DNA of 64,000 nucleotides from Deltaproteobacteria bacterium. Lineage in GTDB: Bacteria > Desulfobacterota > Desulfobacteria > Desulfobacterales > Desulfosarcinaceae. The position numbers and the translations under genes are program-made. The notes under the pieces are model-generated. The model ran no database searches, was not told where the DNA came from, and saw nothing but the letters and a program-made list of their open reading frames with translations. Positions 1 to 64,000 of the stretch are shown here, piece by piece. The first letter of the stretch is position 1, and the number at the start of each line of letters is the position of its first letter. The stretch is taken from contig JAKALP010000029.1 of the NCBI GenBank assembly GCA_021824175.1, positions 1-64,000 of the forward strand, in the 5' to 3' direction.

Positions 1-59
1 CGATCTGGACCGGCGCGAAAGAAGAAATAGGGTTAGGTGCATTGAATGGCTCTGATTGA
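1..59 (+). CDS. 3' end of an upstream prophage gene (partial)
   Basis: The first bases are coding-like, but the frame cannot be fixed. One frame ends in a lysine-rich tail with TAG at 28-30. Another ends ...GALNGSD with TGA at 57-59 and would overlap the next gene's ATG at 46. In Mu-like phages a head or neck gene precedes this point. Only the tail of that gene is present, so no product is assigned. Confidence 0.3.
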   Translation, partial: IWTGAKEEIGLGALNGSD

Positions 60-693
60 CCTGGTGCAAGCCAAAGTAAAAGACGACAGCGGCCGGCTGA
101 CCGAGGCCGAGGACTATATCTCGGCCGTGAACGCGTCCCTGGAGCGCTATTCCCTGCACCGGCCCTCCGAGCTCATCCTCGACGTTCAAGGAGCGGGCAT
201 TCACGACGTAAACCTGCCGGACCAGTGGGTGGACGGGTTTTCACAAGTATTAAAAGTAGAATTTCCCATCGGAGAAATACCGGAAGCCCTGATCGCGGAC
301 GACGCGTGGCGCATCTACCGCGCGCCCGATGGTCCGGTTCTGCGATTAATCGATGAGACGCCGCTTGCAACCGCAAGCCTGCGTTTGACCATCACCGTGC
401 CGCGCCAGGAGGCGAGTATTCAGCCAGGCGATCTGGAAGCAGTAGCCAATCTGGCCGCATCATTTTGCTGCGACACCCTGGCCAATCTCTTTGCCAGCAC
501 CAGCGATCCGACCATTGCGGCCGATGTGGTCAACTATAGAAGCAAAAGCACGGAGTATGCCCGCCGGGCTAAAGAGCTGCGGCGGCTTTACCAGGAGCAT
601 ATGGGCATTAATGAGGACGGGTCGGCGCAGGCCGCCATGACCCTGGCCCCTGCGCCCGCGGGCTGCGCGGGCCTGACGCACTGGAGGCGTTGA
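46..693 (+). CDS. Mu-like prophage neck/head-completion type protein (gp36 position)
   Basis: A 215-residue protein without signal peptide or membrane segment. It is the first complete gene of a gapless block of tail genes and occupies the position of the Mu gp36-type head-tail connector. It is acidic in the N-terminal half, with a helical Lys/Arg-rich segment near residues 165-185 (YRSKSTEYARRAKELRR) of the kind seen in neck proteins. Its TGA overlaps the next ATG (TGATG at 691-695), so the two are translationally coupled. The phage assignment rests mainly on synteny. The exact family is not recognised from sequence alone. Confidence 0.6.
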   Translation: MALIDLVQAKVKDDSGRLTEAEDYISAVNASLERYSLHRPSELILDVQGAGIHDVNLPDQWVDGFSQVLKVEFPIGEIPEALIADDAWRIYRAPDGPVLRLIDETPLATASLRLTITVPRQEASIQPGDLEAVANLAASFCCDTLANLFASTSDPTIAADVVNYRSKSTEYARRAKELRRLYQEHMGINEDGSAQAAMTLAPAPAGCAGLTHWRR

Positions 694-1193
694 TGCGGAT
701 TACGGCCCAAATGATCATGCGCGGCTTGCTGCTGACCGGACGGCCCTCGGAGGCGGTGCGCAAGAACCAACTGGCCGCCATGCATGAAGCCGTGCAGTAC
801 ACGGCCCGGCGCGTCAAGCAGCGCGTGCCCCAGGGAGTCATGGGCGCCCAGGGCGGCTTGCTGGGAAGCATTCAGCCCGAGGTGTGCCAGCGGCTGCGCG
901 GCGTCACCGGCATTGTAGGAACGCCGCTATCTTACGGTCTGGTGGTGGAAAAGGGCCGCACGCCGGGCAAAGGGCGACCGCCCGCAGGCGTGTTGCTGCG
1001 CTGGATAGAAGTAAAGATGGGCGTCTCGGCCGAGGAGGCCAAAGCGATTGAATATCCTGTGCGCTGGAAGATCGCCAAGAAGGGCACCAAAGGCGCGTTC
1101 ATGTTCGAAAAGACTCTAGAAGAAGATTGGCCCGCCATTCAAACCATATTTGACCGCTACGGGGTCAAAATCAGCAGGGAGCTGGCCCAATGA
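693..1193 (+). CDS. Phage tail-completion / HK97 gp10-like minor tail protein
   Basis: A 166-residue basic protein with the look of the HK97-gp10/virion-morphogenesis group: an N-terminal helix carrying paired arginines (YTARRVKQRVP), a central segment ending in G-x-P-L-S-Y-G (residues about 83-89) followed by EKGRTPGKGRPP, and an amphipathic C-terminal helix. ATG 693 is preferred over the in-frame TTG at 690 because GGAGG lies at 683-687 and ATG makes a TGATG overlap with the preceding stop. Its own stop overlaps the next ATG (ATGA 1190-1193). It would act at the tail-to-head interface. Family-level identity is inferred from shape and position. Confidence 0.6.
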   Translation: MRITAQMIMRGLLLTGRPSEAVRKNQLAAMHEAVQYTARRVKQRVPQGVMGAQGGLLGSIQPEVCQRLRGVTGIVGTPLSYGLVVEKGRTPGKGRPPAGVLLRWIEVKMGVSAEEAKAIEYPVRWKIAKKGTKGAFMFEKTLEEDWPAIQTIFDRYGVKISRELAQ

Positions 1194-1816
1194 GCGACGC
1201 AACGATCCGGGCGGCGATAAAGGCGCGATTGGATGAGCTGGGCGCGCCCATTGGCCGGGTGCACGATTACGAGCGCTGGAACGTCAATGCGGGCAACTTT
1301 CTGGCTCTATTCCAGGACCAGAGCACCAAGAAGATCTTCGGCTGGGAGATCAGCCGCACAGGCTTCAAGACCGAGCGCGCCGCCATGAACAAGCTCCGGC
1401 TGATCCACCGCTACACCATCCGGGGTTACTATGGCTTGGAAGATGCCGTCGGCACCGAAAAAAGCGTCAACGCGCTGGCCGATGCCATCGCCGCCGATCT
1501 GGCCCAAACCCGCCTGACCGGCACGGAGCGCGACCTGATGCCTGAAGCGAATATCAGCACGCGCATGTTCGGCCAGGTGCTGTGCCATGTGGTGGAGATC
1601 GTGCTGCCCGAAGTCGTCGAGATCATCTCGCCGGCCGAAACACCGGCGCCCGATCTGACCGGCATCGACATCGAGTACTACCTGACGCCGTCCCAGGATA
1701 CGGCCACGGACGCCGAAGACCGGATCGAACTGCGCTGGAGCGATCACATGGTTTACGACGATGCGGGCGAAGCGTTGATGGATGAAGAGGGCGGACGGAT
1801 CAAAGCCCAGGGATAA
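1190..1816 (+). CDS. Mu gp37-like tail protein (tail terminator candidate)
   Basis: A 208-residue protein at the Mu gp37 position, just before the DUF2635 and sheath genes. The middle reads like a tail-terminator fold with alternating strands (RLIHRYTIRGYYGL, GQVLCHVVEIVLPEVVEI) and the sequence IGRVHDYERW near residues 21-30. The C-terminal 40 residues are acidic and predicted flexible. Start and stop overlap neighbours (ATGA 1190-1193), which fits an operon. Tail terminators cap the growing tail tube. That role is inferred from position and size. Confidence 0.55.
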   Translation: MSDATIRAAIKARLDELGAPIGRVHDYERWNVNAGNFLALFQDQSTKKIFGWEISRTGFKTERAAMNKLRLIHRYTIRGYYGLEDAVGTEKSVNALADAIAADLAQTRLTGTERDLMPEANISTRMFGQVLCHVVEIVLPEVVEIISPAETPAPDLTGIDIEYYLTPSQDTATDAEDRIELRWSDHMVYDDAGEALMDEEGGRIKAQG

Positions 1817-1841
1817 ACCCCATCAGTCAAGGAGATTTACG

Positions 1842-2054
1842 ATGCGAACGCAGTTGAAAGTCATGGCCCCCGAGGGGCGGATCTGCCCCATGGAGGGCGG
1901 CAAACGGATCGGAATCATCGGCGACCGGACGCCCGTGGGCGTGCCGGACACTGCCTATTACCGCCGCCTGCTGGCCGAGGGCAGTCTGATCCGGCCCGCC
2001 AAAACCAAACCGCTGGATGATCCGGACATGGCATCCAGAAAGAGAAAGGAGTAG
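1842..2054 (+). CDS. DUF2635 small phage protein (Mu gp38-type)
   Basis: A 70-residue protein: MRTQLKVMAPEGR near the start, an internal PDTAYYRRLLAEGSL motif and a basic tail (ASRKRKE). The short length, the P-D-(S/T)-x-Y-W/Y-x-R-R pattern and the location directly before the sheath gene are typical of DUF2635, found in Mu-like phages. ATG 1842 is chosen because CAAGGAGA lies at 1829-1836. An upstream in-frame ATG at 1782 would lie inside the previous gene and has no comparable ribosome-binding site. The stop is followed after 3 nt by the sheath start. Confidence 0.75.
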   Translation: MRTQLKVMAPEGRICPMEGGKRIGIIGDRTPVGVPDTAYYRRLLAEGSLIRPAKTKPLDDPDMASRKRKE

Positions 2055-2057
2055 CAC

Positions 2058-3482
2058 ATGGGTGATCCCATTACCTGTACGGAGCTGCAAACCTCAAGCC
2101 GCAAGCCGGGCACCTATATCGAGTTGTGCACCAAAAATGCGGTGCGCGGGCTGCCGGGCAATCCCCAGCATCTGTTGATCATTGCCCAAAAGACCAGCGC
2201 GGGAAGCTTGGCGGCGCTCACGCCGGCTCAAGTGTATTCTTCGGACGAGGCCGCTGCCCAGGCCGGCCGAGGATCGGCGGCCCACGCCATGGTCAGGGCG
2301 GCCATTGCCGCCAACCGTTACGCGGATCTGACATTGTGCCTGCTCGATGATATGGCGGCCGGGGCCGCGACCGTCAAAACCATCACCATCACCGGTCCGG
2401 CCACGGGTCCGGGCGAAGTGCGCCTGTTCATCGGCGCTCAGCGCATCGCCATTGCCATTGCCAATGGAGATGCCCAGAACAGCATCGCCACTGCCCTGAA
2501 CGCCGAGATCGCCAAGTACGCCGATCTGCTCTACACCACGGCCGCGGCCGCCAATGTGATCACCGCCACCTGCCGCCATAAGGGCACCGTGGGCAACCAA
2601 GTGGATTTCACCTATGAGGTCACGGCGCCGGGTGTTGCGGTGGCCGTGGCCGTTACCACGCCCGGAGCCACTGATCCGGATATTCAGGATGCGCTGGATG
2701 CGGTCATGGGCGAGACCTACGAGCTGATCACTACCCATCTCAATGACGCCGCCGGCGCCCAGGCGTTGCGCGACCATTTGGACACGGTGAGCAACGGCAT
2801 GGAGATGCGCGCCGGGCGCGGCGTGCTCGGCTATGACGGCCTGCTGGCCGATGCCGTCACTCTGGCCGACGCCGTCAACGGCGGCCGCGTGGCCTTGTGC
2901 TACCTGCGCGGCACGCGCTCGCCGGCCTACGAGATCGCGGCCGGCTGCGCCGCCGCCGAGGGCGCGCCGGAGTTTGAAGATCCGGCCGTGCCGCGCCGGG
3001 AGATGGTTGTAAAGGGGTTGCACGCCCCGGCCATCGCCGCCCGGCTCAGCGACGCCGAGCTGCATACCCTGCTCTATTCGGGCGTTGCGCCCATGGTAGT
3101 GGGGCCGGGCGAAACGGTGCAGATCAAGCGGTTTGTCTCCACCTACACGGTCAACGCGGAGGCGGTGGCGGACCCGGCCCTGCTGGATTTCAACACCCTG
3201 GCCATTCTGGACTACGGCCGCAAGGCTATCCGGCAGCGGCTCTCCAGCGTGTTCGGCCGCAGCAAGGCCACGGCGCGCACGCGGGCCAATGTGCGCAGCG
3301 AAATCTACGCCACGGCGCTGAAGCTGGACGAGGCCGAAATCTGGGAAAACGTGGAAGCCAACAAGGACGGCATTGTAGTGATCGTCGATCCCAATGAGCC
3401 CACGCGCTTTCGCTTCAGATGCCCGGCCGACGTGGTCAACGGCCTGATGCAGATCTTCGGCGTGATCGACATGATTCTTTAG
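2058..3482 (+). CDS. Contractile tail sheath protein (Mu gpL-like)
   Basis: A 474-residue protein matching Mu-type tail sheath in size, order and layout. The N-terminus has the usual start (YIELCTKNAVRGLPGNPQHLLIIAQ) and an Ala/Gly-rich middle. The C-terminal half has the conserved sheath region (INAYTV-like STYTVNAEAVADPALLDFNTLAILDYGRKAIRQRL, about residues 360-400) and ends near DMIL. It forms the outer contractile tube that drives the tail tube through the cell envelope. It is preceded by AAAGGAG at 2044-2050 and followed by a 61-nt gap before the tube gene. Confidence 0.9.
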   Translation: MGDPITCTELQTSSRKPGTYIELCTKNAVRGLPGNPQHLLIIAQKTSAGSLAALTPAQVYSSDEAAAQAGRGSAAHAMVRAAIAANRYADLTLCLLDDMAAGAATVKTITITGPATGPGEVRLFIGAQRIAIAIANGDAQNSIATALNAEIAKYADLLYTTAAAANVITATCRHKGTVGNQVDFTYEVTAPGVAVAVAVTTPGATDPDIQDALDAVMGETYELITTHLNDAAGAQALRDHLDTVSNGMEMRAGRGVLGYDGLLADAVTLADAVNGGRVALCYLRGTRSPAYEIAAGCAAAEGAPEFEDPAVPRREMVVKGLHAPAIAARLSDAELHTLLYSGVAPMVVGPGETVQIKRFVSTYTVNAEAVADPALLDFNTLAILDYGRKAIRQRLSSVFGRSKATARTRANVRSEIYATALKLDEAEIWENVEANKDGIVVIVDPNEPTRFRFRCPADVVNGLMQIFGVIDMIL

Positions 3483-3543
3483 GGATAAAGGCTGAAGGCT
3501 GAAGGTGGAAGACTGAAGGTAGAAGAGTGAAAGGAATAATTTT

Positions 3544-3903
3544 ATGAGCGAGTATGTCAACCGCTGTATTCTGGCCATCAACGGGCAGAATATCGAGGAT
3601 TTTAAGACCTTCACCGAAAACGAGCGCGAATTGGCGCGCCAGGTGAAGTTGATGAACAAAAGCGGCAGTTGCGGCGTAACCCAACGCCCCGGCTGCAAGG
3701 TGGATTATGTGGTGCCCATGGAGGCGCCGGAATTTGACTTTGACAGCGTCAAGGACGGCACCCTGACCGTGGAATACGAAAACGGCAAACGCAAGATCTT
3801 CACCGGCGTGCGCACGCTGAAAATCGGCGAGGAGAAGATCGACGGCGATAACGACGTGGTCCGCGCCATCGAGTTCATGGCGGAAAAACGGCGGGTGGAA
3901 TAG
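3544..3903 (+). CDS. Tail tube protein (Mu gpM-like)
   Basis: A 119-residue protein directly after the sheath, the invariant position of the Mu/P2 tube gene. It is rich in beta strands and charged residues (FDFDSVKDGTLTVEYENGKR, residues about 60-80). It contains CGVTQRPGCKVDYVVP, giving two cysteines spaced eight apart, which is unusual for a tube protein. Hexamers of this family stack to form the inner tube that is ejected on contraction. The 61-nt upstream gap is purine-rich and repetitive (GAAGGCTGAAGG units) and carries GAAAGGA 5' of the ATG. Confidence 0.85.
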   Translation: MSEYVNRCILAINGQNIEDFKTFTENERELARQVKLMNKSGSCGVTQRPGCKVDYVVPMEAPEFDFDSVKDGTLTVEYENGKRKIFTGVRTLKIGEEKIDGDNDVVRAIEFMAEKRRVE

Positions 3904-3914
3904 GAGTCGCGCAA

Positions 3915-4382
3915 ATGCTGGAAGAATATGGAACACTACCCTTGGGTATCATCCACGACGGCGCAGTGCGCCGCCGCTATTGTTTGCGGCCCCCGCGCGT
4001 CAGGGATGCCATGGCCGTGCGCCGCTCCGAAGACTATGTGCGCTGCCGGGATGATGATGAACTAATGGGCCTTGCGCTCTTGGCCCGGCGGCTGCGAATT
4101 GACGGGCTGCCGGACCAAGCCATGACACTGGCCATGATGGAAGATCTTTTCGACGAGGACATAGCCGAAATCATGGCGGCCGAAAGGAGGTTGGGCGAGC
4201 AGCTCGCCCGATTTCGTCGAGAAGGCGCGCAAACAACGCATTCTGGCCCTGCTCCACTTAAAGATCCCGTGGGAGATTGCCCAGAAGATGGAAGAGACGG
4301 AAGCCCTGGAGTGGCTGGAGGCGTGGACGGAAATCAGCGCGCCGCGCCGGGACGGGCAGAAGACTTACCGGGTGCGCCGTAG
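3915..4382 (+). CDS. Tail assembly chaperone, zero-frame product (G-like)
   Basis: The first 100 residues (MLEEYGTLPLGIIHDG..., ending DIAEIMAAERRLGEQLARF) look like the helical tail-assembly chaperone found between tube and tape measure in Mu-like phages. After about codon 100 the zero-frame tail becomes low-quality (QTTHSGPAPLKDPVGD...). The +1 frame then shows a well-formed helical sequence (see the next entry). The short product would be the major form. The gene starts 11 nt after the tube stop. The function is assembly only, and the protein is absent from the mature tail in characterised phages. Confidence 0.75.
   Translation: MLEEYGTLPLGIIHDGAVRRRYCLRPPRVRDAMAVRRSEDYVRCRDDDELMGLALLARRLRIDGLPDQAMTLAMMEDLFDEDIAEIMAAERRLGEQLARFRREGAQTTHSGPAPLKDPVGDCPEDGRDGSPGVAGGVDGNQRAAPGRAEDLPGAP
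4182..4215 (+). promoter_or_regulatory. Candidate programmed-frameshift signal in the tail chaperone gene
   Basis: Three stimulatory-looking elements lie together. An internal Shine-Dalgarno AAAGGAGG is at about 4182-4190. A perfect 7-bp hairpin GGGCGAG/CTCGCCC with a 3-nt loop spans 4193-4209. The run TTTC is at 4212-4215, where a phenylalanyl-tRNA could slip from UUU to UUC. The site of slippage (TTGGGCGA for -2, or TTTC for +1) cannot be decided from one sequence. Confidence 0.5.
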
Positions 4383-4389
4383 AGGATGA
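4213..4389 (+). CDS. Tail assembly chaperone, frameshift extension (GT-type)
   Basis: This is the frame one base ahead of the chaperone gene. It reads VEKARKQRILALLHLKIPWE, then IAQKMEETEALEWLEAW, and stops at TGA 4387-4389. That is a good helical coding sequence with no ATG, GTG or TTG start between its upstream stop (4162-4164) and the helix, so expression most likely needs a frameshift from the upstream gene. The frame relation is +1, equivalent to -2. As I recall, -2 is the mode described for Mu. A fused protein of about 158 residues would result. The position, immediately before the tape-measure gene, is where G-GT frameshifts are found in tailed phages. Confidence 0.65.
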   Translation, partial: FVEKARKQRILALLHLKIPWEIAQKMEETEALEWLEAWTEISAPRRDGQKTYRVRRRG

Positions 4390-4472
4390 AATTCACGGCT
4401 CTATCAATCAGCCGGTAAAAACCAAAAATGACGGCCGGAAAAAGGACCGCTCCGGCAAGGTAATACATAATC

Positions 4473-6227
4473 ATGAGCCTTTCCTCCGTTGCCATCCAAT
4501 TTACCATCATCGACCTGCTCAGTAAAGGGGTCGATCACATTCGGGACCGCATGGCGGCCCTGGCCAAGGGCAACAAGGATGTTCAAAACTCATTTGACCG
4601 CATGACCCGCGCCGCCAAATACGCGGCCGTGGCCGGCGTCGCCACCCGTGAACTATACCGGGGGCTCAAGCCGGCTATCGGGGCGGCCGGAGACCTGCAG
4701 GCGGAAATGCTGGGCACGCGGGCCGAACTGGCCGGTAGCGTTAAAAGTGCCCAAGAGCTGGAAGCGGGCCTGAAAAAAATCAAAAGCACGGCCTTTGAAG
4801 TCCAAGCCTGGACCCCTTTCGACCAAACCCAGATCACGGCCCTGGAAAAACAATTGATCAAGTCGGGCGCCACGGTTGAACAAGTGACCGGCAAGGCGGG
4901 GGCCGCGGCGGCCGCGGCGGCATTGGGCACCTATGAAAATCTGGACCCGGTGCAGATGGGCAAAAACCTCATCGGCATTGCCACCCCATTTAAAATCCAG
5001 TCCGACCAATTCATGAAGCTGGCCGATGAGGTCTCACGCGCCTCATCAGCTTCCGTGGTGGGCGCGGCCGAGATCGCCGAAACCGCCAAGTACGCGGCCC
5101 CGGCCATGGCGCAACTGGGCCGCTCCACCCACGAAATGTTGGTGCTATCGGCCATGCTGGCCCAGCGCGGAGTTGACGCCTCCATGGCCGGAACCGGCTT
5201 GCGCCAATTCTTCAATGCGGCGGCCAAACATAAAATTTTCCGCGACGCCGCCGGCGGCATGAAGTCGCTGGCTGAGATCACCCAAATCCTTAACGAACGC
5301 CTGGGCAAGCTCGGCGAGGCGGAAAAGCTGGAAGTGCTCACCAAAATCTTTGACATGCGCGGCGCGCCCGTGGCCATGGCATTAATGGACGCCGGGGCCG
5401 CCAGCTTCGGGCAAATCGAGACGAACATGCGCAATGCATTGCCCCTGTCCGAAAAGCTCAACATCCAGATGCAGGGCCTCAATAAGCAATGGGAGAGCCT
5501 CAGAGGCACCTCGCGCTCCACCTTGGCCATGCTCTACCAGCCGGCTCTGGCGCCGCTCACAGCGCTGGTCGTCAAGATGAATGACTTCGTCTACGCTATC
5601 GGCGAAGCCACCCAAAACAGCGATGCTCTGAGCAAGGCGGTCTCCGGCCTCTCCCTGGGCGGTGTCACGGCCGGCGCCTTAGCAACCATAGGCCTGGGAG
5701 CGGGCGCGCTTTACTATGGCCGCCAAGCGCTCAAAGGCGTAGGCGGCATCAAGGGTTTGCTATCCAACATCAGCGCGACCGCGACCGGCGTTGCCGCCGG
5801 CAAGGCCGTCGAGGCCGCCACGGGCGTGCGGCCGGTATTCGTGACCAACTGGCCGGCCAACTTTTCCGGTTCCGGAATGGATGCCGCGACATTCGCTGAA
5901 AAATATGGCTGGACATTAGGCATGCTCGGCCGGGCGGGCGTTGCCGGGGCCGCGGTCTATGGGTTCAATTGGAGCATGGAGCAGGCCGGTCTGCACAATT
6001 CCACCCTTCAATCGATTCCCGAAAATTATAACCGCTTCGCCGACGCTTGGGGCCACATGATGGAAGTAATGCGCGGCGAACGCGATTGGAACACCGGTCA
6101 ATTAAAGCGCCCCATCACGATCAACAATCAGATCAGCATCGATCAGGGCGGACGCGCAACAACTCAGACGGATAACATGAACACCACGGTCAATACGGCC
6201 ATTAACCGGGGATGGATGGCGCCATGA
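4473..6227 (+). CDS. Tail tape measure protein (TP901/Mu gp42 type)
   Basis: A 584-residue protein after the chaperone gene. It has the phage tape-measure signature: long Ala-rich helices, a repeated-looking segment (TPFDQTQITALEKQLIKSGAT), the conserved LVLSAMLAQRGVDASMAGTGLRQFFNA-type region near residues 225-252, and a hydrophobic stretch (GGVTAGALATIGLGAGALYYG) near residues 390-412. It sets tail length and probably helps DNA enter the cell. It is short compared with many tape measures, suggesting a short tail. The stop overlaps the next start (ATGA 6224-6227). Confidence 0.88.
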   Translation: MSLSSVAIQFTIIDLLSKGVDHIRDRMAALAKGNKDVQNSFDRMTRAAKYAAVAGVATRELYRGLKPAIGAAGDLQAEMLGTRAELAGSVKSAQELEAGLKKIKSTAFEVQAWTPFDQTQITALEKQLIKSGATVEQVTGKAGAAAAAAALGTYENLDPVQMGKNLIGIATPFKIQSDQFMKLADEVSRASSASVVGAAEIAETAKYAAPAMAQLGRSTHEMLVLSAMLAQRGVDASMAGTGLRQFFNAAAKHKIFRDAAGGMKSLAEITQILNERLGKLGEAEKLEVLTKIFDMRGAPVAMALMDAGAASFGQIETNMRNALPLSEKLNIQMQGLNKQWESLRGTSRSTLAMLYQPALAPLTALVVKMNDFVYAIGEATQNSDALSKAVSGLSLGGVTAGALATIGLGAGALYYGRQALKGVGGIKGLLSNISATATGVAAGKAVEAATGVRPVFVTNWPANFSGSGMDAATFAEKYGWTLGMLGRAGVAGAAVYGFNWSMEQAGLHNSTLQSIPENYNRFADAWGHMMEVMRGERDWNTGQLKRPITINNQISIDQGGRATTQTDNMNTTVNTAINRGWMAP

Positions 6228-7510
6228 GCGATCGCTATGCAGCCGAAATAGACGGCTTTGCCCTGGATTGCGAGACGCTGGAGGACGGCTTTGAAAAGGC
6301 CGTGGCCCAGCGCGAATATCCCTACCGCGACGGCGCCGAGCTGGAAGACATGGGCGAACGCGCCCGCACCATCCGTATCCGCTGTTATTGGATCGAGGCG
6401 CGCTATGGGAACCATTACAACTTCCTGGAGCATCTTAAGAGCCGGGAGTTGCTCGAGCTGTCCCATCCCAAATACGGCCTGATCCATGGAATTATCCAGT
6501 CGGTTATGGTGCGCCATGACGACCGCGCCGAGACCGCCGAGGTGGACCTCACCTTCATCCAAGACCTGCTGAGCCAGGAAGAACCCATCATCAATCTGGA
6601 TGTGATGGCTGAGACGGAAGAATTCTTTGCTTCCGGTCAGAAGGAATTGATGAATTCTTTTTCCGACCAGGCGCGCCTGGCGCTGGGTTCGCAAGCCGGC
6701 ACCGTGCTCTCCAAGCAATTGCAATCGGGGCTTGGCATCGCCGATCAATTCACCCAGCTCAGCATGCCGGCGCGGGCCTGGCTCAAGAAGCTGGATACTT
6801 TCGTGGGCCGGCTGCAGGCGACGGCCGCCGATATCGCTAATCCGGCCAACTCGTTGTTGGCCATGATCGATTATGGCGTCAGTCTGCCGGGCCGGGTGAT
6901 CGGCCCCATTGCCCAAACCCTGGAGCGCTACGCCCTGCTTTACTACTCCGTCAAATCCGCGCCCCAGCGATTTTTGCGCAATATGCAAAATGCCCTGGAC
7001 GAGCTTTCCGATATCGCTGAATCCATTCTTGGAACTTCAAGGGCCGCGGGCATCGTCAGATCAGCGGGCGCCCAGCGCATGGCCTTGGAGGCGGCCGCGA
7101 TCTACGCCGATGACGAGCAGTCGCGTGCGGCTATCCGCCGCGCCGAGACCGGGCGGGCCTTCGACATTTCCGGCCAATACCTCAACCCCGAGCCGGCGCC
7201 GGCCTTGCTGACGGTGCGCGATCTGGAGGAGAGCCTGGCCATGGTGCGCGCGGCCTTGCAGGCGGGGATCGACCTCGACCGCTCCCAGGATAGCCTGAAG
7301 AACATGGCGCGCGTGCTGTTGGAGCATGTCATGATCACCAAGCTCGAACGGGATCGCCTGGTGCGCATCGTGCTGGACAACACCATGCCGCTGCACCTGG
7401 CCTGTCGCATGCGCGGTCTTCCCTACGCCTGCGCCGAACGCATCCTGGCGGTAAATAATATCGCCCATCCCAACTTCGTCAGCGGAGAGATCGATGTCTA
7501 TGTCCGATAA
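6224..7510 (+). CDS. Mu gpN-like DNA circularisation / tail hub-associated protein
   Basis: A 428-residue protein with the DNA-circularisation N-terminal domain pattern (YAAEIDGFALDCETLED, REYPYRDGAELEDMG, then RTIRIRCYWIEARYG, residues about 4-65), typical of Mu gp43/gpN. It belongs to the distal tail between tape measure and hub. ATG 6224 is chosen over the in-frame ATG at 6212 because it forms the ATGA overlap with the tape-measure stop. The C-terminal part is helical. The gene overlaps the hub gene by 17 nt. Confidence 0.85.
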   Translation: MSDRYAAEIDGFALDCETLEDGFEKAVAQREYPYRDGAELEDMGERARTIRIRCYWIEARYGNHYNFLEHLKSRELLELSHPKYGLIHGIIQSVMVRHDDRAETAEVDLTFIQDLLSQEEPIINLDVMAETEEFFASGQKELMNSFSDQARLALGSQAGTVLSKQLQSGLGIADQFTQLSMPARAWLKKLDTFVGRLQATAADIANPANSLLAMIDYGVSLPGRVIGPIAQTLERYALLYYSVKSAPQRFLRNMQNALDELSDIAESILGTSRAAGIVRSAGAQRMALEAAAIYADDEQSRAAIRRAETGRAFDISGQYLNPEPAPALLTVRDLEESLAMVRAALQAGIDLDRSQDSLKNMARVLLEHVMITKLERDRLVRIVLDNTMPLHLACRMRGLPYACAERILAVNNIAHPNFVSGEIDVYVR

Positions 7511-8561
7511 AATCGCCTTGACGGTGGCCGGCCGGCGCCTGGAGAAATTCTTCGGCTATCGCGTCGAGGCGGATCTCTACTGCGCGGACAAATACTTCCG
7601 CCTGGATCTCGCCGATCCGGGGTTCGCAATCAGTGAAGGCATGCGCTGCGAGCTGCACGTCAATGACCAGATCGCCCTGACCGGCCTCATCGACCGCATT
7701 ACCGACGCGGATGATAAGAGCGGCACCACCATGACCATCGAGGGCCGCGATCTGATGGGCCTGCTGGTCGACAGCCATGTGGAGACCTACCCGGATTTCG
7801 AAAACATACCGCTGAGGGAATTGGCCGAGCAGCTATTGGCTACCGTGCCGTTCATCAACCAAAAAGCCATCGTCTATCAAGCCGGTCTATCCGGAGCATC
7901 CGCCAGTGGAACCTCGCCCGGCGCGGCCGGCGCCCTGGCCTCCCTGGGCGTCGGGCAGAAGCATGGCCATGCCGAGCCGGGCCAGACAGTTTTTGAAGTG
8001 CTGCGGCGCGCGGCTATGAGCCGGGGCGCCATATTCTTCTCGTTGCCCGACGGCACCTTTGTCTTCGGCCGGCCCAAGGCCTCCGGAACCCCGGCCTATT
8101 CAATCGTGCACCGCGCTGATGGCAGGGGCAACAATGCATTCCGCTCCGCCCGCGTGCGCGACCTTTCGCGCCGCTACAGCAAGATTGCGGTGGTTGGCCA
8201 GCAGCAGGGCAATGATCAAATCGGGCTCGATGAAATTAATACGAAGGCCACCATCACGGACGATACGATGCCGTTTTATAAGCCGTTCGTAGCCGTGCTC
8301 AATGATGATAGCTACAGCCCGGAGCAATATGCCCGTCTGCTGCTCGAAATGCAGCGCGCGGCCGGTTTCCAACTCATCTACAGCGTGGCCGGCCACAACC
8401 AGAATGGCCGCAATTGGTCCATCAACGAGCTGTGCCGGGTGCGCGATGCCAAGCGCCGGATTGACGGCACCTACTTGGTCGCCTCCCGCGCCTTTGAGCT
8501 CAACAAGCGCGACGGCCGCTTTACTGAAATACGCCTCTGCCTGCCGGGGGTGATGCAATGA
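7494..8561 (+). CDS. Baseplate hub protein (Mu gp44/gpP-like, gpD superfamily)
   Basis: A 355-residue protein with the gpP/gpD hub layout: an N-terminal beta domain (IALTVAGRRLEKFFGYRVEADL) and the motif DLMGLLVDS near residue 85. Further on are ETVFEVLRRAAMSRGAIFFSLPDG-type sequence near 165-190 and the hub C-terminus RDAKRRIDGTYLVASR. It joins tube and spike at the baseplate centre. GGAGAG precedes ATG 7494. The stop overlaps the spike gene start (ATGA 8558-8561). Mu synteny strongly supports the call. Confidence 0.88.
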   Translation: MSMSDKIALTVAGRRLEKFFGYRVEADLYCADKYFRLDLADPGFAISEGMRCELHVNDQIALTGLIDRITDADDKSGTTMTIEGRDLMGLLVDSHVETYPDFENIPLRELAEQLLATVPFINQKAIVYQAGLSGASASGTSPGAAGALASLGVGQKHGHAEPGQTVFEVLRRAAMSRGAIFFSLPDGTFVFGRPKASGTPAYSIVHRADGRGNNAFRSARVRDLSRRYSKIAVVGQQQGNDQIGLDEINTKATITDDTMPFYKPFVAVLNDDSYSPEQYARLLLEMQRAAGFQLIYSVAGHNQNGRNWSINELCRVRDAKRRIDGTYLVASRAFELNKRDGRFTEIRLCLPGVMQ

Positions 8562-9238
8562 GAGCGATGATCCGGGGCATCATATCGGCGTGCATGGAAG
8601 GAGCCATCAAGAAATTGTCTACCGCGGGACTGATCGGCGAGACCTTTGCGAACCGGGAATACTTCCAGCACTACGGATTTACTTCACGGCCATTACAGGG
8701 TGCTGAGTGCATCCTGATCCGCGAGGGCAATCACATTGTCGTCATTGCTTCCGATGACCGCCGCTATCGCATCAGCCTGCAAAACGGCGAGGTCGCTATC
8801 CACGATAATCAAGGGCAGGCCATTCATCTACAGGCCGATAACAAAATCCAAGTCACTTGCGCGGGAGCCTTGACCATCGATGCGGCCGATTCGGTCACCA
8901 TCAACACTCAGGCGGCGGCTATCAATTGCGATACGGTTGAAGTTAAGGCCGATACCAGCGCCGCAGTCACTAGTCCACAGGTCACGATCACAGCCAGCGC
9001 CAAGGTGACCATGACCACGCCTTTGGTAGAAGTGAGCGGCAATTTGCAGGTCGCCGGCAGCGGTCAATTCGGCGGCGGCTTGAGCATGACGGGCGCCTCC
9101 GGCAGCGGAAATATTACCACTCCCGGCAATATCTCGGACGGCGTGCGCAGCATGGCCGCCGACCGGGCGATTTACAACGGCCATACTCATCCCGGCGATT
9201 CGGGCGGCACCACGGGCGCGCCGAATCAGACTATGTAG
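8558..9238 (+). CDS. Baseplate central spike protein (Mu gp45/gpV-like)
   Basis: A 226-residue spike. The N-terminal OB-like part (residues about 1-90) is followed by a repetitive beta-helical stem (NKIQVTCAGALTIDAADSV, NTQAAAINCDTVEVKAD). The apex carries the metal-ligand pair H-x-H (NGHTHPG, His209 and His211). In P2 gpV and related spikes this HxH motif binds an iron ion at the membrane-piercing tip. The protein trimerises beneath the hub. All expected parts are present. Confidence 0.88.
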   Translation: MRAMIRGIISACMEGAIKKLSTAGLIGETFANREYFQHYGFTSRPLQGAECILIREGNHIVVIASDDRRYRISLQNGEVAIHDNQGQAIHLQADNKIQVTCAGALTIDAADSVTINTQAAAINCDTVEVKADTSAAVTSPQVTITASAKVTMTTPLVEVSGNLQVAGSGQFGGGLSMTGASGSGNITTPGNISDGVRSMAADRAIYNGHTHPGDSGGTTGAPNQTM

Positions 9239-9244
9239 GGTTCG

Positions 9245-9604
9245 ATGGATTTTAAATTATCCTATCACGGCGGGACCGCGGACATCACCTGGGGCCCGGT
9301 GGAGAGCATCGCCAACAACATTTGGCTATCGCTGAATATCCCCAAGGGGTCGTTTGTTTTTGCGTCCGACTTCGGGCACCGCTTTTATCTAGTCAAGAAG
9401 AATACGGCCCAAGCTCCCGCTCTGCTGGAATCGCTGGCCCGCGAAGCGTTGCAGTGGCTGCTGGATCTGGGCCGGGCCGCCTCCATCGAAGTATTGGCCC
9501 AGCGCGACCCGATCAATCATCCCAACCGATTGCTGCTGCGCGGCGAAGTGGTGCAGGCCGATGGGCGGCGGGTGCCCTTTGAAAAGTTCGTCGAGGTGGT
9601 GTGA
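9245..9604 (+). CDS. Baseplate wedge protein (Mu gp46 / gpW-like)
   Basis: A 119-residue protein with the gpW/gp25-like pattern: a leading L-x-Y-H-G strand, SLNIPKGSFVFASDFGHRFYLVKK at residues about 29-52, a helix containing EALQWLLDLGRAASIEV, and a C-terminal strand (RRVPFEKFVEVV). This family is the lysozyme-like wedge element that nucleates the sheath in contractile tails. The gene sits between spike and baseplate-J, as in Mu. Its TGA overlaps the next ATG (9602-9606). Confidence 0.85.
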   Translation: MDFKLSYHGGTADITWGPVESIANNIWLSLNIPKGSFVFASDFGHRFYLVKKNTAQAPALLESLAREALQWLLDLGRAASIEVLAQRDPINHPNRLLLRGEVVQADGRRVPFEKFVEVV

Positions 9605-10419
9605 TGGAGTATCAAAAGACATTTGACGAAGAACTCGCGGCAATCCTCACGGACTACGGCAATCAATCCTGGATCGATCCGGAAACCGGCCTGCCCATGG
9701 CGCCCATCGATATCTCCAAAGGCTCCATGGTGTTCATTAAGGGGGCCGTGCTGGCCTCCGCCAAATGGGGATTGCACAAGCATCAAGCCTGGATCGCCCG
9801 GCAGATCTTCCCGGACGCCTGCGACAGCGAGAAATTGGAGCACCACTGCTGGCTGCGCGGCATCAATCGCAATGCGGGAGAGACCGACGAAGCACTGCTG
9901 GCCAGGCTGCTGGCCGATCTGCGCGATCCGCCGGCGGGCGGCAACGCGGCCGATTATGCGCGCTGGGCCGGGCAGGTGCAGGGCGTTGCTACGGCCTGGT
10001 GCGTGCCCATGGGCAACGGCATCGGCACGGTGGATGTGCTGATTTTGGCGGACGCGCTGTTGACGGGGTCGGCGGTGCCCGGTCCCGCGCTGCTGGCGGC
10101 GGTGCACGCCTATATCATCGCGCGCTGTCCCTGCGAGATGCACCCGGACGATCTGCGCATTCTGGCGCCGGGCATTATCGCCCAGGATGTGACCATGTCC
10201 ATACCGGGCGTGGCGGCCGACCCGGCCGAGATCGCGGCCGACATCAGCGCCTTCATTTCGGCCATGGCGCCGGGCCAGTCCTTGTATTTGTCGCGCCTGA
10301 GCGCCTTTGCGGTGGCCGCGGGCGAAGAAAACGCCACGATCATCACGCCCCAGGCCAATGTAGTGCCCGGCGTGAATCAAGTGATCCGTCCGGGCGTGAT
10401 CACCGTCAGCGCGGAGTAG
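9604..10419 (+). CDS. Baseplate J-like protein (Mu gp47)
   Basis: A 271-residue baseplate wedge protein with the Baseplate_J pattern: LARLLADLRDPPAGGNAADYARWAGQVQGV near residues 98-128, a WCVPMGNGIGTVDVLILAD strand pair, and C-terminal sequence INQVIRPG-like (NVVPGVNQVIRPGVITVSAE). ATG 9604 is chosen because it overlaps the previous TGA. It connects the hub to the periphery of the baseplate. Length and order fit Mu gp47, though it is somewhat shorter than many homologues. Confidence 0.85.
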   Translation: MEYQKTFDEELAAILTDYGNQSWIDPETGLPMAPIDISKGSMVFIKGAVLASAKWGLHKHQAWIARQIFPDACDSEKLEHHCWLRGINRNAGETDEALLARLLADLRDPPAGGNAADYARWAGQVQGVATAWCVPMGNGIGTVDVLILADALLTGSAVPGPALLAAVHAYIIARCPCEMHPDDLRILAPGIIAQDVTMSIPGVAADPAEIAADISAFISAMAPGQSLYLSRLSAFAVAAGEENATIITPQANVVPGVNQVIRPGVITVSAE

Positions 10420-10421
10420 CC

Positions 10422-11084
10422 ATGGCCGATATCCAGGACGAAGCCGGGCAGGAGATCTTCGATGAAGCCGGCGCGATGCTTGATGGCGGCACGCCGGCCG
10501 TGGCCGAGTACTCGCCCATGGTCGAACGGCGGCATCGCAATGTGCTGGCCCTGCTGACGCCGGTGACGCTGGGGCCGAATCATGACGCGGACATGCGCAT
10601 CGAGGGAGAGCACCTGGACCGGGCGCAAGCCGATGCCCAGCAGCTTTTGCGCGAGATGTTCCCCGACACCTGCTTTGCCTTGCTGCCGGACTGGGAGCGC
10701 TTGCTGGGCCTGCCGGACGGCTGCGTTGGCCAACTGCCCACCGTGGCCCAGCGGATCGCGGCGGCGGCAGCCAAGTGGGGCGAAAAAAGAGCGTTGAGCA
10801 AAAGCCATCTCATCGCTGCCGCCGCGCGTCTGGGCTACACCATCACCATCACCAGCTACGCCATGCGCCGCTTTGGCCAGGCCGTCATCGGCGGCGACTA
10901 CACCGGCCGCGAATGGGCCGGCACCATCACCGTCAACGCTCCGGCCGTGGCCGTTCACAGCCGCGGCTACGGAGCAGCCGTCTACGGCGAGGCCTATAGA
11001 ACATGGGGCTTTACGGCCCTGGAGTGCGCCATCCAGCGGCTGCGGCCGGCGCACGTGAACGTCATCTTCAGCTACGACACATAG
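10422..11084 (+). CDS. DUF2313 tail protein (Mu gp48 / YmfQ-like, gpI position)
   Basis: A 220-residue protein beginning MADIQDEAGQEIFDEAG, 2 nt after the baseplate-J stop. It has the YmfQ/DUF2313 landmarks: LREMFPDTCFALLPDWERLLGLP (residues about 81-103), TVAQRIAAAAAKWGE, and a C-terminal ALECAIQRLRPAHVNVIFSYD. It probably links the baseplate wedge to the tail fibre. The sequence is open in frame back to 9765, but only ATG 10422 fits the operon spacing. Confidence 0.85.
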   Translation: MADIQDEAGQEIFDEAGAMLDGGTPAVAEYSPMVERRHRNVLALLTPVTLGPNHDADMRIEGEHLDRAQADAQQLLREMFPDTCFALLPDWERLLGLPDGCVGQLPTVAQRIAAAAAKWGEKRALSKSHLIAAAARLGYTITITSYAMRRFGQAVIGGDYTGREWAGTITVNAPAVAVHSRGYGAAVYGEAYRTWGFTALECAIQRLRPAHVNVIFSYDT

Positions 11085-11093
11085 GAGGAGAAA

Positions 11094-11726
11094 ATGGACT
11101 ATCCGCGCTCGCAACCCAATATCAATCTCTATAACGGCAAGTTCACGGACGGCGATCCGGAGCTGGGCATTCCCGCCTCGCGCGACTGCGCCGCCTGGGG
11201 CAATGCAGTGTCCGATGAGATACTGGAAGTAATCACCGACGCCGGGTTGACTCCCGATGAGGCGGACAACACCCAACTGCTCCAGGCGATTGAAGCACGG
11301 CTTAACTCAATAGCGCAGCGATTCACAAGACCGGACAATGCGACCGCCAACAATAATACGGTCAGTGTCACCATAAATACGACTCTGGCGACGCTCGATT
11401 TGGGAACGGTTACGGCGGGAGATCTGGCGATTGTCAGCGGCGCAAGCTGGCCCGCTACCCCAAGCGGCGGAAATTTCGTCAGCATCAATTTCGATAAAGA
11501 TTCGGGTAACGCCGTGGCGGTATTTCATCCCTTTTCTACAGCCGACACAAACCAAGGACGATGCGGGACAGATAATGTGATCGGCTCTCCGCATCAACAT
11601 ATATCCCATCCAATGCGAATTACCACTTCGGGGACACTGGTCATTAAATTGGTGGGGAACGTGACCTCGGGGCCTCTGAATTTTACTGCTAATCATTTGA
11701 GAGTGACATGGATTTACAAGCAATGA
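11094..11726 (+). CDS. Tail fibre-type protein, N-terminal attachment module
   Basis: A 210-residue protein after a strong TAGGAGGAG ribosome-binding site. The first 75 residues ([39 protein letters not shown]) resemble the conserved attachment end of Mu-like tail-fibre proteins. The rest is beta-rich with Thr/Asn repeats ([25 protein letters not shown]), compatible with a receptor-binding tip. It is short for a fibre, so it may be a stub that works with the downstream fibre gene. A domain search would settle this. Confidence 0.6.
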
Positions 11727-11765
11727 TCCCGATTGAAGCACAATCTCCGGGCAAAAGAGGACGCC

Positions 11766-12221
11766 ATGAACAATGACCATGGTGCCGACATGACGGTTTC
11801 AAGCGATGCGATACGCGCCGCAGTGGGATCGATTTGGCCGGATCTGAAGTACATCGTGCTGTCTGATCCGGACTATATCCGGCCCACGATGGAAGAATTA
11901 AGCCAGACCCTCAATGCCCTGGAAGTTCAGCGGATGCCCTATATTCCGCTGCTGTTTGAGTGCGAAGAGTTCGCCCTCGGCCTGATGTACGAAGTCCGCA
12001 AGCAGCATGCCCAAGAAGCAATTGCGGGCCGGATTGCCGCTGACCGCCTCCTGAACTGGCCGCTGGGCATCTGTGCCGGCACGCGCTTCAGGGGCCGTGA
12101 TTTGGACCATTGGGCCAATGTGTGCCTGACCACGGACGGCGTCCGGCTCATCGAACCGCAAAACAACACGGTCTGGGCGCCTGACGCCCAAAACGATCAA
12201 ATCTACTTTCTACTGATGTGA
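11766..12221 (+). CDS. Papain-like / MOA C-terminal-like small protein in the tail-fibre operon
   Basis: A 151-residue protein starting at ATG 11766, with AAGAGG upstream. It has three spaced elements resembling the cysteine-protease-like fold of MOA-type lectin C-termini: FECEEFALGL with a cysteine near residue 61, RDLDHWANVCL with a histidine near 109, and DGVRLIEPQN with Glu-Pro near 125. The Cys-His-Glu/Asn order is suggestive but not proof of catalysis. It is co-linear with phage fibre genes, so it could act on a host surface or modify the fibre. No signal peptide is seen. Confidence 0.5.
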   Translation: MNNDHGADMTVSSDAIRAAVGSIWPDLKYIVLSDPDYIRPTMEELSQTLNALEVQRMPYIPLLFECEEFALGLMYEVRKQHAQEAIAGRIAADRLLNWPLGICAGTRFRGRDLDHWANVCLTTDGVRLIEPQNNTVWAPDAQNDQIYFLLM

Positions 12222-12230
12222 GGGATGATC

Positions 12231-14636
12231 ATGAGAAGAATTTTATGCATAACGGCAATCATTATATTGTTGGCCGCACTCTTGGGCTGCGTCGGCCTAA
12301 AATCGACCTCCAAGCCGGACTATGATCTGTTGCGCCGCGCCGAGAAAGGCGCGGCCAAAATCAGCGACTACGCCACCGCCGCAATCCCGGCGGCCGATGA
12401 TACGCTCATCGGTACCGATGTCAGCGACACCTCCATGGGGCCTTCCGGCACCACCAAGAAGTACCGGCTGCGCGATCTGCCCATCAGCGATCCGGCCCAG
12501 GCCGCGCTGGCCGCCAAGCAAAACACGGTGCCCTCCGCCACCAGCCAGGAGATCCTGTCCGGCACCGAAACCGCCCCGCGCCTGATCTCTCCGGCCCAGG
12601 CCGCGCAAGCCGCGCAAGTCCATGGCTCTGGCGTTCCCGGCGCTGACGGCAAAACATGGCGCTCCGGCAGCGGCGCACCAAGCTCCGGCACCGGAGTAGA
12701 TGGAGATTTCTACCTGGATTCAGCCGCATCAGCCTGGTATGGGCCAAAGGCGTCCGGCGCATGGTCCGGCACCGGACCCCATTCAATGATCGGCCCGGCC
12801 GGATCGACCGGGGCTGCCGGCGCTACCGGCGCGGCCGGAGCCACATGGAGTGTCGGCAGCGGCGCGCCAAGCGGTGCGGCGGGCGCCGACGGTGATCTCT
12901 ACTTGGACTCGGCGGCGTCGGCCTGGTATGGCCCCAAAACAGACGGTTCCTGGAGCGGTACCGGTCCGCATAGTATTGTAGGCCTCCAGGGATCTCCCGG
13001 CGCGGCGGGCGCCAACGGCCAGGGATTTGAATCGTGCACGCCGGCCAACGGCGATTGCGGCCTGGCCATGCCCGCCAATACCGTCGCGTATAGCCGCACC
13101 CTCGTGGCCGGCGAGTGCCACCGCTGGCAAACGTACATCAGCAGCGCTTGGCATTGGTACCGGCAGTGCTATGGGGAGAGTTCGCCCACCGAGGAGACAA
13201 TCGGCGGGGCGGGATTTAACCAGGCGGGCAACTATGCGCCGACAGGTGTGTGGGATTGGTCGGGGGTCAATGGGTCCTCCATCTGGCCCACTTGGAACCA
13301 GAATACTACCGGCACGGCGGCGGGTTTGGCGGCACCTTACATTGATTGGAATGCTACCTTGGGCGGACCGAGAATACTCAATAAACCCACAATCCCCACC
13401 GTATCGGATACCGCCTATGATGCCACGAGCTGGAACGCTAACGCCGATGCCCCGAGCAAAAACGCGGTGCGCGATGAGATTGAAACACTGATCTCCCAAA
13501 TCGCGCAGATGACGACCGCATTCAACTCCTTGGGGTTGAATGCATTTTTCTTTGCTCCTTATTCTCCTGCGAGTTATCCCGCCTGGTCGCAGACGGCGAG
13601 CCCCGCAATTTCATTTGACGTGACCGACTCCAGCCCAACCTATTCAATCGCGGCGGTGGACTGGAAGATCGGCTCAGGCGGCAGTTATACCGGCCATTCC
13701 CTGACCCACGGCTCGGGCGACCGCTGGAGCGCAACCCTATCGGGTTTGAGCGAGGGCAGTAATTCGCTTTACTTGCGCGCCACGGATGATAAGAGCGGCA
13801 CGCCCAACCAGGGAGAATCGAGCGCCTTTACGATCAATGTGGATTTGACCGACCCGGTAGTTAACGCGGGATCGGATCAGACCCATGATGGCACTGGACA
13901 GCAGATCACGGTTAGCGGGATTTCTATCACCGAGGCCAACGAGGCTGCGCGCGAGCGGCAGATTTACAATGTAACCACAAGTTCGGTGGAGTCGGCCTAT
14001 ACATCATTTTCAGGCACTTCGTTCGTCTATACTCTGCCCGCCAATGCCAATGACTACCGATTTGACGTGCGTGTGACAGATCTTTCAGGTCGCACTGGCA
14101 CGGATAGCCTGAACGTCAGCTATTACGCCGCGAGCGAGCCTGCGACAGGAACGGTGTTGTTTGGGTCGTCCGCCACTTCCACCGCCGCCGATATGTCTCC
14201 CAGCACCAATGGGGCCGCTTACTTCGACACCCCGTTTACCGCATCATGGTCAGAGTCCGCCGCGTCTACGACCGTTGGGACGGTGGACGTGTTCTTCCAG
14301 GGATGGGCCGGTGGCAATGCAAAGGTGGTTATCACCGATGCATCAGGCCAAATTATTGCAAATGGCGTATCTCCGGCAATCGCCGTAAGTTGGGAAGAGT
14401 CCGCAAGCTGGCATACATTCACCTATTCTACTTCTCCCCCGGTGAGCAAGGGGACGGGATATAAAGCGTTTGTGGTCGGCGATACCGACGGATGGGCAAA
14501 ATTCCCATATAACAATGATGGATCAGATACGTTGTGCTACCAATCGGCGAACAATTACGCCACCCCGGTGGCCCTATCATGCACATCTCAATTTGACACG
14601 TCCGTGACCGCTGGAGGTATCCGTGCGAAAAAATAG
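12231..14636 (+). CDS. Tail-fibre-like protein with a lipoprotein signal and collagen-like segments
   Basis: About 801 residues. The N-terminus is a lipoprotein signal (MRRILC..., hydrophobic core, LLGC lipobox near residue 20). Next comes a fibre-type motif, SQEILSGTETAPRLISPAQA, near residues 104-123, seen in phage fibre shafts. Two 47-residue repeats follow, separated by collagen-like G-x-y triplets. After these come a structured region with Cys-x-Trp (GECHRWQTYISSAWHWYRQC) and Ig-like beta domains (residues about 440-640). ATG 12231 is preferred over ATG 12225 because it sits 7 nt from GAGGG. Secretion of a fibre as a lipoprotein is odd for a phage. The gene overlaps the next by 14 nt. 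Confidence 0.6.
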   Translation: MRRILCITAIIILLAALLGCVGLKSTSKPDYDLLRRAEKGAAKISDYATAAIPAADDTLIGTDVSDTSMGPSGTTKKYRLRDLPISDPAQAALAAKQNTVPSATSQEILSGTETAPRLISPAQAAQAAQVHGSGVPGADGKTWRSGSGAPSSGTGVDGDFYLDSAASAWYGPKASGAWSGTGPHSMIGPAGSTGAAGATGAAGATWSVGSGAPSGAAGADGDLYLDSAASAWYGPKTDGSWSGTGPHSIVGLQGSPGAAGANGQGFESCTPANGDCGLAMPANTVAYSRTLVAGECHRWQTYISSAWHWYRQCYGESSPTEETIGGAGFNQAGNYAPTGVWDWSGVNGSSIWPTWNQNTTGTAAGLAAPYIDWNATLGGPRILNKPTIPTVSDTAYDATSWNANADAPSKNAVRDEIETLISQIAQMTTAFNSLGLNAFFFAPYSPASYPAWSQTASPAISFDVTDSSPTYSIAAVDWKIGSGGSYTGHSLTHGSGDRWSATLSGLSEGSNSLYLRATDDKSGTPNQGESSAFTINVDLTDPVVNAGSDQTHDGTGQQITVSGISITEANEAARERQIYNVTTSSVESAYTSFSGTSFVYTLPANANDYRFDVRVTDLSGRTGTDSLNVSYYAASEPATGTVLFGSSATSTAADMSPSTNGAAYFDTPFTASWSESAASTTVGTVDVFFQGWAGGNAKVVITDASGQIIANGVSPAIAVSWEESASWHTFTYSTSPPVSKGTGYKAFVVGDTDGWAKFPYNNDGSDTLCYQSANNYATPVALSCTSQFDTSVTAGGIRAKK
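12654..12983 (+). repeat. Two 47-codon direct repeats in the fibre-like gene
   Basis: Copy A is 12654-12794 and copy B is 12843-12983. Both encode a unit starting TW-x-x-GSGAPS, with the shared core YLDSAASAWYGPK and ending GTGPHS(M/I)(I/V)G. The 16 codons between them are collagen-like (GSTGAAGATGAAG). Fibre genes commonly exchange such modules by recombination. Confidence 0.85.
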
Positions 14637-16644
14637 AGCCATTACTTTACTACTATTTTGTTTGGCGGCGATACCATGCGCGGCATGGGCCACAACCCCG
14701 AATATCAGTGGAGTATCGGGACCCGTGGCGTCAGGCCAGACGCTCACCATCAACGGCACCACGATGGCCGATGAAAACAAGTCCAACTGGCTATCGGATT
14801 TCCAATCCGGAAACTATTATGGCTTCGAAACCGCCACATTGAGCAAGAACGGTGAGGGGCCTTATAATGCCACATCCGGAGCCCTTGGGAATACGGTTTG
14901 CTCCATTAGTAGTACTACCTTAGTGAAGTTGTCCGGCAGCAGATCGATGCTGTTAACCAATGGCGGAGCGTGTAGCGGCCAGAGTTGCCAGGAATGTGAT
15001 TTGTATATTGATAATTCTGGCTTTCATCGCAATGACGTTTACATAAGGGGATATTTCAGGCTGAACTATACGGTTTGGCCGACGCATTATCACAAAATGA
15101 TGGAGGTCGTTCCGGCTACTATGTCGTATGGGGACTGGTACTCCCAACCTGTTATTGATGGTTCCGGAAATGCCCCCAGTCAATGGATGTTGCGGGGGGG
15201 AAATGATGGCAATGGCACTAATTTCAATCTCCCCGGCGGTCAACTTCAAAATAACCGATGGTATTGCATTGAGGTCCGATATAACCATACCGGGAATCAA
15301 ATTACCGGCTGGATTGATGGGGTCCAAATCGGGACCTCATCCATGACCGCATCCGATACCGTGGATTTTATGGAGTTCGGAACGCCGAACTTTGATGGAA
15401 CAAACTCCTCTTTTTCTTACACCCAATGGTGGGACAACGTAACAATCTCAAGTTCACGAATTTACCCGAGCGCAACAGTGGAAATAGGAGATGGGCCTAT
15501 ATATGCGACGGCGAATAAAGTATATCAAGCGCCGGCCTTTATCAGCGACACCTCTATATCCGTCACTGCCGACCTGACCGGTCTTGGGAATGGTCCGTAT
15601 TATTTATGGGTAACCAACAATCGCCAGGAGCCCAGCGCTGCCTATGCCTTGAGTGGAGGTCCAACGCCGACACCGACTCCTACTCCAACCCCTACGCCGA
15701 CGCCGACGCCGAGCCCAACGCCGACACCAGCTCCCGTGCTTACGCCAATCTTCACCGAACACTTTGATGATAATGGCTTTGGGGGCCGAGGTTGGTTCGA
15801 CAATACAGCCCATGGCATTATTGCCACGTCGGGTTGTTTTTTGGGCAATTGTCTTCAGTGGACCTGGCCACAAGGCGCCACCCGGCCCACCAATGGCCTG
15901 GCTATGCGGCACGCCATCACTACGGCTGGGGAGATATTCATTCATTTTAAAATCAAGTTTGCAACTGGATGGCAGGGCTCACAGCATACCTATCATCCCC
16001 ACATGATCACTATTCCGAGCAATGCGGATGATCAATATGCCGGCTTGGCCCAGTCCATTTTGAACACGTATATAGAAGCCATAACGGATGTCGGTTCATC
16101 GGGCGCCCCCAGGCCATCCATAGCATTCCAGGACATGCTGCGAGTCAGCACGGTTGGGTGCCCAACGCCGCCTTGCGATATTCGGGCCGCAACCGAAAAT
16201 AGAAGTACTTTCTGGTGCAATCAGCGCAACAACATGACGGGCAATCCGACTGTAAATACCTGCTATGATTTCACCGGAAACGGCGATTGGTATTCGGCCG
16301 TCACCTGGACCAACAATTCTTCCGATCTCTTGACCATCAATCCATGGCACGACGTGCAGGTATATATGAAGATGAACACCATCAGTGGTGGTATCGGCCA
16401 ACCTGATGGCATCATACGCGAATGGATTGACTCTACCGAAGTACTATACATAACCACGGCGCTATTGCGCACAAATCAATATCCCACCCTGTCATGGGGG
16501 CAATTGGTATTATCCCCATGGATCGGCGATGGCGCACCCGTGGCTGAGACGATGTATATTGATGAGCTTTATGTTTATGACGGCAATCCGATGGTCGGGG
16601 CTTCGCAAAACCCAGTGCTGCGCGGTGGGCGCATTTTTCGGTGA
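14623..16644 (+). CDS. Secreted two-domain jelly-roll (lectin/glycanase-like) protein
   Basis: A 673-residue protein. It starts at GTG 14623 behind GGAGG and has a clear signal peptide (ITLLLFCLAAIPCAAWA). Two beta-rich domains of about 300 residues, each ending in a W/D-rich strand (YTQWWDNVTISSS; MYIDELYVYDGNP), are joined by a Pro-Thr linker near residues 346-367. The shape is that of concanavalin-like sugar-binding or polysaccharide-degrading domains. Catalytic residues are not recognisable. The gene overlaps the fibre-like gene by 14 nt and shares its operon. It may be a phage receptor-binding or depolymerase protein, or a host cell-surface protein. Confidence 0.55.
   Translation: MRKNRAITLLLFCLAAIPCAAWATTPNISGVSGPVASGQTLTINGTTMADENKSNWLSDFQSGNYYGFETATLSKNGEGPYNATSGALGNTVCSISSTTLVKLSGSRSMLLTNGGACSGQSCQECDLYIDNSGFHRNDVYIRGYFRLNYTVWPTHYHKMMEVVPATMSYGDWYSQPVIDGSGNAPSQWMLRGGNDGNGTNFNLPGGQLQNNRWYCIEVRYNHTGNQITGWIDGVQIGTSSMTASDTVDFMEFGTPNFDGTNSSFSYTQWWDNVTISSSRIYPSATVEIGDGPIYATANKVYQAPAFISDTSISVTADLTGLGNGPYYLWVTNNRQEPSAAYALSGGPTPTPTPTPTPTPTPTPSPTPTPAPVLTPIFTEHFDDNGFGGRGWFDNTAHGIIATSGCFLGNCLQWTWPQGATRPTNGLAMRHAITTAGEIFIHFKIKFATGWQGSQHTYHPHMITIPSNADDQYAGLAQSILNTYIEAITDVGSSGAPRPSIAFQDMLRVSTVGCPTPPCDIRAATENRSTFWCNQRNNMTGNPTVNTCYDFTGNGDWYSAVTWTNNSSDLLTINPWHDVQVYMKMNTISGGIGQPDGIIREWIDSTEVLYITTALLRTNQYPTLSWGQLVLSPWIGDGAPVAETMYIDELYVYDGNPMVGASQNPVLRGGRIFR
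15660..15735 (+). repeat. Pro-Thr coding microsatellite
   Basis: A 6-bp-period tract (CCNACN) encodes alternating Pro-Thr with two Pro-Ser/Pro-Ala variants. It forms the linker between the two domains of the secreted protein. Such tracts change length by slippage. Confidence 0.9.
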
Positions 16645-17315
16645 AGCAGACAGAATAGGCCGGTGGACATCAGTAGCAAGGTGGAGGGTTCGGGCACTGG
16701 CATTGGCTGACGGATTAAGGTTAGATTGATGACGGCGTTCGATGCCAATTCCATTGCGTTGAAGGATTCGCCGAGGATTTGCGACCACCATAACAGATCA
16801 TTATCCAACACGATTTGGGGAGCGCACATGCCGTATTCAAGATTCCAGGGGTTGCCTACTACGGGCGATCTGCTTCCATAAGGATTGCCGTCATAGTCAA
16901 GGAAGCTCATCGTATCCCACGTGTGTAAAGTAACAGTGCCGGGTGAGTCGAAAAAAAACTCTGAAAAATGCGCCTCAAATTCGGAGGATTCGGGGTTTAA
17001 CGCCATGACGCCTCCCAGTCCTCCCGAGGCCCCGGTAAACAGGCCATAACCGTCAATGTATATTGTTCCATTTTCCAATTTGGTGGAGACGCTGCCGACC
17101 AACGCAGTACTGGGTTCGCTGAACATGGGAATGTCTGTGCTTATATACAATGTAGTGTCCATATCGGCTTGGACGAAGATGCTGTGAGCAACCCCGTCTA
17201 TTGTGAGGGTGCCCACGCCCGCATAGGTGAACATCGCGGCCTGCGTCGCGGGCGCGACGGCGAAGATAATAAGGGCGACGAGAAAGAGCGATTTTGAAAG
17301 GCGCAGCGGGCTCAT
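16575..17315 (-). CDS. PEP-CTERM sorting-domain protein
   Basis: A 246-residue exported protein. The signal peptide (LFLVALIIFAVAPATQAA) is followed by a beta-rich body. Near residue 207 is the PEP-CTERM signal: VPEPSTLLL, a hydrophobic stretch, then HRKM. ATG 17315 is chosen for its GGAG 8 nt upstream. The exosortase system would cleave and anchor it. Oddities: about 18 extra residues (RPPRSTGFCEAP...) follow the usual Arg-rich end, and the last 70 nt overlap, tail to tail, the end of the secreted jelly-roll gene. This suggests a recombination junction altered the 3' end. The exosortase gene is not in the window. Confidence 0.8.
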   Translation of the reverse strand: MSPLRLSKSLFLVALIIFAVAPATQAAMFTYAGVGTLTIDGVAHSIFVQADMDTTLYISTDIPMFSEPSTALVGSVSTKLENGTIYIDGYGLFTGASGGLGGVMALNPESSEFEAHFSEFFFDSPGTVTLHTWDTMSFLDYDGNPYGSRSPVVGNPWNLEYGMCAPQIVLDNDLLWWSQILGESFNAMELASNAVINLTLIRQPMPVPEPSTLLLMSTGLFCLLHRKMRPPRSTGFCEAPTIGLPS

Positions 17316-17621
17316 AAAGGTTCTCCTTATGATTGAGGGTGGATTGGTTGGATAGCTTGCGCGCAATCAAAAATCATGCCGTCAACCCGTAGCGGTCGTT
17401 AAGTTTGCCGGCACAAAATGCGGCAGCATTATGGCGTCGATTACACAACAATATGAATCGGTTTACATAGATTAATGAGAGGCCGCCTTGCGAGAGCGCC
17501 AACTCCCGCAAGGCGAAGAGCTGTTTCACGCCCAGCCCAACATCCTTACGGACGGCCCCTGCTCGGACCGAGCGGAAGGCTGTCTATCAAATCAAATTTG
17601 ATTACACAAGGAGAGCGTTGC
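17316..17621. other. Intergenic region upstream of the PEP-CTERM and methylase genes
   Basis: About 306 nt between two divergent genes. It contains the ribosome-binding site of the PEP-CTERM gene (minus strand), GC-rich sequence without a convincing ORF, and the first 16-bp direct repeat (17587-17602) plus AAGGAGAG just before the methylase ATG. No clear sigma-70 promoter is visible. Confidence 0.6.
17587..17602. repeat. 16-bp direct repeat, left copy, with a 12-bp palindrome
   Basis: TCAAATCAAATTTGAT is identical to 18389-18404. Its last 12 bases (ATCAAATTTGAT, 17591-17602) form a perfect palindrome. It lies 20 nt before the methylase ATG, a good place for a repressor or control-protein operator. 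Confidence 0.85.
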
Positions 17622-18383
17622 ATGAACAGCCCATTAGCTTACATTGGCGGAAAATCCAAACTTGCCAAGACCATCATCGAATTGATGCCCAAACACAAAG
17701 CCTATTGCGAGGTGTTCGCAGGTGCTGCATGGGTGTTTTTCCGAAAGGAGCCCGCCAAATACGAGGTCATCAACGACCTGGACAGCGACCTGGTATGTTT
17801 TTACAGGGTGGTTCAAAATCACTTGGAGGAGTTTTTAAAACAGTTTAAATGGTTATTGGCGTCGAGGGAGTGGTTCGAAGACTGGAAACGTCAGCAAGCG
17901 GCCGGTGGATTAACCGATATTCAGCGTGCTGCCCACTATTATTATTTGCAGCGCCAGTGCTTTGGCGGCCGCGTTCGCAGTCGCACCTTTGGCGCCGGGC
18001 CGATGCACCGACCAAGGATTAACCTATTAAGGATTGAAGAGGAGATGTCCGAGCTTCATCTACGACTGTCTCACGTGTCAATCGAGCACTTGCCTTGGCA
18101 ACGGCTCCTTCAGACCTACGACAAGACTTGTAATCTGTTTTACCTCGATCCGCCTTATTACAAAGCGCCCTATTACGCCCACAACCTCGAATTGTGCGAT
18201 TACCAGGCGATGGCCGCCGTTCTCGGGCATCTAAAATCCCATTGGATTTTGAGCATCAATGACCACCCGGCAATGCGCGAAACATTCAAAGCGTTCAACA
18301 TCAAACCCGTCACCCTCACCTACTCATGCCAAAAGGGCAAAGGCACCACTGGAAAAGAGCTAATTATCACCAATCGCGAATAG
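17622..18383 (+). CDS. D12-class DNA adenine-N6 methyltransferase (Dam-like)
   Basis: A 253-residue enzyme transferring a methyl group from S-adenosylmethionine to adenine N6. Motifs: YIGGKSKL (residues 7-14), EVFAGAAWVFF (30-40, SAM binding) and DPPY (176-179, catalytic), in the order typical of the D12/Dam class. ATG 17622 has AAGGAGAG upstream. It stands alone without a restriction gene, near the prophage end, so a phage or orphan (anti-restriction or regulatory) methylase is likely. Its specificity cannot be read from sequence. The flanking identical 16-bp repeats mark it as a self-contained cassette. Confidence 0.85.
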   Translation: MNSPLAYIGGKSKLAKTIIELMPKHKAYCEVFAGAAWVFFRKEPAKYEVINDLDSDLVCFYRVVQNHLEEFLKQFKWLLASREWFEDWKRQQAAGGLTDIQRAAHYYYLQRQCFGGRVRSRTFGAGPMHRPRINLLRIEEEMSELHLRLSHVSIEHLPWQRLLQTYDKTCNLFYLDPPYYKAPYYAHNLELCDYQAMAAVLGHLKSHWILSINDHPAMRETFKAFNIKPVTLTYSCQKGKGTTGKELIITNRE

Positions 18384-18388
18384 CAAAT

Positions 18389-18404
18389 TCAAATCAAATT
18401 TGAT
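18389..18404. repeat. 16-bp direct repeat, right copy
   Basis: TCAAATCAAATTTGAT begins 6 nt after the methylase stop and is identical to 17587-17602, including the ATCAAATTTGAT palindrome. Together they bracket the methylase gene exactly (start-to-start spacing 802 bp). Confidence 0.85.
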
Positions 18405-18686
18405 ACCATCAAACCAAATTCGGCGGCCACTTATCGCAACTTTTGCTCCTCTAATATGTCGCGCCGCTTCATCTCCCCATCGTACGCGTACGAGTACGAG
18501 TACGAAACACATGAAGGTTTATACCATCCACCGATCTATATTTGCGCTCAGTTATCCCCCCCCTGGACAGCGGGAAGGCCTTGGGCTACCATGGCCCCAA
18601 TATTTTTAGGTGCAACCGACAACCATCGCGCTCCGTGAATCAACAAAAATGGAGCCGCGGCAATCTCCCAACAGAAAGTCCCGCAA
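18405..18686. other. Intergenic, with short ACGAGT repeats
   Basis: No ORF with coding character is present. It contains a small tandem run (GTACGCGTACGAGTACGAG, about 18482-18500). A related GTACGAGTACGAAACA also occurs near 45298-45313. The run is low-complexity, and no promoter was found that clearly serves the Nudix gene. Confidence 0.5.
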
Positions 18687-19271
18687 GTGAAAGTCATCGA
18701 TGCCACCATCATTACCAAAATCCCCTATGTGACGCTCTTTGATGTCTCCTACGAGGATCAAAAGGGCCAAACCCGGCATTGGAACATGGTCAGCCGGCAG
18801 GAGCCGCCCAAATGCATCTCCGGGCAACGCCTGCGGCCCGATGCCGCCATCATCGTGCCCTATCACCGGGCAGAAGAAAAGCTGGTGGTGATCAAGGAGT
18901 TCCGCATTCCCGTGGGCGATTTCCAGTATGGTTTCCCAGCGGGGCTGCTGGACCCCGGCGAAGCGCTTGAGACCGCGGCCGGCCGTGAACTGCACGAAGA
19001 GACCGGCCTGGAATTGGTTCGCGTCTATCGCCACAGCCCGGCGATCTTCTCCTCAGCCGGTCTCACCGACGAGTCCATCGCCATGGTCTTTGCCGAAGTA
19101 AAAGGTACACCCAGCACGCACCGCAATTCCGACAACGAAGAGATTGAAATCTTCTTGATGGGCCGCCAGGAGGTACAAACCCTGACCCAGCGCCGCGACA
19201 TTGTCTTCGGCGCCCGCGCCTGGCTGGCGATGGATGCGTTCGCGCGCATGGGCGAAGCATATTTTACATAG
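18687..19271 (+). CDS. Nudix hydrolase, ADP-ribose pyrophosphatase-like
   Basis: A 194-residue protein with a perfect Nudix box: G86, E92, then R100-E-L-x-E-E-x-G107-L (GEALETAAGRELHEETGL). The upstream segment (VVIKEFRIPVGDFQYGFPAGLLDPGE) is typical of ADP-ribose/NDP-sugar pyrophosphatases (NudF/YffH group). It would cleave a nucleoside diphosphate derivative in the cytoplasm and needs Mg. GTG 18687 fits the conserved length, although its ribosome-binding site is weak. It is a single-gene unit between the methylase and the giant-protein pair. Confidence 0.85.
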   Translation: MKVIDATIITKIPYVTLFDVSYEDQKGQTRHWNMVSRQEPPKCISGQRLRPDAAIIVPYHRAEEKLVVIKEFRIPVGDFQYGFPAGLLDPGEALETAAGRELHEETGLELVRVYRHSPAIFSSAGLTDESIAMVFAEVKGTPSTHRNSDNEEIEIFLMGRQEVQTLTQRRDIVFGARAWLAMDAFARMGEAYFT

Positions 19272-19637
19272 AAGCCATTTCAAAGGTGAATATGAGAATA
19301 CTTTACGGATTATCATCTGGATTTCAATAAGCTGCCGGAAGTACTGAAGGCGTCCATCTTTACCAAGGCGATATCGTTCTGGAAGAGTAGTAAACAATCA
19401 TAAGCAATTCACCACCTCTCACCGCAATCAACACCCCGGCTGGCTTAAAATCTGGACAGCAGTAAAATTATTTTGCTCTGATGATTGTCATGGGCCTCGT
19501 CAGGCCATATGTTGTGCGACCTGCAACCAGATCATGCTTCCGACTGAGGACCAATCACTCCCGCACCTGCAAGTCCAGACAGACGATCCACAGCGTTCAC
19601 CGACATTACAAGCCATCTCAAAAAAAGGAGGCCCACC
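19272..19637. other. Intergenic, with a short coding-like remnant
   Basis: A short open stretch just after 19300 could encode DYHLDFNKLPEVLKASIFTK and ends ...FWKSSKQS at TAA (19402-19404). It has no start codon and no recognised family, so it may be the tail of a lost gene. The remaining 230 nt contain no convincing gene. AAAAAAAGGAGG lies directly before the next start. Confidence 0.4.
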
Positions 19638-22600
19638 ATGGTTACGATAAGCGGCCAAGTAGTGGTTAAAGAATCGGCAGTTGGCATTCCAGGACTGCTG
19701 GTCGAACTCTTCAGCGCGGCGCCCACGCCTGCGGTGGGACTTGTCACCGGCGCAGTGACGGCCTTGGCGAGCGCCCCCGGCGCCCGGCGTTATGGCACGG
19801 TCCAGACGCAAGGTGATGGAACATTCCAGTTGAACATCGAAGACACGGCCATTTCCACGGCGACCGCCTCCGCGGGCGCGCTGCATGTTCGCGTGCTGGC
19901 GCCGGATGAGCCGGGCGTCGATCCCGCCGCTCAAGTCCTGTATGCCAGCACCGCACCACGCCAAAATATCGGAGCGATGGAGCAATACGTGATCCGCCTG
20001 ACCACGGACCAGCTCAAAAAGGCCGGCGTGGCCGTACCATCCGAAGTCTCCGAAGATTTCGAGCCGGCCCCCAACGTGCTCGATCGATTGAATACCATCG
20101 TCAAGCGCCAGTCCAGCATCGCCGACGGCCATATTCAGGCAGCACGCCAACTGGTGGACGCCCACCGGGCGCGCTTTTCGAACTTCCAGTCCGGTTTCAA
20201 AAAATCGCTGGCCCAATCGGTATCCAAGGTGCCCAGCGCCCTGCTCGATCCCCAACGGTTTGTGGCGACGGGTGAAAGCGTTGCCGCCAAGTGCACGGCG
20301 GCCATCCAGAAAAGTATTGCCGACACCGTCAATTCCACCGACCCGGCCACGCGTGCACCCGCGCGCGGTTTTCTCTCCCTGACGGATGCCGAAGTAAATG
20401 AATTGCGCGGCCAAGTCGCCGCGGACGGCACAGTTCCGGCCAACGCGGTGTCAACGATCCTGGCGCGCAACAGCGGCGGTGCGACCACGACCTATGTCCA
20501 GTCCTCCGATCGACTGCCGATATGTCTGCCTTCTTCGACAAGTCTCGATTGCGCCAATGCCGCCCTGCTGGTACCAACGCCATCGGGCTCGACTTCGCCC
20601 GGCACACCCGCGCCCACGCCGACCGGGCCCGGAGCCACGACCATCACCGCCGACGACATTCCGCGCTATCTCGCCAGGCTGATCGACACCGTCGAGTCAC
20701 CGGAGCAAGCCCTTGCCACGGGACTCATGCCGGTGGCGACCCGCGACAGTATCCAGCAGAGCATCCAGTCCTTTGTCTTCAATCCAAGCCCCGCCGACGT
20801 GCCCTCCTTCCACGACTTCAACAACCTGCAGATCGCTTTCGACTATGTGTGGCAGGAAGCCATCGACCAGGGCATCCTCGATCTGGCGCAGAATGCGTAT
20901 GAAACCATCGTCGGCCTGGGCGGCAATCCGGATCATCCCGACTACCTGACCGGACCGCCCTTGCAGGCCCTGGCCGCCGAAGGAACGCTGGTCCTGCGCG
21001 CCAACGCGGCGCCCACCATTGTCGTGCGGGATCACCGCGGCGAACCGCCCGGAACGCGCCTGGCGCCGCCGCCCCCGGCCAGCAACGGTGGCTACACCAC
21101 CACCGTCTCGGCCGACGGCACGGTCGTGCGCGATCACCGCACCCAGTCCAATCCGGCCGCCATCGCCGATCCGATCCAGAGACTGCCGGCGCTCTTGGAG
21201 GCCTTGAAGAAGAAGCTGCAGCAAAACTACAGTTTCACGATCTTTGCGGCCAACGCCAAGGAGCGCAGCGTCAACTTCGGCATCCTGAACACCTTCCGCC
21301 AGGTCTGGACCCCGCTGGCCTACCAGGCCGGGCCGCTGGTAAAGTCGATTCCCCTGGCGCCCATGCAGACGCAGAAAGTGGTCATCACGCGCAAGACCAC
21401 CTCTAAGCGCTCCGTCAAAGAACTTCGCAACAACCTGAGCATTCTCAAGGATGAGACCAGCACCACCAACCGCGCCGAACAGGACATTGTCGACCGGGCC
21501 TCCACCAACACCAGCTTTTCCTATTCCAACCAGGCCCAGGGCAACTTCGAGGTGGGCAGCGATACGACCACCACCGGCTTCAAGCAGGACGCGGCCAAAA
21601 GCTCGGAAGACACCAAGAAATCTTTTCATGAAGCCATCTTCAAAGCCTCCCAGGAGTTCAAGGAAGAGCGCACCACCGAAATCAACACCGAAACCACCAC
21701 CGAATACGAGTCGATCGAAACTACGGAGATATCCAACCCCAACAACGAAATCGCCGTGGCCTTTCTCTTCTACGAGCTCCAGCGCCGCTACCGCATCTAC
21801 GAGCGCCTCTACCGCGTGCAGCCGGTGGTGCTGGTGGCCCAGGAATTTCCACAACCCAGCGATATCGATGCGGCCTGGCTGGTGCGCTACGACTGGATCT
21901 TGCGCCGCGCCATCCTGGACGACTCCTTCCTGCCGACCCTCAACACCCTGATCGAAGTCTCCGGCGAAGAAGTGGCGCTGGATGAAATGCAGGTCAACGT
22001 CAACCAGCAGCGCACCATTGTCCAGGAGCTGCGCCAGGAGCTGGCCATCGCCAGCCAGCAGGCCACGGCCCAGCGGGCGCTGATGGACCAGGCCGTGTAC
22101 CAGAAATCGGGCGCCTCGGACGGCGGCATTCTGGGCGCTGTCGAATCCCTGGCCGGCGGCCTGGCGGCCGGCGCGGCGGAGAAGGTCGGCGACTGGCTTT
22201 TCGGCGGCAGCTCCGACAACAACAGCAACAACCGGCAGGCCCTGCAGGAGCGGGCCGACGAGGCCGCCGATCAGGTCCGCGACCTGATGTTCCGGCTGGA
22301 GCGCGAAGTGACGGCGCTCAATGCCCTGACCGAGAGCTATACCAAAGCACTGCGCGACTACAACAACCACCAGACCGAAATCGTGCGCCTGCAGCTTCAC
22401 GTGATTGATAACATCATGTACTACATGCAGGCCATCTGGACCCACGAGCCGCCCGATCAGCGCTATTTCCGGCTGCACAATGTGCCGATTCCGGATCTCA
22501 GGCCAACCTCGCGCGGCTTCCGGGTGGATCTCAACGCGGCCCTCGCCATGCCCCTGGCCTCGCCGCACTTTGCCCTGGCGCGCTTTGGCGGGCGCAATGC

Positions 22601-23204
22601 CAAAGCCTACCCCTTCGAGTCGGTGACGAAGATCAATGATCAGATGAGCTTTAAGCCGTTGTCCCAGGTGGCCGATCTCGACAATCTGCTGGGCTTCAAG
22701 GGCAACTACATGATCTTTCCACTGAAGGAATCCAACCCGCTCACCGATTTCATGATGGACCCCTACGTGGATCGCGCCACCGGCCAGCTGGTCGATCCGG
22801 CTGATCCGCTGAACTGGTCCCTGGACGAATTCACCCAGTACGCCTGCTGCCTGAAGGAGAATTTAACCAACGATGAGTTCCAGCAGCTCTTGCCGGACCT
22901 GCGGAAGACGTATCAGACGATCTTGAGCAATCCGGTGCGCAACGACGATGTGCTGGTGGTGCCGACCAACTCCCTGTTCATTGCGGCCCTGCCCGACTCG
23001 CACACCCTGCTCGAGCAATTCAAGCTCAGCCACCGCATGATCGACGTGCTGAGCGCGGGCGCCGACCAGCGCCGCAAGGAAGTCGAGACACTGCGATATG
23101 TGGCCCGCATCCTGTCCGGCGAGCGCGAAGATCCCAACGTGGATCAAAAGGTGCTGATTCAAGGCAGTGTGCCCGGCGTGGTCGTGCCGCCCCCCGGACA
23201 CTAA
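19638..23204 (+). CDS. Unrecognised 1188-residue protein, first gene of a two-gene locus
   Basis: The start is strong (AAAGGAGG, 19621-19630 area). No signal peptide. The N-terminus (ISGQVVVKESAVGIPGLLVELF, then GTVQTQGDGTFQLNIED) resembles a carboxypeptidase-regulatory or transthyretin-like beta domain. The middle carries two copies of a short VVRDHR motif (near residues 458 and 496) around a Pro-rich patch. The region near 535-600 (NFGILNTFRQVWTPLAYQAG) looks conserved. Then come a Ser/Thr/Lys/Glu-rich part with NNEIAVAFLFYELQRRYRIY near 700, a Gln-rich coiled coil (about 775-820) and a Gly-Ala segment (AGGLAAGAAEKVGDWLFGG) that could insert in a membrane. A helical C-terminus follows. The function is unknown. 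It is probably co-transcribed with the next gene, which starts 84 nt downstream. Confidence 0.8.
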   Translation: MVTISGQVVVKESAVGIPGLLVELFSAAPTPAVGLVTGAVTALASAPGARRYGTVQTQGDGTFQLNIEDTAISTATASAGALHVRVLAPDEPGVDPAAQVLYASTAPRQNIGAMEQYVIRLTTDQLKKAGVAVPSEVSEDFEPAPNVLDRLNTIVKRQSSIADGHIQAARQLVDAHRARFSNFQSGFKKSLAQSVSKVPSALLDPQRFVATGESVAAKCTAAIQKSIADTVNSTDPATRAPARGFLSLTDAEVNELRGQVAADGTVPANAVSTILARNSGGATTTYVQSSDRLPICLPSSTSLDCANAALLVPTPSGSTSPGTPAPTPTGPGATTITADDIPRYLARLIDTVESPEQALATGLMPVATRDSIQQSIQSFVFNPSPADVPSFHDFNNLQIAFDYVWQEAIDQGILDLAQNAYETIVGLGGNPDHPDYLTGPPLQALAAEGTLVLRANAAPTIVVRDHRGEPPGTRLAPPPPASNGGYTTTVSADGTVVRDHRTQSNPAAIADPIQRLPALLEALKKKLQQNYSFTIFAANAKERSVNFGILNTFRQVWTPLAYQAGPLVKSIPLAPMQTQKVVITRKTTSKRSVKELRNNLSILKDETSTTNRAEQDIVDRASTNTSFSYSNQAQGNFEVGSDTTTTGFKQDAAKSSEDTKKSFHEAIFKASQEFKEERTTEINTETTTEYESIETTEISNPNNEIAVAFLFYELQRRYRIYERLYRVQPVVLVAQEFPQPSDIDAAWLVRYDWILRRAILDDSFLPTLNTLIEVSGEEVALDEMQVNVNQQRTIVQELRQELAIASQQATAQRALMDQAVYQKSGASDGGILGAVESLAGGLAAGAAEKVGDWLFGGSSDNNSNNRQALQERADEAADQVRDLMFRLEREVTALNALTESYTKALRDYNNHQTEIVRLQLHVIDNIMYYMQAIWTHEPPDQRYFRLHNVPIPDLRPTSRGFRVDLNAALAMPLASPHFALARFGGRNAKAYPFESVTKINDQMSFKPLSQVADLDNLLGFKGNYMIFPLKESNPLTDFMMDPYVDRATGQLVDPADPLNWSLDEFTQYACCLKENLTNDEFQQLLPDLRKTYQTILSNPVRNDDVLVVPTNSLFIAALPDSHTLLEQFKLSHRMIDVLSAGADQRRKEVETLRYVARILSGEREDPNVDQKVLIQGSVPGVVVPPPGH

Positions 23205-23288
23205 GTTCACGCGGTAGTAATTACGAGGATGTATTGTTTCGCCACAGACGCAAGGCACAAAGGCAGGTTCTAACGGAGGGCCGCAGCG

Positions 23289-26200
23289 GTGACCGGCAAT
23301 CAGCAGCAATTTCTAAACCTGCTCCGCGACGATATGAAGCCGTCCGGTCGCCCGGAGCCATTGTTCCGGTTCCTCGATAGATTAACCTTCGGGGACCTGA
23401 CCGATTGCGCCTCGTCGTACTTCGAGCACGACGCCGAATACGTTCACCAGCGTGCCAAGCTGAATGCCGTGTTTCTGAAACTCGCGGAGGACCTGCTCGC
23501 CAAGGGCGACGTGTACTTCGCCCTGCGTCTGGAAATCGCCCTGCGCGCGCCGCCCTGGCAAAGCCGGTACACGGCGCTCTCGGCCACCGGCCGCGCCACC
23601 CTCAATCGACGCGTCGAGCATGAGAAACGCAAGCTGACCGCGGTCCAGCGCCAATTCATCGATCTCTTCGACCATTACATGCACAAACAGCTTTCCCAGC
23701 AGAAGCTCGAAGGTTTCACCAGCAAGCTCAAGACTTTCCAGGAGCGCCATGACTGCCTGTTTGCCTATGTGGAAGTCTCCCAGGGATATGGCGCGCGCAA
23801 TGGGCATGATTCACTGCTGATCTTCCTGGGGCTTTCCAGGGCCGCTATCTGGCTTGGCGACGCGGCCTTCACCCAGATCTACCAGAGCAAGGTGGCGGAG
23901 AAGAATACGCCCTGGCACGAGCGCTATGCCGCCCTCAGTCCGGAATGGCGTCAACTCATCGAGGGCGATATCCGCGACAAGAAGACAATCCGCAGCGACG
24001 TGGAGTACAAGGGCAAAATCCACAAGGGCGCGGAGGTTGGACACTATGACTTCGGACCGGTGACGCCGGCCAAGACCCAGCCCGCGGCGCCCTCCCAGCC
24101 CCAAGCGTCCGGCAAGGCGGTAGCCGAGTTCCTCAAACGCTACCGGCAGTTTGTGGCGCGCGGCGACCGGCACTCCATGGATCAATACCAGAATTTCCTG
24201 CGCGTGCAGGCCTTCGAGGATCTGCGGGCGTGCGTCGAGGCCTATTTGAAAGATTCGAGCGACCAAGGCACCGCCACGAACCCGCGCTCGCTGGTCATGT
24301 TCTTCGGCGTGCTGTCGAGGGCGCTGACCAAGGGCGATGCCTATTACGCCTTCAAGGTCAAGTACTTGACGCAGACCGCGGGCACGGTGTGGAACCAACG
24401 GTATATGGCCCTCGACCAGAAGATGTACCGCGACCGGCTCAAGGCCCAGATCGAAGAAGAGATTGCCAAAAAGGGTCGCCTGCTCGATGACCTCAAGGCC
24501 GCGTACTACTCCCGCTTCCAGGCCGATCCGGACCTGCAAGCCCTGCAGACCTTCGAACCACCGTTGCCGAATCCGGCCCAGATCGATAATCTGGCCGGGG
24601 CCCTCAGCGACTGCGAGACCGCCGTGGCTGTCAGAAGCATTGAAAATTTCGAACGCGCCTTTGACAGCCTTGCAAAAATCCTCGCTTCGGAGAAGGATTC
24701 GCTCACGCTGTGGGTTCTGGCGAAGCGCTGCCGCGAGCGCGCCGGTCTTGATGCGCGCTTTCGCAATCTCTTCTACCTGTATGGCGTCGGCCTGCTCTTC
24801 ATCAACGCGCTGCAAAAGCGGCCCGTGGTGTATACGTCCGGGTTCAACGCCCAGGAGCGCGAATGCCTGCTGGGCGGCGGTCGCTTCAACGATCCCTATT
24901 TCGCGGATTTCGTGCTGGCGCTCGAATACGTGATGTGGAAGAAGAGCGGCGCGCCCACGCTGAGCGAGCTGTGCAAAGGCCAGGGGCTGCTTCAAATCTA
25001 CGCGGACCGCTACCGATTGTTTCTGACGCCCATGATGGAAGGCGCAACGCTGCTGGGCAGCGTCGAACGGCTCTGGGAGAAGAAAAATCACGAGATGGCG
25101 GCCATCCGCATCCCGGTCATGAGCCGGCGCGATGGCAAAAAAGAACTTCGCATCGGGCAAACCATCGGCAATTACTACATCTTGTTCTGGGATTTTGAAC
25201 GGGAGATGGCCTACCTGCTGGTCAACGGACTCGACAAGGTCGTATTCGAGGCGCGCGCCCAGCGCCTGGCCGAAATCTATGACGATGATGCGCTCTACGG
25301 CGAGATCGTGCGCGGCACCGCCGCCATCCTGCCGTTTCTCGATCTGCTTTGGCAGGTGGTCCTTTACATGCCCGATCTGGTTTCCGGCGGGCTCACCGGT
25401 CTAGCCAAAAGCATCATATTCAATTACGCCTTTGAAAAATCCACCGAAGCATTGGGCGTGGACGGCACCCAGGCGCAACTCTTCATGCTGGGGTTGAGCC
25501 TGCTGGTGCACGGCACCAAGCCCAAGGAGGTGGACGCAGCCGAGGTCGAACACCAGTTCAGCGCGGCCGAGCACCATCTCGAACCCAATGCATCGGCGGT
25601 GAACGGCCAGAACCGCATGATCGACGCGACCGGGACCCAGGGCACGGGTGCCACGAGCGCAGCGATTCACGCCGGCCAAGCGCGCATCGGCACTGAAATG
25701 CGCGGCATCGAGCGCCCCGGAGGGATGATCGAAATTCGCGGCGCGGAGACGCCGACGGGCGAAACCCGCGTGGGCACTGAGATGCGCGGCATCGAAGGGC
25801 CCGATGCCACCCACGAAATCCGCGGCTTTGATCCGGGCACCGAGGCTGGTTCTCCGGGTGGTGCGGCCCACGGGAAAGATGCGTCCCACACCACGGCCGA
25901 TCCGCGCGCCACTGACGACCACGGCAGCCAGGACCGCGCCACGGATGCTGGAGATCGCGACACAGCCGATTCGGCAGCGCACAACGATCCCGCCGGCCGC
26001 GCCAATCAGGACCAAGGGCTCAAGGAGCATCAGGATCGTTGGGTCATTGGCGAGGGAATTTCGGGGCGGGAGAAGAAAAGCATTCGCGCGCCCAGGGGCA
26101 AGCAAAGCAGTCCGCCGCTGCCGCCCCACGTTCGCGACCGCTTCACCCAGGGCACCTGGTCCCAGCATGGAGAAATCCACGTCAACGAGGGCGGCCTGCA

Positions 26201-26735
26201 GCTGCGGCGGCCCTCAAAAACACCCGCGGCCAATTGGCTCGAGTACGAAAGAGGATTCGACGAGCAGCTGGCGGAACCGCTGGCCAAAGAGGTTTCAGCC
26301 CCGAATAAGCGTGTCGTAAAGCTGGGCCCCGAGGACCAAGGCTATCGAAGTTCGTCGAGCGGTACAACCAACCGTTTGAAGATGCAGAAAACCTACAAGG
26401 CCCCCGAAGGCCTGATGGATCGCCGGCCGGATGCCTCCATGGAAGTCATTGAGAATTTGCCGAACAAGGGCAAAAAGGTCGCGGAGGTGCATTACTTTGA
26501 GGCCACGCTGCAGACCGACTTTGAAACGGGCGTGGCCGGCCGGGGGCATAAACAGCGTCAGCTCGCCGGTACGATCTGGTTATCCCAGGGCCGCACAGGC
26601 TACAGCCCGGATACACGCATCTACTACCACATCATCGCGCCGGGGCCGCCGACCGGCAATACGCTAGCCTATCTCCAAAAGGTCCTGGATCTGTTCCCCA
26701 ACCTGGAGATCAACTGGTTCGTGGTACCGAAGTAA
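23289..26735 (+). CDS. Unrecognised 1148-residue repeat protein with toxin-like modular layout
   Basis: GTG 23289 follows GGAGGG. Three copies of a roughly 115-residue helical repeat lie near residues 5-115, 119-232 and 278-395. Each ends in W-x-x-R-Y-x-A-L (WQSRYTAL, WHERYAAL, WNQRYMAL). Residues about 440-730 form a second, globular part. A hydrophobic segment (FLDLLWQVVLYMPDLVSGGL) lies near 680-700. A low-complexity linker follows (about 790-930), with two copies of GTEMRGIE and His/Asp/Ala-rich sequence. The C-terminal 200 residues are a separate compact domain ending WFVVPK. Repeats, linker and a distinct C-terminal domain resemble polymorphic toxins. No signal peptide, known toxin fold or immunity gene was recognised, so the function is unknown. 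Confidence 0.8.
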   Translation: MTGNQQQFLNLLRDDMKPSGRPEPLFRFLDRLTFGDLTDCASSYFEHDAEYVHQRAKLNAVFLKLAEDLLAKGDVYFALRLEIALRAPPWQSRYTALSATGRATLNRRVEHEKRKLTAVQRQFIDLFDHYMHKQLSQQKLEGFTSKLKTFQERHDCLFAYVEVSQGYGARNGHDSLLIFLGLSRAAIWLGDAAFTQIYQSKVAEKNTPWHERYAALSPEWRQLIEGDIRDKKTIRSDVEYKGKIHKGAEVGHYDFGPVTPAKTQPAAPSQPQASGKAVAEFLKRYRQFVARGDRHSMDQYQNFLRVQAFEDLRACVEAYLKDSSDQGTATNPRSLVMFFGVLSRALTKGDAYYAFKVKYLTQTAGTVWNQRYMALDQKMYRDRLKAQIEEEIAKKGRLLDDLKAAYYSRFQADPDLQALQTFEPPLPNPAQIDNLAGALSDCETAVAVRSIENFERAFDSLAKILASEKDSLTLWVLAKRCRERAGLDARFRNLFYLYGVGLLFINALQKRPVVYTSGFNAQERECLLGGGRFNDPYFADFVLALEYVMWKKSGAPTLSELCKGQGLLQIYADRYRLFLTPMMEGATLLGSVERLWEKKNHEMAAIRIPVMSRRDGKKELRIGQTIGNYYILFWDFEREMAYLLVNGLDKVVFEARAQRLAEIYDDDALYGEIVRGTAAILPFLDLLWQVVLYMPDLVSGGLTGLAKSIIFNYAFEKSTEALGVDGTQAQLFMLGLSLLVHGTKPKEVDAAEVEHQFSAAEHHLEPNASAVNGQNRMIDATGTQGTGATSAAIHAGQARIGTEMRGIERPGGMIEIRGAETPTGETRVGTEMRGIEGPDATHEIRGFDPGTEAGSPGGAAHGKDASHTTADPRATDDHGSQDRATDAGDRDTADSAAHNDPAGRANQDQGLKEHQDRWVIGEGISGREKKSIRAPRGKQSSPPLPPHVRDRFTQGTWSQHGEIHVNEGGLQLRRPSKTPAANWLEYERGFDEQLAEPLAKEVSAPNKRVVKLGPEDQGYRSSSSGTTNRLKMQKTYKAPEGLMDRRPDASMEVIENLPNKGKKVAEVHYFEATLQTDFETGVAGRGHKQRQLAGTIWLSQGRTGYSPDTRIYYHIIAPGPPTGNTLAYLQKVLDLFPNLEINWFVVPK
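25682..25799 (+). repeat. Short direct repeat in the linker of the 1148-residue protein
   Basis: Two copies of a unit encoding (I/V)GTEMRGIE(R/G)P begin near 25682 and 25768, about 86 bp apart, with EIRG following each. It marks the start of the flexible linker before the C-terminal domain. Confidence 0.7.
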
Positions 26736-26959
26736 ACCGCCGGCGAGTTCTTCGATCGCGATTCCGTCTTAGGGAGTAAAATCGCCAAAGTCGACGGATT
26801 CAATCTTTATCAAGTCCTTATAAAACCTTTACAAACAGGGATTATCCTGCGGATGTCGCCGGGGTCGAAGAAGTGCGAGGGTGCAGCAGCACCCGCAGCT
26901 TGACACGCGATTGGAAGGTCCCAATTGTTTATATTTGGATGCTTCGGGAAGGAGAAACC

Positions 26960-27763
26960 ATGAAATATCTTGCTTTGACGATCCTCAGCGCCTTGATCTG
27001 GCTCAGCGCCGCAGCTCCGGCGCGGGCCGAAACACCCAAAATGTGCGGCAGCCCAAATCCGGCTGCGCCGCAGAAGGAGAGTGCCATGTTCATGGATGAC
27101 CTTAAAACCATTGAGAATACCACCATCCCGCCCATTGACCGGGCGGCGCCCGTAAAATTCGAAACCGCTGCTTTCGGCCTGGGCTGATTCTGGGGCGTTG
27201 AAGCCCGGTTCGGGCTTATTGACGGCATCATCCGCACCCGGGTGGGCTATGCCGGCGGCAGCAGCCCTGACCCCGATTACGGCCACATCGGCGATCACAC
27301 CGAGACCGTGCAGGTGGACTACGACCCGGCGCGCATCACCTACAAAGAACTGCTGGCCATCTTCTGGCAAAGCCACGACCCCACTCATCGCACCTGGTCG
27401 CGGCAGTACCGCCATGTGGTTTTCTACCAGGATGACACCCAGCGCCGCCTGGCAGAGAAAAGTAAAGCAGCCCTGGAGCAAACGCTGGACAAAACCGTGC
27501 GCACGGAAATCGCCCCCCTGCAAAGCTTCACCTGGGCCGAAGAATACCATCAGAAGTATTTGTTGAAATCCGAACGCGCCCTGGTCCAGGAGCTGCAACG
27601 CATCTACCCCCGACCCAGGGATTTCGACAACTCCACGGCCGTGGCCCGCCTCAATGGCTACGTGGCCGGCGACGGCACGCGCCAGCGGCTGGCCCGGGAG
27701 ATCGATCAACTGGGATTGAGCGCGCGCGGGCGGGATCTGCTGATGGGGCTGATGCGGCCATGA
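26960..27763 (+). CDS. msrA: Peptide-methionine (S)-S-oxide reductase MsrA, selenocysteine-containing, exported
   Basis: The frame runs from ATG 26960 to TGA 27763 with one in-frame TGA at 27185-27187. That codon falls exactly in the catalytic motif: G-TGA-F-W-G-V-E, where MsrA normally has GCFWGVE. Codon 76 is therefore read as selenocysteine. After it come RVGYAGG, HTETVQVDYDP and the full MsrA core to residue 267. A Sec signal peptide (YLALTILSALIWLSAAAPARA) directs it to the periplasm, to repair oxidised methionine. Two in-frame starts each have a ribosome-binding site: ATG 26960 (GGAAGGAGAAACC) and ATG 27086 (AAGGAG plus 6 nt), the second giving a form without the signal. No resolving C-terminal cysteine is visible. 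Sec-insertion genes must lie elsewhere. Confidence 0.88.
27201..27217 (+). promoter_or_regulatory. Bacterial SECIS element of msrA
   Basis: A perfect 7-bp stem AAGCCCG/CGGGCTT closes a GTT loop 13 nt downstream of the UGA. The loop G (27208) is 21 nt from the UGA, inside the window expected for bacterial SECIS hairpins, which carry a G or GU at the apex. This supports decoding of the TGA as selenocysteine by SelB. Confidence 0.75.
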
Positions 27764-27789
27764 CATTTGCTTGGCCAGACCTTTTGTAC

Positions 27790-28165
27790 AAGCCATCTCA
27801 AAATAATCTTTTGGCCCAAACTCTTTGTTGAAAGACTATTTTGAGATAGATAGCTGAGAGGTTGGGGAGTTTCTCAAACAAAGTCGTGTCATTGCCGCGA
27901 TGGCGGGAATCCAGTTTTCTCGAATGCCATCCCGCTGGATGCCCGCCCGGGCATGACGAAAGAAACACTCCGAGTCTTGAGATAACTGTATGTGGATCGA
28001 CCGTAACTCTACCGAATATGCATACAGGCCATCTCAAAATAAGGGTTTTGGGCCAAAATCGCGACGGAGGCAAATTTTAAACCGCAGACATACTGAAGTA
28101 TTTCGAGGATTTAAAATTTGCCTCCAACAAAGAGTTTGGACCAAAAAACTATTTTGAGATGGCTT
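27790..28165. repeat. Nested inverted-repeat element (three copies of a 32-bp unit)
   Basis: Three related copies of a unit (core GCCATCTCAAAATA, then TTTTGG-x-CCAAA) lie at 27790-27821 (+), 28026-28057 (+) and 28134-28165 (-). Copies 2 and 3 form the ends of a 140-bp imperfect palindrome whose centre is a perfect 16-bp inverted repeat (28066-28081 and 28110-28125, GGAGGCAAATTTTAAA), itself enclosing ATACT/AGTAT. Copy 1 also pairs with a nearby inverted arm (27795-27811 with 27831-27847, one mismatch). No transposase is present. It resembles a non-autonomous MITE-like element or a strong RNA hairpin array, and fills the gap between msrA and the FGE-type gene. Confidence 0.8.
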
Positions 28166-28195
28166 GTACTAACCATCACTACCTCAGGCCAAATA

Positions 28196-29107
28196 ATGAA
28201 TCAAAAGGGTTTGCAGTTATCCACAGGTGAAATGGTCCTTGTCCCTGAGGGGGATTTTATCATGGGGTCCGCCGACCCGGCGGCCAACGCCAATGAAAGA
28301 CCTCCCCACAAGGTTTTTGTTGATGAATTCTACATCGATAAATTTATGGTCACCAATCAGCAGTTTGATCTCTTCTGCCAAGAAACCGGATATATTTCAA
28401 CGGCTGAGCAAATCGGTGAAGGCGACACCTATGTTAATGGCCAATGGCAGTGGGTCAAAGGGGCGGATTGGCGGCATCCCTATGGACCACCATCTTCCAT
28501 CGAGGCGCGCTTGGATCATCCGGTCGTGCTGGTGACCATCAAAGATGCCCTGGTCTATTGTGCCTGGCGATCAAAAAAAGAAGATCGCTATTTTCGGCTT
28601 CCCACCGAAGCGGAATGGGAAAAAGCGGCCAGAGGCAGTGATGGCCGTCTTTTCCCATGGGGCCATGAAGCCGTTGACGCCGGAGGTGTTCTCAGGGCCA
28701 GGTACAACGATGGTGAAACCAAAGGTACCGCTCCCGTGGGTTCCTTTCCGGAAGGAGCTTCACCATACGGAATAATGGATATGGCCGGGAATGCCTGGGA
28801 TTGGTGCCTTGATGCCATGGACCAGGAGTACTACCACAAAGCACCGTTACGTGATGTGGGCGGGCCGTTTTCATTAGACACGGCCAATGTCTTCAGGGGT
28901 GGGTCCCACATGTTCCCCAAAGAGGCGCTTTCCTCTTCTTGCCGTCATTGCAATCTTCTTGACAGACCCAGCGTGGGCATCGGTTTTAGAACGGTTGCGC
29001 CCAAAAGAAGCTGGGACGCGAAACGGGTACGGGTGTTTTTGCGTCTGATGGCTTATCAAAGAAGAAAAATCAAAGCCCAGGTGCGGAAAATGCTCTTCAA
29101 AGCATGA
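28196..29107 (+). CDS. Formylglycine-generating-enzyme (SUMF1/sulfatase-modifying factor) family protein
   Basis: A 303-residue protein spanning one FGE-sulfatase domain: MVLVPEGDFIMGS (about residues 13-25), PPHKVFVDEFYIDKFMVTNQQFDLF (38-62), RLPTEAEWEKAARG (141-155), GIMDMAGNAWDWCLD (near 195), VFRGGSHM (near 236) and a C-terminal VGIGFRTV. SUMF1-type enzymes oxidise a sulfatase cysteine, but many homologues have other roles. Two cysteines occur in SSCRHCN near the C-terminus. They do not sit exactly where the well-studied bacterial FGE has its copper cysteines, so activity is uncertain. ATG 28196 lies just beyond the inverted-repeat element. No sulfatase gene is adjacent. Confidence 0.85.
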   Translation: MNQKGLQLSTGEMVLVPEGDFIMGSADPAANANERPPHKVFVDEFYIDKFMVTNQQFDLFCQETGYISTAEQIGEGDTYVNGQWQWVKGADWRHPYGPPSSIEARLDHPVVLVTIKDALVYCAWRSKKEDRYFRLPTEAEWEKAARGSDGRLFPWGHEAVDAGGVLRARYNDGETKGTAPVGSFPEGASPYGIMDMAGNAWDWCLDAMDQEYYHKAPLRDVGGPFSLDTANVFRGGSHMFPKEALSSSCRHCNLLDRPSVGIGFRTVAPKRSWDAKRVRVFLRLMAYQRRKIKAQVRKMLFKA

Positions 29108-29223
29108 TGGGTGAAGATCAAAAAGAGCGAGATCAGGGGTCGCGGCATTTTCTTCGTCCCAGTAGCGGCAACCCTGCCCAGCGCCCCGAAGAAGACAGCG
29201 CCAGCGCCATTGATCAATAAACA

Positions 29224-29253
29224 CGCGCCCGTACAGCAGGCTGTGCGGGCGCG
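29224..29253. terminator. Strong hairpin terminator between the FGE-type gene and the esterase remnant
   Basis: CGCGCCCG pairs with CGGGCGCG and ACAG with CTGT around a CAGG loop, giving a 13-bp stem with one G-T pair. It is followed by GTTATTATC on the plus strand and preceded by an A/T run, so it may serve both convergent genes. Confidence 0.65.
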
Positions 29254-29336
29254 GTTATTATCAAATATCAGATCCCGTTGAACCCTTGGGATATTACAAA
29301 AACCTTTCGAAGAACGGCGCTATTCGTACGCCTATG

Positions 29337-30679
29337 CTAAGGCGCCAACCAATTGGCCCAATTGGTGCAAGTGTGCACATCGCAGAACCCATCGGCATCA
29401 TCCACATCCGTGGCCGTGGGCGTGGGCTTGTCCAGTTTCAGCACGAATTCATCGCCGACCTGATAGGGCTGCCAGTCGGTTGCGGCCCCATCATTGGGAT
29501 CGCCGGTTTTGGCAAACTGGGTCCAATAGGTGATCATGGTATTGGACAGGGTGATTTGATCGGCCGTGGCGCCGCGCTCACCCAGGGAACCGAAGACATA
29601 CTGGATTTCCAGACTATGGGTCGCGCCGATGTTGAGAAAAGGCGTATTCCAGGAAGATGATAGGACCGGCGCATCCACGTCCGTGAACCAGTAGGCGTAG
29701 GTGGCGGTTCGGTCTGAAATCTGATCCCATACGACTTTGGTGTTATAGTTAAACAGATAGTCGGTTCGGAAGGCGCTCAAAGCATCGCGGTAGAGATTGC
29801 TATCGCCTGGATATTTATTGAGATAGTAGGCCTCAATGCCGGTAACATCCAGGGACGGTTTAAGCGCTACGGCATCCGCCAGCGCGGTGGCCACCGCGCT
29901 GTTGTAGGCGGCCTCTGTGGTATAAAACTGACCTTGCGCCATATCCAGCAGCACGAACAACTGGCCCTCGTCCTTGTTGCAGCCGAGCAATACCGGCACA
30001 TCGGCGGGAATGCCATCCGATCCAAAAACAGTTGCGATGGAGTTTTCCAAAAATGCCCCCGTTCCGTAAACCGGCGAAGGCCAAAGCGCTACTTGATCCT
30101 GGGCATCAAGAATTTGCGCCACGGTCAAACCCCGCAGGCAGGCGGGGATATCACCCGTGCATCCCGTAGCGGTGACAAACGGATTGCCGTATTTGGTGTA
30201 GCCTGCCGCCAGACTCCACTGCGTGGGGCCATAGGCGCCGCTCTCAACAATGGCCTTGTGAAAAAGGTAATAGGGCGAAAAGGATGAGGCCGCCGCCAAT
30301 TGGGAAAGCACACTATGGCCGCCGGCTGATTCGCCGAACAGGGTCACATTGTCCGGATCACCATTGAAGTTGGCGATGTTGTCATGAATCCATTGCAGCG
30401 CCAGGTGCTGATCCATCAAGCCATAGTTGCCGGATTGACCGGCCTCGGCGGTCAAGTCCGCCTGCGGCAAAAAGCCCAATGCGCCGATCCGGTAATTAAG
30501 CGTCACCACGATCACATCTTTGGCTACGAGATGGGTGGGGTCGTAAGGGTGATCCGCCTCTGTGCCGCTGGAGCCCGAAATGAATGCGCCGCCATGAATC
30601 CACACCATGACCGGGTAAGGACCATTGCCCCTGGGAGTAAAGATGTTGAGGAACAGACAGTCTTGCTCCTTCTAATTTG
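29337..30679 (-). pseudogene. Carboxylesterase type B, 5'-truncated
   Basis: The catalytic region of a carboxylesterase/lipase family protein is intact: VMVWIHGGAF (oxyanion hole), then FGESAGGHS with the catalytic serine, and the C-terminal half to ANWLAP. The conserved N-terminus ends abruptly: immediately upstream of DCLFLNIFTP is an in-frame TAG (30672-30674), and the sequence beyond it (to 30929) does not resemble the expected signal peptide and IPYA-type region. The roughly 100 N-terminal residues are therefore lost or replaced. A late internal start (ATG 30608) would give a protein lacking the start of the fold. It is most likely non-functional. Confidence 0.75.
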
Positions 30680-30991
30680 GTGTGAGTGTTGGGCTTATCT
30701 GGTCAGATCCACTTTTAGGAAATGTTGAGGAGACGCGAAATTTACATATTCCGTTAGTCCAATCAATATCGGTTATAGATCTAATTGCTCCCCTGTTGGC
30801 ATTTATCGGCAATGGAAACGAATCCTTTAATTTAAATGGTCCGCCGGTCCATTGGGAGGCCGGGTGGAGCATGGAGCGCTGATCCATCAGGCCCGAATCA
30901 AACCGGTCGCACACCGTGCCGTGGCACACCTGTGCGGTTGGCGCACATGCGCCACAAGGCCCGGTCCGTTGTATGACTTAACCCGCTGAAC
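30680..30991. other. Intergenic, sequence of unknown origin upstream of the esterase remnant
   Basis: It contains a minus-strand open stretch (30675-30929) in the same frame as the esterase remnant, with no recognised family. It may be the foreign sequence that replaced the esterase N-terminus. No other gene is visible. Confidence 0.4.
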
Positions 30992-31019
30992 TTTAACTCC
31001 CTGTTATATAATGTATAAT
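30992..31019 (+). promoter_or_regulatory. Candidate sigma-70 promoter(s) for the SGNH lipoprotein gene
   Basis: Two perfect TATAAT hexamers occur, at 31007-31012 and 31014-31019. The second has TTTAAC (30992-30997) 16 nt upstream as a weak -35. A 5' untranslated region of about 210 nt would follow, carrying AAAAAAGGAGG near 31140-31148 and GGAGGGAAAG just before the gene. Confidence 0.4.
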
Positions 31020-31233
31020 TTAATCGGACATCTCGGTCAAGCTTGGCGCAGATCTTGAAGTAAATTCAGCGTTTATCAATGGCGATGCGAATCTATCCGC
31101 GCAATCCCCCTCCCCGAACACCAGAACATCAATCCCCAAAAAAAGGAGGTGACTCCCGAATCATTTTTCTATTTTTCTTTGTTTCAAGCAGTTTCCATCG
31201 AAAACCACACCATACTCCAGGGAGGGAAAGAAA

Positions 31234-31986
31234 ATGATCAATCGCACCAAATTGATTCTATGTACCGCGATCTTGGTAAGTTGCGTTCTCGGCGCCAGCT
31301 TTCTGATCGGATGCGAGCCAACGTTGCAAGCACAAAAAAATTGTGTCGTCATGCTGGGAGACTCCATCTTTGCCCTTACCGGCCAAGAGCCCGCGGCGCT
31401 GGAAAGACTTTCAGGCTCGACCTATCGCCACTATTACGTCAGCGGCGCGCAATTGGCCGGCGGCAGCGTCATCGCCCCCGGCGACATTGAAGATCAGTTG
31501 AATCGGGCCATAAACCAAGGCTCCATCCGGACCATCATCATGGACGGCGGCGGAAATGACTTCTTGTTGGGAGTAAACCCCGATTCCATGGTGGAAGCAG
31601 AACTTAAATCCGCGTGGGGAAGAATTCTGACCAAGGCCGCCAATGCCGGCGTACAAACCATTATTTTCCAAGGATATTACAAAACCACAACGGCTACCGC
31701 GTTTCAGTTGAGCATAAACGATAATATCATTGCATGGCTCCCGGCCCAGGGCGCCGCGCATGGCATCGCGCTTTACACCTACAATCCCAATGCCGATTCA
31801 TGGTTTAAGAGCAGACTGCCCTCATCGTATACCCTTGTGGACGGCATCCATCCGACCCAAGCCGCTTCCCAACATATGGCGCAAATGCTGTGGAATCTCA
31901 TGGTTAAAAACAAGGTTGAGCAGACCACCAGCTGCTCTTCCAGTAGCTCATCTTCCAGCAGCTCGACTTCGGGCGGATGCAATTAG
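31234..31986 (+). CDS. SGNH-hydrolase-type lipoprotein
   Basis: A 250-residue protein with signal peptide and lipobox (FLIGC, Cys27). The SGNH set is present: GDS (42-44) with the nucleophile serine, GGGND (105-109) with the oxyanion Asn, and DGIHPT with Asp203 and His206. It would be an esterase, lipase or glycan deacetylase anchored at a membrane. After residue 230 come ten consecutive serines between two cysteines (CSSS...SGGC). AGGGAGGG precedes ATG 31234. It is a single-gene unit ending in a good terminator. The substrate is unknown. Confidence 0.8.
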   Translation: MINRTKLILCTAILVSCVLGASFLIGCEPTLQAQKNCVVMLGDSIFALTGQEPAALERLSGSTYRHYYVSGAQLAGGSVIAPGDIEDQLNRAINQGSIRTIIMDGGGNDFLLGVNPDSMVEAELKSAWGRILTKAANAGVQTIIFQGYYKTTTATAFQLSINDNIIAWLPAQGAAHGIALYTYNPNADSWFKSRLPSSYTLVDGIHPTQAASQHMAQMLWNLMVKNKVEQTTSCSSSSSSSSSSTSGGCN

Positions 31987-32017
31987 CCTATCGTCATAAG
32001 ACGTACAGAAGAAAATA

Positions 32018-32057
32018 CAAGCGTCTCCGGTATACTTCCGGGGGCGCTTGATTTTTG
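32018..32057 (+). terminator. Rho-independent terminator after the SGNH gene
   Basis: CAAGCG (32018-32023) pairs with CGCTTG (32045-32050), with an inner CCGG/CCGG pair around TATACTT. It is followed by ATTTTTG. Confidence 0.75.
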
Positions 32058-32067
32058 ATAAACTGGG

Positions 32068-32533
32068 CTAAAAAGTACTATCCTGGGCCGATTGGCGTCG
32101 GATCGGCAGGGTGCAGGCGATATGGGTGCCGCTGCCCAGCCGGCTTTTCACGCGCACCTGCAGCGTCACGCTCTTCTTCTCGGCCAGGGTGCGGTAGAGC
32201 GCTTCCATACTTCTTGAAATGCTTCCCACATCCACGGCAGCTACTGGGGGCGGGCCGATCTCCTGGCGCTCGGCGGCCAGCTTGAGCAGATTGGAGACCG
32301 TGCTTTGGAAGATTTGCAGCCGTTTCAGACATCTTTGAATGTTTTGCTGCTGTTCGGCGTTCAATGTCCTGGATCTTGATGGAGCAGGCCTTGACCTGCA
32401 TGATTTCGGCGGTGTTGCGGGTGACCCGATCCATGAAATCTTCGATCCGGGCCTGTGCCATGCCGGTCCGGATCATCTCGCACACGGCGATCATCTTCTT
32501 CAGGTCGCTGTAGAGCATGGCGTTCCTCATCAA
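32068..32533 (-). pseudogene. Decayed sensor histidine kinase
   Basis: Two overlapping frames together give a kinase remnant. The first (from 32533) reads LKKMIAVCEMIRTGMAQARI, EDFMDRVTRNTAEIMQVKAC. The second (to 32068) reads SNLLKLAAERQEI and, after a gap, SRLGSGTHIACTLPI, which is the final ATP-binding G-box of a histidine-kinase ATPase domain. A frameshift near 32360 separates them. The N, G1 and F boxes are missing, so an internal deletion has occurred. It lies next to the hydrogenase/flavoprotein remnant and was probably part of the same lost locus. Confidence 0.6.
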
Positions 32534-32589
32534 ACAGACCGAGTTGCTTCGGCACCGCGCCCATCTTTTTATGTTGCGCCTTTACTCTT

Positions 32590-33468
32590 CTATAGGGTTT
32601 GAACCACGCGCCGCGCCGGGTCCCGGATCGTGATCTTCGGCGGCCTGTGGTCGGACAGCGCATGCGTGGCGCACCCCAGGCAGGGATCGTAGGCCCGAAA
32701 CGCCATCTCCACCCGGTTGAGCAACCCCTCCTGGATGCGGCCGCTGGTGATGAACTCCTGCGCGGCCTTTTTGACCGACACGCAGATGGGCGCCGCGTTG
32801 TGCAGGGAGGCCACCACCAGGTTGACCATGGTGAGCAGGCCCTGGTCATCGGTCTCGTAGTGATGGAAGATCGTGCCACGGGGCGCTTCCACTTGCGGAT
32901 TGAATCCGGCCGGGCTGAAAACGCTGGTGCACTTGGGGCATTCGATACGCTTGATCCGTTCGCCTTCGCCGAAAATCCGGCGCACGCCCCTGGAGTAGAT
33001 GATGCGCACCCCCTCTTCCCAGGCGCCCCGGATCTCTTCGAAATCCGCGGGAATGCCGTCCTTGGAGCTTTTGTCCTCGCACTCCAGGCACACCACGGTG
33101 GTGTCGCCGCCCACGCCGGCATTGTATTTCACATCGATGCCGGCGATGCGCACCAGGTTGTCCATGGCGGAGACCAGCGTCTTTTCGGGCAGCCGGTAGC
33201 GCGGGATGAGCCACAGGGCCCCGTCTATCCGATTGGAAGCCTCGAAGATGGTCACCCGGTAGCCGCGCTTGCTTAAATCATAGGCGCACATCAGGCCCGC
33301 CGGGCCGCCGCCCACCACCGCCACATTCTCCTTGTGCTTGGGGATGTCGAACTCTTCTTTCTTGTCCAGATGGTAGGTGTAGGTATCGGCGATGACCCGC
33401 TTGAGCAGCCGGCGCCGGATGGCGCCGCCCTTGGAGTGGTAGTTGCACTCCAGCAAAGGGTGGCTCAA
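32590..33468 (-). pseudogene. In-frame chimera: GltD-type flavoprotein fused to the [NiFe]-hydrogenase large-subunit C-terminus
   Basis: An open 292-codon frame joins parts of two unrelated genes. Residues about 8-190 follow the GltD-like half of the NuoF/GltD protein encoded at 35251-38394: CNY...RLLKR, VAVVGGGPAGL (NAD/FAD fold), VCLECEDK, then CTSVFSPAGFNP. Compared with that protein, about 100 residues are missing between GIDVKYNAG and GDTTVVCLE. From about residue 193 the sequence becomes a hydrogenase large subunit: EAPRGTIFHHYE, then AFRAYDPCLGCATHA, the C-terminal nickel-ligand motif DPCxxC. The N-terminal half of the hydrogenase is absent. Both parts are incomplete, so no enzyme activity is expected despite the uninterrupted frame. 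Confidence 0.75.
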
Positions 33469-33577
33469 TGGAGGGGCAACTCATCGTAAATGGCTTGGCC
33501 GGAATCGGGATTGAGCGGCGAATGCACTCTCTGGAAAGCAAAGTCAGATTGATCCCAAAAAATAATACATATTGTCA

Positions 33578-33594
33578 GCGCGCCAATGGCGCGC
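33578..33594 (-). terminator. Candidate terminator for the metF operon
   Basis: GCGCGCC/GGCGCGC is a perfect 7-bp stem with a 3-nt loop, located 50 nt past the metF stop on the minus strand. A T-rich run (TATTATTTTTTGG) follows about 10 nt later. The delayed T-run lowers confidence. Confidence 0.45.
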
Positions 33595-33644
33595 GCGCGG
33601 TCAAAAAAGAAATTTAGCCACTGATCCGCGGCATCGTTTCGCGC

Positions 33645-34547
33645 TTAGCTATGGCCGGCAGTGGAAAACCCGGAAGCTTGCAAAATCTCCGGCACTTTTT
33701 CTTCCTTGCCGATGGCCATGATGTGAACGCCGTCGCACAGTTTTTCTTCCCGGATGCGGCTGATCATGCGGCCGGCGATCTCGATGCCCTTATCCAGCGC
33801 GCCGCCCTTGGGGGCCGCGGCCAGCTCGTCGATCAGGGGCTGGGGCACGTTGACGCCGGCAATGTTCTTGTTCATGAAGCGCGCCATGGGCGCCGAGGTC
33901 AGCAAGATGATGCCGGCCAGAATTTTCACCTTGAACTGGCGCGCGTAGTCCATGAAGGTCTTGAACTTCTCCAGGTCGTAGACCGCCTGGGTCTGGATGA
34001 ACTCGGCGCCGGCCCCGATTTTCTTCTCGAATTTGATCAGTTGCGGCTCCAGCGGCTCGGCTTCGGGGGTCACGATGGCGCCGGCGCAGAAGGCCACGCC
34101 GCCGTCCAGGTCATTGCCGGCCATGTCTTTGCCTTTTTCCAGGCCGCGGATGGCGGCCAGGAGCTGGCACGAATCCAGGTCGAACACGCTCTTGGCGGTC
34201 TTGTGATCGCCGAGCACGATGCTGTCGCCGGTCAGGCAGAGCACATTTTCAATGCCCCGGCTGTAGGCAAAGAGCAGGTCGGCTTGCAACGCCAGGCGGT
34301 TGCGGTCGCGGCAGGTCATCTGCAAAATGGGCTCGCCGCCCTGCTCTTTGATCATCAATGCGCCGCCCAGGGAGGGAAAGCGCATGACCGAGCTCTGGTG
34401 GTCGGTGACGTTGATGGCATCCACTTGGTCCTTGAGCAGGTCGATGTGGTGGGCCACTTTGGCCAGATGGGTGCCCTTGGGCGGGGCCACCTCGCAAGTC
34501 ACCACGAAACGGCCCGAATCCAACGCTTTTTTAAATGATGAGGCCAT
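33645..34547 (-). CDS. metF: Methylenetetrahydrofolate reductase
   Basis: A 300-residue TIM-barrel flavoprotein that reduces 5,10-methylene-THF to 5-methyl-THF in the methyl branch of the Wood-Ljungdahl pathway. Family marks: VVTCEVAPPKGTH (residues 15-27), VDAINVTDHQSS, LQMTCRDRNRLALQADLLFA, the FAD-binding NVLCLTGDS, FIQTQAVYD and PVLAGII-type KILAGIILLTSAPMARFMN. The length is normal. It lies 59 nt after metV, as in acetogens and sulfate reducers that have the two-subunit MetVF enzyme. It is the last gene of a five-gene minus-strand operon. Confidence 0.92.
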   Translation of the reverse strand: MASSFKKALDSGRFVVTCEVAPPKGTHLAKVAHHIDLLKDQVDAINVTDHQSSVMRFPSLGGALMIKEQGGEPILQMTCRDRNRLALQADLLFAYSRGIENVLCLTGDSIVLGDHKTAKSVFDLDSCQLLAAIRGLEKGKDMAGNDLDGGVAFCAGAIVTPEAEPLEPQLIKFEKKIGAGAEFIQTQAVYDLEKFKTFMDYARQFKVKILAGIILLTSAPMARFMNKNIAGVNVPQPLIDELAAAPKGGALDKGIEIAGRMISRIREEKLCDGVHIMAIGKEEKVPEILQASGFSTAGHS

Positions 34548-34606
34548 GGCCGGTCCTTTCGCTGTTTTGTATCATGCGCTGTTTGCTTAGCCTGTCCCGC
34601 TTCCCT

Positions 34607-35254
34607 TTACCCCAACCGGAAACGGCCCGGCATGGGTTCGCCCTGATGGTTGCGCGGCTTCTGGTATCTCTTCATGCTGTCGAGGCGCCCCAGCTCCTGC
34701 AGGCGAAAGTAAATCAGGGTCCAGGCGCAATCCTTTTCTTTGTCGATTTCGCACTTGCCTTTGTTGGTGCCGCCGCAGGGGCCGTTGACCAGGCCCTTGT
34801 GGCAGGTGGTCACCGGGCAGATGCCGCCGGTTTCGCCGATAATGCAGGTGCCGCACTGGGTGCACACTTCGTCGAAGCGCCCGGGCCCGGTCTCCTTGCC
34901 GATGAAGAGGGTGTCCAGGGCCGGGATCACCATCTTGCGCAGCTGGCGGGCGATGGTCTGCACGCCAAAGGCGCAGGTCATGATGAGCAGGGCATCGGCC
35001 TGCTTGATGGCCGCGCCGTGCTCGTCGAGAATCTCGGCCGTCAAATGGTCGCAGGCCACGGGCACCACCACGGCGCCGGTGACGAGCTTGCCCTGGCGGG
35101 CCAGGTTTTCGGCCATGGCCGCCACCTGGGGTTGGCCGCCGGTGCGGGTCAAGGTGACGCAGGTGCCGCAACCCACCACGAACAGGCGGTCCAGGCCCTC
35201 CATCAGACGCGCCAATTCGGCTTCGGGTTTGGCTTGGGTGATGGATCGGATCAT
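34607..35254 (-). CDS. metV: MetV, zinc/iron-sulfur partner of MetF
   Basis: A 215-residue protein of the MetV (MTHFR C-terminal) family. It has many cysteines in the family pattern: VVGCGTCVTL (near residue 28), MTCAFGVQT, then CTQCGTC, GICPVTTCHKGLVNGPCGG and KGKCEIDKEKDC in the C-terminal third, carrying a zinc site and a [4Fe-4S] cluster. It relays electrons to MetF. ATG 35254 is chosen: GGAGAG precedes it and ATGA overlaps the stop of the upstream NuoF/GltD gene. Translation of the two is therefore coupled, which supports a physical complex. Confidence 0.9.
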   Translation of the reverse strand: MIRSITQAKPEAELARLMEGLDRLFVVGCGTCVTLTRTGGQPQVAAMAENLARQGKLVTGAVVVPVACDHLTAEILDEHGAAIKQADALLIMTCAFGVQTIARQLRKMVIPALDTLFIGKETGPGRFDEVCTQCGTCIIGETGGICPVTTCHKGLVNGPCGGTNKGKCEIDKEKDCAWTLIYFRLQELGRLDSMKRYQKPRNHQGEPMPGRFRLG

Positions 35255-38200
35255 AATTCTCTCCTCTCCTTTTCCAGGTCGCAGCGCAGGCAGCGGGTGG
35301 CTTCCAGGCGGGCCTGGTCCTCGCTGAAATTGCACTCGATTTCGCGGAAGTCTCTGATTCGCTCCGCGGGCTTCTGGACGGTGACGGCCACCCTGGGTTT
35401 GTCCTGGGGCGTTTCCTGGTCGCCTTCCAGATCCAGGGCCAGACCGGTCTCTTCCTTCATTTCAGTCTTCTCATCGGGAATGGCCACGGGGCCCAGATCG
35501 CCCTGCAGGTATTTGTCGATGGCAATGGCCGCGCGCCGTCCCGAGGCAATGGCGCGGATGGCAAAGGTGGGCCCGGTGATGAAGTCGCCGCCCGCAAAGA
35601 CCCCCGGCATGTTGGTGGCCAGGGTGTTGTCGTCCACGGCCAGGGTGCCCCACAGGGCCCGCTCCAGTTGAACATCTTCGGACAGGAAGGACATGTCGGC
35701 GGCCTGGCCGATGGAGATGATGACCGTGTCGGCTGCCACGACCTGGGTGGTCTCCTCGTCAAAGCGCGGCTTGAAGCGCCCCTGGTCGTCGAACACCGCC
35801 GCGCAGCGCACGAACTCCACGCCCGTGACCCGGCCCTCCTGGTGCAGCACCTGTTTGGGGCCCCAGGAGGGGTTGAAGGTGATGCCCTCCTCGGCCGCTT
35901 CGCGGATCTCTTTTTCCCAGGCCGGCATCTCCTCGCGGGATTCCAGGCAGAAGATCTGGACAGCGCTCGCGCCGGCCCGCAGAGCCGTGCGGGCCACGTC
36001 CATGGCCACGTTGCCGCCGCCGATGACGATGGTGCGGCCGCAGGCGGCGGTGTCCACTCCTTTTTTGATGTCGCTGAGAAACTGCAGGCCGTAGTGCAGC
36101 CCGCGCGGATTTTCAGTCTCGCCGGGGATGCCGATGCGCTTGCTGGATTGGGCGCCCGCGGCGATGAAGACCGCGCCAAAGCCCTCCTTGAGCAGGTGGT
36201 TCACGGTGCGGTTGGCGTCGATGGGGGTGTTGTAGTGAATGTCCACGCCGCAACTGGCGATGTAGTCGATCTCCTGCCGGATGATCTGCCGGGGCAGGCG
36301 GAATTCGGGGATGGTGATGCCGGGCATGCCGCCGCCCACGGGCTGGGCTTCGAAAACCGTGGTGCGGTAGCCCATTTTGGCCAGAAAGTAGGCGCACGAA
36401 AGACCGGACATGCCGGCGCCCACCACCGCCACCTGGTGGGGCCGGGTGACGGGAAACGGCCTCTTGGCCAGGCCGATGTGCTCTATGTACCAGTCCGCGG
36501 CAAAGCGCTTGAGCAACCGGATGGCCACCGGGTCGTCCAGCTCGCCCCGGCGGCATTTGTACTCGCAGGGGTGGATGCAGATGCGGCCGCACACCGCCGG
36601 GAAGGGATTTCGCTCCCGGATGATCTCCACGGCCTTTTCATAGTGGCCGGCGGCAATGGCCGCCACATAGTTGGGCACGTCGATGCCGGCAGGGCAGGCG
36701 TGCTGGCAGGCCGAGATCACCATGGCGTCACAGGCCGCGCCTGCGCAGCGGTGTTCCCGGATGTGGTCCTCGTACTCCTTGGCAAAGTAGCGCAGGGTGG
36801 AGAGGGCCGGCTTGGCGCAGGTCTGGCCCAGGCCGCACAGGGAGGCGGTGGTGATGGTGTCGCCCAGCTCCTTGAGGGTCTCGATGTCCTCGGGCCGGCC
36901 CTGGCCGTTGGTGATGCGCGTGAGAATTTCCAGCAACTGGGTCGTGCCCAAACGGCAGGGCGCGCATTTGCCGCACGATTCGGACTGGGTGAAGCTCAGG
37001 AAATAGCGCGCGATCTCCACCATGCAGTTGTTTTCGTCCATCACCACCATGCCGCCCGAGCCCATGATGGCGCCGATGCGCTGCACGGTGTCGTAGTCGA
37101 TGGGCAAATTGAGGAACTGGGCCGGCACGCAGCCGCCCGAAGGGCCGCCCATCTGGACCGCCTTGAATTTGCGGCCCTTGGGGATGCCGCCGCCGATATC
37201 GAAGATCAGGTCCTTGACCTTCATGCCGATGGGCACCTCCACCAGGCCGGTGTTGTTCACCTTGCCGGCCAGGGAGAAGATCTTGGTCCCGCCGCTGTTG
37301 GCCGTGCCCACCTGGGTGAACCACGCCGCCCCCTTGTTGATGATCAGGGGCACATTGCCCCAGGTCTCCACATTGTTGATGTTGGTGGGGCGGCCGTCCA
37401 GGCCGGCCTGGGCCGGAAAGGGCGGCCGGGCCCGGGGCATGCCGCGCTTGCCTTCGATGCTGGCCATCAGGGCGGTCTCCTCGCCGCACACAAAGGCGCC
37501 GGCCCCCATCTTCAGGCCTAGGTGAAACTCAAATCCTGTGCCCAGGATGTTCTCCCCCAGCAGGCCCAGTTCGCGCAGCTGGCCCAGGGCAATGGTCAGA
37601 TGCTCCACGGCAATGGGGTACTCCTCGCGCACGTAAATGTAGCCCTGGGTGGCGCCGATGGCGTAGGCCCCGATCAGCATGCCTTCCAGGACCGCGTGGG
37701 GATCGCCTTCCAGCAGGGCGCGGTCCATGAAGGCGCCCGGATCGCCTTCGTCGGCATTGCAGATGATGTATTTGGGCGCGCCCGCGGCCTCCCGGGCGAA
37801 TTTCCACTTCTGCCCCGTGGGAAAGCCGGCCCCGCCCCGGCCGCGCAGCCTGGCGGCCGAGACTTCGGCGATCACCTGCTCGGGCGTCATCTTGGAGAGC
37901 ACCTTGGCCAGGGCGCTGTAGCCGCCGGCCGCGATGTAGTGTTCCACCTTGGTGGGGTCGATGCGGCCGCACAGGGCCAGCACCCGGCGCTCCTGTTTCA
38001 TGTAGAAGGGAATCTGGTTGCGGTAGTAGATGGGGGTGTTGGTGCGCGGGTCCTTGAAGGCCAGACGGTCGATGAGGCGGTTTTCCTTGAGGGTCGCGGC
38101 CACGATTTCGGCCGCGTCCCCGGGGTTGACCTCCTGGTACTGGATGCCCAGGGGCTCGATGGCCATGACCGGCGCCTTGGCGCAAAAGCCGTGGCAGCCC

Positions 38201-38394
38201 GTGGCGCGCAGCTCCACCTGCTGCCCCAGGCCCTGTCTGGCGATCTCGTCGGCCATGGCTGCCATGACCTCGGCCGCGCCATAAGCGCGGCAGCCGGTCA
38301 TGCAGACATGCACCTCGGTGCGGCGCTGGGGCCCCCCGGACAGCAGCTTGTTGCGCAGCCACTCCAATTGCCCGATGGATTGCAGCGTTTCCAT
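35251..38394 (-). CDS. NuoF/GltD-type fused flavoprotein, NADH-binding subunit of a MetVF-associated complex
   Basis: A 1047-residue fusion. Residues 1-110 are a thioredoxin-like [2Fe-2S] domain (Cys31, 35, 67, 71). Next is a NuoF-like domain with the FMN/NADH sites (GRGGAGFPTG 185-194; CNADEGDPGAF 212-222) and a [4Fe-4S] motif (SCGKCAPC 473-480, Cys520). Then follow GltD-type cysteines (CQHACPAGIDVPNY 563-576, CGRICIHPCEYKC 602-614) and a Rossmann flavoprotein (VGAGMSGL from 658) with an NAD(P) site (VIGGGNVAMD). It ends in ATRCLRCD. It would take hydride from NADH and pass electrons through FMN and clusters. The GltD half suggests a second flavin, as in electron-bifurcating enzymes. Spacing to nuoE is 2 nt and it overlaps metV, so one complex is likely. 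Confidence 0.88.
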   Translation of the reverse strand: METLQSIGQLEWLRNKLLSGGPQRRTEVHVCMTGCRAYGAAEVMAAMADEIARQGLGQQVELRATGCHGFCAKAPVMAIEPLGIQYQEVNPGDAAEIVAATLKENRLIDRLAFKDPRTNTPIYYRNQIPFYMKQERRVLALCGRIDPTKVEHYIAAGGYSALAKVLSKMTPEQVIAEVSAARLRGRGGAGFPTGQKWKFAREAAGAPKYIICNADEGDPGAFMDRALLEGDPHAVLEGMLIGAYAIGATQGYIYVREEYPIAVEHLTIALGQLRELGLLGENILGTGFEFHLGLKMGAGAFVCGEETALMASIEGKRGMPRARPPFPAQAGLDGRPTNINNVETWGNVPLIINKGAAWFTQVGTANSGGTKIFSLAGKVNNTGLVEVPIGMKVKDLIFDIGGGIPKGRKFKAVQMGGPSGGCVPAQFLNLPIDYDTVQRIGAIMGSGGMVVMDENNCMVEIARYFLSFTQSESCGKCAPCRLGTTQLLEILTRITNGQGRPEDIETLKELGDTITTASLCGLGQTCAKPALSTLRYFAKEYEDHIREHRCAGAACDAMVISACQHACPAGIDVPNYVAAIAAGHYEKAVEIIRERNPFPAVCGRICIHPCEYKCRRGELDDPVAIRLLKRFAADWYIEHIGLAKRPFPVTRPHQVAVVGAGMSGLSCAYFLAKMGYRTTVFEAQPVGGGMPGITIPEFRLPRQIIRQEIDYIASCGVDIHYNTPIDANRTVNHLLKEGFGAVFIAAGAQSSKRIGIPGETENPRGLHYGLQFLSDIKKGVDTAACGRTIVIGGGNVAMDVARTALRAGASAVQIFCLESREEMPAWEKEIREAAEEGITFNPSWGPKQVLHQEGRVTGVEFVRCAAVFDDQGRFKPRFDEETTQVVAADTVIISIGQAADMSFLSEDVQLERALWGTLAVDDNTLATNMPGVFAGGDFITGPTFAIRAIASGRRAAIAIDKYLQGDLGPVAIPDEKTEMKEETGLALDLEGDQETPQDKPRVAVTVQKPAERIRDFREIECNFSEDQARLEATRCLRCDLEKERREL

Positions 38395-38396
38395 GC

Positions 38397-38897
38397 CTAT
38401 TCATCCCCTTGCCCGGCGGGCGGCTTTTCCGCGCCGTACTGGGCCAGCAGGCTGGCGATCTTGGTGGGCGACAGCTTGCCGAAATAGGTTTTGTCCACCA
38501 TCATGGTGGGCGCCAGAAAGCAGGCCCCCAGGCAGGCCACGGTCTCCAGGGTGAACTGGTAGTCCGGGGTGGTTTCGCCTTCATCCAGGCACAGCTCTTT
38601 CTTGAGCTGGCGCAGGATGCTGCGGCTGCCTTTCACGTGGCAGGCCGTGCCGCGGCAGCAGCGCAGCACATGCTTGCCCTTGGCCTTGAGGGAAAAGCCG
38701 GCATAGAAGGTGATCACGCCGCGCACCTGGCTGGCAAACAATCCCAAGCCCTGGGCAATGGGTTGGATAAAGGCCGGCGGCACATAGCCGAACCTCTCCA
38801 TGACCTCCTGCAGCAAGGGGATCAGGGCCCACTTTTCATCGCGATGCCGGGCGATGATCTCTTCGAGGGTTTGAAAGTCAACGGGTGTGAGCTCCAT
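38397..38897 (-). CDS. NuoE-like [2Fe-2S] subunit
   Basis: A 166-residue member of the 24-kDa complex-I subunit family: an N-terminal helical region (ALIPLLQEVMERFGYVP), then VRGVITFYAGFSLKAKGKH, and cluster ligands C81-x4-C86 (CRGTAC) and C122-x3-C126 (CLGAC). It transfers electrons between the NuoF flavin and other clusters. It lies 12 nt after the NuoG/FdhA-like gene and 2 nt before the NuoF/GltD gene, the standard E-F-G neighbourhood of NADH-linked soluble oxidoreductases. Confidence 0.9.
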   Translation of the reverse strand: MELTPVDFQTLEEIIARHRDEKWALIPLLQEVMERFGYVPPAFIQPIAQGLGLFASQVRGVITFYAGFSLKAKGKHVLRCCRGTACHVKGSRSILRQLKKELCLDEGETTPDYQFTLETVACLGACFLAPTMMVDKTYFGKLSPTKIASLLAQYGAEKPPAGQGDE

Positions 38898-38909
38898 GCA
38901 ACACTCCTT

Positions 38910-41552
38910 TCAGGCTTCGGCGCCGGCCGGGATCTTTTCCAGCCTGACGCGTAAGGTGCGGTCCAGGGTCCCCAGTTGCAGGGCGTCATTGGCATTGAAG
39001 GCCAGGGGGATCACGATGGTCCCCTCAGCCAGCTCGGGATCAATCGTGATCTCCCGCTCCAGGTAGCCGTGGGGCGAGCTTACGCGCACCCGGTTGCCCG
39101 TGGCCACATCCAGGCGCCGACAGTCCGATGGCGAAATTCTGATCGCCCCTCTGGCGCTCATTTGCTGAATTCGCGGCGAGAGGGCCGTGCGCGTGCCGCC
39201 GCCCGCCTGAAACCGTGAATAGGCCAGCACGGCCATAAAGGGATACTGGCCGTCCGGGGCCGGGACATGCTCCGGCAAATTGGGTATGGCGAAAGTCATG
39301 GGCTCGCCTTGGCCCTGGGGGTCAAAAACCCGTTTCACGGCGCGGGGCTGGACCCAGGCGCGGCGGGCGCTGCCGCCGAGTTCCGCATACATGGGCACGT
39401 GCTGGGCAATCTCGCACCGGATCTCGGCCAGCGTGGGCCTGTGTTTGACGCCGGCCAGGCGGGCCGCCAGCTCCGCCAGAATCTCCAGATCCGGCCTGGA
39501 ATCTCTCAGGGGCGCGGCCGCCGGTTCGAAGCATTGCACCCGGCCCTCGATATTGGTGAACGAGCCGGCTTTTTCCGCAAACGGCGCGCCGGGCAGCACC
39601 ACCTGGGCTTGCTCCACTGTTTCCGTATGGACAATGTCCTGCGCCACCACCAACTCGATGCGGGAGAGCGCTTCTTTGACTCGCGCCGCGCCGGGCAGGC
39701 CGCGCAGGGGGTTTTCGCCCATGACAAAGAGCGCCTTGAGGCGCCCGCTCTCAGCCGCCTCCACCATCTGGGCCACGTTCAGGCCCGGATCGGGCGACAG
39801 ATGGCAGTTCCAGGCCCTTTCCCAATGTTTGCGGGCAGCCTCATCACTCAGTGGCGCGCGGCCGGGCAGCATCTCCGGCGCTGACCCCATGTCCCAGGCG
39901 CCGGCCAGGTTGTTGTCCTGATACTCTAAAAAGAGGCCGCCGCCCCCATCGCCTATGCTGCCGGTCATGAGCAGCAGGTTGAGCAGCTCGTCCACCAGCG
40001 CCGGGCCGTCCTTGTGGTGAATCACCTCGTGGCCGGCAATGACCGCGATACGCCGACCTTTCAGCAGTTCGGCGGCCCGCACCAGCACATCGCCGGCCAT
40101 ACCGGCGTAAGAGGATAGGACCGCATCGTTCAAGGCCAGATGCTCATGGCGGAACAGATTAAACCCTTCGGCATTGCGGCTGATACAGTCATCATCGAAC
40201 GCACCGGTCAGGAGCATGCGGCGGCACAGCGCCAAGACAAAGGGCAGCTGGCCGTTCGGTGCCAGCCGGATCGCCATGGCTGCGGAGCGATCCAGCTCCG
40301 TGGGCGCGGCAGTGGCCGTGATGAGGGGAATCTTTTTGCGGGCCGCGCGTTTGATGAAATAGCTCATCACTGGCAGGCTCTGGCAGGGATCGGCGCCCAC
40401 CACCAGGATGGCGCCGGCCTGCTCCAAATTGGCCAGGGGCATGGGCCGCCAACCGCCGCCGGTGCGTTCGTCGATGCGCTGCAGGCACGGCCGCCCCCCA
40501 AAGTGGCCGCCGTTGTCAATGTTGGGCGTGGCGATGAGGACGCGGGCGATCTTCTGAAACAGATAATTCTCCTCGTTGGAACATTGGGACGATCCCAGGA
40601 AGGCCATGCTGCCGGGCCCGAATTCGTGCTTGAGAGCCGTCAGCCGGCCGGCCACCAGATCCAGGGCCTCGTCCCAGGCCACCGGCTGCAGTTGCCCCTC
40701 CTTGCGGATCTGGGGCTGGGTCAGGCGCTGGGCGCTGTTGAGATAATCATGGGCAAAATGGCCCCGCACACATAAGGTGGAGCGGTTGACCGTATCGGCC
40801 TGCGCTGCCGGGTGGACCTCCACCACCCGGCCGCCGGCCACGCCCATTTTCAGAGCACAGCCCACGGCGCAAAATCCGCACACCGACAGATGCGTTTGCT
40901 CCGGCGTGCCCACAAAGCGCCAGCCATTCGGGCTCAGGGCGCCGGTGGGGCACATGGAAAGACAGGTGCCGCAGAAGGTGCACTCCGAGCCTTCCAGGGC
41001 ACCGTCCTCGGCCGTGCAGGGCCGCGAGCGGAATCCCCTGAGGCTGTAATCGATGGCGCCCACCACCACCAGCTCGTGATCAGCCCGGATGCACTTGCCG
41101 CACAAGATGCATTTGCTCAGGTCCCTGGCCATGAAGGGGTTGGCCTGCTCCAAGGGCTTGTAGTTGGGCATGGGATAAAGCCCGTTGTCGCCGATGCCCA
41201 ATTCGGCGGCGATGCCCCGCAGCCGGCAGCGGTTGCCTTTGTCGCAGACAATGCACGATTCCGGATGTTCGGCCATCATCAGGCGCACGATATTGCGGCG
41301 GTGGCGCAACACCTGGGGCGAATGGGTCAGAAGACTTTGCCCCTGGGCCGCCGGCGTGACGCAGGCGGCCATCAGCCGGCCGCTCTTTTCATCTTCCACC
41401 AGGCAGATGCGGCAGGCCCCGTGGGGCGCCAGATCCTCGTGGTCGCAGAGCGTGGGGATCTTGATGTTGTTTTGGCGGGCAGCGGCCAGAATGCTGGTTC
41501 CCGAGGGGCAGGTGATGGTTTTGCCGTTGATGGCAAGAGTGATCGTGACCAA
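38910..41552 (-). CDS. NuoG/formate-dehydrogenase-like molybdopterin protein lacking the catalytic Sec/Cys
   Basis: About 880 residues. The start is TTG 41552 behind AAAGGAGG, and the open frame upstream to 41738 is not part of the family. The N-terminus carries a [2Fe-2S] domain (Cys36, 47, 50, 64), a HxxxC cluster (H96, C100, C103, C109) and two [4Fe-4S] motifs (CILCGKC 148-154; CTFCGTCLSMC 191-201). The bis-PGD domain follows with CGFCAVGC (225-232). In formate dehydrogenases a Sec or Cys, followed by His, lies six residues after the Asp of NVD. Here NIDNGGHFGGR places Gly352-Gly353 at those sites. The molybdenum/tungsten ligand for formate is therefore missing, and the protein probably serves as an electron conduit or has another role. 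It is the first gene of the metVF operon. Confidence 0.85.
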   Translation of the reverse strand: MVTITLAINGKTITCPSGTSILAAARQNNIKIPTLCDHEDLAPHGACRICLVEDEKSGRLMAACVTPAAQGQSLLTHSPQVLRHRRNIVRLMMAEHPESCIVCDKGNRCRLRGIAAELGIGDNGLYPMPNYKPLEQANPFMARDLSKCILCGKCIRADHELVVVGAIDYSLRGFRSRPCTAEDGALEGSECTFCGTCLSMCPTGALSPNGWRFVGTPEQTHLSVCGFCAVGCALKMGVAGGRVVEVHPAAQADTVNRSTLCVRGHFAHDYLNSAQRLTQPQIRKEGQLQPVAWDEALDLVAGRLTALKHEFGPGSMAFLGSSQCSNEENYLFQKIARVLIATPNIDNGGHFGGRPCLQRIDERTGGGWRPMPLANLEQAGAILVVGADPCQSLPVMSYFIKRAARKKIPLITATAAPTELDRSAAMAIRLAPNGQLPFVLALCRRMLLTGAFDDDCISRNAEGFNLFRHEHLALNDAVLSSYAGMAGDVLVRAAELLKGRRIAVIAGHEVIHHKDGPALVDELLNLLLMTGSIGDGGGGLFLEYQDNNLAGAWDMGSAPEMLPGRAPLSDEAARKHWERAWNCHLSPDPGLNVAQMVEAAESGRLKALFVMGENPLRGLPGAARVKEALSRIELVVAQDIVHTETVEQAQVVLPGAPFAEKAGSFTNIEGRVQCFEPAAAPLRDSRPDLEILAELAARLAGVKHRPTLAEIRCEIAQHVPMYAELGGSARRAWVQPRAVKRVFDPQGQGEPMTFAIPNLPEHVPAPDGQYPFMAVLAYSRFQAGGGTRTALSPRIQQMSARGAIRISPSDCRRLDVATGNRVRVSSPHGYLEREITIDPELAEGTIVIPLAFNANDALQLGTLDRTLRVRLEKIPAGAEA

Positions 41553-41764
41553 AGGGACCTCCTTTGGCGCAGGGTGAAAGAAGAAGTTGGGCCAGCGGCG
41601 CGCTGGAGAAAACCCCGCTGGATCGGGCCTAAAATACCCCATGCCCTGATCATTGGAAACGCACCATTTTCGTGCGTGAAGCCTATCGCTCGGAAGAGGA
41701 GGAGAAGAAGAAGAAAAACTCAGGACGCTGCAACCCAACGGGAATGCGCTGCCGCATATTCAAT

Positions 41765-41793
41765 TTTTATCCAACGCGAGGACTTGTTGTCAA
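41765..41793 (-). promoter_or_regulatory. Candidate sigma-70 promoter of the NuoG-NuoE-NuoF/GltD-metV-metF operon
   Basis: On the minus strand, TTGACA (41793-41788) and ATAAAA (41770-41765) are spaced 17 nt apart. Transcription would begin about 200 nt before TTG 41552. Confidence 0.45.
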
Positions 41794-41799
41794 CCATCA

Positions 41800-42495
41800 T
41801 GGATGAAAGCCGGTGCATCCGGCAACGCGGCCGGAAATGGAGAAGCAAAACAGCGCGGCCTCGATGCGGACGCACGGGCCGTCAACCCGCTCTGTTTTCG
41901 AATTCCGGCTGAACCGAATTCAGTATAAATGCCGCTGAGCGCCTATAACCCGCAGTACAAAATTAGCCATTTGGCAACGCAAATTCAGAGTTTTCCCGAT
42001 TGCCGGGCGGGCGTCGGGAGGGTATCCTACGCACCAAGGTCGCTGATTCTTCTGATCGGCGAACGATCCCGGCAAAGCCGCGAGCGCTCCTGCAGCGCAT
42101 TTTAAAATATGTTTTTTCCTGATGGCGTCGTCTGAATTCGGTTACCCTGAAACACGTGGCATTCTCAACCTCGAAGCAGCGCAATTGTACAAAGGAAAAC
42201 CCGCGATGAACCAAGAACTCCAAAGGATTGAGCCGACCAAAGTCAAGATCACCCACCTGCAATTCCAAGCCTGGCCAGCCACTGGTTTACTTCCCAACCG
42301 GATTTGTTTTCTACACACCTACCTCAAACTGCGCCGCCAGGATGCCAAGAAAACCGCTGACCCCGTTGAACCCATCGAAAAATGGATGACGCTCGCCAAT
42401 TAGAACTGTTGTTAATGCAATGCGGCCGTTGCGCTGAAAATAGATCCATGCCAGGGACTCTCCGAAGAGGAGACTGATCATATGGCGCGTTACGG
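41800..42495. other. Long intergenic region between the metVF operon and the histidine kinase
   Basis: About 700 nt without a supported gene. A plus-strand open frame (42122-42403, including MNQELQRIEPTKVKITHLQF from 42206) has no recognised family and no clear ribosome-binding site. An inverted pair (GCCGG-TGCAT-CCGGC) lies at about 41811-41825. It may hold degraded sequence. Confidence 0.45.
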
Positions 42496-44985
42496 TCAGC
42501 ATGTTCCGTTGCCGTTGGACGAACCGCTTTTTGGGACCAGAAAGCACTTCACCGTCTCGCGCAAGGTTTTCAGGTCATAGGGCTTTTGCAAAAAGGCCTC
42601 GGGCCGTACTTTATCCGCGCCGGCCATGACCATGGATTCCTCATAACCGCTGGCGATGACGGCGGGGATATCGGGACGCAAACTCCGTATGGATTGTAAG
42701 GTCTCCCATCCATTCAATCTGGGCATGGTCAGGTCGCACAACACGCCGCGGATTTCATTCTGATGGTCGCGGAACAGCTTGATGGCCTCCGCCCCGTCCC
42801 TGGCCGTAAGCACCGTAAACCCCAGCAGGCTTAGCATGTCCTTGGCGGCGCGGCGCAGCGGCTCCTCATCTTCCACCAGCAACACGGTTCCGCCGTAGGC
42901 GGTCGCGGCGACCGGCGGCGGCTGGTAAGCCGTTACCTGCACCGATTGCTCTGATAACGGCAAAAAGACCCGGAAAACCGTGCCGCGCCGCAATTCGCTC
43001 TCCACGGTCACCACGCCCTGATAACCGCGCACAATGCCCAGCAGCACGGCCAGACCCAGGCCGCGCCCGGTGAATTTGGTGGAATAAAACGGATCGAAAA
43101 TCTGCTCAATATCTTCACCCCTGATGCCGCGGCCGGCGTCTTTGACCTCCAGGCAGGCAAAGACCTTGGCCGTGGGAAGCCAATCAATGGGAAAACGGTG
43201 GGTCGCGGAAATGGCTGTGGCGGAAACAGACTTGACCGTCAGTTGAATCCGGCCTTTGGTATCCGCCATGGCCTCCATCGAATTGGTGATCAGGATATGG
43301 ATCACCTGCCGGAGCAGCGTTGCATTGGCGTAGACGGCGGGCCCCGGCGATGCCGATTCGAAAGCCACATCAAGGCCTTCGGGCAACGTCGCTTGGAGGC
43401 TGGACAGGCATTTGCGACAGAGCTCGGCAAGATCCACCGGTTCCAGCGTGCTGACGGTTTGTCCGAGATAGGTCAGCATCAGGCTGCTGATCTTGGCGGC
43501 CTGATGGGCGGCCTGGTTGGCTTCCCTGATATATCCGAGTGTGCTGGTGGAGGGTGGCAGGCTATCCACGGCCAAGTCCAGATTTCCGATCACCGCCCCG
43601 AGCAGATTGTTATAGCGATGGGCAATGGCGCCCGCCATGCGGCTCAGGCTTTCGGCCTTGCGCAACTGCTGCTGCTTGCGGTCCCACTCCCGGTGCTCCT
43701 CTTCCCTCTTTTTCTGGCGGCTGAGATCGGCGATGGTGCCGGTGACCCGGATCGCCTCGCCCGCCGGGTTGCGCTGAACCGTGCCCTGGGAACGGATCGG
43801 TACATAATGGCCGTCGTTATGCACCAGCCGGCACTCGAACTCGAAGGGGTTTTTTCCGGCCAGAGCACCCCTAATGATTGTGGAGATGCGCTCCAGATCG
43901 TCCGGATGCACGAGCCGGCTCCTTAATCTCGGATCGGTGGTCTGCATATCCTTGGGATAGCCGAGCATCTCCCACCAGCGGGGGGAGTAGTAAAAGGTGT
44001 CGGCCATTATATCCCAATCCCAGATTGCATCCCGGGTGGCGGCCATTGCCAGCGCCAGCCGTTCTTCACTCTTTTGCATCGCTTGCTCGGCCTTCTTGCG
44101 CCGGCTGATGTCCCTGAAGATAATGCAGGCCCGCTCATCGCCGGTGTTGACGGAAAACTGGGCCGAGGAAATTTCCACGGGAAACAGGGAGCCGTCTTTT
44201 CTTTTATAGGTGAGTTCACCCATGAAGCGGCCGGTCCGCTGCCGCTCTTCAAGGGCCGCCAGAAGTAGAGGGTCGCTTGGGTCCACCACCACATTGCGGC
44301 CGCCCTTGCAAATCTCCTGCTCCGAACGCCCCAGCATGTCGCAAGCAGCGCGATTGGCCGCGTAGACCTGACCGCCCGGCGCGGAAAAAAGGATGCCGTG
44401 CAGGGCGTTTTCAAAAATGGAACGGAATTGCTCTTCGCTTTCCCTCAGTCGCTGCTCCACCTGCGCCCGTTCAGCAATCTCCGTCTTTAACTGCGCATTC
44501 ACCGCTCGCAGCTCCTGGGTCTTTTCCCCGACATGCGCTTCGAGGCGCAGCTGATGGTCCTCTGCTTCCCGCTCTTCTCTTTTTCGCTCGGTGATGTCCA
44601 AGAAGTAAACCACCATGCCGCCGCCCTCGCGTGGGTAGCAACGATTGTGAAACCAACGCGCCCAGGGCTCATAGAAATTTTCAAAATCCCTGATTTCACC
44701 AGCCGCCGCGCGCCGGTATTCACGCTCCAGATTGGTGCCCAGGGCCAGGGGAAACACATCCCAGTGGTTTTTGCCCATAACCTCGTCGGCGCGGATATTC
44801 AGAATGAGCTCGGCCTGTCTATTGACGTAAACAAAACGCCAATCGGCATCGCAGGCAAAAAAACCATCGGTGATGCTCTCCAAAATATTGCGGATTTGGG
44901 CCTCGGCGGACTGGTATTTCAACTCGGCCTGCCCTAATTGCCGGACCTTTTCTTCCAGCTCTTGGTAGGTGGGCTTTGGGGTCAT
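42496..44985 (-). CDS. PAS-domain hybrid sensor histidine kinase
   Basis: An 829-residue cytoplasmic kinase with no membrane segment. Three PAS domains (about residues 24-140, 190-295, 300-430), the first preceded by a short coiled coil. The phospho-acceptor region has GAIAHRYNNLLGAV, where His is the likely phosphorylation site (near residue 458). The ATPase domain has ITNSMEAM (N box), DAGRGIRGEDIEQIFDPFYSTK and GLGLAVLLGIVRG. A C-terminal receiver domain (from VLLVEDEE) has the acceptor Asp in LCDLTMP. ATG 44985 follows GGAGG. No response regulator is next door, so it may signal through a remote regulator. The PAS number suggests redox or ligand sensing. Confidence 0.9.
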   Translation of the reverse strand: MTPKPTYQELEEKVRQLGQAELKYQSAEAQIRNILESITDGFFACDADWRFVYVNRQAELILNIRADEVMGKNHWDVFPLALGTNLEREYRRAAAGEIRDFENFYEPWARWFHNRCYPREGGGMVVYFLDITERKREEREAEDHQLRLEAHVGEKTQELRAVNAQLKTEIAERAQVEQRLRESEEQFRSIFENALHGILFSAPGGQVYAANRAACDMLGRSEQEICKGGRNVVVDPSDPLLLAALEERQRTGRFMGELTYKRKDGSLFPVEISSAQFSVNTGDERACIIFRDISRRKKAEQAMQKSEERLALAMAATRDAIWDWDIMADTFYYSPRWWEMLGYPKDMQTTDPRLRSRLVHPDDLERISTIIRGALAGKNPFEFECRLVHNDGHYVPIRSQGTVQRNPAGEAIRVTGTIADLSRQKKREEEHREWDRKQQQLRKAESLSRMAGAIAHRYNNLLGAVIGNLDLAVDSLPPSTSTLGYIREANQAAHQAAKISSLMLTYLGQTVSTLEPVDLAELCRKCLSSLQATLPEGLDVAFESASPGPAVYANATLLRQVIHILITNSMEAMADTKGRIQLTVKSVSATAISATHRFPIDWLPTAKVFACLEVKDAGRGIRGEDIEQIFDPFYSTKFTGRGLGLAVLLGIVRGYQGVVTVESELRRGTVFRVFLPLSEQSVQVTAYQPPPVAATAYGGTVLLVEDEEPLRRAAKDMLSLLGFTVLTARDGAEAIKLFRDHQNEIRGVLCDLTMPRLNGWETLQSIRSLRPDIPAVIASGYEESMVMAGADKVRPEAFLQKPYDLKTLRETVKCFLVPKSGSSNGNGTC

Positions 44986-45374
44986 GGTACCTCCAATACT
45001 TTTAATGGAGGTTCTGTGGAAGGGATGGGAAACCGAACCCGAATAGCGGTGGAAGAGAAGCGGGCCGTTTCCCGCAATAATTTATCTGCTTCCAAAGGCC
45101 CTGCCCGGTGTTCAGCTTTGGTTCAAGCAGGATCGGCGCTGGAAACAAAACCCGGTCAGGCCTTAAATCTTGGTCGAGGGGCGGTGCCAGTAACCATCTA
45201 ACTCCCCTTTTTTACAATATCATTCTATCGTTTGCAAGTGCCCTCCAGCGCGAGCAAAGTCGTGTGTCGCGCATCGGCGTATTTGCAAATCGTTCTCGTA
45301 CGAGTACGAAACAGCCTCGTTCCATGTTGCCAGCCACGGCCGTCTCAGGCCACGGCCCTGGCACGCATTGCGGG
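44986..45374. other. Intergenic, with a short CGTACGAG repeat
   Basis: It contains CTCGTACGAGTACGAAACA (about 45295-45313), related to the repeat at 18482-18500. Minus-strand sequence beyond the epimerase remnant runs open to about 45230 but is not conserved. No gene is supported. Confidence 0.4.
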
Positions 45375-46273
45375 TATCGTATTTGAATTTAAAGCCGGTG
45401 GTCTCGATCAGCTTTTTGGAAGTGGCCAGCCACGGATGGCGGATCAGGTTGAGCCCTGAGCTGGGAAACTACACCAGGAAGCTGGCGCGCAAGGTCCACA
45501 GCAGGTGATTCAAGGGATAGAGCAGCCACAGGGGCAGATAGATCGGAATATTGCCCTGCGCGCGCACCGTTTCGGGAAAGGTCATGGTGCCGGCGCCGGC
45601 CACGTTGTAGATACCCGCCAGACCTTTTTCCAGACACAGCAGGATCACGGCCAGCAGGTCGTCTTCGTGCACATATTGAAAATCAGCAGTCTTGCGGGGC
45701 AAAAACACCAGCGGTTTGCGCAGATAGTGGGCCAGGGGATTGTCAAAGCCGGGGCCCACCACAAAGCAGGGACGCAGGATGGTCACTGTCATTTGACGGT
45801 GGCTGTCCGTGAAGGCCCGCATCAGGGCCTCGATCTCTTTTTTTGTTTTTCGCGTAAGTAAAATCATCATTGCCCCTGAGCGGACTCTCTTCGATCAGGG
45901 GCGTTTCGTTGTCGGGATGAAATCCGTAAGCGGTGGTGGAACTAGTATAGAGCAAATGTTCTACGCCGGTTTCAGCCGCGGCCTCCAATACATTGCGCGT
46001 GCCGGTCACATTGATCGCTTCCATGAGGGCCGTGTCGTGAATGGGCGGCAGCACATAAGCGGCGTGGATCACGGTATCCACATGGTGGGCGCGCATCAGA
46101 TCCACCAGGGGTGCGCGCACATCCAGACTGAAGAACTTCAACTTCTCCGATTGAACCCGTGGCGGGCGGATATCGATGCCCACTATTTCCGCCACTGCTT
46201 CCCGTTGGTCCATCGCAGCGGCGATTCTGGAGCCGATGTAACCGGAGACTCCGGAGATCATCACCTTTTTCAT
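45375..46273 (-). pseudogene. NAD-dependent epimerase/dehydratase (short-chain dehydrogenase family), broken
   Basis: The start is good (ATGAAAAAGGTGATG, GAGAGG upstream) and encodes MISGVSGYIGSRIA, the NAD-binding GxxGxxG. VIHAAYVLPP and YTSSTTAYGF follow in the usual order. At a run of seven A (about 45858-45864) the frame shifts by one base: NDDFTYAKNKK continues as EIEALMRAF in the next frame. Later, after TLRASFLV, there is an in-frame TAG (45469-45471). Similarity continues beyond it (GLNLIRHPWLATSKKLIETT, ending KYDTRNA). With one base removed and the stop ignored, it is a full-length epimerase. Two lesions make loss of function likely, though a sequencing error in the A-run is possible. 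Confidence 0.75.
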
Positions 46274-46409
46274 AACGCCACCTCTCATTCGCGGATTTTT
46301 TAGAGCACCGGCCCTTGTAGTTTAGTGAAGATTTGCGGATAGAATTTATTGCAGGTAATAGAAGAATTGTTGAAAGAACAGAGTGATCAAAGGCGGCCCA
46401 ACAACTCTG

Positions 46410-47693
46410 CTACCGCTGGTTTTGCGCCATCAGCTCGATAAAGCTTTCGACGCGGGTCTTCATCTGCGCATCGGAATAGGCGCGCGGGTCGTTCATGTCG
46501 CATTGCAGGATGAGGACCGGTATGCCGGGATCTTGTTGGAGCGCGTTTTTCAAATCGATCATGCCCGTGCTCGAGGGCCGGCAGGAGAGGTTTTCGTGGA
46601 GAATAACGCCGTCGATGCGGTACTCTTTGACGGCCTGGCGGAAGTATTCGATGCGCTTCTCCAGGTTGTAGGAGTAAGGCAGATCCATCATCACGCGCGC
46701 CACCTGGCGCAGGGACTCGGCATAGTTCAGCCCCACCGGCTTGGGCGGGGCAAAGGAAAAAGTATAGGGCTCGTAGGTGACCACGGCATTGTAGCGGGCC
46801 AGCTCGTACATGAAGCGCATGCGGTACCAGAAGGGAATGCCTTCGAAGAGCAGACGGTACTGCTCCCGGCCGCTGGTGAGGGTGCCCTCGCCGCGTTCGA
46901 CGCGCTGTTTGATATCGGCATAGATCTTCTCGAAGAACTTGGTGCCGATCTTCTTTCCCGGCATGACCACCAGCGGGAAGAACGAGGCCGATGTCTCGGC
47001 CGAACTGTAAGGTGACGGCACGCATTTGCGGCATTCAAAAATGTTGCGCCACAAGATGCTCATGCGTTCGGAATCGTCGCTGGCCTTCACCATGCGCGCG
47101 ATGTTCAGCTCCTTGCCGGTATGCTTCTTGACGAATTCGAAGAACTCGTAGAACTGATCCACCATGTAGCTGATGTACCCTTCGATGGTGCGCTCATCCG
47201 TGCCGCTGACGATCTTGGGGCAGTCAAAAGCAAAGAGCGGCACATTCAATTTTTCAGCCTGAATCTGAAACCACTTCCAGTGGGTGTCGCAGATGGTGTT
47301 GGTGCAGGTGATGATGTCGGGCTTGGCGATGCCGCCGTGGGCCGTCTTCACGCCTTTGTCCACGGCGCCGATATTGGTCTTGAAGTAGGAGCACAGATCG
47401 CGGGAGTAACCCATGCTCTCGGCGTGCTCGATGAGCATTTGCGATTGCTTCTGGGCTGCGGCCACGGTGGCCATGTTTTCCGGATGCAGGGGATAGATAT
47501 CAAAGCCGATCAGCAATTCGAGGGGAAAGCCGGCGCAGGTCCAGGCCGTTTTCTTCCACGGCAGCATGGTGTAGAGCTTGCCCATCATGAAATACCAGAT
47601 CATGGGCCATTTGAGATCCTTGCCGTGGGGCAGCGTCCGCACCCGGATGGCGGCCTCTTCACTCGATATGGTTTCTGTTTTCTTCCGGTTCAT
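46410..47693 (-). CDS. 2-hydroxyacyl-CoA dehydratase / benzoyl-CoA-reductase-type subunit (larger)
   Basis: A 427-residue member of the HgdB/BcrB/FldBC superfamily: TAWTCAGFPLELLIGFDIYPLHPEN near residues 49-73, DLCSYFKTNIGA near 99-110 (a cluster cysteine), TNTICDTHWKW, FAFDCPKIVSG, and the C-terminal segment GVILHENLSCRPSSTG followed by PVLILQCDMNDPRAYSD and ETRVESF-type KTRVESFIEL. These enzymes carry a [4Fe-4S] cluster and perform radical dehydration or reduction of a CoA thioester after activation by an ATP-driven protein, which is not in this window. It pairs with the next upstream gene (8-nt gap). The substrate is not evident. Confidence 0.85.
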   Translation of the reverse strand: MNRKKTETISSEEAAIRVRTLPHGKDLKWPMIWYFMMGKLYTMLPWKKTAWTCAGFPLELLIGFDIYPLHPENMATVAAAQKQSQMLIEHAESMGYSRDLCSYFKTNIGAVDKGVKTAHGGIAKPDIITCTNTICDTHWKWFQIQAEKLNVPLFAFDCPKIVSGTDERTIEGYISYMVDQFYEFFEFVKKHTGKELNIARMVKASDDSERMSILWRNIFECRKCVPSPYSSAETSASFFPLVVMPGKKIGTKFFEKIYADIKQRVERGEGTLTSGREQYRLLFEGIPFWYRMRFMYELARYNAVVTYEPYTFSFAPPKPVGLNYAESLRQVARVMMDLPYSYNLEKRIEYFRQAVKEYRIDGVILHENLSCRPSSTGMIDLKNALQQDPGIPVLILQCDMNDPRAYSDAQMKTRVESFIELMAQNQR

Positions 47694-47701
47694 AAAATCA
47701 C

Positions 47702-48733
47702 TTATAGCATCTCGGCAAATGCGGCCAAACGGTTCAACAGCTGGCTATCCGGGCCGGGAGTGTACTCGCGCTCCACATGCAGTACCCGGCAACCTTTTTC
47801 CTTCAAGGCCGCGTTCACCAGGACGGCGTCAAAAGCATAAGGTTCGCAGAACTTGAGGTTCTGGGAAACCACGGTGTCCAGTTTCGATTCAGCGACGGCT
47901 TGCAGCAAATAGTCGATGCGGCCCCGCATGCTCAACTTGGTGGCCGGCTTGGGGATGGAAAGATAGTAGCGGGCCAGGGCCTCGACGGGATCGCCATCTT
48001 CGGCGATCAGCGTAGCAAAATAGCGTTCGCCCACGGAATGATCGTCGCGCACGACCCTGAACCCGGCTTCGTCCAGCAGGTCCATGAACTCCGGGTAGGT
48101 CACGTCCGAGCCGGTGAGAAGCATTTTCTTCTTGTTGGCCGGAAACGGCCCGCGCTTTTCCACGGCGGCGATGAGCGTGTCAACCTGGGCAATGGTCTCG
48201 GCCTTGGGCAACCTCATGCTTAGAAGTAAAATCTCCAAATACTCCCGATTGGCCATATCCCTTGTGCTTCTGAGGGCGGCCAGGGTCTGGAGCCGTTTCT
48301 TCAGCCTATTGGATTCGTGAATCGCCATAGTCAAAGATTCAGCGTTGACCACGGCCCGGAAGTGTTTGTCCAGGGCGTCGATGAGACGCCACAGCTCGGC
48401 CTTCATGAAGCGCATGGCCGGGGCATCATCCTTGAGCGGCGTGTTGAACCAGTAAAGAAAGGGGGTTTGCACATGGCGCTTCCACACATCGTAGTGGCGG
48501 TTGGTTGCGTTGCACCCCTGGGCCACCACGATGCCCTCCCACTGTTCGGACCGGGTGAGGGCCTCGGTGAGAAAGCTGCGCGCCGCCGGACAAAAAAAGG
48601 CCGACAGGTAGCGGTCGGCCGCATCATTGGGCGTGTGGATATCGCCAAAGATCTTGTAGGGGATGAACCCGGCGGCGGCCAGGATCTCTTCGGGCATGTC
48701 GTGGGACGAGTCGAAATAGGCGATGGTTTTCAT
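47702..48733 (-). CDS. 2-hydroxyacyl-CoA dehydratase / benzoyl-CoA-reductase-type subunit (smaller)
   Basis: A 343-residue protein of the same superfamily: YFDSSHDMPEEILAAAGFIPYKIFGD at the N-terminus, FFCPAARSFL with a possible cluster cysteine, VVAQGCNATNRHYDVWK, MLLTGSDVTYPEFMDLLDEAGFRVVRDD near residues 205-232, and a C-terminal SQNLKFCEPYAFD then RVLHVEREYTPG. ATG 48733 is preferred over GTG 48739, though both have weak ribosome-binding sites. It forms a dimeric pair with the downstream gene, and the acyl-CoA ligase upstream implies a CoA ester substrate. Confidence 0.82.
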   Translation of the reverse strand: MKTIAYFDSSHDMPEEILAAAGFIPYKIFGDIHTPNDAADRYLSAFFCPAARSFLTEALTRSEQWEGIVVAQGCNATNRHYDVWKRHVQTPFLYWFNTPLKDDAPAMRFMKAELWRLIDALDKHFRAVVNAESLTMAIHESNRLKKRLQTLAALRSTRDMANREYLEILLLSMRLPKAETIAQVDTLIAAVEKRGPFPANKKKMLLTGSDVTYPEFMDLLDEAGFRVVRDDHSVGERYFATLIAEDGDPVEALARYYLSIPKPATKLSMRGRIDYLLQAVAESKLDTVVSQNLKFCEPYAFDAVLVNAALKEKGCRVLHVEREYTPGPDSQLLNRLAAFAEML

Positions 48734-48739
48734 AGGCAC

Positions 48740-49032
48740 TCAGAGCAGGTGTTGCCCATTCATAATCATTATGCCCCCATTATCTTTGTAACAGGGAGCG
48801 ACCACTGGAACATTACACATGGGGAATATGTCAAAGATATGGGGGGGTGTCAATGTCAGGGCTCAGCCCCTATCCCGGCGGCCTGGGTGGCCTGGAAATC
48901 GGCCGTTTCGCAAGGTGGCTCGGAAGGCAAGGGCCTGGCTCTGAGTCCGTCCGGGCCATTCATGCCATCGGTGGTATCGGTGGCAAAGCGTGGACCACGG
49001 ATCACTCGGATGGCGCGAAGGGTTGGTCTTGA
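48740..49032. other. Intergenic between the ligase and the dehydratase pair
   Basis: About 290 nt with no supported gene. It contains a short poly-G tract (48841-48847). It breaks what would otherwise be a continuous operon, so the dehydratase pair may have its own promoter. None was clearly recognised. Confidence 0.45.
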
Positions 49033-50883
49033 TCACGTGGCCGCCTGCAGCAGCGCCTGACGGCCGGCCTGCACAAACTGCTGCTCAATGGCTTCAAACC
49101 CCTCGGGCGTCAAGCGGTGATAGCGGGCGTCGCCGCGCCGACGGCAGTATACTTCCATGTCCGGTTGTCCTGTAAGATTGAAGCCCTGATTTTTATAGGG
49201 CCGCACCACGATCTTCTGGGTGTTGGTGACCGGCAACTCGCTGACGACGCGGATATAATCGGGCATCCACTTGGGGTCCATGCCGCCTTGCCGCTGCTGG
49301 CCCATGAACCAGTCAAAGGCGGCCTGGGGATCAAACACCGCGCCAGGCTGCATCTGAATGGCGATCATGACTTTTTCGTCCGATACTTCGCAGGGCGCGC
49401 CATAGGCAATGGCCTGCTGGACGCCGGGCAGCATCTGGGCGTAGTGCAGCACGTTCTCGGCTGAAAAATTCTCGCCGTCCTTGCGGATCCAGTCATCGGT
49501 GCGGCCGTTGAAATAGAGATACCGCTTTCCTCGTATAATGCGCACGTGGCCCAGATCGCCCGAGTGAAAATAACCGTCCCGGAATTTCTGATCCGTGGCC
49601 TTGGTGTTGGCGAAGTAGCCGTCGAAGAATACATTTTCCCTGGAGATCTTCTTGCAGATCTCTCCCACGGCCTGGGAGTAATTGAGAAGTATGCCGTTGT
49701 CATCGGTTCGGCCCGGCTCACAGAGCTGGCCCTGTTCGTCAAGAATCACCACGCTGTTCGGAATTCTACCCAGAGATTCGATGGGGTCGCCCGGCCTGTT
49801 GGCTGTAGTAATCGGTGCTTCGGTGGAGCCGTATAATTCATAGATGTGGTCCATATTGAAGTAGCGCATCAGTTTTTTGCGGTCGACCACCGAAGCGCCG
49901 TTGCCGTGGGCTTTTCTAAAGCGATTGCGCGGATGATGGGCCAGGGCCTGTTCCACGGCCTCAGCGCTGCCATAGCGGTTCTCCAGGGCAGCGATGATAT
50001 AGTGCAGAGGCTGTCCCACATAGTTGAGATAGGAGACCCCGTACGCCAGTGCATCCTTTTCAAAGGCGCTGGCGCTGAATTTGCGCGTTAAGACAAAGCT
50101 GGCGCCCACCCGCAAAATCGGCATCACCCCGAGATAGAGGGAGTTGGAATGAAAGAGCGGCATGCAAATATAGCCGCAATCGCGCCGGTTGAGACGGATG
50201 CGCAACTGGGTCCAGAGCCCGGCGCCGAACAGCTTGATATGGGTCACCGGCACCCCCTTGGGAATGCCGGTCATGCCCGAGGTATAGATGACGATGAAAT
50301 GACTGGTGTTGACGATGGGCAGCCGCTGGCCGGCAACATCCGTGGCTTGGGCCGCGGCCACGGCCGGCGCAAGCAGTTGGCTTTCCTGGCCGGAGGAGGG
50401 CTCCGGCTCCGAAAGATAAATATCGGACCCGGTCAAAGCAGTAATGTTTGGCAACGCCTTGCGTACTTCGGCCGCATGCGCCGGATCGGTGATGATCAGC
50501 GCGGCCTTGGATTGGCGGATCACCGTGGCGAGGGTCTCGCCCCGAAAACCGGTATTGATGGCGAACAGCACGCAGTTGGCCACGGCCGCCCCAAAAAGCG
50601 AGAAGATAAATTCCGGCGTGTTCTCCTGGTAGATGGCGATGGAGAGGCGCTCTTGGCGATCCAGGCGCCCGGCCGCCACCTGCTCTTTTCTTTGGGCCAG
50701 AAAGAAATGCGCATAGCGCCGGGCCTGCTCCCGGGTCTGGGCGTAGGAATAGGCTTGGCCCTCGAAGAAGAAAAACGGCCGGTTTCTTCTCCACCACAAG
50801 CCGGTCATAAGAAGAAAATGGGACCGGATATTCAAAAAGCTGGCCCCGTAGCGGACAAGGTTTTTTTGATTCAGTAACGACAT
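49033..50883 (-). CDS. Acyl-CoA synthetase, very-long-chain/FATP-like AMP-forming ligase
   Basis: A 616-residue ANL-family ligase. P-loop IVIYTSGMTGIPKG (residues about 197-210), then YICMPLFHSNSLYLG, IYELYGSTEAPIT (AMP-binding A5 motif near 352), DGYFHSGDLGHV (A7 near 450), FNGRTDDWIRKDGENFSAENV (A8, hinge) and a catalytic-lysine region NTQKIVVRPYK near the C-terminus. The F-E-G-Q start (FFFFEGQAYSYAQT) and the layout match the FATP/very-long-chain type. It converts a carboxylic acid to its CoA ester with ATP. It lies in the same gene run as the SDR and the dehydratase pair, fitting an acid-degradation route. Confidence 0.85.
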   Translation of the reverse strand: MSLLNQKNLVRYGASFLNIRSHFLLMTGLWWRRNRPFFFFEGQAYSYAQTREQARRYAHFFLAQRKEQVAAGRLDRQERLSIAIYQENTPEFIFSLFGAAVANCVLFAINTGFRGETLATVIRQSKAALIITDPAHAAEVRKALPNITALTGSDIYLSEPEPSSGQESQLLAPAVAAAQATDVAGQRLPIVNTSHFIVIYTSGMTGIPKGVPVTHIKLFGAGLWTQLRIRLNRRDCGYICMPLFHSNSLYLGVMPILRVGASFVLTRKFSASAFEKDALAYGVSYLNYVGQPLHYIIAALENRYGSAEAVEQALAHHPRNRFRKAHGNGASVVDRKKLMRYFNMDHIYELYGSTEAPITTANRPGDPIESLGRIPNSVVILDEQGQLCEPGRTDDNGILLNYSQAVGEICKKISRENVFFDGYFANTKATDQKFRDGYFHSGDLGHVRIIRGKRYLYFNGRTDDWIRKDGENFSAENVLHYAQMLPGVQQAIAYGAPCEVSDEKVMIAIQMQPGAVFDPQAAFDWFMGQQRQGGMDPKWMPDYIRVVSELPVTNTQKIVVRPYKNQGFNLTGQPDMEVYCRRRGDARYHRLTPEGFEAIEQQFVQAGRQALLQAAT

Positions 50884-50901
50884 AGCGGTGGGGGGATGTA
50901 T

Positions 50902-50921
50902 GCAACGACATTAGTCGTTGC
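50902..50921. promoter_or_regulatory. Palindrome upstream of the ligase gene, operator candidate
   Basis: GCAACGAC-ATTA-GTCGTTGC is a perfect 8-bp inverted repeat with a 4-nt centre. It lies 19 nt before the ligase start on the minus strand. It could be a repressor site or an mRNA hairpin. Confidence 0.5.
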
Positions 50922-50931
50922 GTTTAATTGA

Positions 50932-50967
50932 GGGGTCGGGGCATGACCAAAGAAACTCCCCGATCCC
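50932..50967. terminator. Imperfect hairpin between the SDR and ligase genes
   Basis: GGGGTCGGGG pairs with CCCCGATCCC (one G-T pair) around a 16-nt loop, with TGTTTT after it on the plus strand. On the gene strand there is no T-run, so it may attenuate rather than end transcription. Confidence 0.35.
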
Positions 50968-51006
50968 TGTTTTAATTCGATTTTACCTGCCACTGCCAAT
51001 ATATTC

Positions 51007-51819
51007 TCAAAGTTTCATCCCCATCCCTACCGGCGACACCAGCACGGCCCCGTCGATGACGATTTCAGTGCCCGTGGTAAAACTCGACGCATCGGAGGCC
51101 AGATAGACAGCCGCGCCGGCGATTTCATCGGGTTGGCCGATCCGGCGCATGGGCATGGCGCTATTAAAAGTCTCCATGGCCTTTTGGGCTTCTTCGGGCG
51201 AAAGGTTGATATAATGGGAATCCATCATTTTGGTCTTGATGGGGCCCGGAGCGATGGTGTTGACCTGAATGTTGTATGGGGCCAGTTCCGCGGCAAATGC
51301 TTTGGTGATCATGCGCACACCGGCTTTGGATATGGAATAAATGCTGACCATGGGCTCGGGCTTGAATCCATCGATGGAGGCCACATTGATGATCTTGCCG
51401 CGGCCCTGGGTTTTCATGACCCTGGCGCAGGCCTGGCTGAGAAAATAGAGCCCCTTCATGTTCAGATTCATGATGGTGTCCCAGAGCCGTTCGTCTGAAT
51501 CTAGCACCGTGCCCATGGCCGGACTGGCGCCGGCGTTGTTGACGAGAATATCGAGGCGCCCGAATTTATTCAAAACGGCGTCGACGGTCTTTTGGATCTC
51601 CGCCATCTTGCCCAGATGGGCCGGCAGCACCAGTACTTCGCCGCCAAAGGACTGGATCTCCTTGGCCGTGGCTTCGAGATCGTGGGCCTTGCGGCTGGTA
51701 ATCGCCACCCTGGCCCCAGCCTTGGCAAGACCGAAGGCGATGGCCTGGCCAATGCCGCGGCCGCCGCCAGTGACCAAAGCGACTTTGCCCTTCAGGGAAA
51801 ATTGAGACATTTCAAACAT
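51007..51819 (-). CDS. Short-chain dehydrogenase/reductase (FabG-like)
   Basis: A 270-residue classical SDR: NAD(P)-binding TGGGRGIG (residues about 17-24), NNAGASP (near 90), catalytic Ser in INVASIDG, and Tyr/Lys in YSISKAG (near 155-161), followed by PGPIKTKMM and the usual C-terminus TGTEIVIDGA. It would oxidise or reduce a hydroxyacyl or keto-acyl substrate with NAD(P)H. ATG 51819 is chosen for AAAGGA 7 nt upstream. It is the first gene of the acyl-CoA cluster and would act on intermediates made by the ligase and dehydratase. Confidence 0.87.
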   Translation of the reverse strand: MFEMSQFSLKGKVALVTGGGRGIGQAIAFGLAKAGARVAITSRKAHDLEATAKEIQSFGGEVLVLPAHLGKMAEIQKTVDAVLNKFGRLDILVNNAGASPAMGTVLDSDERLWDTIMNLNMKGLYFLSQACARVMKTQGRGKIINVASIDGFKPEPMVSIYSISKAGVRMITKAFAAELAPYNIQVNTIAPGPIKTKMMDSHYINLSPEEAQKAMETFNSAMPMRRIGQPDEIAGAAVYLASDASSFTTGTEIVIDGAVLVSPVGMGMKL

Positions 51820-51874
51820 AATCAATTCCTTTCGATGGTCAGATTTTTATATTCCATTGTAAACTCCTTATGGA

Positions 51875-52504
51875 TCAAAACAGGTAAAGCAACTCGACCA
51901 TGTGCAGATCCGCCCCCGTTGTATCCGCTCCATTGAGCCCCGCATCGGAATAATGCAAAAAGCGGTATCCCACCCCAACATGCCTGAAGATTGGGACACT
52001 GAGCCCCGCGGTCAGGGCAAACTGAAACGGCGAGCCGAAATCCTGCTCACCAAACTGATACCTGCTCAACGCCGCCCCGCCGGCGCCCAGATCCAATGAG
52101 ACACCTCCATCCCGATGGCCAAAGACCGCCAGCGGAAGGAGGGATAGGGCCAACCCTGCTTCACCGGAGCTGCAAAGCGCGCCGAGGCCAACCATCAGCC
52201 CTGTGCCGACGCCCCATCCGGTAGCGGAATATCGCGACCAGGGCAGACGGAAGGTTGCGGCGAGGTCGTACTCCCGAAACTCTTCCGGCGCCACCTTTCC
52301 AATCACATCCGAGCTTGAAAAGGTTGCCCGGATACTGATGTTTTGCAAACTTGGCTTGTGGTTGCCCGCTGCCTTGTCTTCCTGGAGGACGACGCTCCTT
52401 TCAACATTTTCTTTGCCCCGTGCGGGTTGAATTTCCATGGCCGCTGCCGCCATGGGAAAAGCCAGGATCAGTATAAAAATTGGCTTGATCCAGCCCTGCT
52501 TCAT
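51875..52504 (-). CDS. PagL-like lipid A 3-O-deacylase (acyloxyacyl hydrolase) outer-membrane barrel
   Basis: A 209-residue exported protein. It has a signal peptide (PIFILILAFPMAAAAM), a 50-residue Lys/Glu-rich linker and an eight-strand-type barrel ending in an aromatic residue (ELLYLF). The C-terminal GVGYRFLHYSDAGLNGADTT matches the PagL active-site segment H-x-S followed by N-A-G-like (His and Ser in HYS). PagL removes an acyl chain from lipid A and so alters the outer surface. The conserved H-x-S-(N/D)-A-G pattern is the main evidence. It lies 55 nt beyond the SDR start on the same strand and may be co-transcribed. Confidence 0.7.
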   Translation of the reverse strand: MKQGWIKPIFILILAFPMAAAAMEIQPARGKENVERSVVLQEDKAAGNHKPSLQNISIRATFSSSDVIGKVAPEEFREYDLAATFRLPWSRYSATGWGVGTGLMVGLGALCSSGEAGLALSLLPLAVFGHRDGGVSLDLGAGGAALSRYQFGEQDFGSPFQFALTAGLSVPIFRHVGVGYRFLHYSDAGLNGADTTGADLHMVELLYLF

Positions 52505-52848
52505 ATCTTCACAATGCTCAACTATTTTTCATCTGATGACGTCATGACCCGCTGCGCTCGAAGACCCATCACTTCCGCTTTCATTGGAAACTTTTTACGA
52601 TGATTGGACAGGATTCACCCTCAAATATTGGAATTCACTTTTTTGAGGCGAATATGTCAAGGCCGCGGATGTCTGTCAATGCCACGGCCGATGGAGCGGT
52701 GGATGGTCGCATGGCGCCATGGATCGCCACGGATCAAACGGCAGGCCCCAGCCACGCTTCGGGTTGCCACCGGATGGATCGGTGCGCATTATTCGGCTGC
52801 AACGGATTGCTTGCGATATGATTTCAATCCACGCAAAGGGAGCGAATC
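52505..52848. other. Intergenic between the PagL-like gene and a small ORF
   Basis: About 340 nt without a supported gene. It contains the 10-bp palindrome ATGACGTCAT (about 52537-52546). AAAGGGAG lies just before the next ATG. An apparent ORF from 52604 has no coding support. Confidence 0.4.
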
Positions 52849-53142
52849 ATGGGCTACTTCCCCATCGTCAGTAACAAACCAACGCAGATGGAAGGCTTAC
52901 ACCACCAGGAGCTGCCCAAGTCCTACATGGAAGATTTCTCCGTGCTCGGCTTTCGGGTGGCGGATTGTGAACGGGCGCGGGAGGTCCTCAGGGGCTCTTG
53001 CTTTGAATTACGGCAGAGCCAAGGTGGGACACAGGTCATGATCGATAACGCGTCCCAGCTTGAGGATGTGATGCGGGTGCTGCGCGCCAGCGGCCTGGCC
53101 TGCGAGCTGACCGATGTGGCCCAGGGTATGTATCAAGGGTGA
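52849..53142 (+). CDS. Small hypothetical protein (97 residues)
   Basis: It starts MGYFPIVSNKPTQMEGLHH behind AAGGGAG. Residues 30-92 (FSVLGFRVADCERAREVLRG, VMIDNASQLEDVMRVLRASG) have a beta-alpha-beta alternation with two helices and could be an ACT-like or ferredoxin-like fold. Three cysteines occur (40, 51, 85). No family is recognised. It is flanked by a hairpin terminator 160 nt downstream and appears to be a single-gene unit. Confidence 0.55.
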   Translation: MGYFPIVSNKPTQMEGLHHQELPKSYMEDFSVLGFRVADCERAREVLRGSCFELRQSQGGTQVMIDNASQLEDVMRVLRASGLACELTDVAQGMYQG

Positions 53143-53300
53143 TGATCGCACGGCCGCCACCGGGGGTGGTGGATGCCAAGGGGCGCTTGTATTTTACCAA
53201 TGGGAGTCTTTGCAACCGTTGGAAAACCGCCGGTACAGAAATCGATTTTTGATTCTTTCAGCCCTATCAAGAATCAGTTCGGAGCGCCGCGCGGGAAGAA

Positions 53301-53336
53301 AAACCGGGCATCGTCTTTGAGGCTAATGCCCGGTTT
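53301..53336. terminator. Perfect 11-bp hairpin terminator
   Basis: AAACCGGGCAT (53301-53311) pairs with ATGCCCGGTTT (53326-53336). The A-rich side (GAAGAAAAACC) and the T-rich side (GGTTTGCCGTTT) suggest a bidirectional terminator between the convergent small genes. Confidence 0.7.
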
Positions 53337-53480
53337 GCCGTTTAAACGCCACGCCCGGATTGCGATATTTTCTGCCGGGCCGGTAAGCAGTTTAGGGGGA
53401 CCGCCGGACTGGCGCGCTATTCGAATCCCACAACCAGCCACGATTTGTTTACAGCGATAGCGATTCGCTCGCACGCTGAC

Positions 53481-53804
53481 CTATGAACAGGCCAGCTCTT
53501 GGGCTCGGTTCGATAAACTGAACCCATCCACGAAAGTACCCTTGCCATTAATGAAGATGATCCCCTGGCCATTTCCCATGGGGATAATCGTGGCCTGTTG
53601 GCCGCAGGGTTCATTCTTCTTTTCCACAATTCCGTTTAGCTGGGGGTTGGCCGTCGTCGCTTTGGCCGGTGAGACCATCGCATGGCTGTAGGCCTTATGA
53701 TGCCCTGGGCTGCTGGCATAATACGGAGCCGCGTAAAGGGTGTTGATACCGAACAGCAGCGTCAAGATCACCGCCATGGTTGTATATTTCCTGATATTTT
53801 TCAT
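53481..53804 (-). CDS. Small exported hypothetical protein (107 residues)
   Basis: It has a signal peptide (YTTMAVILTLLFGINTLYA) and a mature part of about 80 residues containing ATIIPMGNGQGIIFINGKGTFV and two cysteines. ATG 53804 follows GGAGGAATAAAAC. No known family. It may be a periplasmic binding or stress protein. It is a single-gene unit. Confidence 0.6.
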   Translation of the reverse strand: MKNIRKYTTMAVILTLLFGINTLYAAPYYASSPGHHKAYSHAMVSPAKATTANPQLNGIVEKKNEPCGQQATIIPMGNGQGIIFINGKGTFVDGFSLSNRAQELACS

Positions 53805-54225
53805 GTTTTATTCCTCCGTTGTTGCGGTGGTTTTACAGGCAGGGGCGCAATCATCATGTTCAAAACCACCTTCTATGGTAGTGCCTGCTTCCAGCGCATT
53901 TCCTTTGCCGGAAGCAGACCGTGCTCGGTGCCTATCGTAAGTTTTGAAGGGGGACTGCCAAATAGGGCCAACCGTGTATTTGAGGAAAAAAAAGATGGCA
54001 AACCGCATTCCCTTGCCATGTATCTCAGCTCATTGATGATGCGCCTGGGTTGTAGTTCTTTAAGGTCGTGTCATCGGCACGAAGATACAGACTCTCGGCG
54101 CTCGATTATAGATCTACTACCACCGTTGGCCAGAGAATGCGTTTCCGCATAGGATCGTCTATAGCGCCGCTTTCACTCGTATATGTGATCGGTACCGCTT
54201 TTAAATATTCGTAAAAGGTTGAGAT
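53805..54225. other. Intergenic between the small exported gene and jetD
   Basis: About 420 nt. The plus-strand open frames here lack ribosome-binding sites and family matches, so they are not called as genes. No clear terminator was seen after jetD. The region marks the 3' end of the defence operon. Confidence 0.5.
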
Positions 54226-55401
54226 TCACAGCCGCTGGAGAACATTAAGCAGAAAATCAAAACCAATTCTCTCTTGCTCCAACCGAATGCGTTCACCCCA
54301 ATGGTTCTGACGCAACTGATCGAAAAGAGCGCCTTCCTCAGTGTTCAATCGAGCGAGGTTCGCCATTTCTGGCTGCGCCTCGACTCCCCAAAGAGGCCGA
54401 TGTTCAAGGAGTGTATGTCGATCCATGAGCAAGGATGTGCTGTGGGGAAAGAACTTACGAAACTGATTGAGAATGGCAAAGCCATGGGTATCGATATCTC
54501 CCCAATAGTAAATGTCCTTTTGCTGCAGCCAGAGAGCGGCAGCGAGATTGTCAAAGCCGTATCCTGCCCCGAAAATCACCATTGCATCGGGAACATAAGG
54601 AAAAGCCAGAAAGTTGATCTCGTTTTCGGTGATGAACACTTTGGATACCGGCAACTTATTAGACGCGAAGGCGGTCTGCGTTAAGGTGATATCCTGGTCG
54701 GTTTCGGCTGGCAGCAGCCTGATATTTGGGTCCAACACCCGAAAGCGTACTCGTGAAGGTTTATCCATAAAGCCATAACGTCGGCAGAATCCACCAATGC
54801 CTTTGTGGGTTGCATCAATGGCTTCCGCTGGCAAGACAAGATCGAGCAGTTCCGTCAGCACACCGCGATGCCCTTCGATCAACTTGGTATGAACTCCCGG
54901 AAGATCGATCTGGCGCAGATAAATCGCGGGGCAAGGATGTTTGAGCAGCCAGGCGACAATCGCCAGCAGTCGCGGCCAGTCTGCGGCCAATTCCAAAGCC
55001 CGCAGCGGATGCTTTGCCAGCCAGGGAATCAGTTCGGGTTGCCTCTCCCGGGTTAGTTCAACCAATGCCGCAAACTGTTCCGCCACTCTGCGCTTACCGA
55101 TTACTCCGAGCGCGTTCTCCAGCGTTTCGATCCAGATTTCCGCGGGGATTTGATTGGCCCCAAGGACCCGGTGGTTGACGCTGCGCCATTCGATCCGATA
55201 AGGAGCGGCGGCCGCGGACAACTGGGCGATCCAGTCTCGCACCTCGGAAAATCGTTCGCTTAGTTCCCGGGAATCAGGGCTTTTCAGCCTCAGCCGCCGG
55301 GGCAAAACCGGCGCACCGCCTGCTATACCGGCAAGCAGCAGGCCGCGATCCCAGAGCTTTTGCACCTGTGCTTTGAGATCGGTCGGCGTCGTCCACCTCA
55401 T
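54226..55401 (-). CDS. jetD: Wadjet JetD (DUF3322/DUF2220, topoisomerase-VI-like nuclease)
   Basis: A 391-residue protein. The N-terminal half (LYR-like WRSVNHRVLGANQIPAEIWIETLEN) belongs to DUF3322, and the C-terminal half carries a Toprim-like core. Acidic residues lie in FITENEINFLAFP (near residue 260) and in the DxD motif of YWGDIDTHGFAILNQFR (near 300). In Wadjet, JetD cuts closed circular DNA that has been fully extruded by the SMC motor. It ends the jetABCD set and its ATG overlaps the jetC stop (ATGA at 55398-55401). The domain order is as in type I Wadjet. Confidence 0.9.
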   Translation of the reverse strand: MRWTTPTDLKAQVQKLWDRGLLLAGIAGGAPVLPRRLRLKSPDSRELSERFSEVRDWIAQLSAAAAPYRIEWRSVNHRVLGANQIPAEIWIETLENALGVIGKRRVAEQFAALVELTRERQPELIPWLAKHPLRALELAADWPRLLAIVAWLLKHPCPAIYLRQIDLPGVHTKLIEGHRGVLTELLDLVLPAEAIDATHKGIGGFCRRYGFMDKPSRVRFRVLDPNIRLLPAETDQDITLTQTAFASNKLPVSKVFITENEINFLAFPYVPDAMVIFGAGYGFDNLAAALWLQQKDIYYWGDIDTHGFAILNQFRKFFPHSTSLLMDRHTLLEHRPLWGVEAQPEMANLARLNTEEGALFDQLRQNHWGERIRLEQERIGFDFLLNVLQRL

Positions 55402-58400
55402 GCCTGCACCCTTTGCTTTTCGGCCCGATATTCCTCAATGCTCAGGTTGCGCAGCACAGAGTTGCGGCCGTCTTCATTATGTACAAACCCGACACCGGCC
55501 ACAAAAGGCTCGATGATATGGATCTTCTGCAGGGGCGTGACGATCAGTAGTTGCAGGTTGAGTTGCCCAAACAGCTGCAAGCCATACTGAGCCGATTCAT
55601 CGGAACCGCGTCCGAAAGCCTCGTCGATCACCACGAAGCGGAAGGAGCGCGAGCGCACCGCTCCCCATTCCAGGCCGAACTGATAGGCCAGGCTGGCGGC
55701 AAGCACGGTGTAGGCGAGCTTTTCCTTCTGGCCGCCTGACTTTCCACCGGAATCCGCATAATGCTCATGTTCACTGTTATCTTCACGCCAACGCTCGCTG
55801 GCCGCAAAAACGAACCAGTTGCGCACATCGGTCACCTTGGAGGTCCAGCGCCGATCCAGATCGGAGTGTTCTTCCCGGCCGCGAAACCGCTCGATGATCC
55901 GCTTGACCTGAAGGAATTTTGCTTCCGAATACTGCGCATTCTCCGAGCCGGTCAGCGCCCCCTCCGTACAGGCCCGCAGCTCGCTCTGGAAGTCACGGAT
56001 GTCGGCGTCAAGATTCATCTGGGCTTCGAGGCTGATGTAGCGTCCCGGGTTGTAATCGATCTGGGTGAGTGATTCGTTGATCCGGGCAATGCGCTCCCTG
56101 ATGGTTTCCCGTTCGCGGGCCAGCTGGGATTGGAAATTGGCCACCTCCCGGATGGTATTCTCATTCAGGAGTTCCTTGAAACGCCCTTCAAACCGGGGCA
56201 GGTCGTCGGCCCGCAATTGATCGAGCATCGTTTTGAATTCCGGACCGGCTGCGATGTTGACATCCACATCGCGGGTCTCCAACGGCCAGTCTTTTTTATA
56301 CTCGGCCATCGCCTTGATGATTTTTTCGCTCAATCTGGCAAGCTTTTTGTTCTCCGCATCAATTTTAGCCGTCAGCCAATCGCGCATGTCACGCTCACGA
56401 TTGTCACAGGACTCAACTGTCAGCAAAAGGCCGCCGAGGGCCCCCTCGCGCATGCCTTCCAAGATGGCAAATCGTTGGGCCGCATCCTCATTTGTCTCAG
56501 CCAGCAGGGCTTGCGCCTGTTGCTGCAGCTCATAAGCGGCAGTGATTTTTTGTTCGGTTTTGGAGCGTTTGTCCTTCCGGTCGTCAAGCTGACGCTCCGT
56601 TTCCCTCAATTCGTTTTCGAGTGCGGCCAATTGCGCCGTGAGGGTTTGGAGCAGATCGGAAGCGGCCTCAAGCTCACGCTTCTCGGTTTCCAGTCTGGCG
56701 ATGATTACCGCTACGGGCTTCCAGTCGAGTTCGCGGAAATCGGTGTATTCACCCATCTTCGAGAGGATCGCAAGACGCTCTTTGAGGCCGGATTGTTCCT
56801 TATCCAACCGACCTATGCGACCGGCGAGTTCAGCAAGGAGCGATTCCTGCTGTTTGGCTTCCTTTTCCAATGCCGCGATTTTTTCGATGTTGCGCCACCC
56901 CAGGACATAGCGCCGGCGATCATCGAGACGATGCCGGTCATCCTTTTCATGGCGTTCCCCAGGCGCCTTGATTTGCCCTGCCTGGGTGATGGCCCGAGTC
57001 TCGCGCCGAAACTGTTCCTGTGACCGGCAGCAAGCCAGATCAAAGCGATGTGCCACCTCCCGTTCGATCCAGTCGTAAAAGGGCGAGTCGGGCTTGACCC
57101 GCAGCTTGCGCGCCAGGGAGTCGGGATGGAGCCTCGGCAGCTCGCCGCGCTCCCCTTCACGCACCCGGAAATAGACCAGCCTTCCTCGCAAATGCGTGCG
57201 ATCAACCCAATCCGCCACCATGGCGTAATACCGATCCGGAACCAGAAGAGAGAGACCAAAACCGCGCAGCAACCGTTCGATGGCGCCTTCCCAGTCACGC
57301 TCGTCTTCGCGAACCTGCAGCAACTCACCAGCAAACGGCATCTCTGCTTCGGCCAAACTCAGCGCCTGGCATAGCGAACGCCGCATGGCGATCTGTTTTT
57401 CGTCGATATTGCTGACGCGGGATTTCAAGCTTGCGATTTCAGTTTGCAGCTGATCATATTCCCCACGCCCTTGGGCAAATTCGACTTCGGCCTGGGTTCG
57501 ATCATTTTGCGCCTTCGCTTCAGCTGCTTCATTGGTTTCACGCCAATTTGCAGTATCAGACCGCTGCCGCAGAAATTCCGCCTCGGTCGCAGCGGGGTGT
57601 TGCCCCAGGGTGCGCACCAGCTCCTCATAACGGGAGGCTTTTTGCCGGCGACGCTCCAACTCATCCTGTTTTTGCAGGATTTCTTCAGCGATACTCTCGA
57701 TCCGGTCCCCGCCGTTTTCCGCGATGGTGCGGCGAAGTTCGCGCTCCTGCCCCTGTTGGGCACGCCGCTGTTCCTCCAGCCGCTCGATGGCAACACGATG
57801 TCGAATCAACTCTTCATTCAGCGAGCTGAGCCGTTTCTCCAGCAGATCCAGTTTGAGGGTGGCGAACCAGGGGCGCAGAGCATCACGGCAGGCTCGCAGA
57901 TTATCCGCCGTTTGCGTCAGCTCCCGGTGCCGTTCACCATCGGCCACCAGAGGCGCCAACATTTCGACCTGGCGTTTAGCCTTGAGAACCGCTTCGTGAG
58001 CACGGTTGAGATCCTCGAAGTGCCCGATCAGGGCGGATATGCGCGGTGCTACATCAAAGGGTTCAAGCATGTGACTGCGCACAAAGTCGGTCAGATTCCC
58101 GACCGACTTGAGGGATACGGTCTGATGGAACAGCTCCAGGGCCTGCTCGTTGTCGATGCCGAAGCGGCGACGAAACCAGGAACCGTAGGGCGGAAATGTG
58201 TCAAACAACTCCACACCGCTCGAGCGCAACTGCTTGCGAAGGCCGACCATCTCGCTGCCGAATCCGGAAAAATCCTGCGCAATGGAGAGTTCCCTCTCAC
58301 AGGCGGCAAAAAAGCGGGCCGGTTGCGCGTTGGTTTCCTTCATCCAGAAGACTTGCGCCAGGGTGACGGTTTTGTTGTATCCGGCGTTAAAGAAAACGCC

Positions 58401-58763
58401 AAGGATCACCGAATAGCTGTTGAAGTCGCGCAGTGCCACCGGCTTCGCGCTGCCAAGGGTTTCCTGTCGCTCCGATTTGTAATAGCCGAGCACATAGGAG
58501 CGTAGCGACCGTTCGCGGCTGTCGGCCCCTGCCGCTTTGTTGTAGGCAACCCGATGGCTGGGCACCAGTAAGGTGGTGACGGCATCGACCAGGGTCGATT
58601 TTCCGGAACCGATATCGCCGGTCAGGAGGCTGTTTTGTCCATCCAGTCGCAGGGTCCAGACCCGGCCGTCGAAGGTCCCCCAGTTCAAGAGCTCAAGCCG
58701 CTGCAGGCGAAATCCGGCCAGCCGGTCGTCGGCGATGAATTCCAGGTCAAGCTGTTCAGCCAT
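55398..58763 (-). CDS. jetC: Wadjet JetC, SMC/MukB-like ATPase
   Basis: A 1121-residue SMC-type motor: Walker A GDIGSGKST (residues 49-57), long coiled coils (about 260-930) with a hinge-like part near 590, signature motif GGKSGGQKEKL (1005-1016) and Walker B FVVIDEAFGRGSDES (1039-1053). It loops and extrudes DNA, sensing the size and topology of circular plasmids. ATG 58763 is chosen because it gives the usual N-terminus (MAEQLDLEFIADD). It overlaps jetB by 8 nt, and its own stop overlaps jetD. An ORF reading upstream to 58850 lies inside jetB and is not used. Confidence 0.92.
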   Translation of the reverse strand: MAEQLDLEFIADDRLAGFRLQRLELLNWGTFDGRVWTLRLDGQNSLLTGDIGSGKSTLVDAVTTLLVPSHRVAYNKAAGADSRERSLRSYVLGYYKSERQETLGSAKPVALRDFNSYSVILGVFFNAGYNKTVTLAQVFWMKETNAQPARFFAACERELSIAQDFSGFGSEMVGLRKQLRSSGVELFDTFPPYGSWFRRRFGIDNEQALELFHQTVSLKSVGNLTDFVRSHMLEPFDVAPRISALIGHFEDLNRAHEAVLKAKRQVEMLAPLVADGERHRELTQTADNLRACRDALRPWFATLKLDLLEKRLSSLNEELIRHRVAIERLEEQRRAQQGQERELRRTIAENGGDRIESIAEEILQKQDELERRRQKASRYEELVRTLGQHPAATEAEFLRQRSDTANWRETNEAAEAKAQNDRTQAEVEFAQGRGEYDQLQTEIASLKSRVSNIDEKQIAMRRSLCQALSLAEAEMPFAGELLQVREDERDWEGAIERLLRGFGLSLLVPDRYYAMVADWVDRTHLRGRLVYFRVREGERGELPRLHPDSLARKLRVKPDSPFYDWIEREVAHRFDLACCRSQEQFRRETRAITQAGQIKAPGERHEKDDRHRLDDRRRYVLGWRNIEKIAALEKEAKQQESLLAELAGRIGRLDKEQSGLKERLAILSKMGEYTDFRELDWKPVAVIIARLETEKRELEAASDLLQTLTAQLAALENELRETERQLDDRKDKRSKTEQKITAAYELQQQAQALLAETNEDAAQRFAILEGMREGALGGLLLTVESCDNRERDMRDWLTAKIDAENKKLARLSEKIIKAMAEYKKDWPLETRDVDVNIAAGPEFKTMLDQLRADDLPRFEGRFKELLNENTIREVANFQSQLARERETIRERIARINESLTQIDYNPGRYISLEAQMNLDADIRDFQSELRACTEGALTGSENAQYSEAKFLQVKRIIERFRGREEHSDLDRRWTSKVTDVRNWFVFAASERWREDNSEHEHYADSGGKSGGQKEKLAYTVLAASLAYQFGLEWGAVRSRSFRFVVIDEAFGRGSDESAQYGLQLFGQLNLQLLIVTPLQKIHIIEPFVAGVGFVHNEDGRNSVLRNLSIEEYRAEKQRVQA

Positions 58764-59394
58764 TTTCATCTCCAGCTCCGACCCCGGCCAGTTGTTGTCG
58801 GTATTCCGCCAGGCGTTCGTCAAAATGAGCCAGCCATTGGGCATCGACAAAGGCCTTGATGATACGCCGAACCTCTATCATCTGATTTTGTCCCCGCAAG
58901 CGGCGAATAAAACCCAGTTCGGCGATCTTGTTCAAAGTGGCGTCAACCTGGTCGATCAGCTTCACCTCGTTGCTGCCGGCCGGGTGAAAAATCCGGATCA
59001 ATTCCACTACCTCATCCCGGGAAAGGATCAGACGCGTGTCGCCGCCGCCGGCGTCAAACTCGGCCAGCTTTTTGCGCAACAGCGCAAGCAGCAGGCTGAC
59101 GGGAAAGGAGAGTTGCCGCCGGGTCACCAGACGTGGAATGGCCGTTGTTTCGTCCTCCTCGCCACCTTGCCGGGAACGCAAAAAAGCGTATCCTTCCGCT
59201 TCGTCGAGGATCAACTCCAGGCCGAGCACGGCAACGTAATCCCGGACACTCGCCTGCAGGTTCAGCAGCGAGCCCCACAATCCCGGATTCTCCTCCTGAT
59301 ACAAAACGCCCTTGAGCAGAGGCACCACTACGGATGAGAGTTCACGGGGCGGCCCGCCAGAGTGGCTCGTATCGATATCGGTGACATTCATCAT
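58756..59394 (-). CDS. jetB: Wadjet JetB (DUF4194, kite-like)
   Basis: A 212-residue protein with winged-helix content, matching the DUF4194 JetB in position and length: LVTRRQLSFPVSLLLALLRKKLAEFD, DEVVELIRIF and a C-terminal KLIDQVDATLNKIAELGFIRRL. It corresponds to the MukE-like subunit that bridges kleisin and ATPase heads. The start is ATG 59394, where TGATG overlaps the jetA stop. It is overlapped at its end by jetC. The Wadjet set is consistent and uninterrupted. Confidence 0.85.
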   Translation of the reverse strand: MMNVTDIDTSHSGGPPRELSSVVVPLLKGVLYQEENPGLWGSLLNLQASVRDYVAVLGLELILDEAEGYAFLRSRQGGEEDETTAIPRLVTRRQLSFPVSLLLALLRKKLAEFDAGGGDTRLILSRDEVVELIRIFHPAGSNEVKLIDQVDATLNKIAELGFIRRLRGQNQMIEVRRIIKAFVDAQWLAHFDERLAEYRQQLAGVGAGDENG

Positions 59395-60911
59395 CAAGTC
59401 CTCAGCAAAATAATGCGGGGCAAGGTCGCCTGGCGCCTGACGCCTGTATCGGACTGCCAGCTCACCTGTTCCTGGACATCATCATCCACGGCCGCTTTGG
59501 GCCACGCTCCGGCCAGCTGCAGGTAGGCCACCAACTCGGTCAGCCCGTGGCGCAGCGGATGACGCGCCACCACCTCGGCCAGGCTGATCTGACCGCGGCC
59601 CTGAAGCTCCTGGCGGATGTTCCTGGTCAGTTCGGCCCGGTCCACCACGACCTGCGCATAGAGGGCCGCCGTATCCACATTTGCATCGCCTTCATCCAAT
59701 ACAATTCCGGCAATGAGCGGTTTGAAGGGGGGCCGGTAAAGGGGCCTTTCCATGGGAAGCTCGACCGTGGCGGAAGTCTCGGCCAAAGACACGAAATCGC
59801 CGGACGCAAACGTTTCCCGCAGGGCCAGGGCGTTGTTTTCGATGCTGTGCAGGATGTCCATGATGCGGCGGTTTTCCAGCCAGGCCTGATCGTCGAGAAA
59901 CCGGCGCAACTGCCCGGACAGCTTGGCCACCGTTCGCTGGGTATGTTCACCGGCCTCGAGCCAGTCGTAATGCACCCGCTGCAGGCGGGGTTCGGGATGC
60001 ATGGCCAGGATCGGCGGCAGGGACAACACCTGTTTTAGCAAGCGGCTCAACTCTTCCTGCCGGGACTGGGACATCAGGAAATCCCAGAAGGCCCGGAAGC
60101 TTTTGCCCTGGTCCGAATCGGCGATGGCGTCGCGTTCGCCCATAATCTCTTCGAGCAGGGCCCCCTTGGCCCCTTCCCACAGGGCGATGCGCTCGCGCAC
60201 CCGCCGGTCGAGCGTACGAAAATTGTGTTCCACCTCGCGAAAGTCGGTCAGCAGTTCCCGCGCCAGTTGCAGGAACTGCTGAAAACGGTCTTTCAGGGCC
60301 GTGTCTTCCAAGAGCGGAATATCTCCCGCCACAATGCGGGAGATCTCCGCATCGATGTCGCCGCGGCGCTTCTGCAGGTCGGCGATTCGCACCCGCGGAT
60401 CGGTCTGGCTGCCCTCGCTCATCTGCCGCAGCAGTTCAAAAAGTGTGAGAAGGCGCGACTCGGTGCCGACAAAGGCCCGCTCGGTCAAGCTCTCCAGCCA
60501 GGCCAAGGCCTTTTCCGTTGCCGGCGTCAGATCAAAGTGAGGTTCGTCCGTGCCGGCCGGATAGAATTTTCGCAGCCAACCCTTGTCGTTATCAGACCAG
60601 TCGTTGAGATAACTTTGCGCCGTCCCGGGAAAAGCCTCTGGCCCCAGTTGCTCGCGCAAGGCAAACAGCTCATCCTCCAACGCCTCGACCAGGTCGGCCT
60701 GCGACAGATTGCGCACATTGGGCACAATGAACACCCGATGCAGAAAACCGGCCACCATCGGCGCGTAGTGTGCGCACAGCAAGCGCCAGGCCGGGTGGTT
60801 CTGGCGGAGCAGTTCTAATGTGGCGTATTCGAGGGCCATATGGTCAATTTTGATCTGAGCGCAGGCGAATTTTTGTGACCGCAAAGGAGAACTGCGTTCA
60901 TCGTGCCTCAC
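59394..60911 (-). CDS. jetA: Wadjet JetA (DUF3375, kleisin/MukF-like)
   Basis: A 505-residue helical protein matching DUF3375: MALEYATLELLRQNHPAWRLLCAHYAP at residues 25-51, LVEALEDELFALREQLG, SEGSQTDPRVRIADLQKRR near 165-183, and a C-terminal winged-helix region (ISLAEVVARHPLRHGLTELVAYLQLA). It is the kleisin subunit joining JetB and JetC. The GTG start (60911) overlaps the hsdM stop as GTGA. A plausible alternative is ATG 60839 (MALEYATLE), the better conserved beginning, which would leave a 68-nt gap. Translation from the overlap implies coupling to hsdM. Confidence 0.88.
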   Translation of the reverse strand: MRHDERSSPLRSQKFACAQIKIDHMALEYATLELLRQNHPAWRLLCAHYAPMVAGFLHRVFIVPNVRNLSQADLVEALEDELFALREQLGPEAFPGTAQSYLNDWSDNDKGWLRKFYPAGTDEPHFDLTPATEKALAWLESLTERAFVGTESRLLTLFELLRQMSEGSQTDPRVRIADLQKRRGDIDAEISRIVAGDIPLLEDTALKDRFQQFLQLARELLTDFREVEHNFRTLDRRVRERIALWEGAKGALLEEIMGERDAIADSDQGKSFRAFWDFLMSQSRQEELSRLLKQVLSLPPILAMHPEPRLQRVHYDWLEAGEHTQRTVAKLSGQLRRFLDDQAWLENRRIMDILHSIENNALALRETFASGDFVSLAETSATVELPMERPLYRPPFKPLIAGIVLDEGDANVDTAALYAQVVVDRAELTRNIRQELQGRGQISLAEVVARHPLRHGLTELVAYLQLAGAWPKAAVDDDVQEQVSWQSDTGVRRQATLPRIILLRT

Positions 60912-62821
60912 CCAGCCGCCAATAAAGTTGTCAGTCTGGCCAGCGCCTCGGAGACAATGCGGCCTTGCTGCTCGATGCTGCCGATGATCTGCTGGGGCGT
61001 GCGTTCGTCCACTTTGGCGACGGCATGGGGGTTGACCGCCTTCAGGTCGAACACCGCGGCATCGATGTCGGCGGCCTTGATTTCCAGATCCCTGGCGGCC
61101 TTTTCCTTTCCGCGGATTTTGCCTTCCAAGGCGCTTAGTTCTTCCTTGTCGGCCTTCTCTTTTTTCAACCGTTTGAGCTGTTCCTTCAGGCCCACTACCT
61201 CCGCCTTTATTTCACCCGCTTCATCCAGCAGCGGCTGCATCGCTTCCCGTGCCTTGGCGCGGCGGTCTGCAAAATCAACAGTCCAGGAGTAGCGGCTCTC
61301 GCCTTGGGCTGTGCCGCGCCTGGGCAGCAGGCCGGCGTAACTCGGGAAGGGCTGGCCCGCATTGGCCGCGTCCTCCCGCCACTCGGCGACCAGACTTGCC
61401 GGAAGCTGGGCATCGGGTAGTGCCGAACCGTCCTTGTCAAAGCCAAAATGGGCCAGGGTCAGCGGCGTTTTCTTGCCCACCTTCACGTGGGAAAGATCAT
61501 AATACCAGATCTTTTCGGTCTTGCGCCCCTTGGTGAAAAAGAGCAGGTTGGTCTTGACCCCGGCCCCGGCCGTGGAGAAGACTCCGCCCGGCAGGCTGAC
61601 GATGGCCCATAGCGCGCACTCGTCCACCAGCTTGCGTTTGGTCTCGACAAAGGCGCTTTCATTGGTGCGGAACAGCAGCCCCTCGTCGAGGACGATGGCG
61701 CAGGTGCCTCCCGCCGCCAGTTCGCTCAAAATATCCTGCACGAACAAAACCTGAGTGGAACTGGTCTCGAAGGCGAAATGCTTCTGGGCATCCTTGCCCT
61801 CCTTGCCGCCGAAGGGCGGATTGGTCAGAATGTAATCGAAGAATTTCGGGGCCTGCTCAAAGAGCGCGGCATAGGTGGCGCGGCCGGTGAGGGTGTTGCC
61901 GTGCCAGAGGTTGGGCTGGTCGATGCCGTGCAGCACCAGGTTGGCAAGGGCAATGGGGAAAACTAGATTTTCTTTTTCGCGGCCGAAGAAAGCGTCGTGC
62001 TTGAGAGTGTCGATAGCGGTGCTGGTGGCGCTTTTCCCAAGCTTGCGGGCAATGTGTTCGTAAGCGATGGCCAGAAACCCGCCGGTGCCGCACCCCGGGT
62101 CGTAGATGGTTTTGCCCTGCTTGGGATCGACCGTATGCACCATTGCGCGGATCACTTCGCGCGGGGTGAAGAACTGGCCGCCGTCCGAGTTCTTCTCGCC
62201 CATCTTCAGCAGCAGATCTTCATAAACCTGCGACAAGGTGAAAAAGTGGGTGTCGTCCACATGGTCGATGTGGATCTCGTGTACCTTGTCGAGGATGTCG
62301 CGCAGATTGGTTTCGGAATCGACCCGTACCCGCTCCACCGCCGTCATGATACGGCCGATGATGCGCTGCTTGCGGCTGGCATGGGGATTGGGCAGGCCGG
62401 TGCGGGTGTTGATGTCCAGGCCGTGCAGGTGCGGCAGCAGCTCTTTGTTGATGAAGTCGAACAATTGGCCGTCCCCGGCGGCGAACAGCGCCTGCCTTTT
62501 CCAGCCGAAGGGCTTACCGTCGCTGGTCTTGGGGTGATCGGGCTTATCTGTAAAAGGCGCGGCCCAGTCCTGCCAGCGATAAGGGCTCGTGAGCGCCGGG
62601 GAGAACTGCGCGCCCACCGCCTCGGCCTCATCGCGGGCTTTGGCTTCCTGGGCGTCGAGGATGCGCAGAAACAGAATCCAGGTCAGTTCCGGCACATACT
62701 GCAGGGCGCTGGCGCAGTTGGAGCGGCGCATGATGTCGCAGATCGATTTGACAAAGGCCGAGAGCGACTGGGTGGAGGCGATGGTCTTGGGTTGTTTTTT
62801 GCCGTTTATAGTTCGGGACAT
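60908..62821 (-). CDS. hsdM: Type I restriction-modification DNA methyltransferase subunit
   Basis: A 637-residue HsdM: N-terminal helical domain (SAFVKSICDIMRRSNCAS, ELTWILFLRILDAQE), SAM site DPGCGTGGF (241-249) preceded by FTPREVIRAMV, catalytic NPPF (334-337) in DYILTNPPFGGKEG, and a C-terminal coiled coil (LKEQLKRLKKEKADKEELSA) for binding HsdS. It methylates adenine at the sequence chosen by HsdS. It is adjacent to a RhuM-Fic gene (6-nt gap), and its stop overlaps jetA. The restriction subunit HsdR is not in this window. Confidence 0.92.
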   Translation of the reverse strand: MSRTINGKKQPKTIASTQSLSAFVKSICDIMRRSNCASALQYVPELTWILFLRILDAQEAKARDEAEAVGAQFSPALTSPYRWQDWAAPFTDKPDHPKTSDGKPFGWKRQALFAAGDGQLFDFINKELLPHLHGLDINTRTGLPNPHASRKQRIIGRIMTAVERVRVDSETNLRDILDKVHEIHIDHVDDTHFFTLSQVYEDLLLKMGEKNSDGGQFFTPREVIRAMVHTVDPKQGKTIYDPGCGTGGFLAIAYEHIARKLGKSATSTAIDTLKHDAFFGREKENLVFPIALANLVLHGIDQPNLWHGNTLTGRATYAALFEQAPKFFDYILTNPPFGGKEGKDAQKHFAFETSSTQVLFVQDILSELAAGGTCAIVLDEGLLFRTNESAFVETKRKLVDECALWAIVSLPGGVFSTAGAGVKTNLLFFTKGRKTEKIWYYDLSHVKVGKKTPLTLAHFGFDKDGSALPDAQLPASLVAEWREDAANAGQPFPSYAGLLPRRGTAQGESRYSWTVDFADRRAKAREAMQPLLDEAGEIKAEVVGLKEQLKRLKKEKADKEELSALEGKIRGKEKAARDLEIKAADIDAAVFDLKAVNPHAVAKVDERTPQQIIGSIEQQGRIVSEALARLTTLLAAG

Positions 62822-62827
62822 GCGGTT

Positions 62828-63799
62828 TCAGGACTCCATGAGCAGATTGACGATCAGCCGAATAAGCAGATCCTTGTTGGCGGGCAGGCTTTCGGCGACC
62901 AGCAGGGCCAGGGCGGTCAAGGCGGTGTCGCCGATTCGGAGGGGCATGTCTTGCTGTTGCAGGTAAAGCAAAAAAAGGAAAGAGCCGATGCGCTTGTTGC
63001 CGTCGGCAAACGGATGATCCTTGATGACGAAGTACAAGAGATGCGCCGCCCGGATTTCGCGAGTTTTATACAGGGATTCGCCGAACATGGTTTGCTCGAC
63101 GGCCCCCAAAATGGCGGCCAGGCTCTGGCCCCGTTCCTGGCCGAACAGTTCCGCTGCCTCGCCGCGGGCCATGAGGTCGGCCTTCAAGCCGGCAATGGCG
63201 GATTTGGCATGGTTGTAGTCGAGAATGTCCCGGGCCGGCCGGCAACCCTCGGGCAGCGGCAAGCTGTCTTCGTCGTATTGCACCAGCAGTCGCCAGGTTC
63301 TGGCATAGCCCTTGATCAGTTTCAGCACCGCCCGGCCGGTATCGTCCACCAGGGCATTGGCCGTGAGGGTGCGGGAAAGCAGATCGAGTGCTTCTCTTGC
63401 TTCGTCGAGGCCGCGCTCGGCCAAGCGGTGTCGATTCAGGGAATACCCCCTGATGAGATGGTCTTTCAGAACCGATGCGGCCCATTGCCGAAAGCGCACG
63501 CCCCGCTTGCTGTTGACCCGGTAGCCGACGGAGATGATGGCGTCCAGGTTGTAGAACTTGCGGGTACGTTCCACCCGCCGGACTCCTTCGGTTTGAACTT
63601 GTAAGAATTCCTTACAGGTTGCCTCCTCCTGCAATTCATCGTCCGCATACACCTTTTTCAGGTGCATGGTGATATTTTGGGGCTTAACCTGAAAGAGTTC
63701 CGCCATTTGCGCCTGGGTGAGCCAGACGGTCTCACCTTCCAGGGTCACCTGCACCGGGCTGGGGCTATCCGGGTCTTCGTAGATGATGATCTCGCTCAT
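62828..63799 (-). CDS. RhuM-Fic fusion protein in a type I R-M operon
   Basis: A 323-residue protein. Residues about 1-120 are the RhuM-type domain (VWLTQAQMAELFQVKPQNITMHLKKVY, EGVRRVERTRKFYNLDAIISVGYRVNSKRG). The C-terminal half is a Fic/Doc-like domain with the complete active-site motif HPFADGNKR (262-270), including the catalytic His. Fic enzymes transfer AMP or phosphate to proteins. RhuM-Fic genes are often found inside type I R-M loci. ATGA overlap (63796-63799) with hsdS implies coupling. No typical inhibitory helix motif was seen in it. The target is unknown. Confidence 0.88.
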   Translation of the reverse strand: MSEIIIYEDPDSPSPVQVTLEGETVWLTQAQMAELFQVKPQNITMHLKKVYADDELQEEATCKEFLQVQTEGVRRVERTRKFYNLDAIISVGYRVNSKRGVRFRQWAASVLKDHLIRGYSLNRHRLAERGLDEAREALDLLSRTLTANALVDDTGRAVLKLIKGYARTWRLLVQYDEDSLPLPEGCRPARDILDYNHAKSAIAGLKADLMARGEAAELFGQERGQSLAAILGAVEQTMFGESLYKTREIRAAHLLYFVIKDHPFADGNKRIGSFLFLLYLQQQDMPLRIGDTALTALALLVAESLPANKDLLIRLIVNLLMES

Positions 63800-64000
63800 G
63801 GGCAGGCATCTCCGAAGGCTTGCGCCAGGATCTTCTGAGGCAGGAGGTTGATATCGTTGAGTTTGGTCTCTATCGCCCGTCTCATCGGTTTGAGAGCAGC
63901 CAGCGCTGACGAGGCCATTTTCTGGGCCGTGAAATCAGGCAGTTCTATTTCACCGTCGGCCAGACGGTTGAACAGCATACGCTCGCGCACGGCGCCACGT
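63796..64000 (-). CDS. hsdS: Type I restriction-modification specificity subunit, C-terminal fragment at window edge
   Basis: The last 68 or so residues of a protein that continues past the window end. The sequence RLADGEIELPDFTAQKMASS and LKPMRRAIETKLNDINLLPQ ends in ILAQAFGDA, the typical coiled-coil end of HsdS (...LPQAILAQAFRGEL). HsdS recognises the target DNA for the methylase and nuclease subunits. It overlaps rhuM-fic by 4 nt. The upstream start and target-recognition domains are outside this window. Confidence 0.85.
   Translation of the reverse strand, partial: RGAVRERMLFNRLADGEIELPDFTAQKMASSALAALKPMRRAIETKLNDINLLPQKILAQAFGDACP

Follow-up and report, generated by a model that had tools for sequence, protein, structure and literature searches.

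The window analysed here, the first 64,000 nucleotides of contig JAKALP010000029.1 (C49 in our numbering) of a Desulfosarcinaceae genome (assembly GCA_021824175.1), carries a gene for a methionine sulfoxide reductase of the MsrA type (Table 1). From ATG 26960 to the stop codon at 27761–27763 the frame comprises 267 codons with a single internal TGA, placed at the catalytic Cys of the GCFWG motif, and its translation scored over the cut-offs for Pfam PF01625 (149.5 bits against 23.7, residues 70–206) and NCBIfam TIGR00401 msrA (130.8 bits against 108.1). A preliminary description of the locus had read it as an otherwise whole MsrA with an active-site selenocysteine (Sec), an SECIS-like hairpin 13 nt further on, an export-type leader and two in-frame starts with good ribosome-binding sites, and had expected automatic annotation to break the gene in two; each of these elements was borne out. 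Mechanical open reading frame (ORF) calling under table 11 returns two pieces, 26873–27187 and 27242–27763. The leader MKYLALTILSALIWLSAAAPARA, read by eye, contains a hydrophobic segment with a peak of 2.43 over 12 residues. The inner ATG lies in frame, 42 codons downstream of the first, with its AAGGAG ending 6 nt before it, and the duplex with the anti-Shine–Dalgarno (SD) sequence has the same energy at both starts (−8.8 kcal/mol). Scans for promoters and terminators gave values near chance (1 against 0.6 and 2 against 1.6 in shuffles). Just 3′ of the gene, an inverted repeat at 27791–27851, perhaps a terminator or a small mobile palindrome, drew two chance miRNA-type Rfam matches on both strands. 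Upstream lie two adjacent, very long ORFs of 1188 and 1148 codons (19638–23204 and 23289–26735), neither with a Pfam match at E up to 0.001.

Table 1. Features of the selenoprotein MsrA gene, in window coordinates.
Feature	Position	Strand	Details
Shine–Dalgarno of the long form, AAGGAG	26949..26954	+	Sequence; duplex −8.8 kcal/mol
Long open frame, exported-type selenoprotein MsrA	26960..27763	+	267 residues, then stop; codon 76 is Sec
Export leader MKYLALTILSALIWLSAAAPARA	26960..27028	+	Likely signal peptidase I site after ARA, by eye
Internal Shine–Dalgarno, AAGGAG	27074..27079	+	Sequence; kept in many relatives
Short open frame, predicted cytoplasmic selenoprotein MsrA	27086..27763	+	ATG is codon 43, at −33 from Sec
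MsrA catalytic domain, PF01625	27167..27577	+	Residues 70–206
TGA codon for catalytic selenocysteine U76	27185..27187	+	Motif G-TGA-F-W-G (G-U-F-W-G)
SECIS stem-loop, 7 bp	27201..27217	+	27201–27207 paired with 27211–27217; loop GUU at 27208–27210
C-terminal extension matching the CoMsrA helical domain	27578..27760	+	phmmer alignment to 7c13/4u66/4lwj, residues 66–253

Homologues were sought at three taxonomic levels, with some genomes falling into more than one search. Within the family (30 genomes), all 14 matches below 1e-38 contained one TGA, and matches from 4e-32 on were Cys MsrAs and pieces, plus one fragment with a TGA. Within the order (389 genomes), one TGA was present in 52 of 53 matches at E up to 1e-40 and in 52/52 of those covering the site; the exception (G054) is uninformative because its match begins at residue 101, with the 5′ part missing and the site uncovered. 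Across the phylum (395 genomes), TGA was found in 28 of 33 matches at E up to 1e-35 and in 28/28 below 1e-50; the other five (1e-37 to 1e-36) had no stop and aligned over the catalytic domain only, and the two of these that were fetched both read GCFWG. The preliminary description had looked to homologues for either Cys or TGA at codon 76, and it is TGA that stands there in relatives of the same MsrA type covering the site; this tells against an isolated stop or an error in sequencing.

For closer comparison, 79 loci were taken and 75 distinct sequences kept, the window's own (L024) included; TGA is present in 75/75, in a set that was picked by a motif requiring a stop at that place. The nearest named relatives are Deltaproteobacteria/Desulfobacterales assemblies at 72 and 71% identity, and Desulfosarcina alkanivorans stands at 54%. 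One locus (L062, in G037) has G-U-F-W-D in place of G-U-F-W-G. Outside the 75 are L082 and L092, which failed the motif filter though a TGA is present (counting codons from Sec, L082 has no inner ATG in −38 to −20 and L092 has one at −31 with a weak SD); L123 and L127, both with TGA in the phylum search (two in L127); L098, which ends before the site; L099, a G-TGA-FWG fragment followed by unrelated sequence; and L072–L076, judged by their ends to be repeats of loci already counted. Locus L037 is cut by a contig end.

Bacterial SECIS elements are hairpins lying directly 3′ of the UGA, with a short loop and a G among the first loop bases. The hairpin in the window has a 7-bp stem and a 3-nt loop, GUU, begins 13 nt after the TGA with its loop 20 nt from the UGA, and covaries across relatives. 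In a gap-free alignment of the 75 sequences, with pairing scored on 74 rows, 87.3% of 518 cells paired, compared with 76.7% in shuffles (0/500 as high) and 62.7% in the best slid version; 55 cells had changed on both sides from the commonest pair against 20.5 in shuffles, and the covariation score was 0.266 against 0.088 in the control, with the shuffle controls leaving the kinship of the sequences in place. Such both-side changes occurred in three of the seven stem pairs, not above shuffles (2.7), one pair was invariant, and the outermost pair was broken in 35/74 rows. Folded as a lone sequence the hairpin was unexceptional (z of −1.89, −0.91 and 0.07 over 43, 61 and 86 nt), and a search of 26700–28000 with Rfam, which may contain no bacterial SECIS model, returned neither a SECIS match nor a convincing match to any other RNA family, so the case for the hairpin rests on the comparison.

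The genome (6.07 Mb in 61 contigs, 99.5% complete, 3.4% contamination) contains the complete set of decoding genes, selA, selB, selC and selD, that the preliminary description had named as the check on Sec decoding: one selA (620 bits), two SelB-like proteins that pass the cut-off (379 and 286 bits) and six weaker matches that do not, two selD genes over the cut-off with an in-frame TGA in each, and two tRNA-Sec genes with UCA anticodons, both over the gathering score. There are two sets of Sec parts, yet one selA. The more usual set comprises a SelB on contig C31, a tRNA-Sec on C32 and a selD with TGA on C51. At ~173.7–181.4 kb of contig C22 (L100), a second, divergent tRNA-Sec (UCA) lies directly before the second SelB, whose C-terminal winged-helix match is only borderline, with a selD containing TGA ~5 kb further on and, upstream, a molybdopterin oxidoreductase that we take to be formate-dehydrogenase-like. 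The two decoding pairs may each serve different SECIS elements, or one set could stem from the 3.4% of contamination.

Judged by its sequence, the protein belongs with CoMsrA of Clostridium oremlandii, whose structure is solved, among the 1-Cys-type selenoprotein MsrAs, a family that is already known. The C. oremlandii structures (PDB 4LWJ, 4U66 and 7C13) were the best solved relatives (E 4e-51, residues 66–253). CoMsrA, as described in PMC4333827, contains Sec and no Cys, needs its helical domain for activity, and is reduced by glutaredoxin, not thioredoxin; by sequence alignment the window protein resembles it in the catalytic Sec, the lack of a resolving Cys and the extra C-terminal helical domain, and differs in its export-type leader and inner second start. 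No Cys follows the Sec in the window protein, and 66 of the 75 sequences have no resolving Cys within the 190 residues that come next after it; the two nearest relatives lack the Cys that the window protein has at residue 29, in the stretch separating leader from inner start. Three glutaredoxin matches were found in the window genome: a plain one, one that follows an export-type leader, and a short protein containing a TGA. This last, at C10:257832–257987 (L136; 25.6 bits), with TGA at its active site DG-U-PHT, is a possible Sec partner for the Sec-MsrA, by analogy with C. oremlandii.

The preliminary description had also raised the possibility of a periplasmic and a cytoplasmic product from this one gene, and comparison across the 75 sequences lends the second start strong support. 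An in-frame ATG lies 20–38 codons before Sec in 56 of them, and at exactly −33 in 31; elsewhere between codons −60 and −10 the ATG count reaches at most 12/72, at −59. Taking the ATG with the best SD where a row held several, and a generic anti-SD probe that may differ from the hosts' 16S rRNA, the mean SD duplex at the inner start was −7.2 kcal/mol, against −4.7 in synonymous-codon shuffles and −2.4 at in-frame Met codons downstream of Sec (n = 194); 47 of the 56 rows were stronger than their own shuffle mean (Wilcoxon p 3e-8, with related sequences counted as independent, as in the other P value given here). Rows with a single candidate ATG, in which no selection was involved, averaged −7.0 (n = 44), and the 31 rows at −33 averaged −7.6. 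An SD at or below −5.5 preceded 42/56 inner starts compared with 31/194 downstream Mets, and within the same stretch an SD at or below −7 preceded 37 of 70 in-frame ATGs and none of 28 out-of-frame ones. In the 48 rows with an ATG at −38 to −28, the anti-SD profile peaked at −9/−10 nt and was low elsewhere. As a small control we used 32 exported-like ORFs called mechanically from the fetched loci: 15 had an in-frame ATG at codons 28–60 and five an SD at or below −5.5, with one reaching −7 compared with 35/75 Sec-MsrAs (Fisher p 3.5e-6). That one control ORF is presumably an MsrB-like gene beside a Sec-MsrA.

The inner start is not universal, since 19 of the 75 sequences have no ATG at −38 to −20 and another 14 have a weak SD (above −5.5 kcal/mol). 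Taken by itself, the window gene gives a modest signal, with 4.3% of 300 synonymous shuffles reaching its SD strength. On a tree of the 75, strong inner starts (42 rows) occur in most parts, with 16 changes against 24.6 under shuffled labels, a pattern that would fit an old trait with several losses or weakenings. Nine exported-looking Cys MsrA/MsrAB loci (L168, L172, L142, L158, L157, L183, L184, L040 and L044) also carry an in-frame ATG, 13–20 codons before the catalytic Cys and with an SD at or below −7 kcal/mol, and a second start may be more widespread among Msr genes of the phylum. At one locus (L109, in G663) three such genes stand side by side: a Sec-MsrA with an inner start, a Cys MsrA that looks exported, and an MsrB-like gene that has a Tat-type leader and an internal ATG with SD of its own.

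A different role for the inner site would be to pause ribosomes, its ATG and SD-like stretch slowing translation while the leader of an exclusively exported protein is targeted to the membrane. We consider this unlikely. SD-like pauses are reported early in the coding regions of E. coli membrane proteins, and the inner site, ~40 codons in, falls near the pause regions at codons 16–36 and 40–60 (PMC4359368); an SD-like stretch at or below −7 is also present in 7 of the 19 sequences that have no inner ATG. Pausing, however, requires no ATG, and the peak of the anti-SD profile sits at initiation spacing. Of the 50 sequences with an SD-like stretch at or below −6.5, 35 have an in-frame ATG 1–10 nt after the strongest one, compared with 14% under random placement. 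In the same account periplasmic proteins pause less, 41% having at least one pause against 69% of membrane and 50% of cytosolic proteins (PMC4359368). The inner site is, moreover, present without a hydrophobic leader at one locus (L035, in G004), where another upstream ATG is present. Retention of the inner Met for the sake of the protein, for example as part of a linker, is decidedly improbable in our judgement. Glu and Lys are common before this Met, and part of the SD signal must come from amino-acid preference there, because the shuffles (−4.7) exceed the strength at other Mets (−2.4); the actual codons nevertheless beat their synonymous mean in those 47 of 56 rows, the SD core falls in differing codon phases (21, 15 and 4 of the 42 strong rows, with 2 lacking a clear core), and the linker around the inner Met is poorly conserved.

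Under simple hydropathy and motif rules, the hydrophobic peak of the upstream frame reaches 1.6 or more in 70 of the 75 sequences, and four of the other five have a twin-arginine-type motif. Different branches carry lipobox-like and twin-arginine-like motifs, the inner start staying while the leader type differs, and all such labels are simple patterns with errors (L027 and L077 were called Tat via a chance upstream RR). At locus L036 a leader is present and the inner Met absent, and L054 has a leader-like frame in which a long-form start was not found. These leaders, together with the strong SD of ATG 26960 itself, make it highly improbable that the cytoplasmic form alone matters and that the upstream frame is a chance open stretch, a view for which the characterised relative offers a parallel: in CoMsrA the catalytic residue is already number 16 of 209 (PMC4333827, PMC4479559), which leaves no room for a leader. 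As for an ordinary stop at TGA 76, in a pseudogene or through sequencing error, table 11 reads it so and Rfam gave no SECIS match, but with the TGA kept in covering relatives, the protein conserved on both sides of it, a covarying hairpin and a complete Sec gene set, the chance of this is negligible.

In the window genome the sole other MsrA match, which is also the sole MsrB match, is a Cys MsrA–MsrB fusion whose N-terminus is hydrophobic; the cell would then have, in the short form, its only evidently leaderless MsrA. That argument does not hold in the other genomes. The comparison took in 39 Cys MsrA loci, among them that of the window genome; a further Cys match, G004:C26, was without a locus. 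Recognition succeeded for 35, and 34 of the 35 have a hydrophobic N-terminal stretch, with or without an inner start alike. No Cys MsrA was found in 4/18 genomes without the inner start and in 3/20 with it, and the idea of a need for a cytoplasmic copy, with another leaderless MsrA where the inner start is absent, found no support in this comparison.

We consider it likely, on comparative grounds, that the gene yields an exported and a cytoplasmic selenoenzyme from two starts, with UGA 76 read as Sec. The product would be a Sec-dependent methionine-S-sulfoxide reductase of the CoMsrA type, its UGA decoded by SelB and tRNA-Sec under the guidance of the downstream hairpin. Ribosomes would initiate twice on one mRNA: at 26960 for a precursor whose leader would direct it to export, and at 27086 for a copy that lacks the leader and would be kept in the cytoplasm. 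Both products would have the same Sec active site, and glutaredoxin-like partners may recycle the enzyme in each compartment.

To our knowledge, only scattered examples of bacterial dual localisation by internal initiation exist, such as Neisseria PilB. This MsrA/MsrB fusion is the closest precedent for a dual-start Msr: as reported in PMC6210582, one gene gives periplasmic and truncated cytoplasmic forms, the short form arising in E. coli when translation reinitiates internally, at the Met195 AUG. PilB is a Cys enzyme and a three-domain fusion whose short form also loses the whole thioredoxin-like domain, whereas the predicted short form of the window gene, a selenoprotein, drops nothing but leader and linker. 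HBP35 of Porphyromonas gingivalis, with a long form bearing a signal peptide and shorter forms from internal Met codons (PMC2907840), is similar in principle; it is an unrelated protein and its short forms are without the thioredoxin domain. Selenoprotein MsrA with the active site GUFWG/H is listed among more than 110 prokaryotic selenoprotein families in a review (PMC13188914) in which the words signal peptide, secret- and periplasm- are absent, and we found no report of a dual-start or exported bacterial selenoprotein MsrA in the open-licence papers searched.

In conclusion, what is new here is the conserved second start, the Sec-MsrA itself belonging to a known family. On balance we lean towards a phylum-wide and old dual-start selenoprotein in Desulfobacterota that would serve both envelope and cytoplasm, in which the inner start is ancestral and leaders of the Sec, lipoprotein and Tat types have been swapped around it. 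Standard annotation easily misreads such genes twice, once at the UGA and once when a start codon is chosen. Should both starts be in use, a single mRNA puts a costly selenoenzyme into two compartments. The gene offers a conserved case for testing bacterial dual localisation by internal initiation and raises the question of how, beyond the cytoplasm, recycling works for a Sec enzyme that lacks a resolving Cys.
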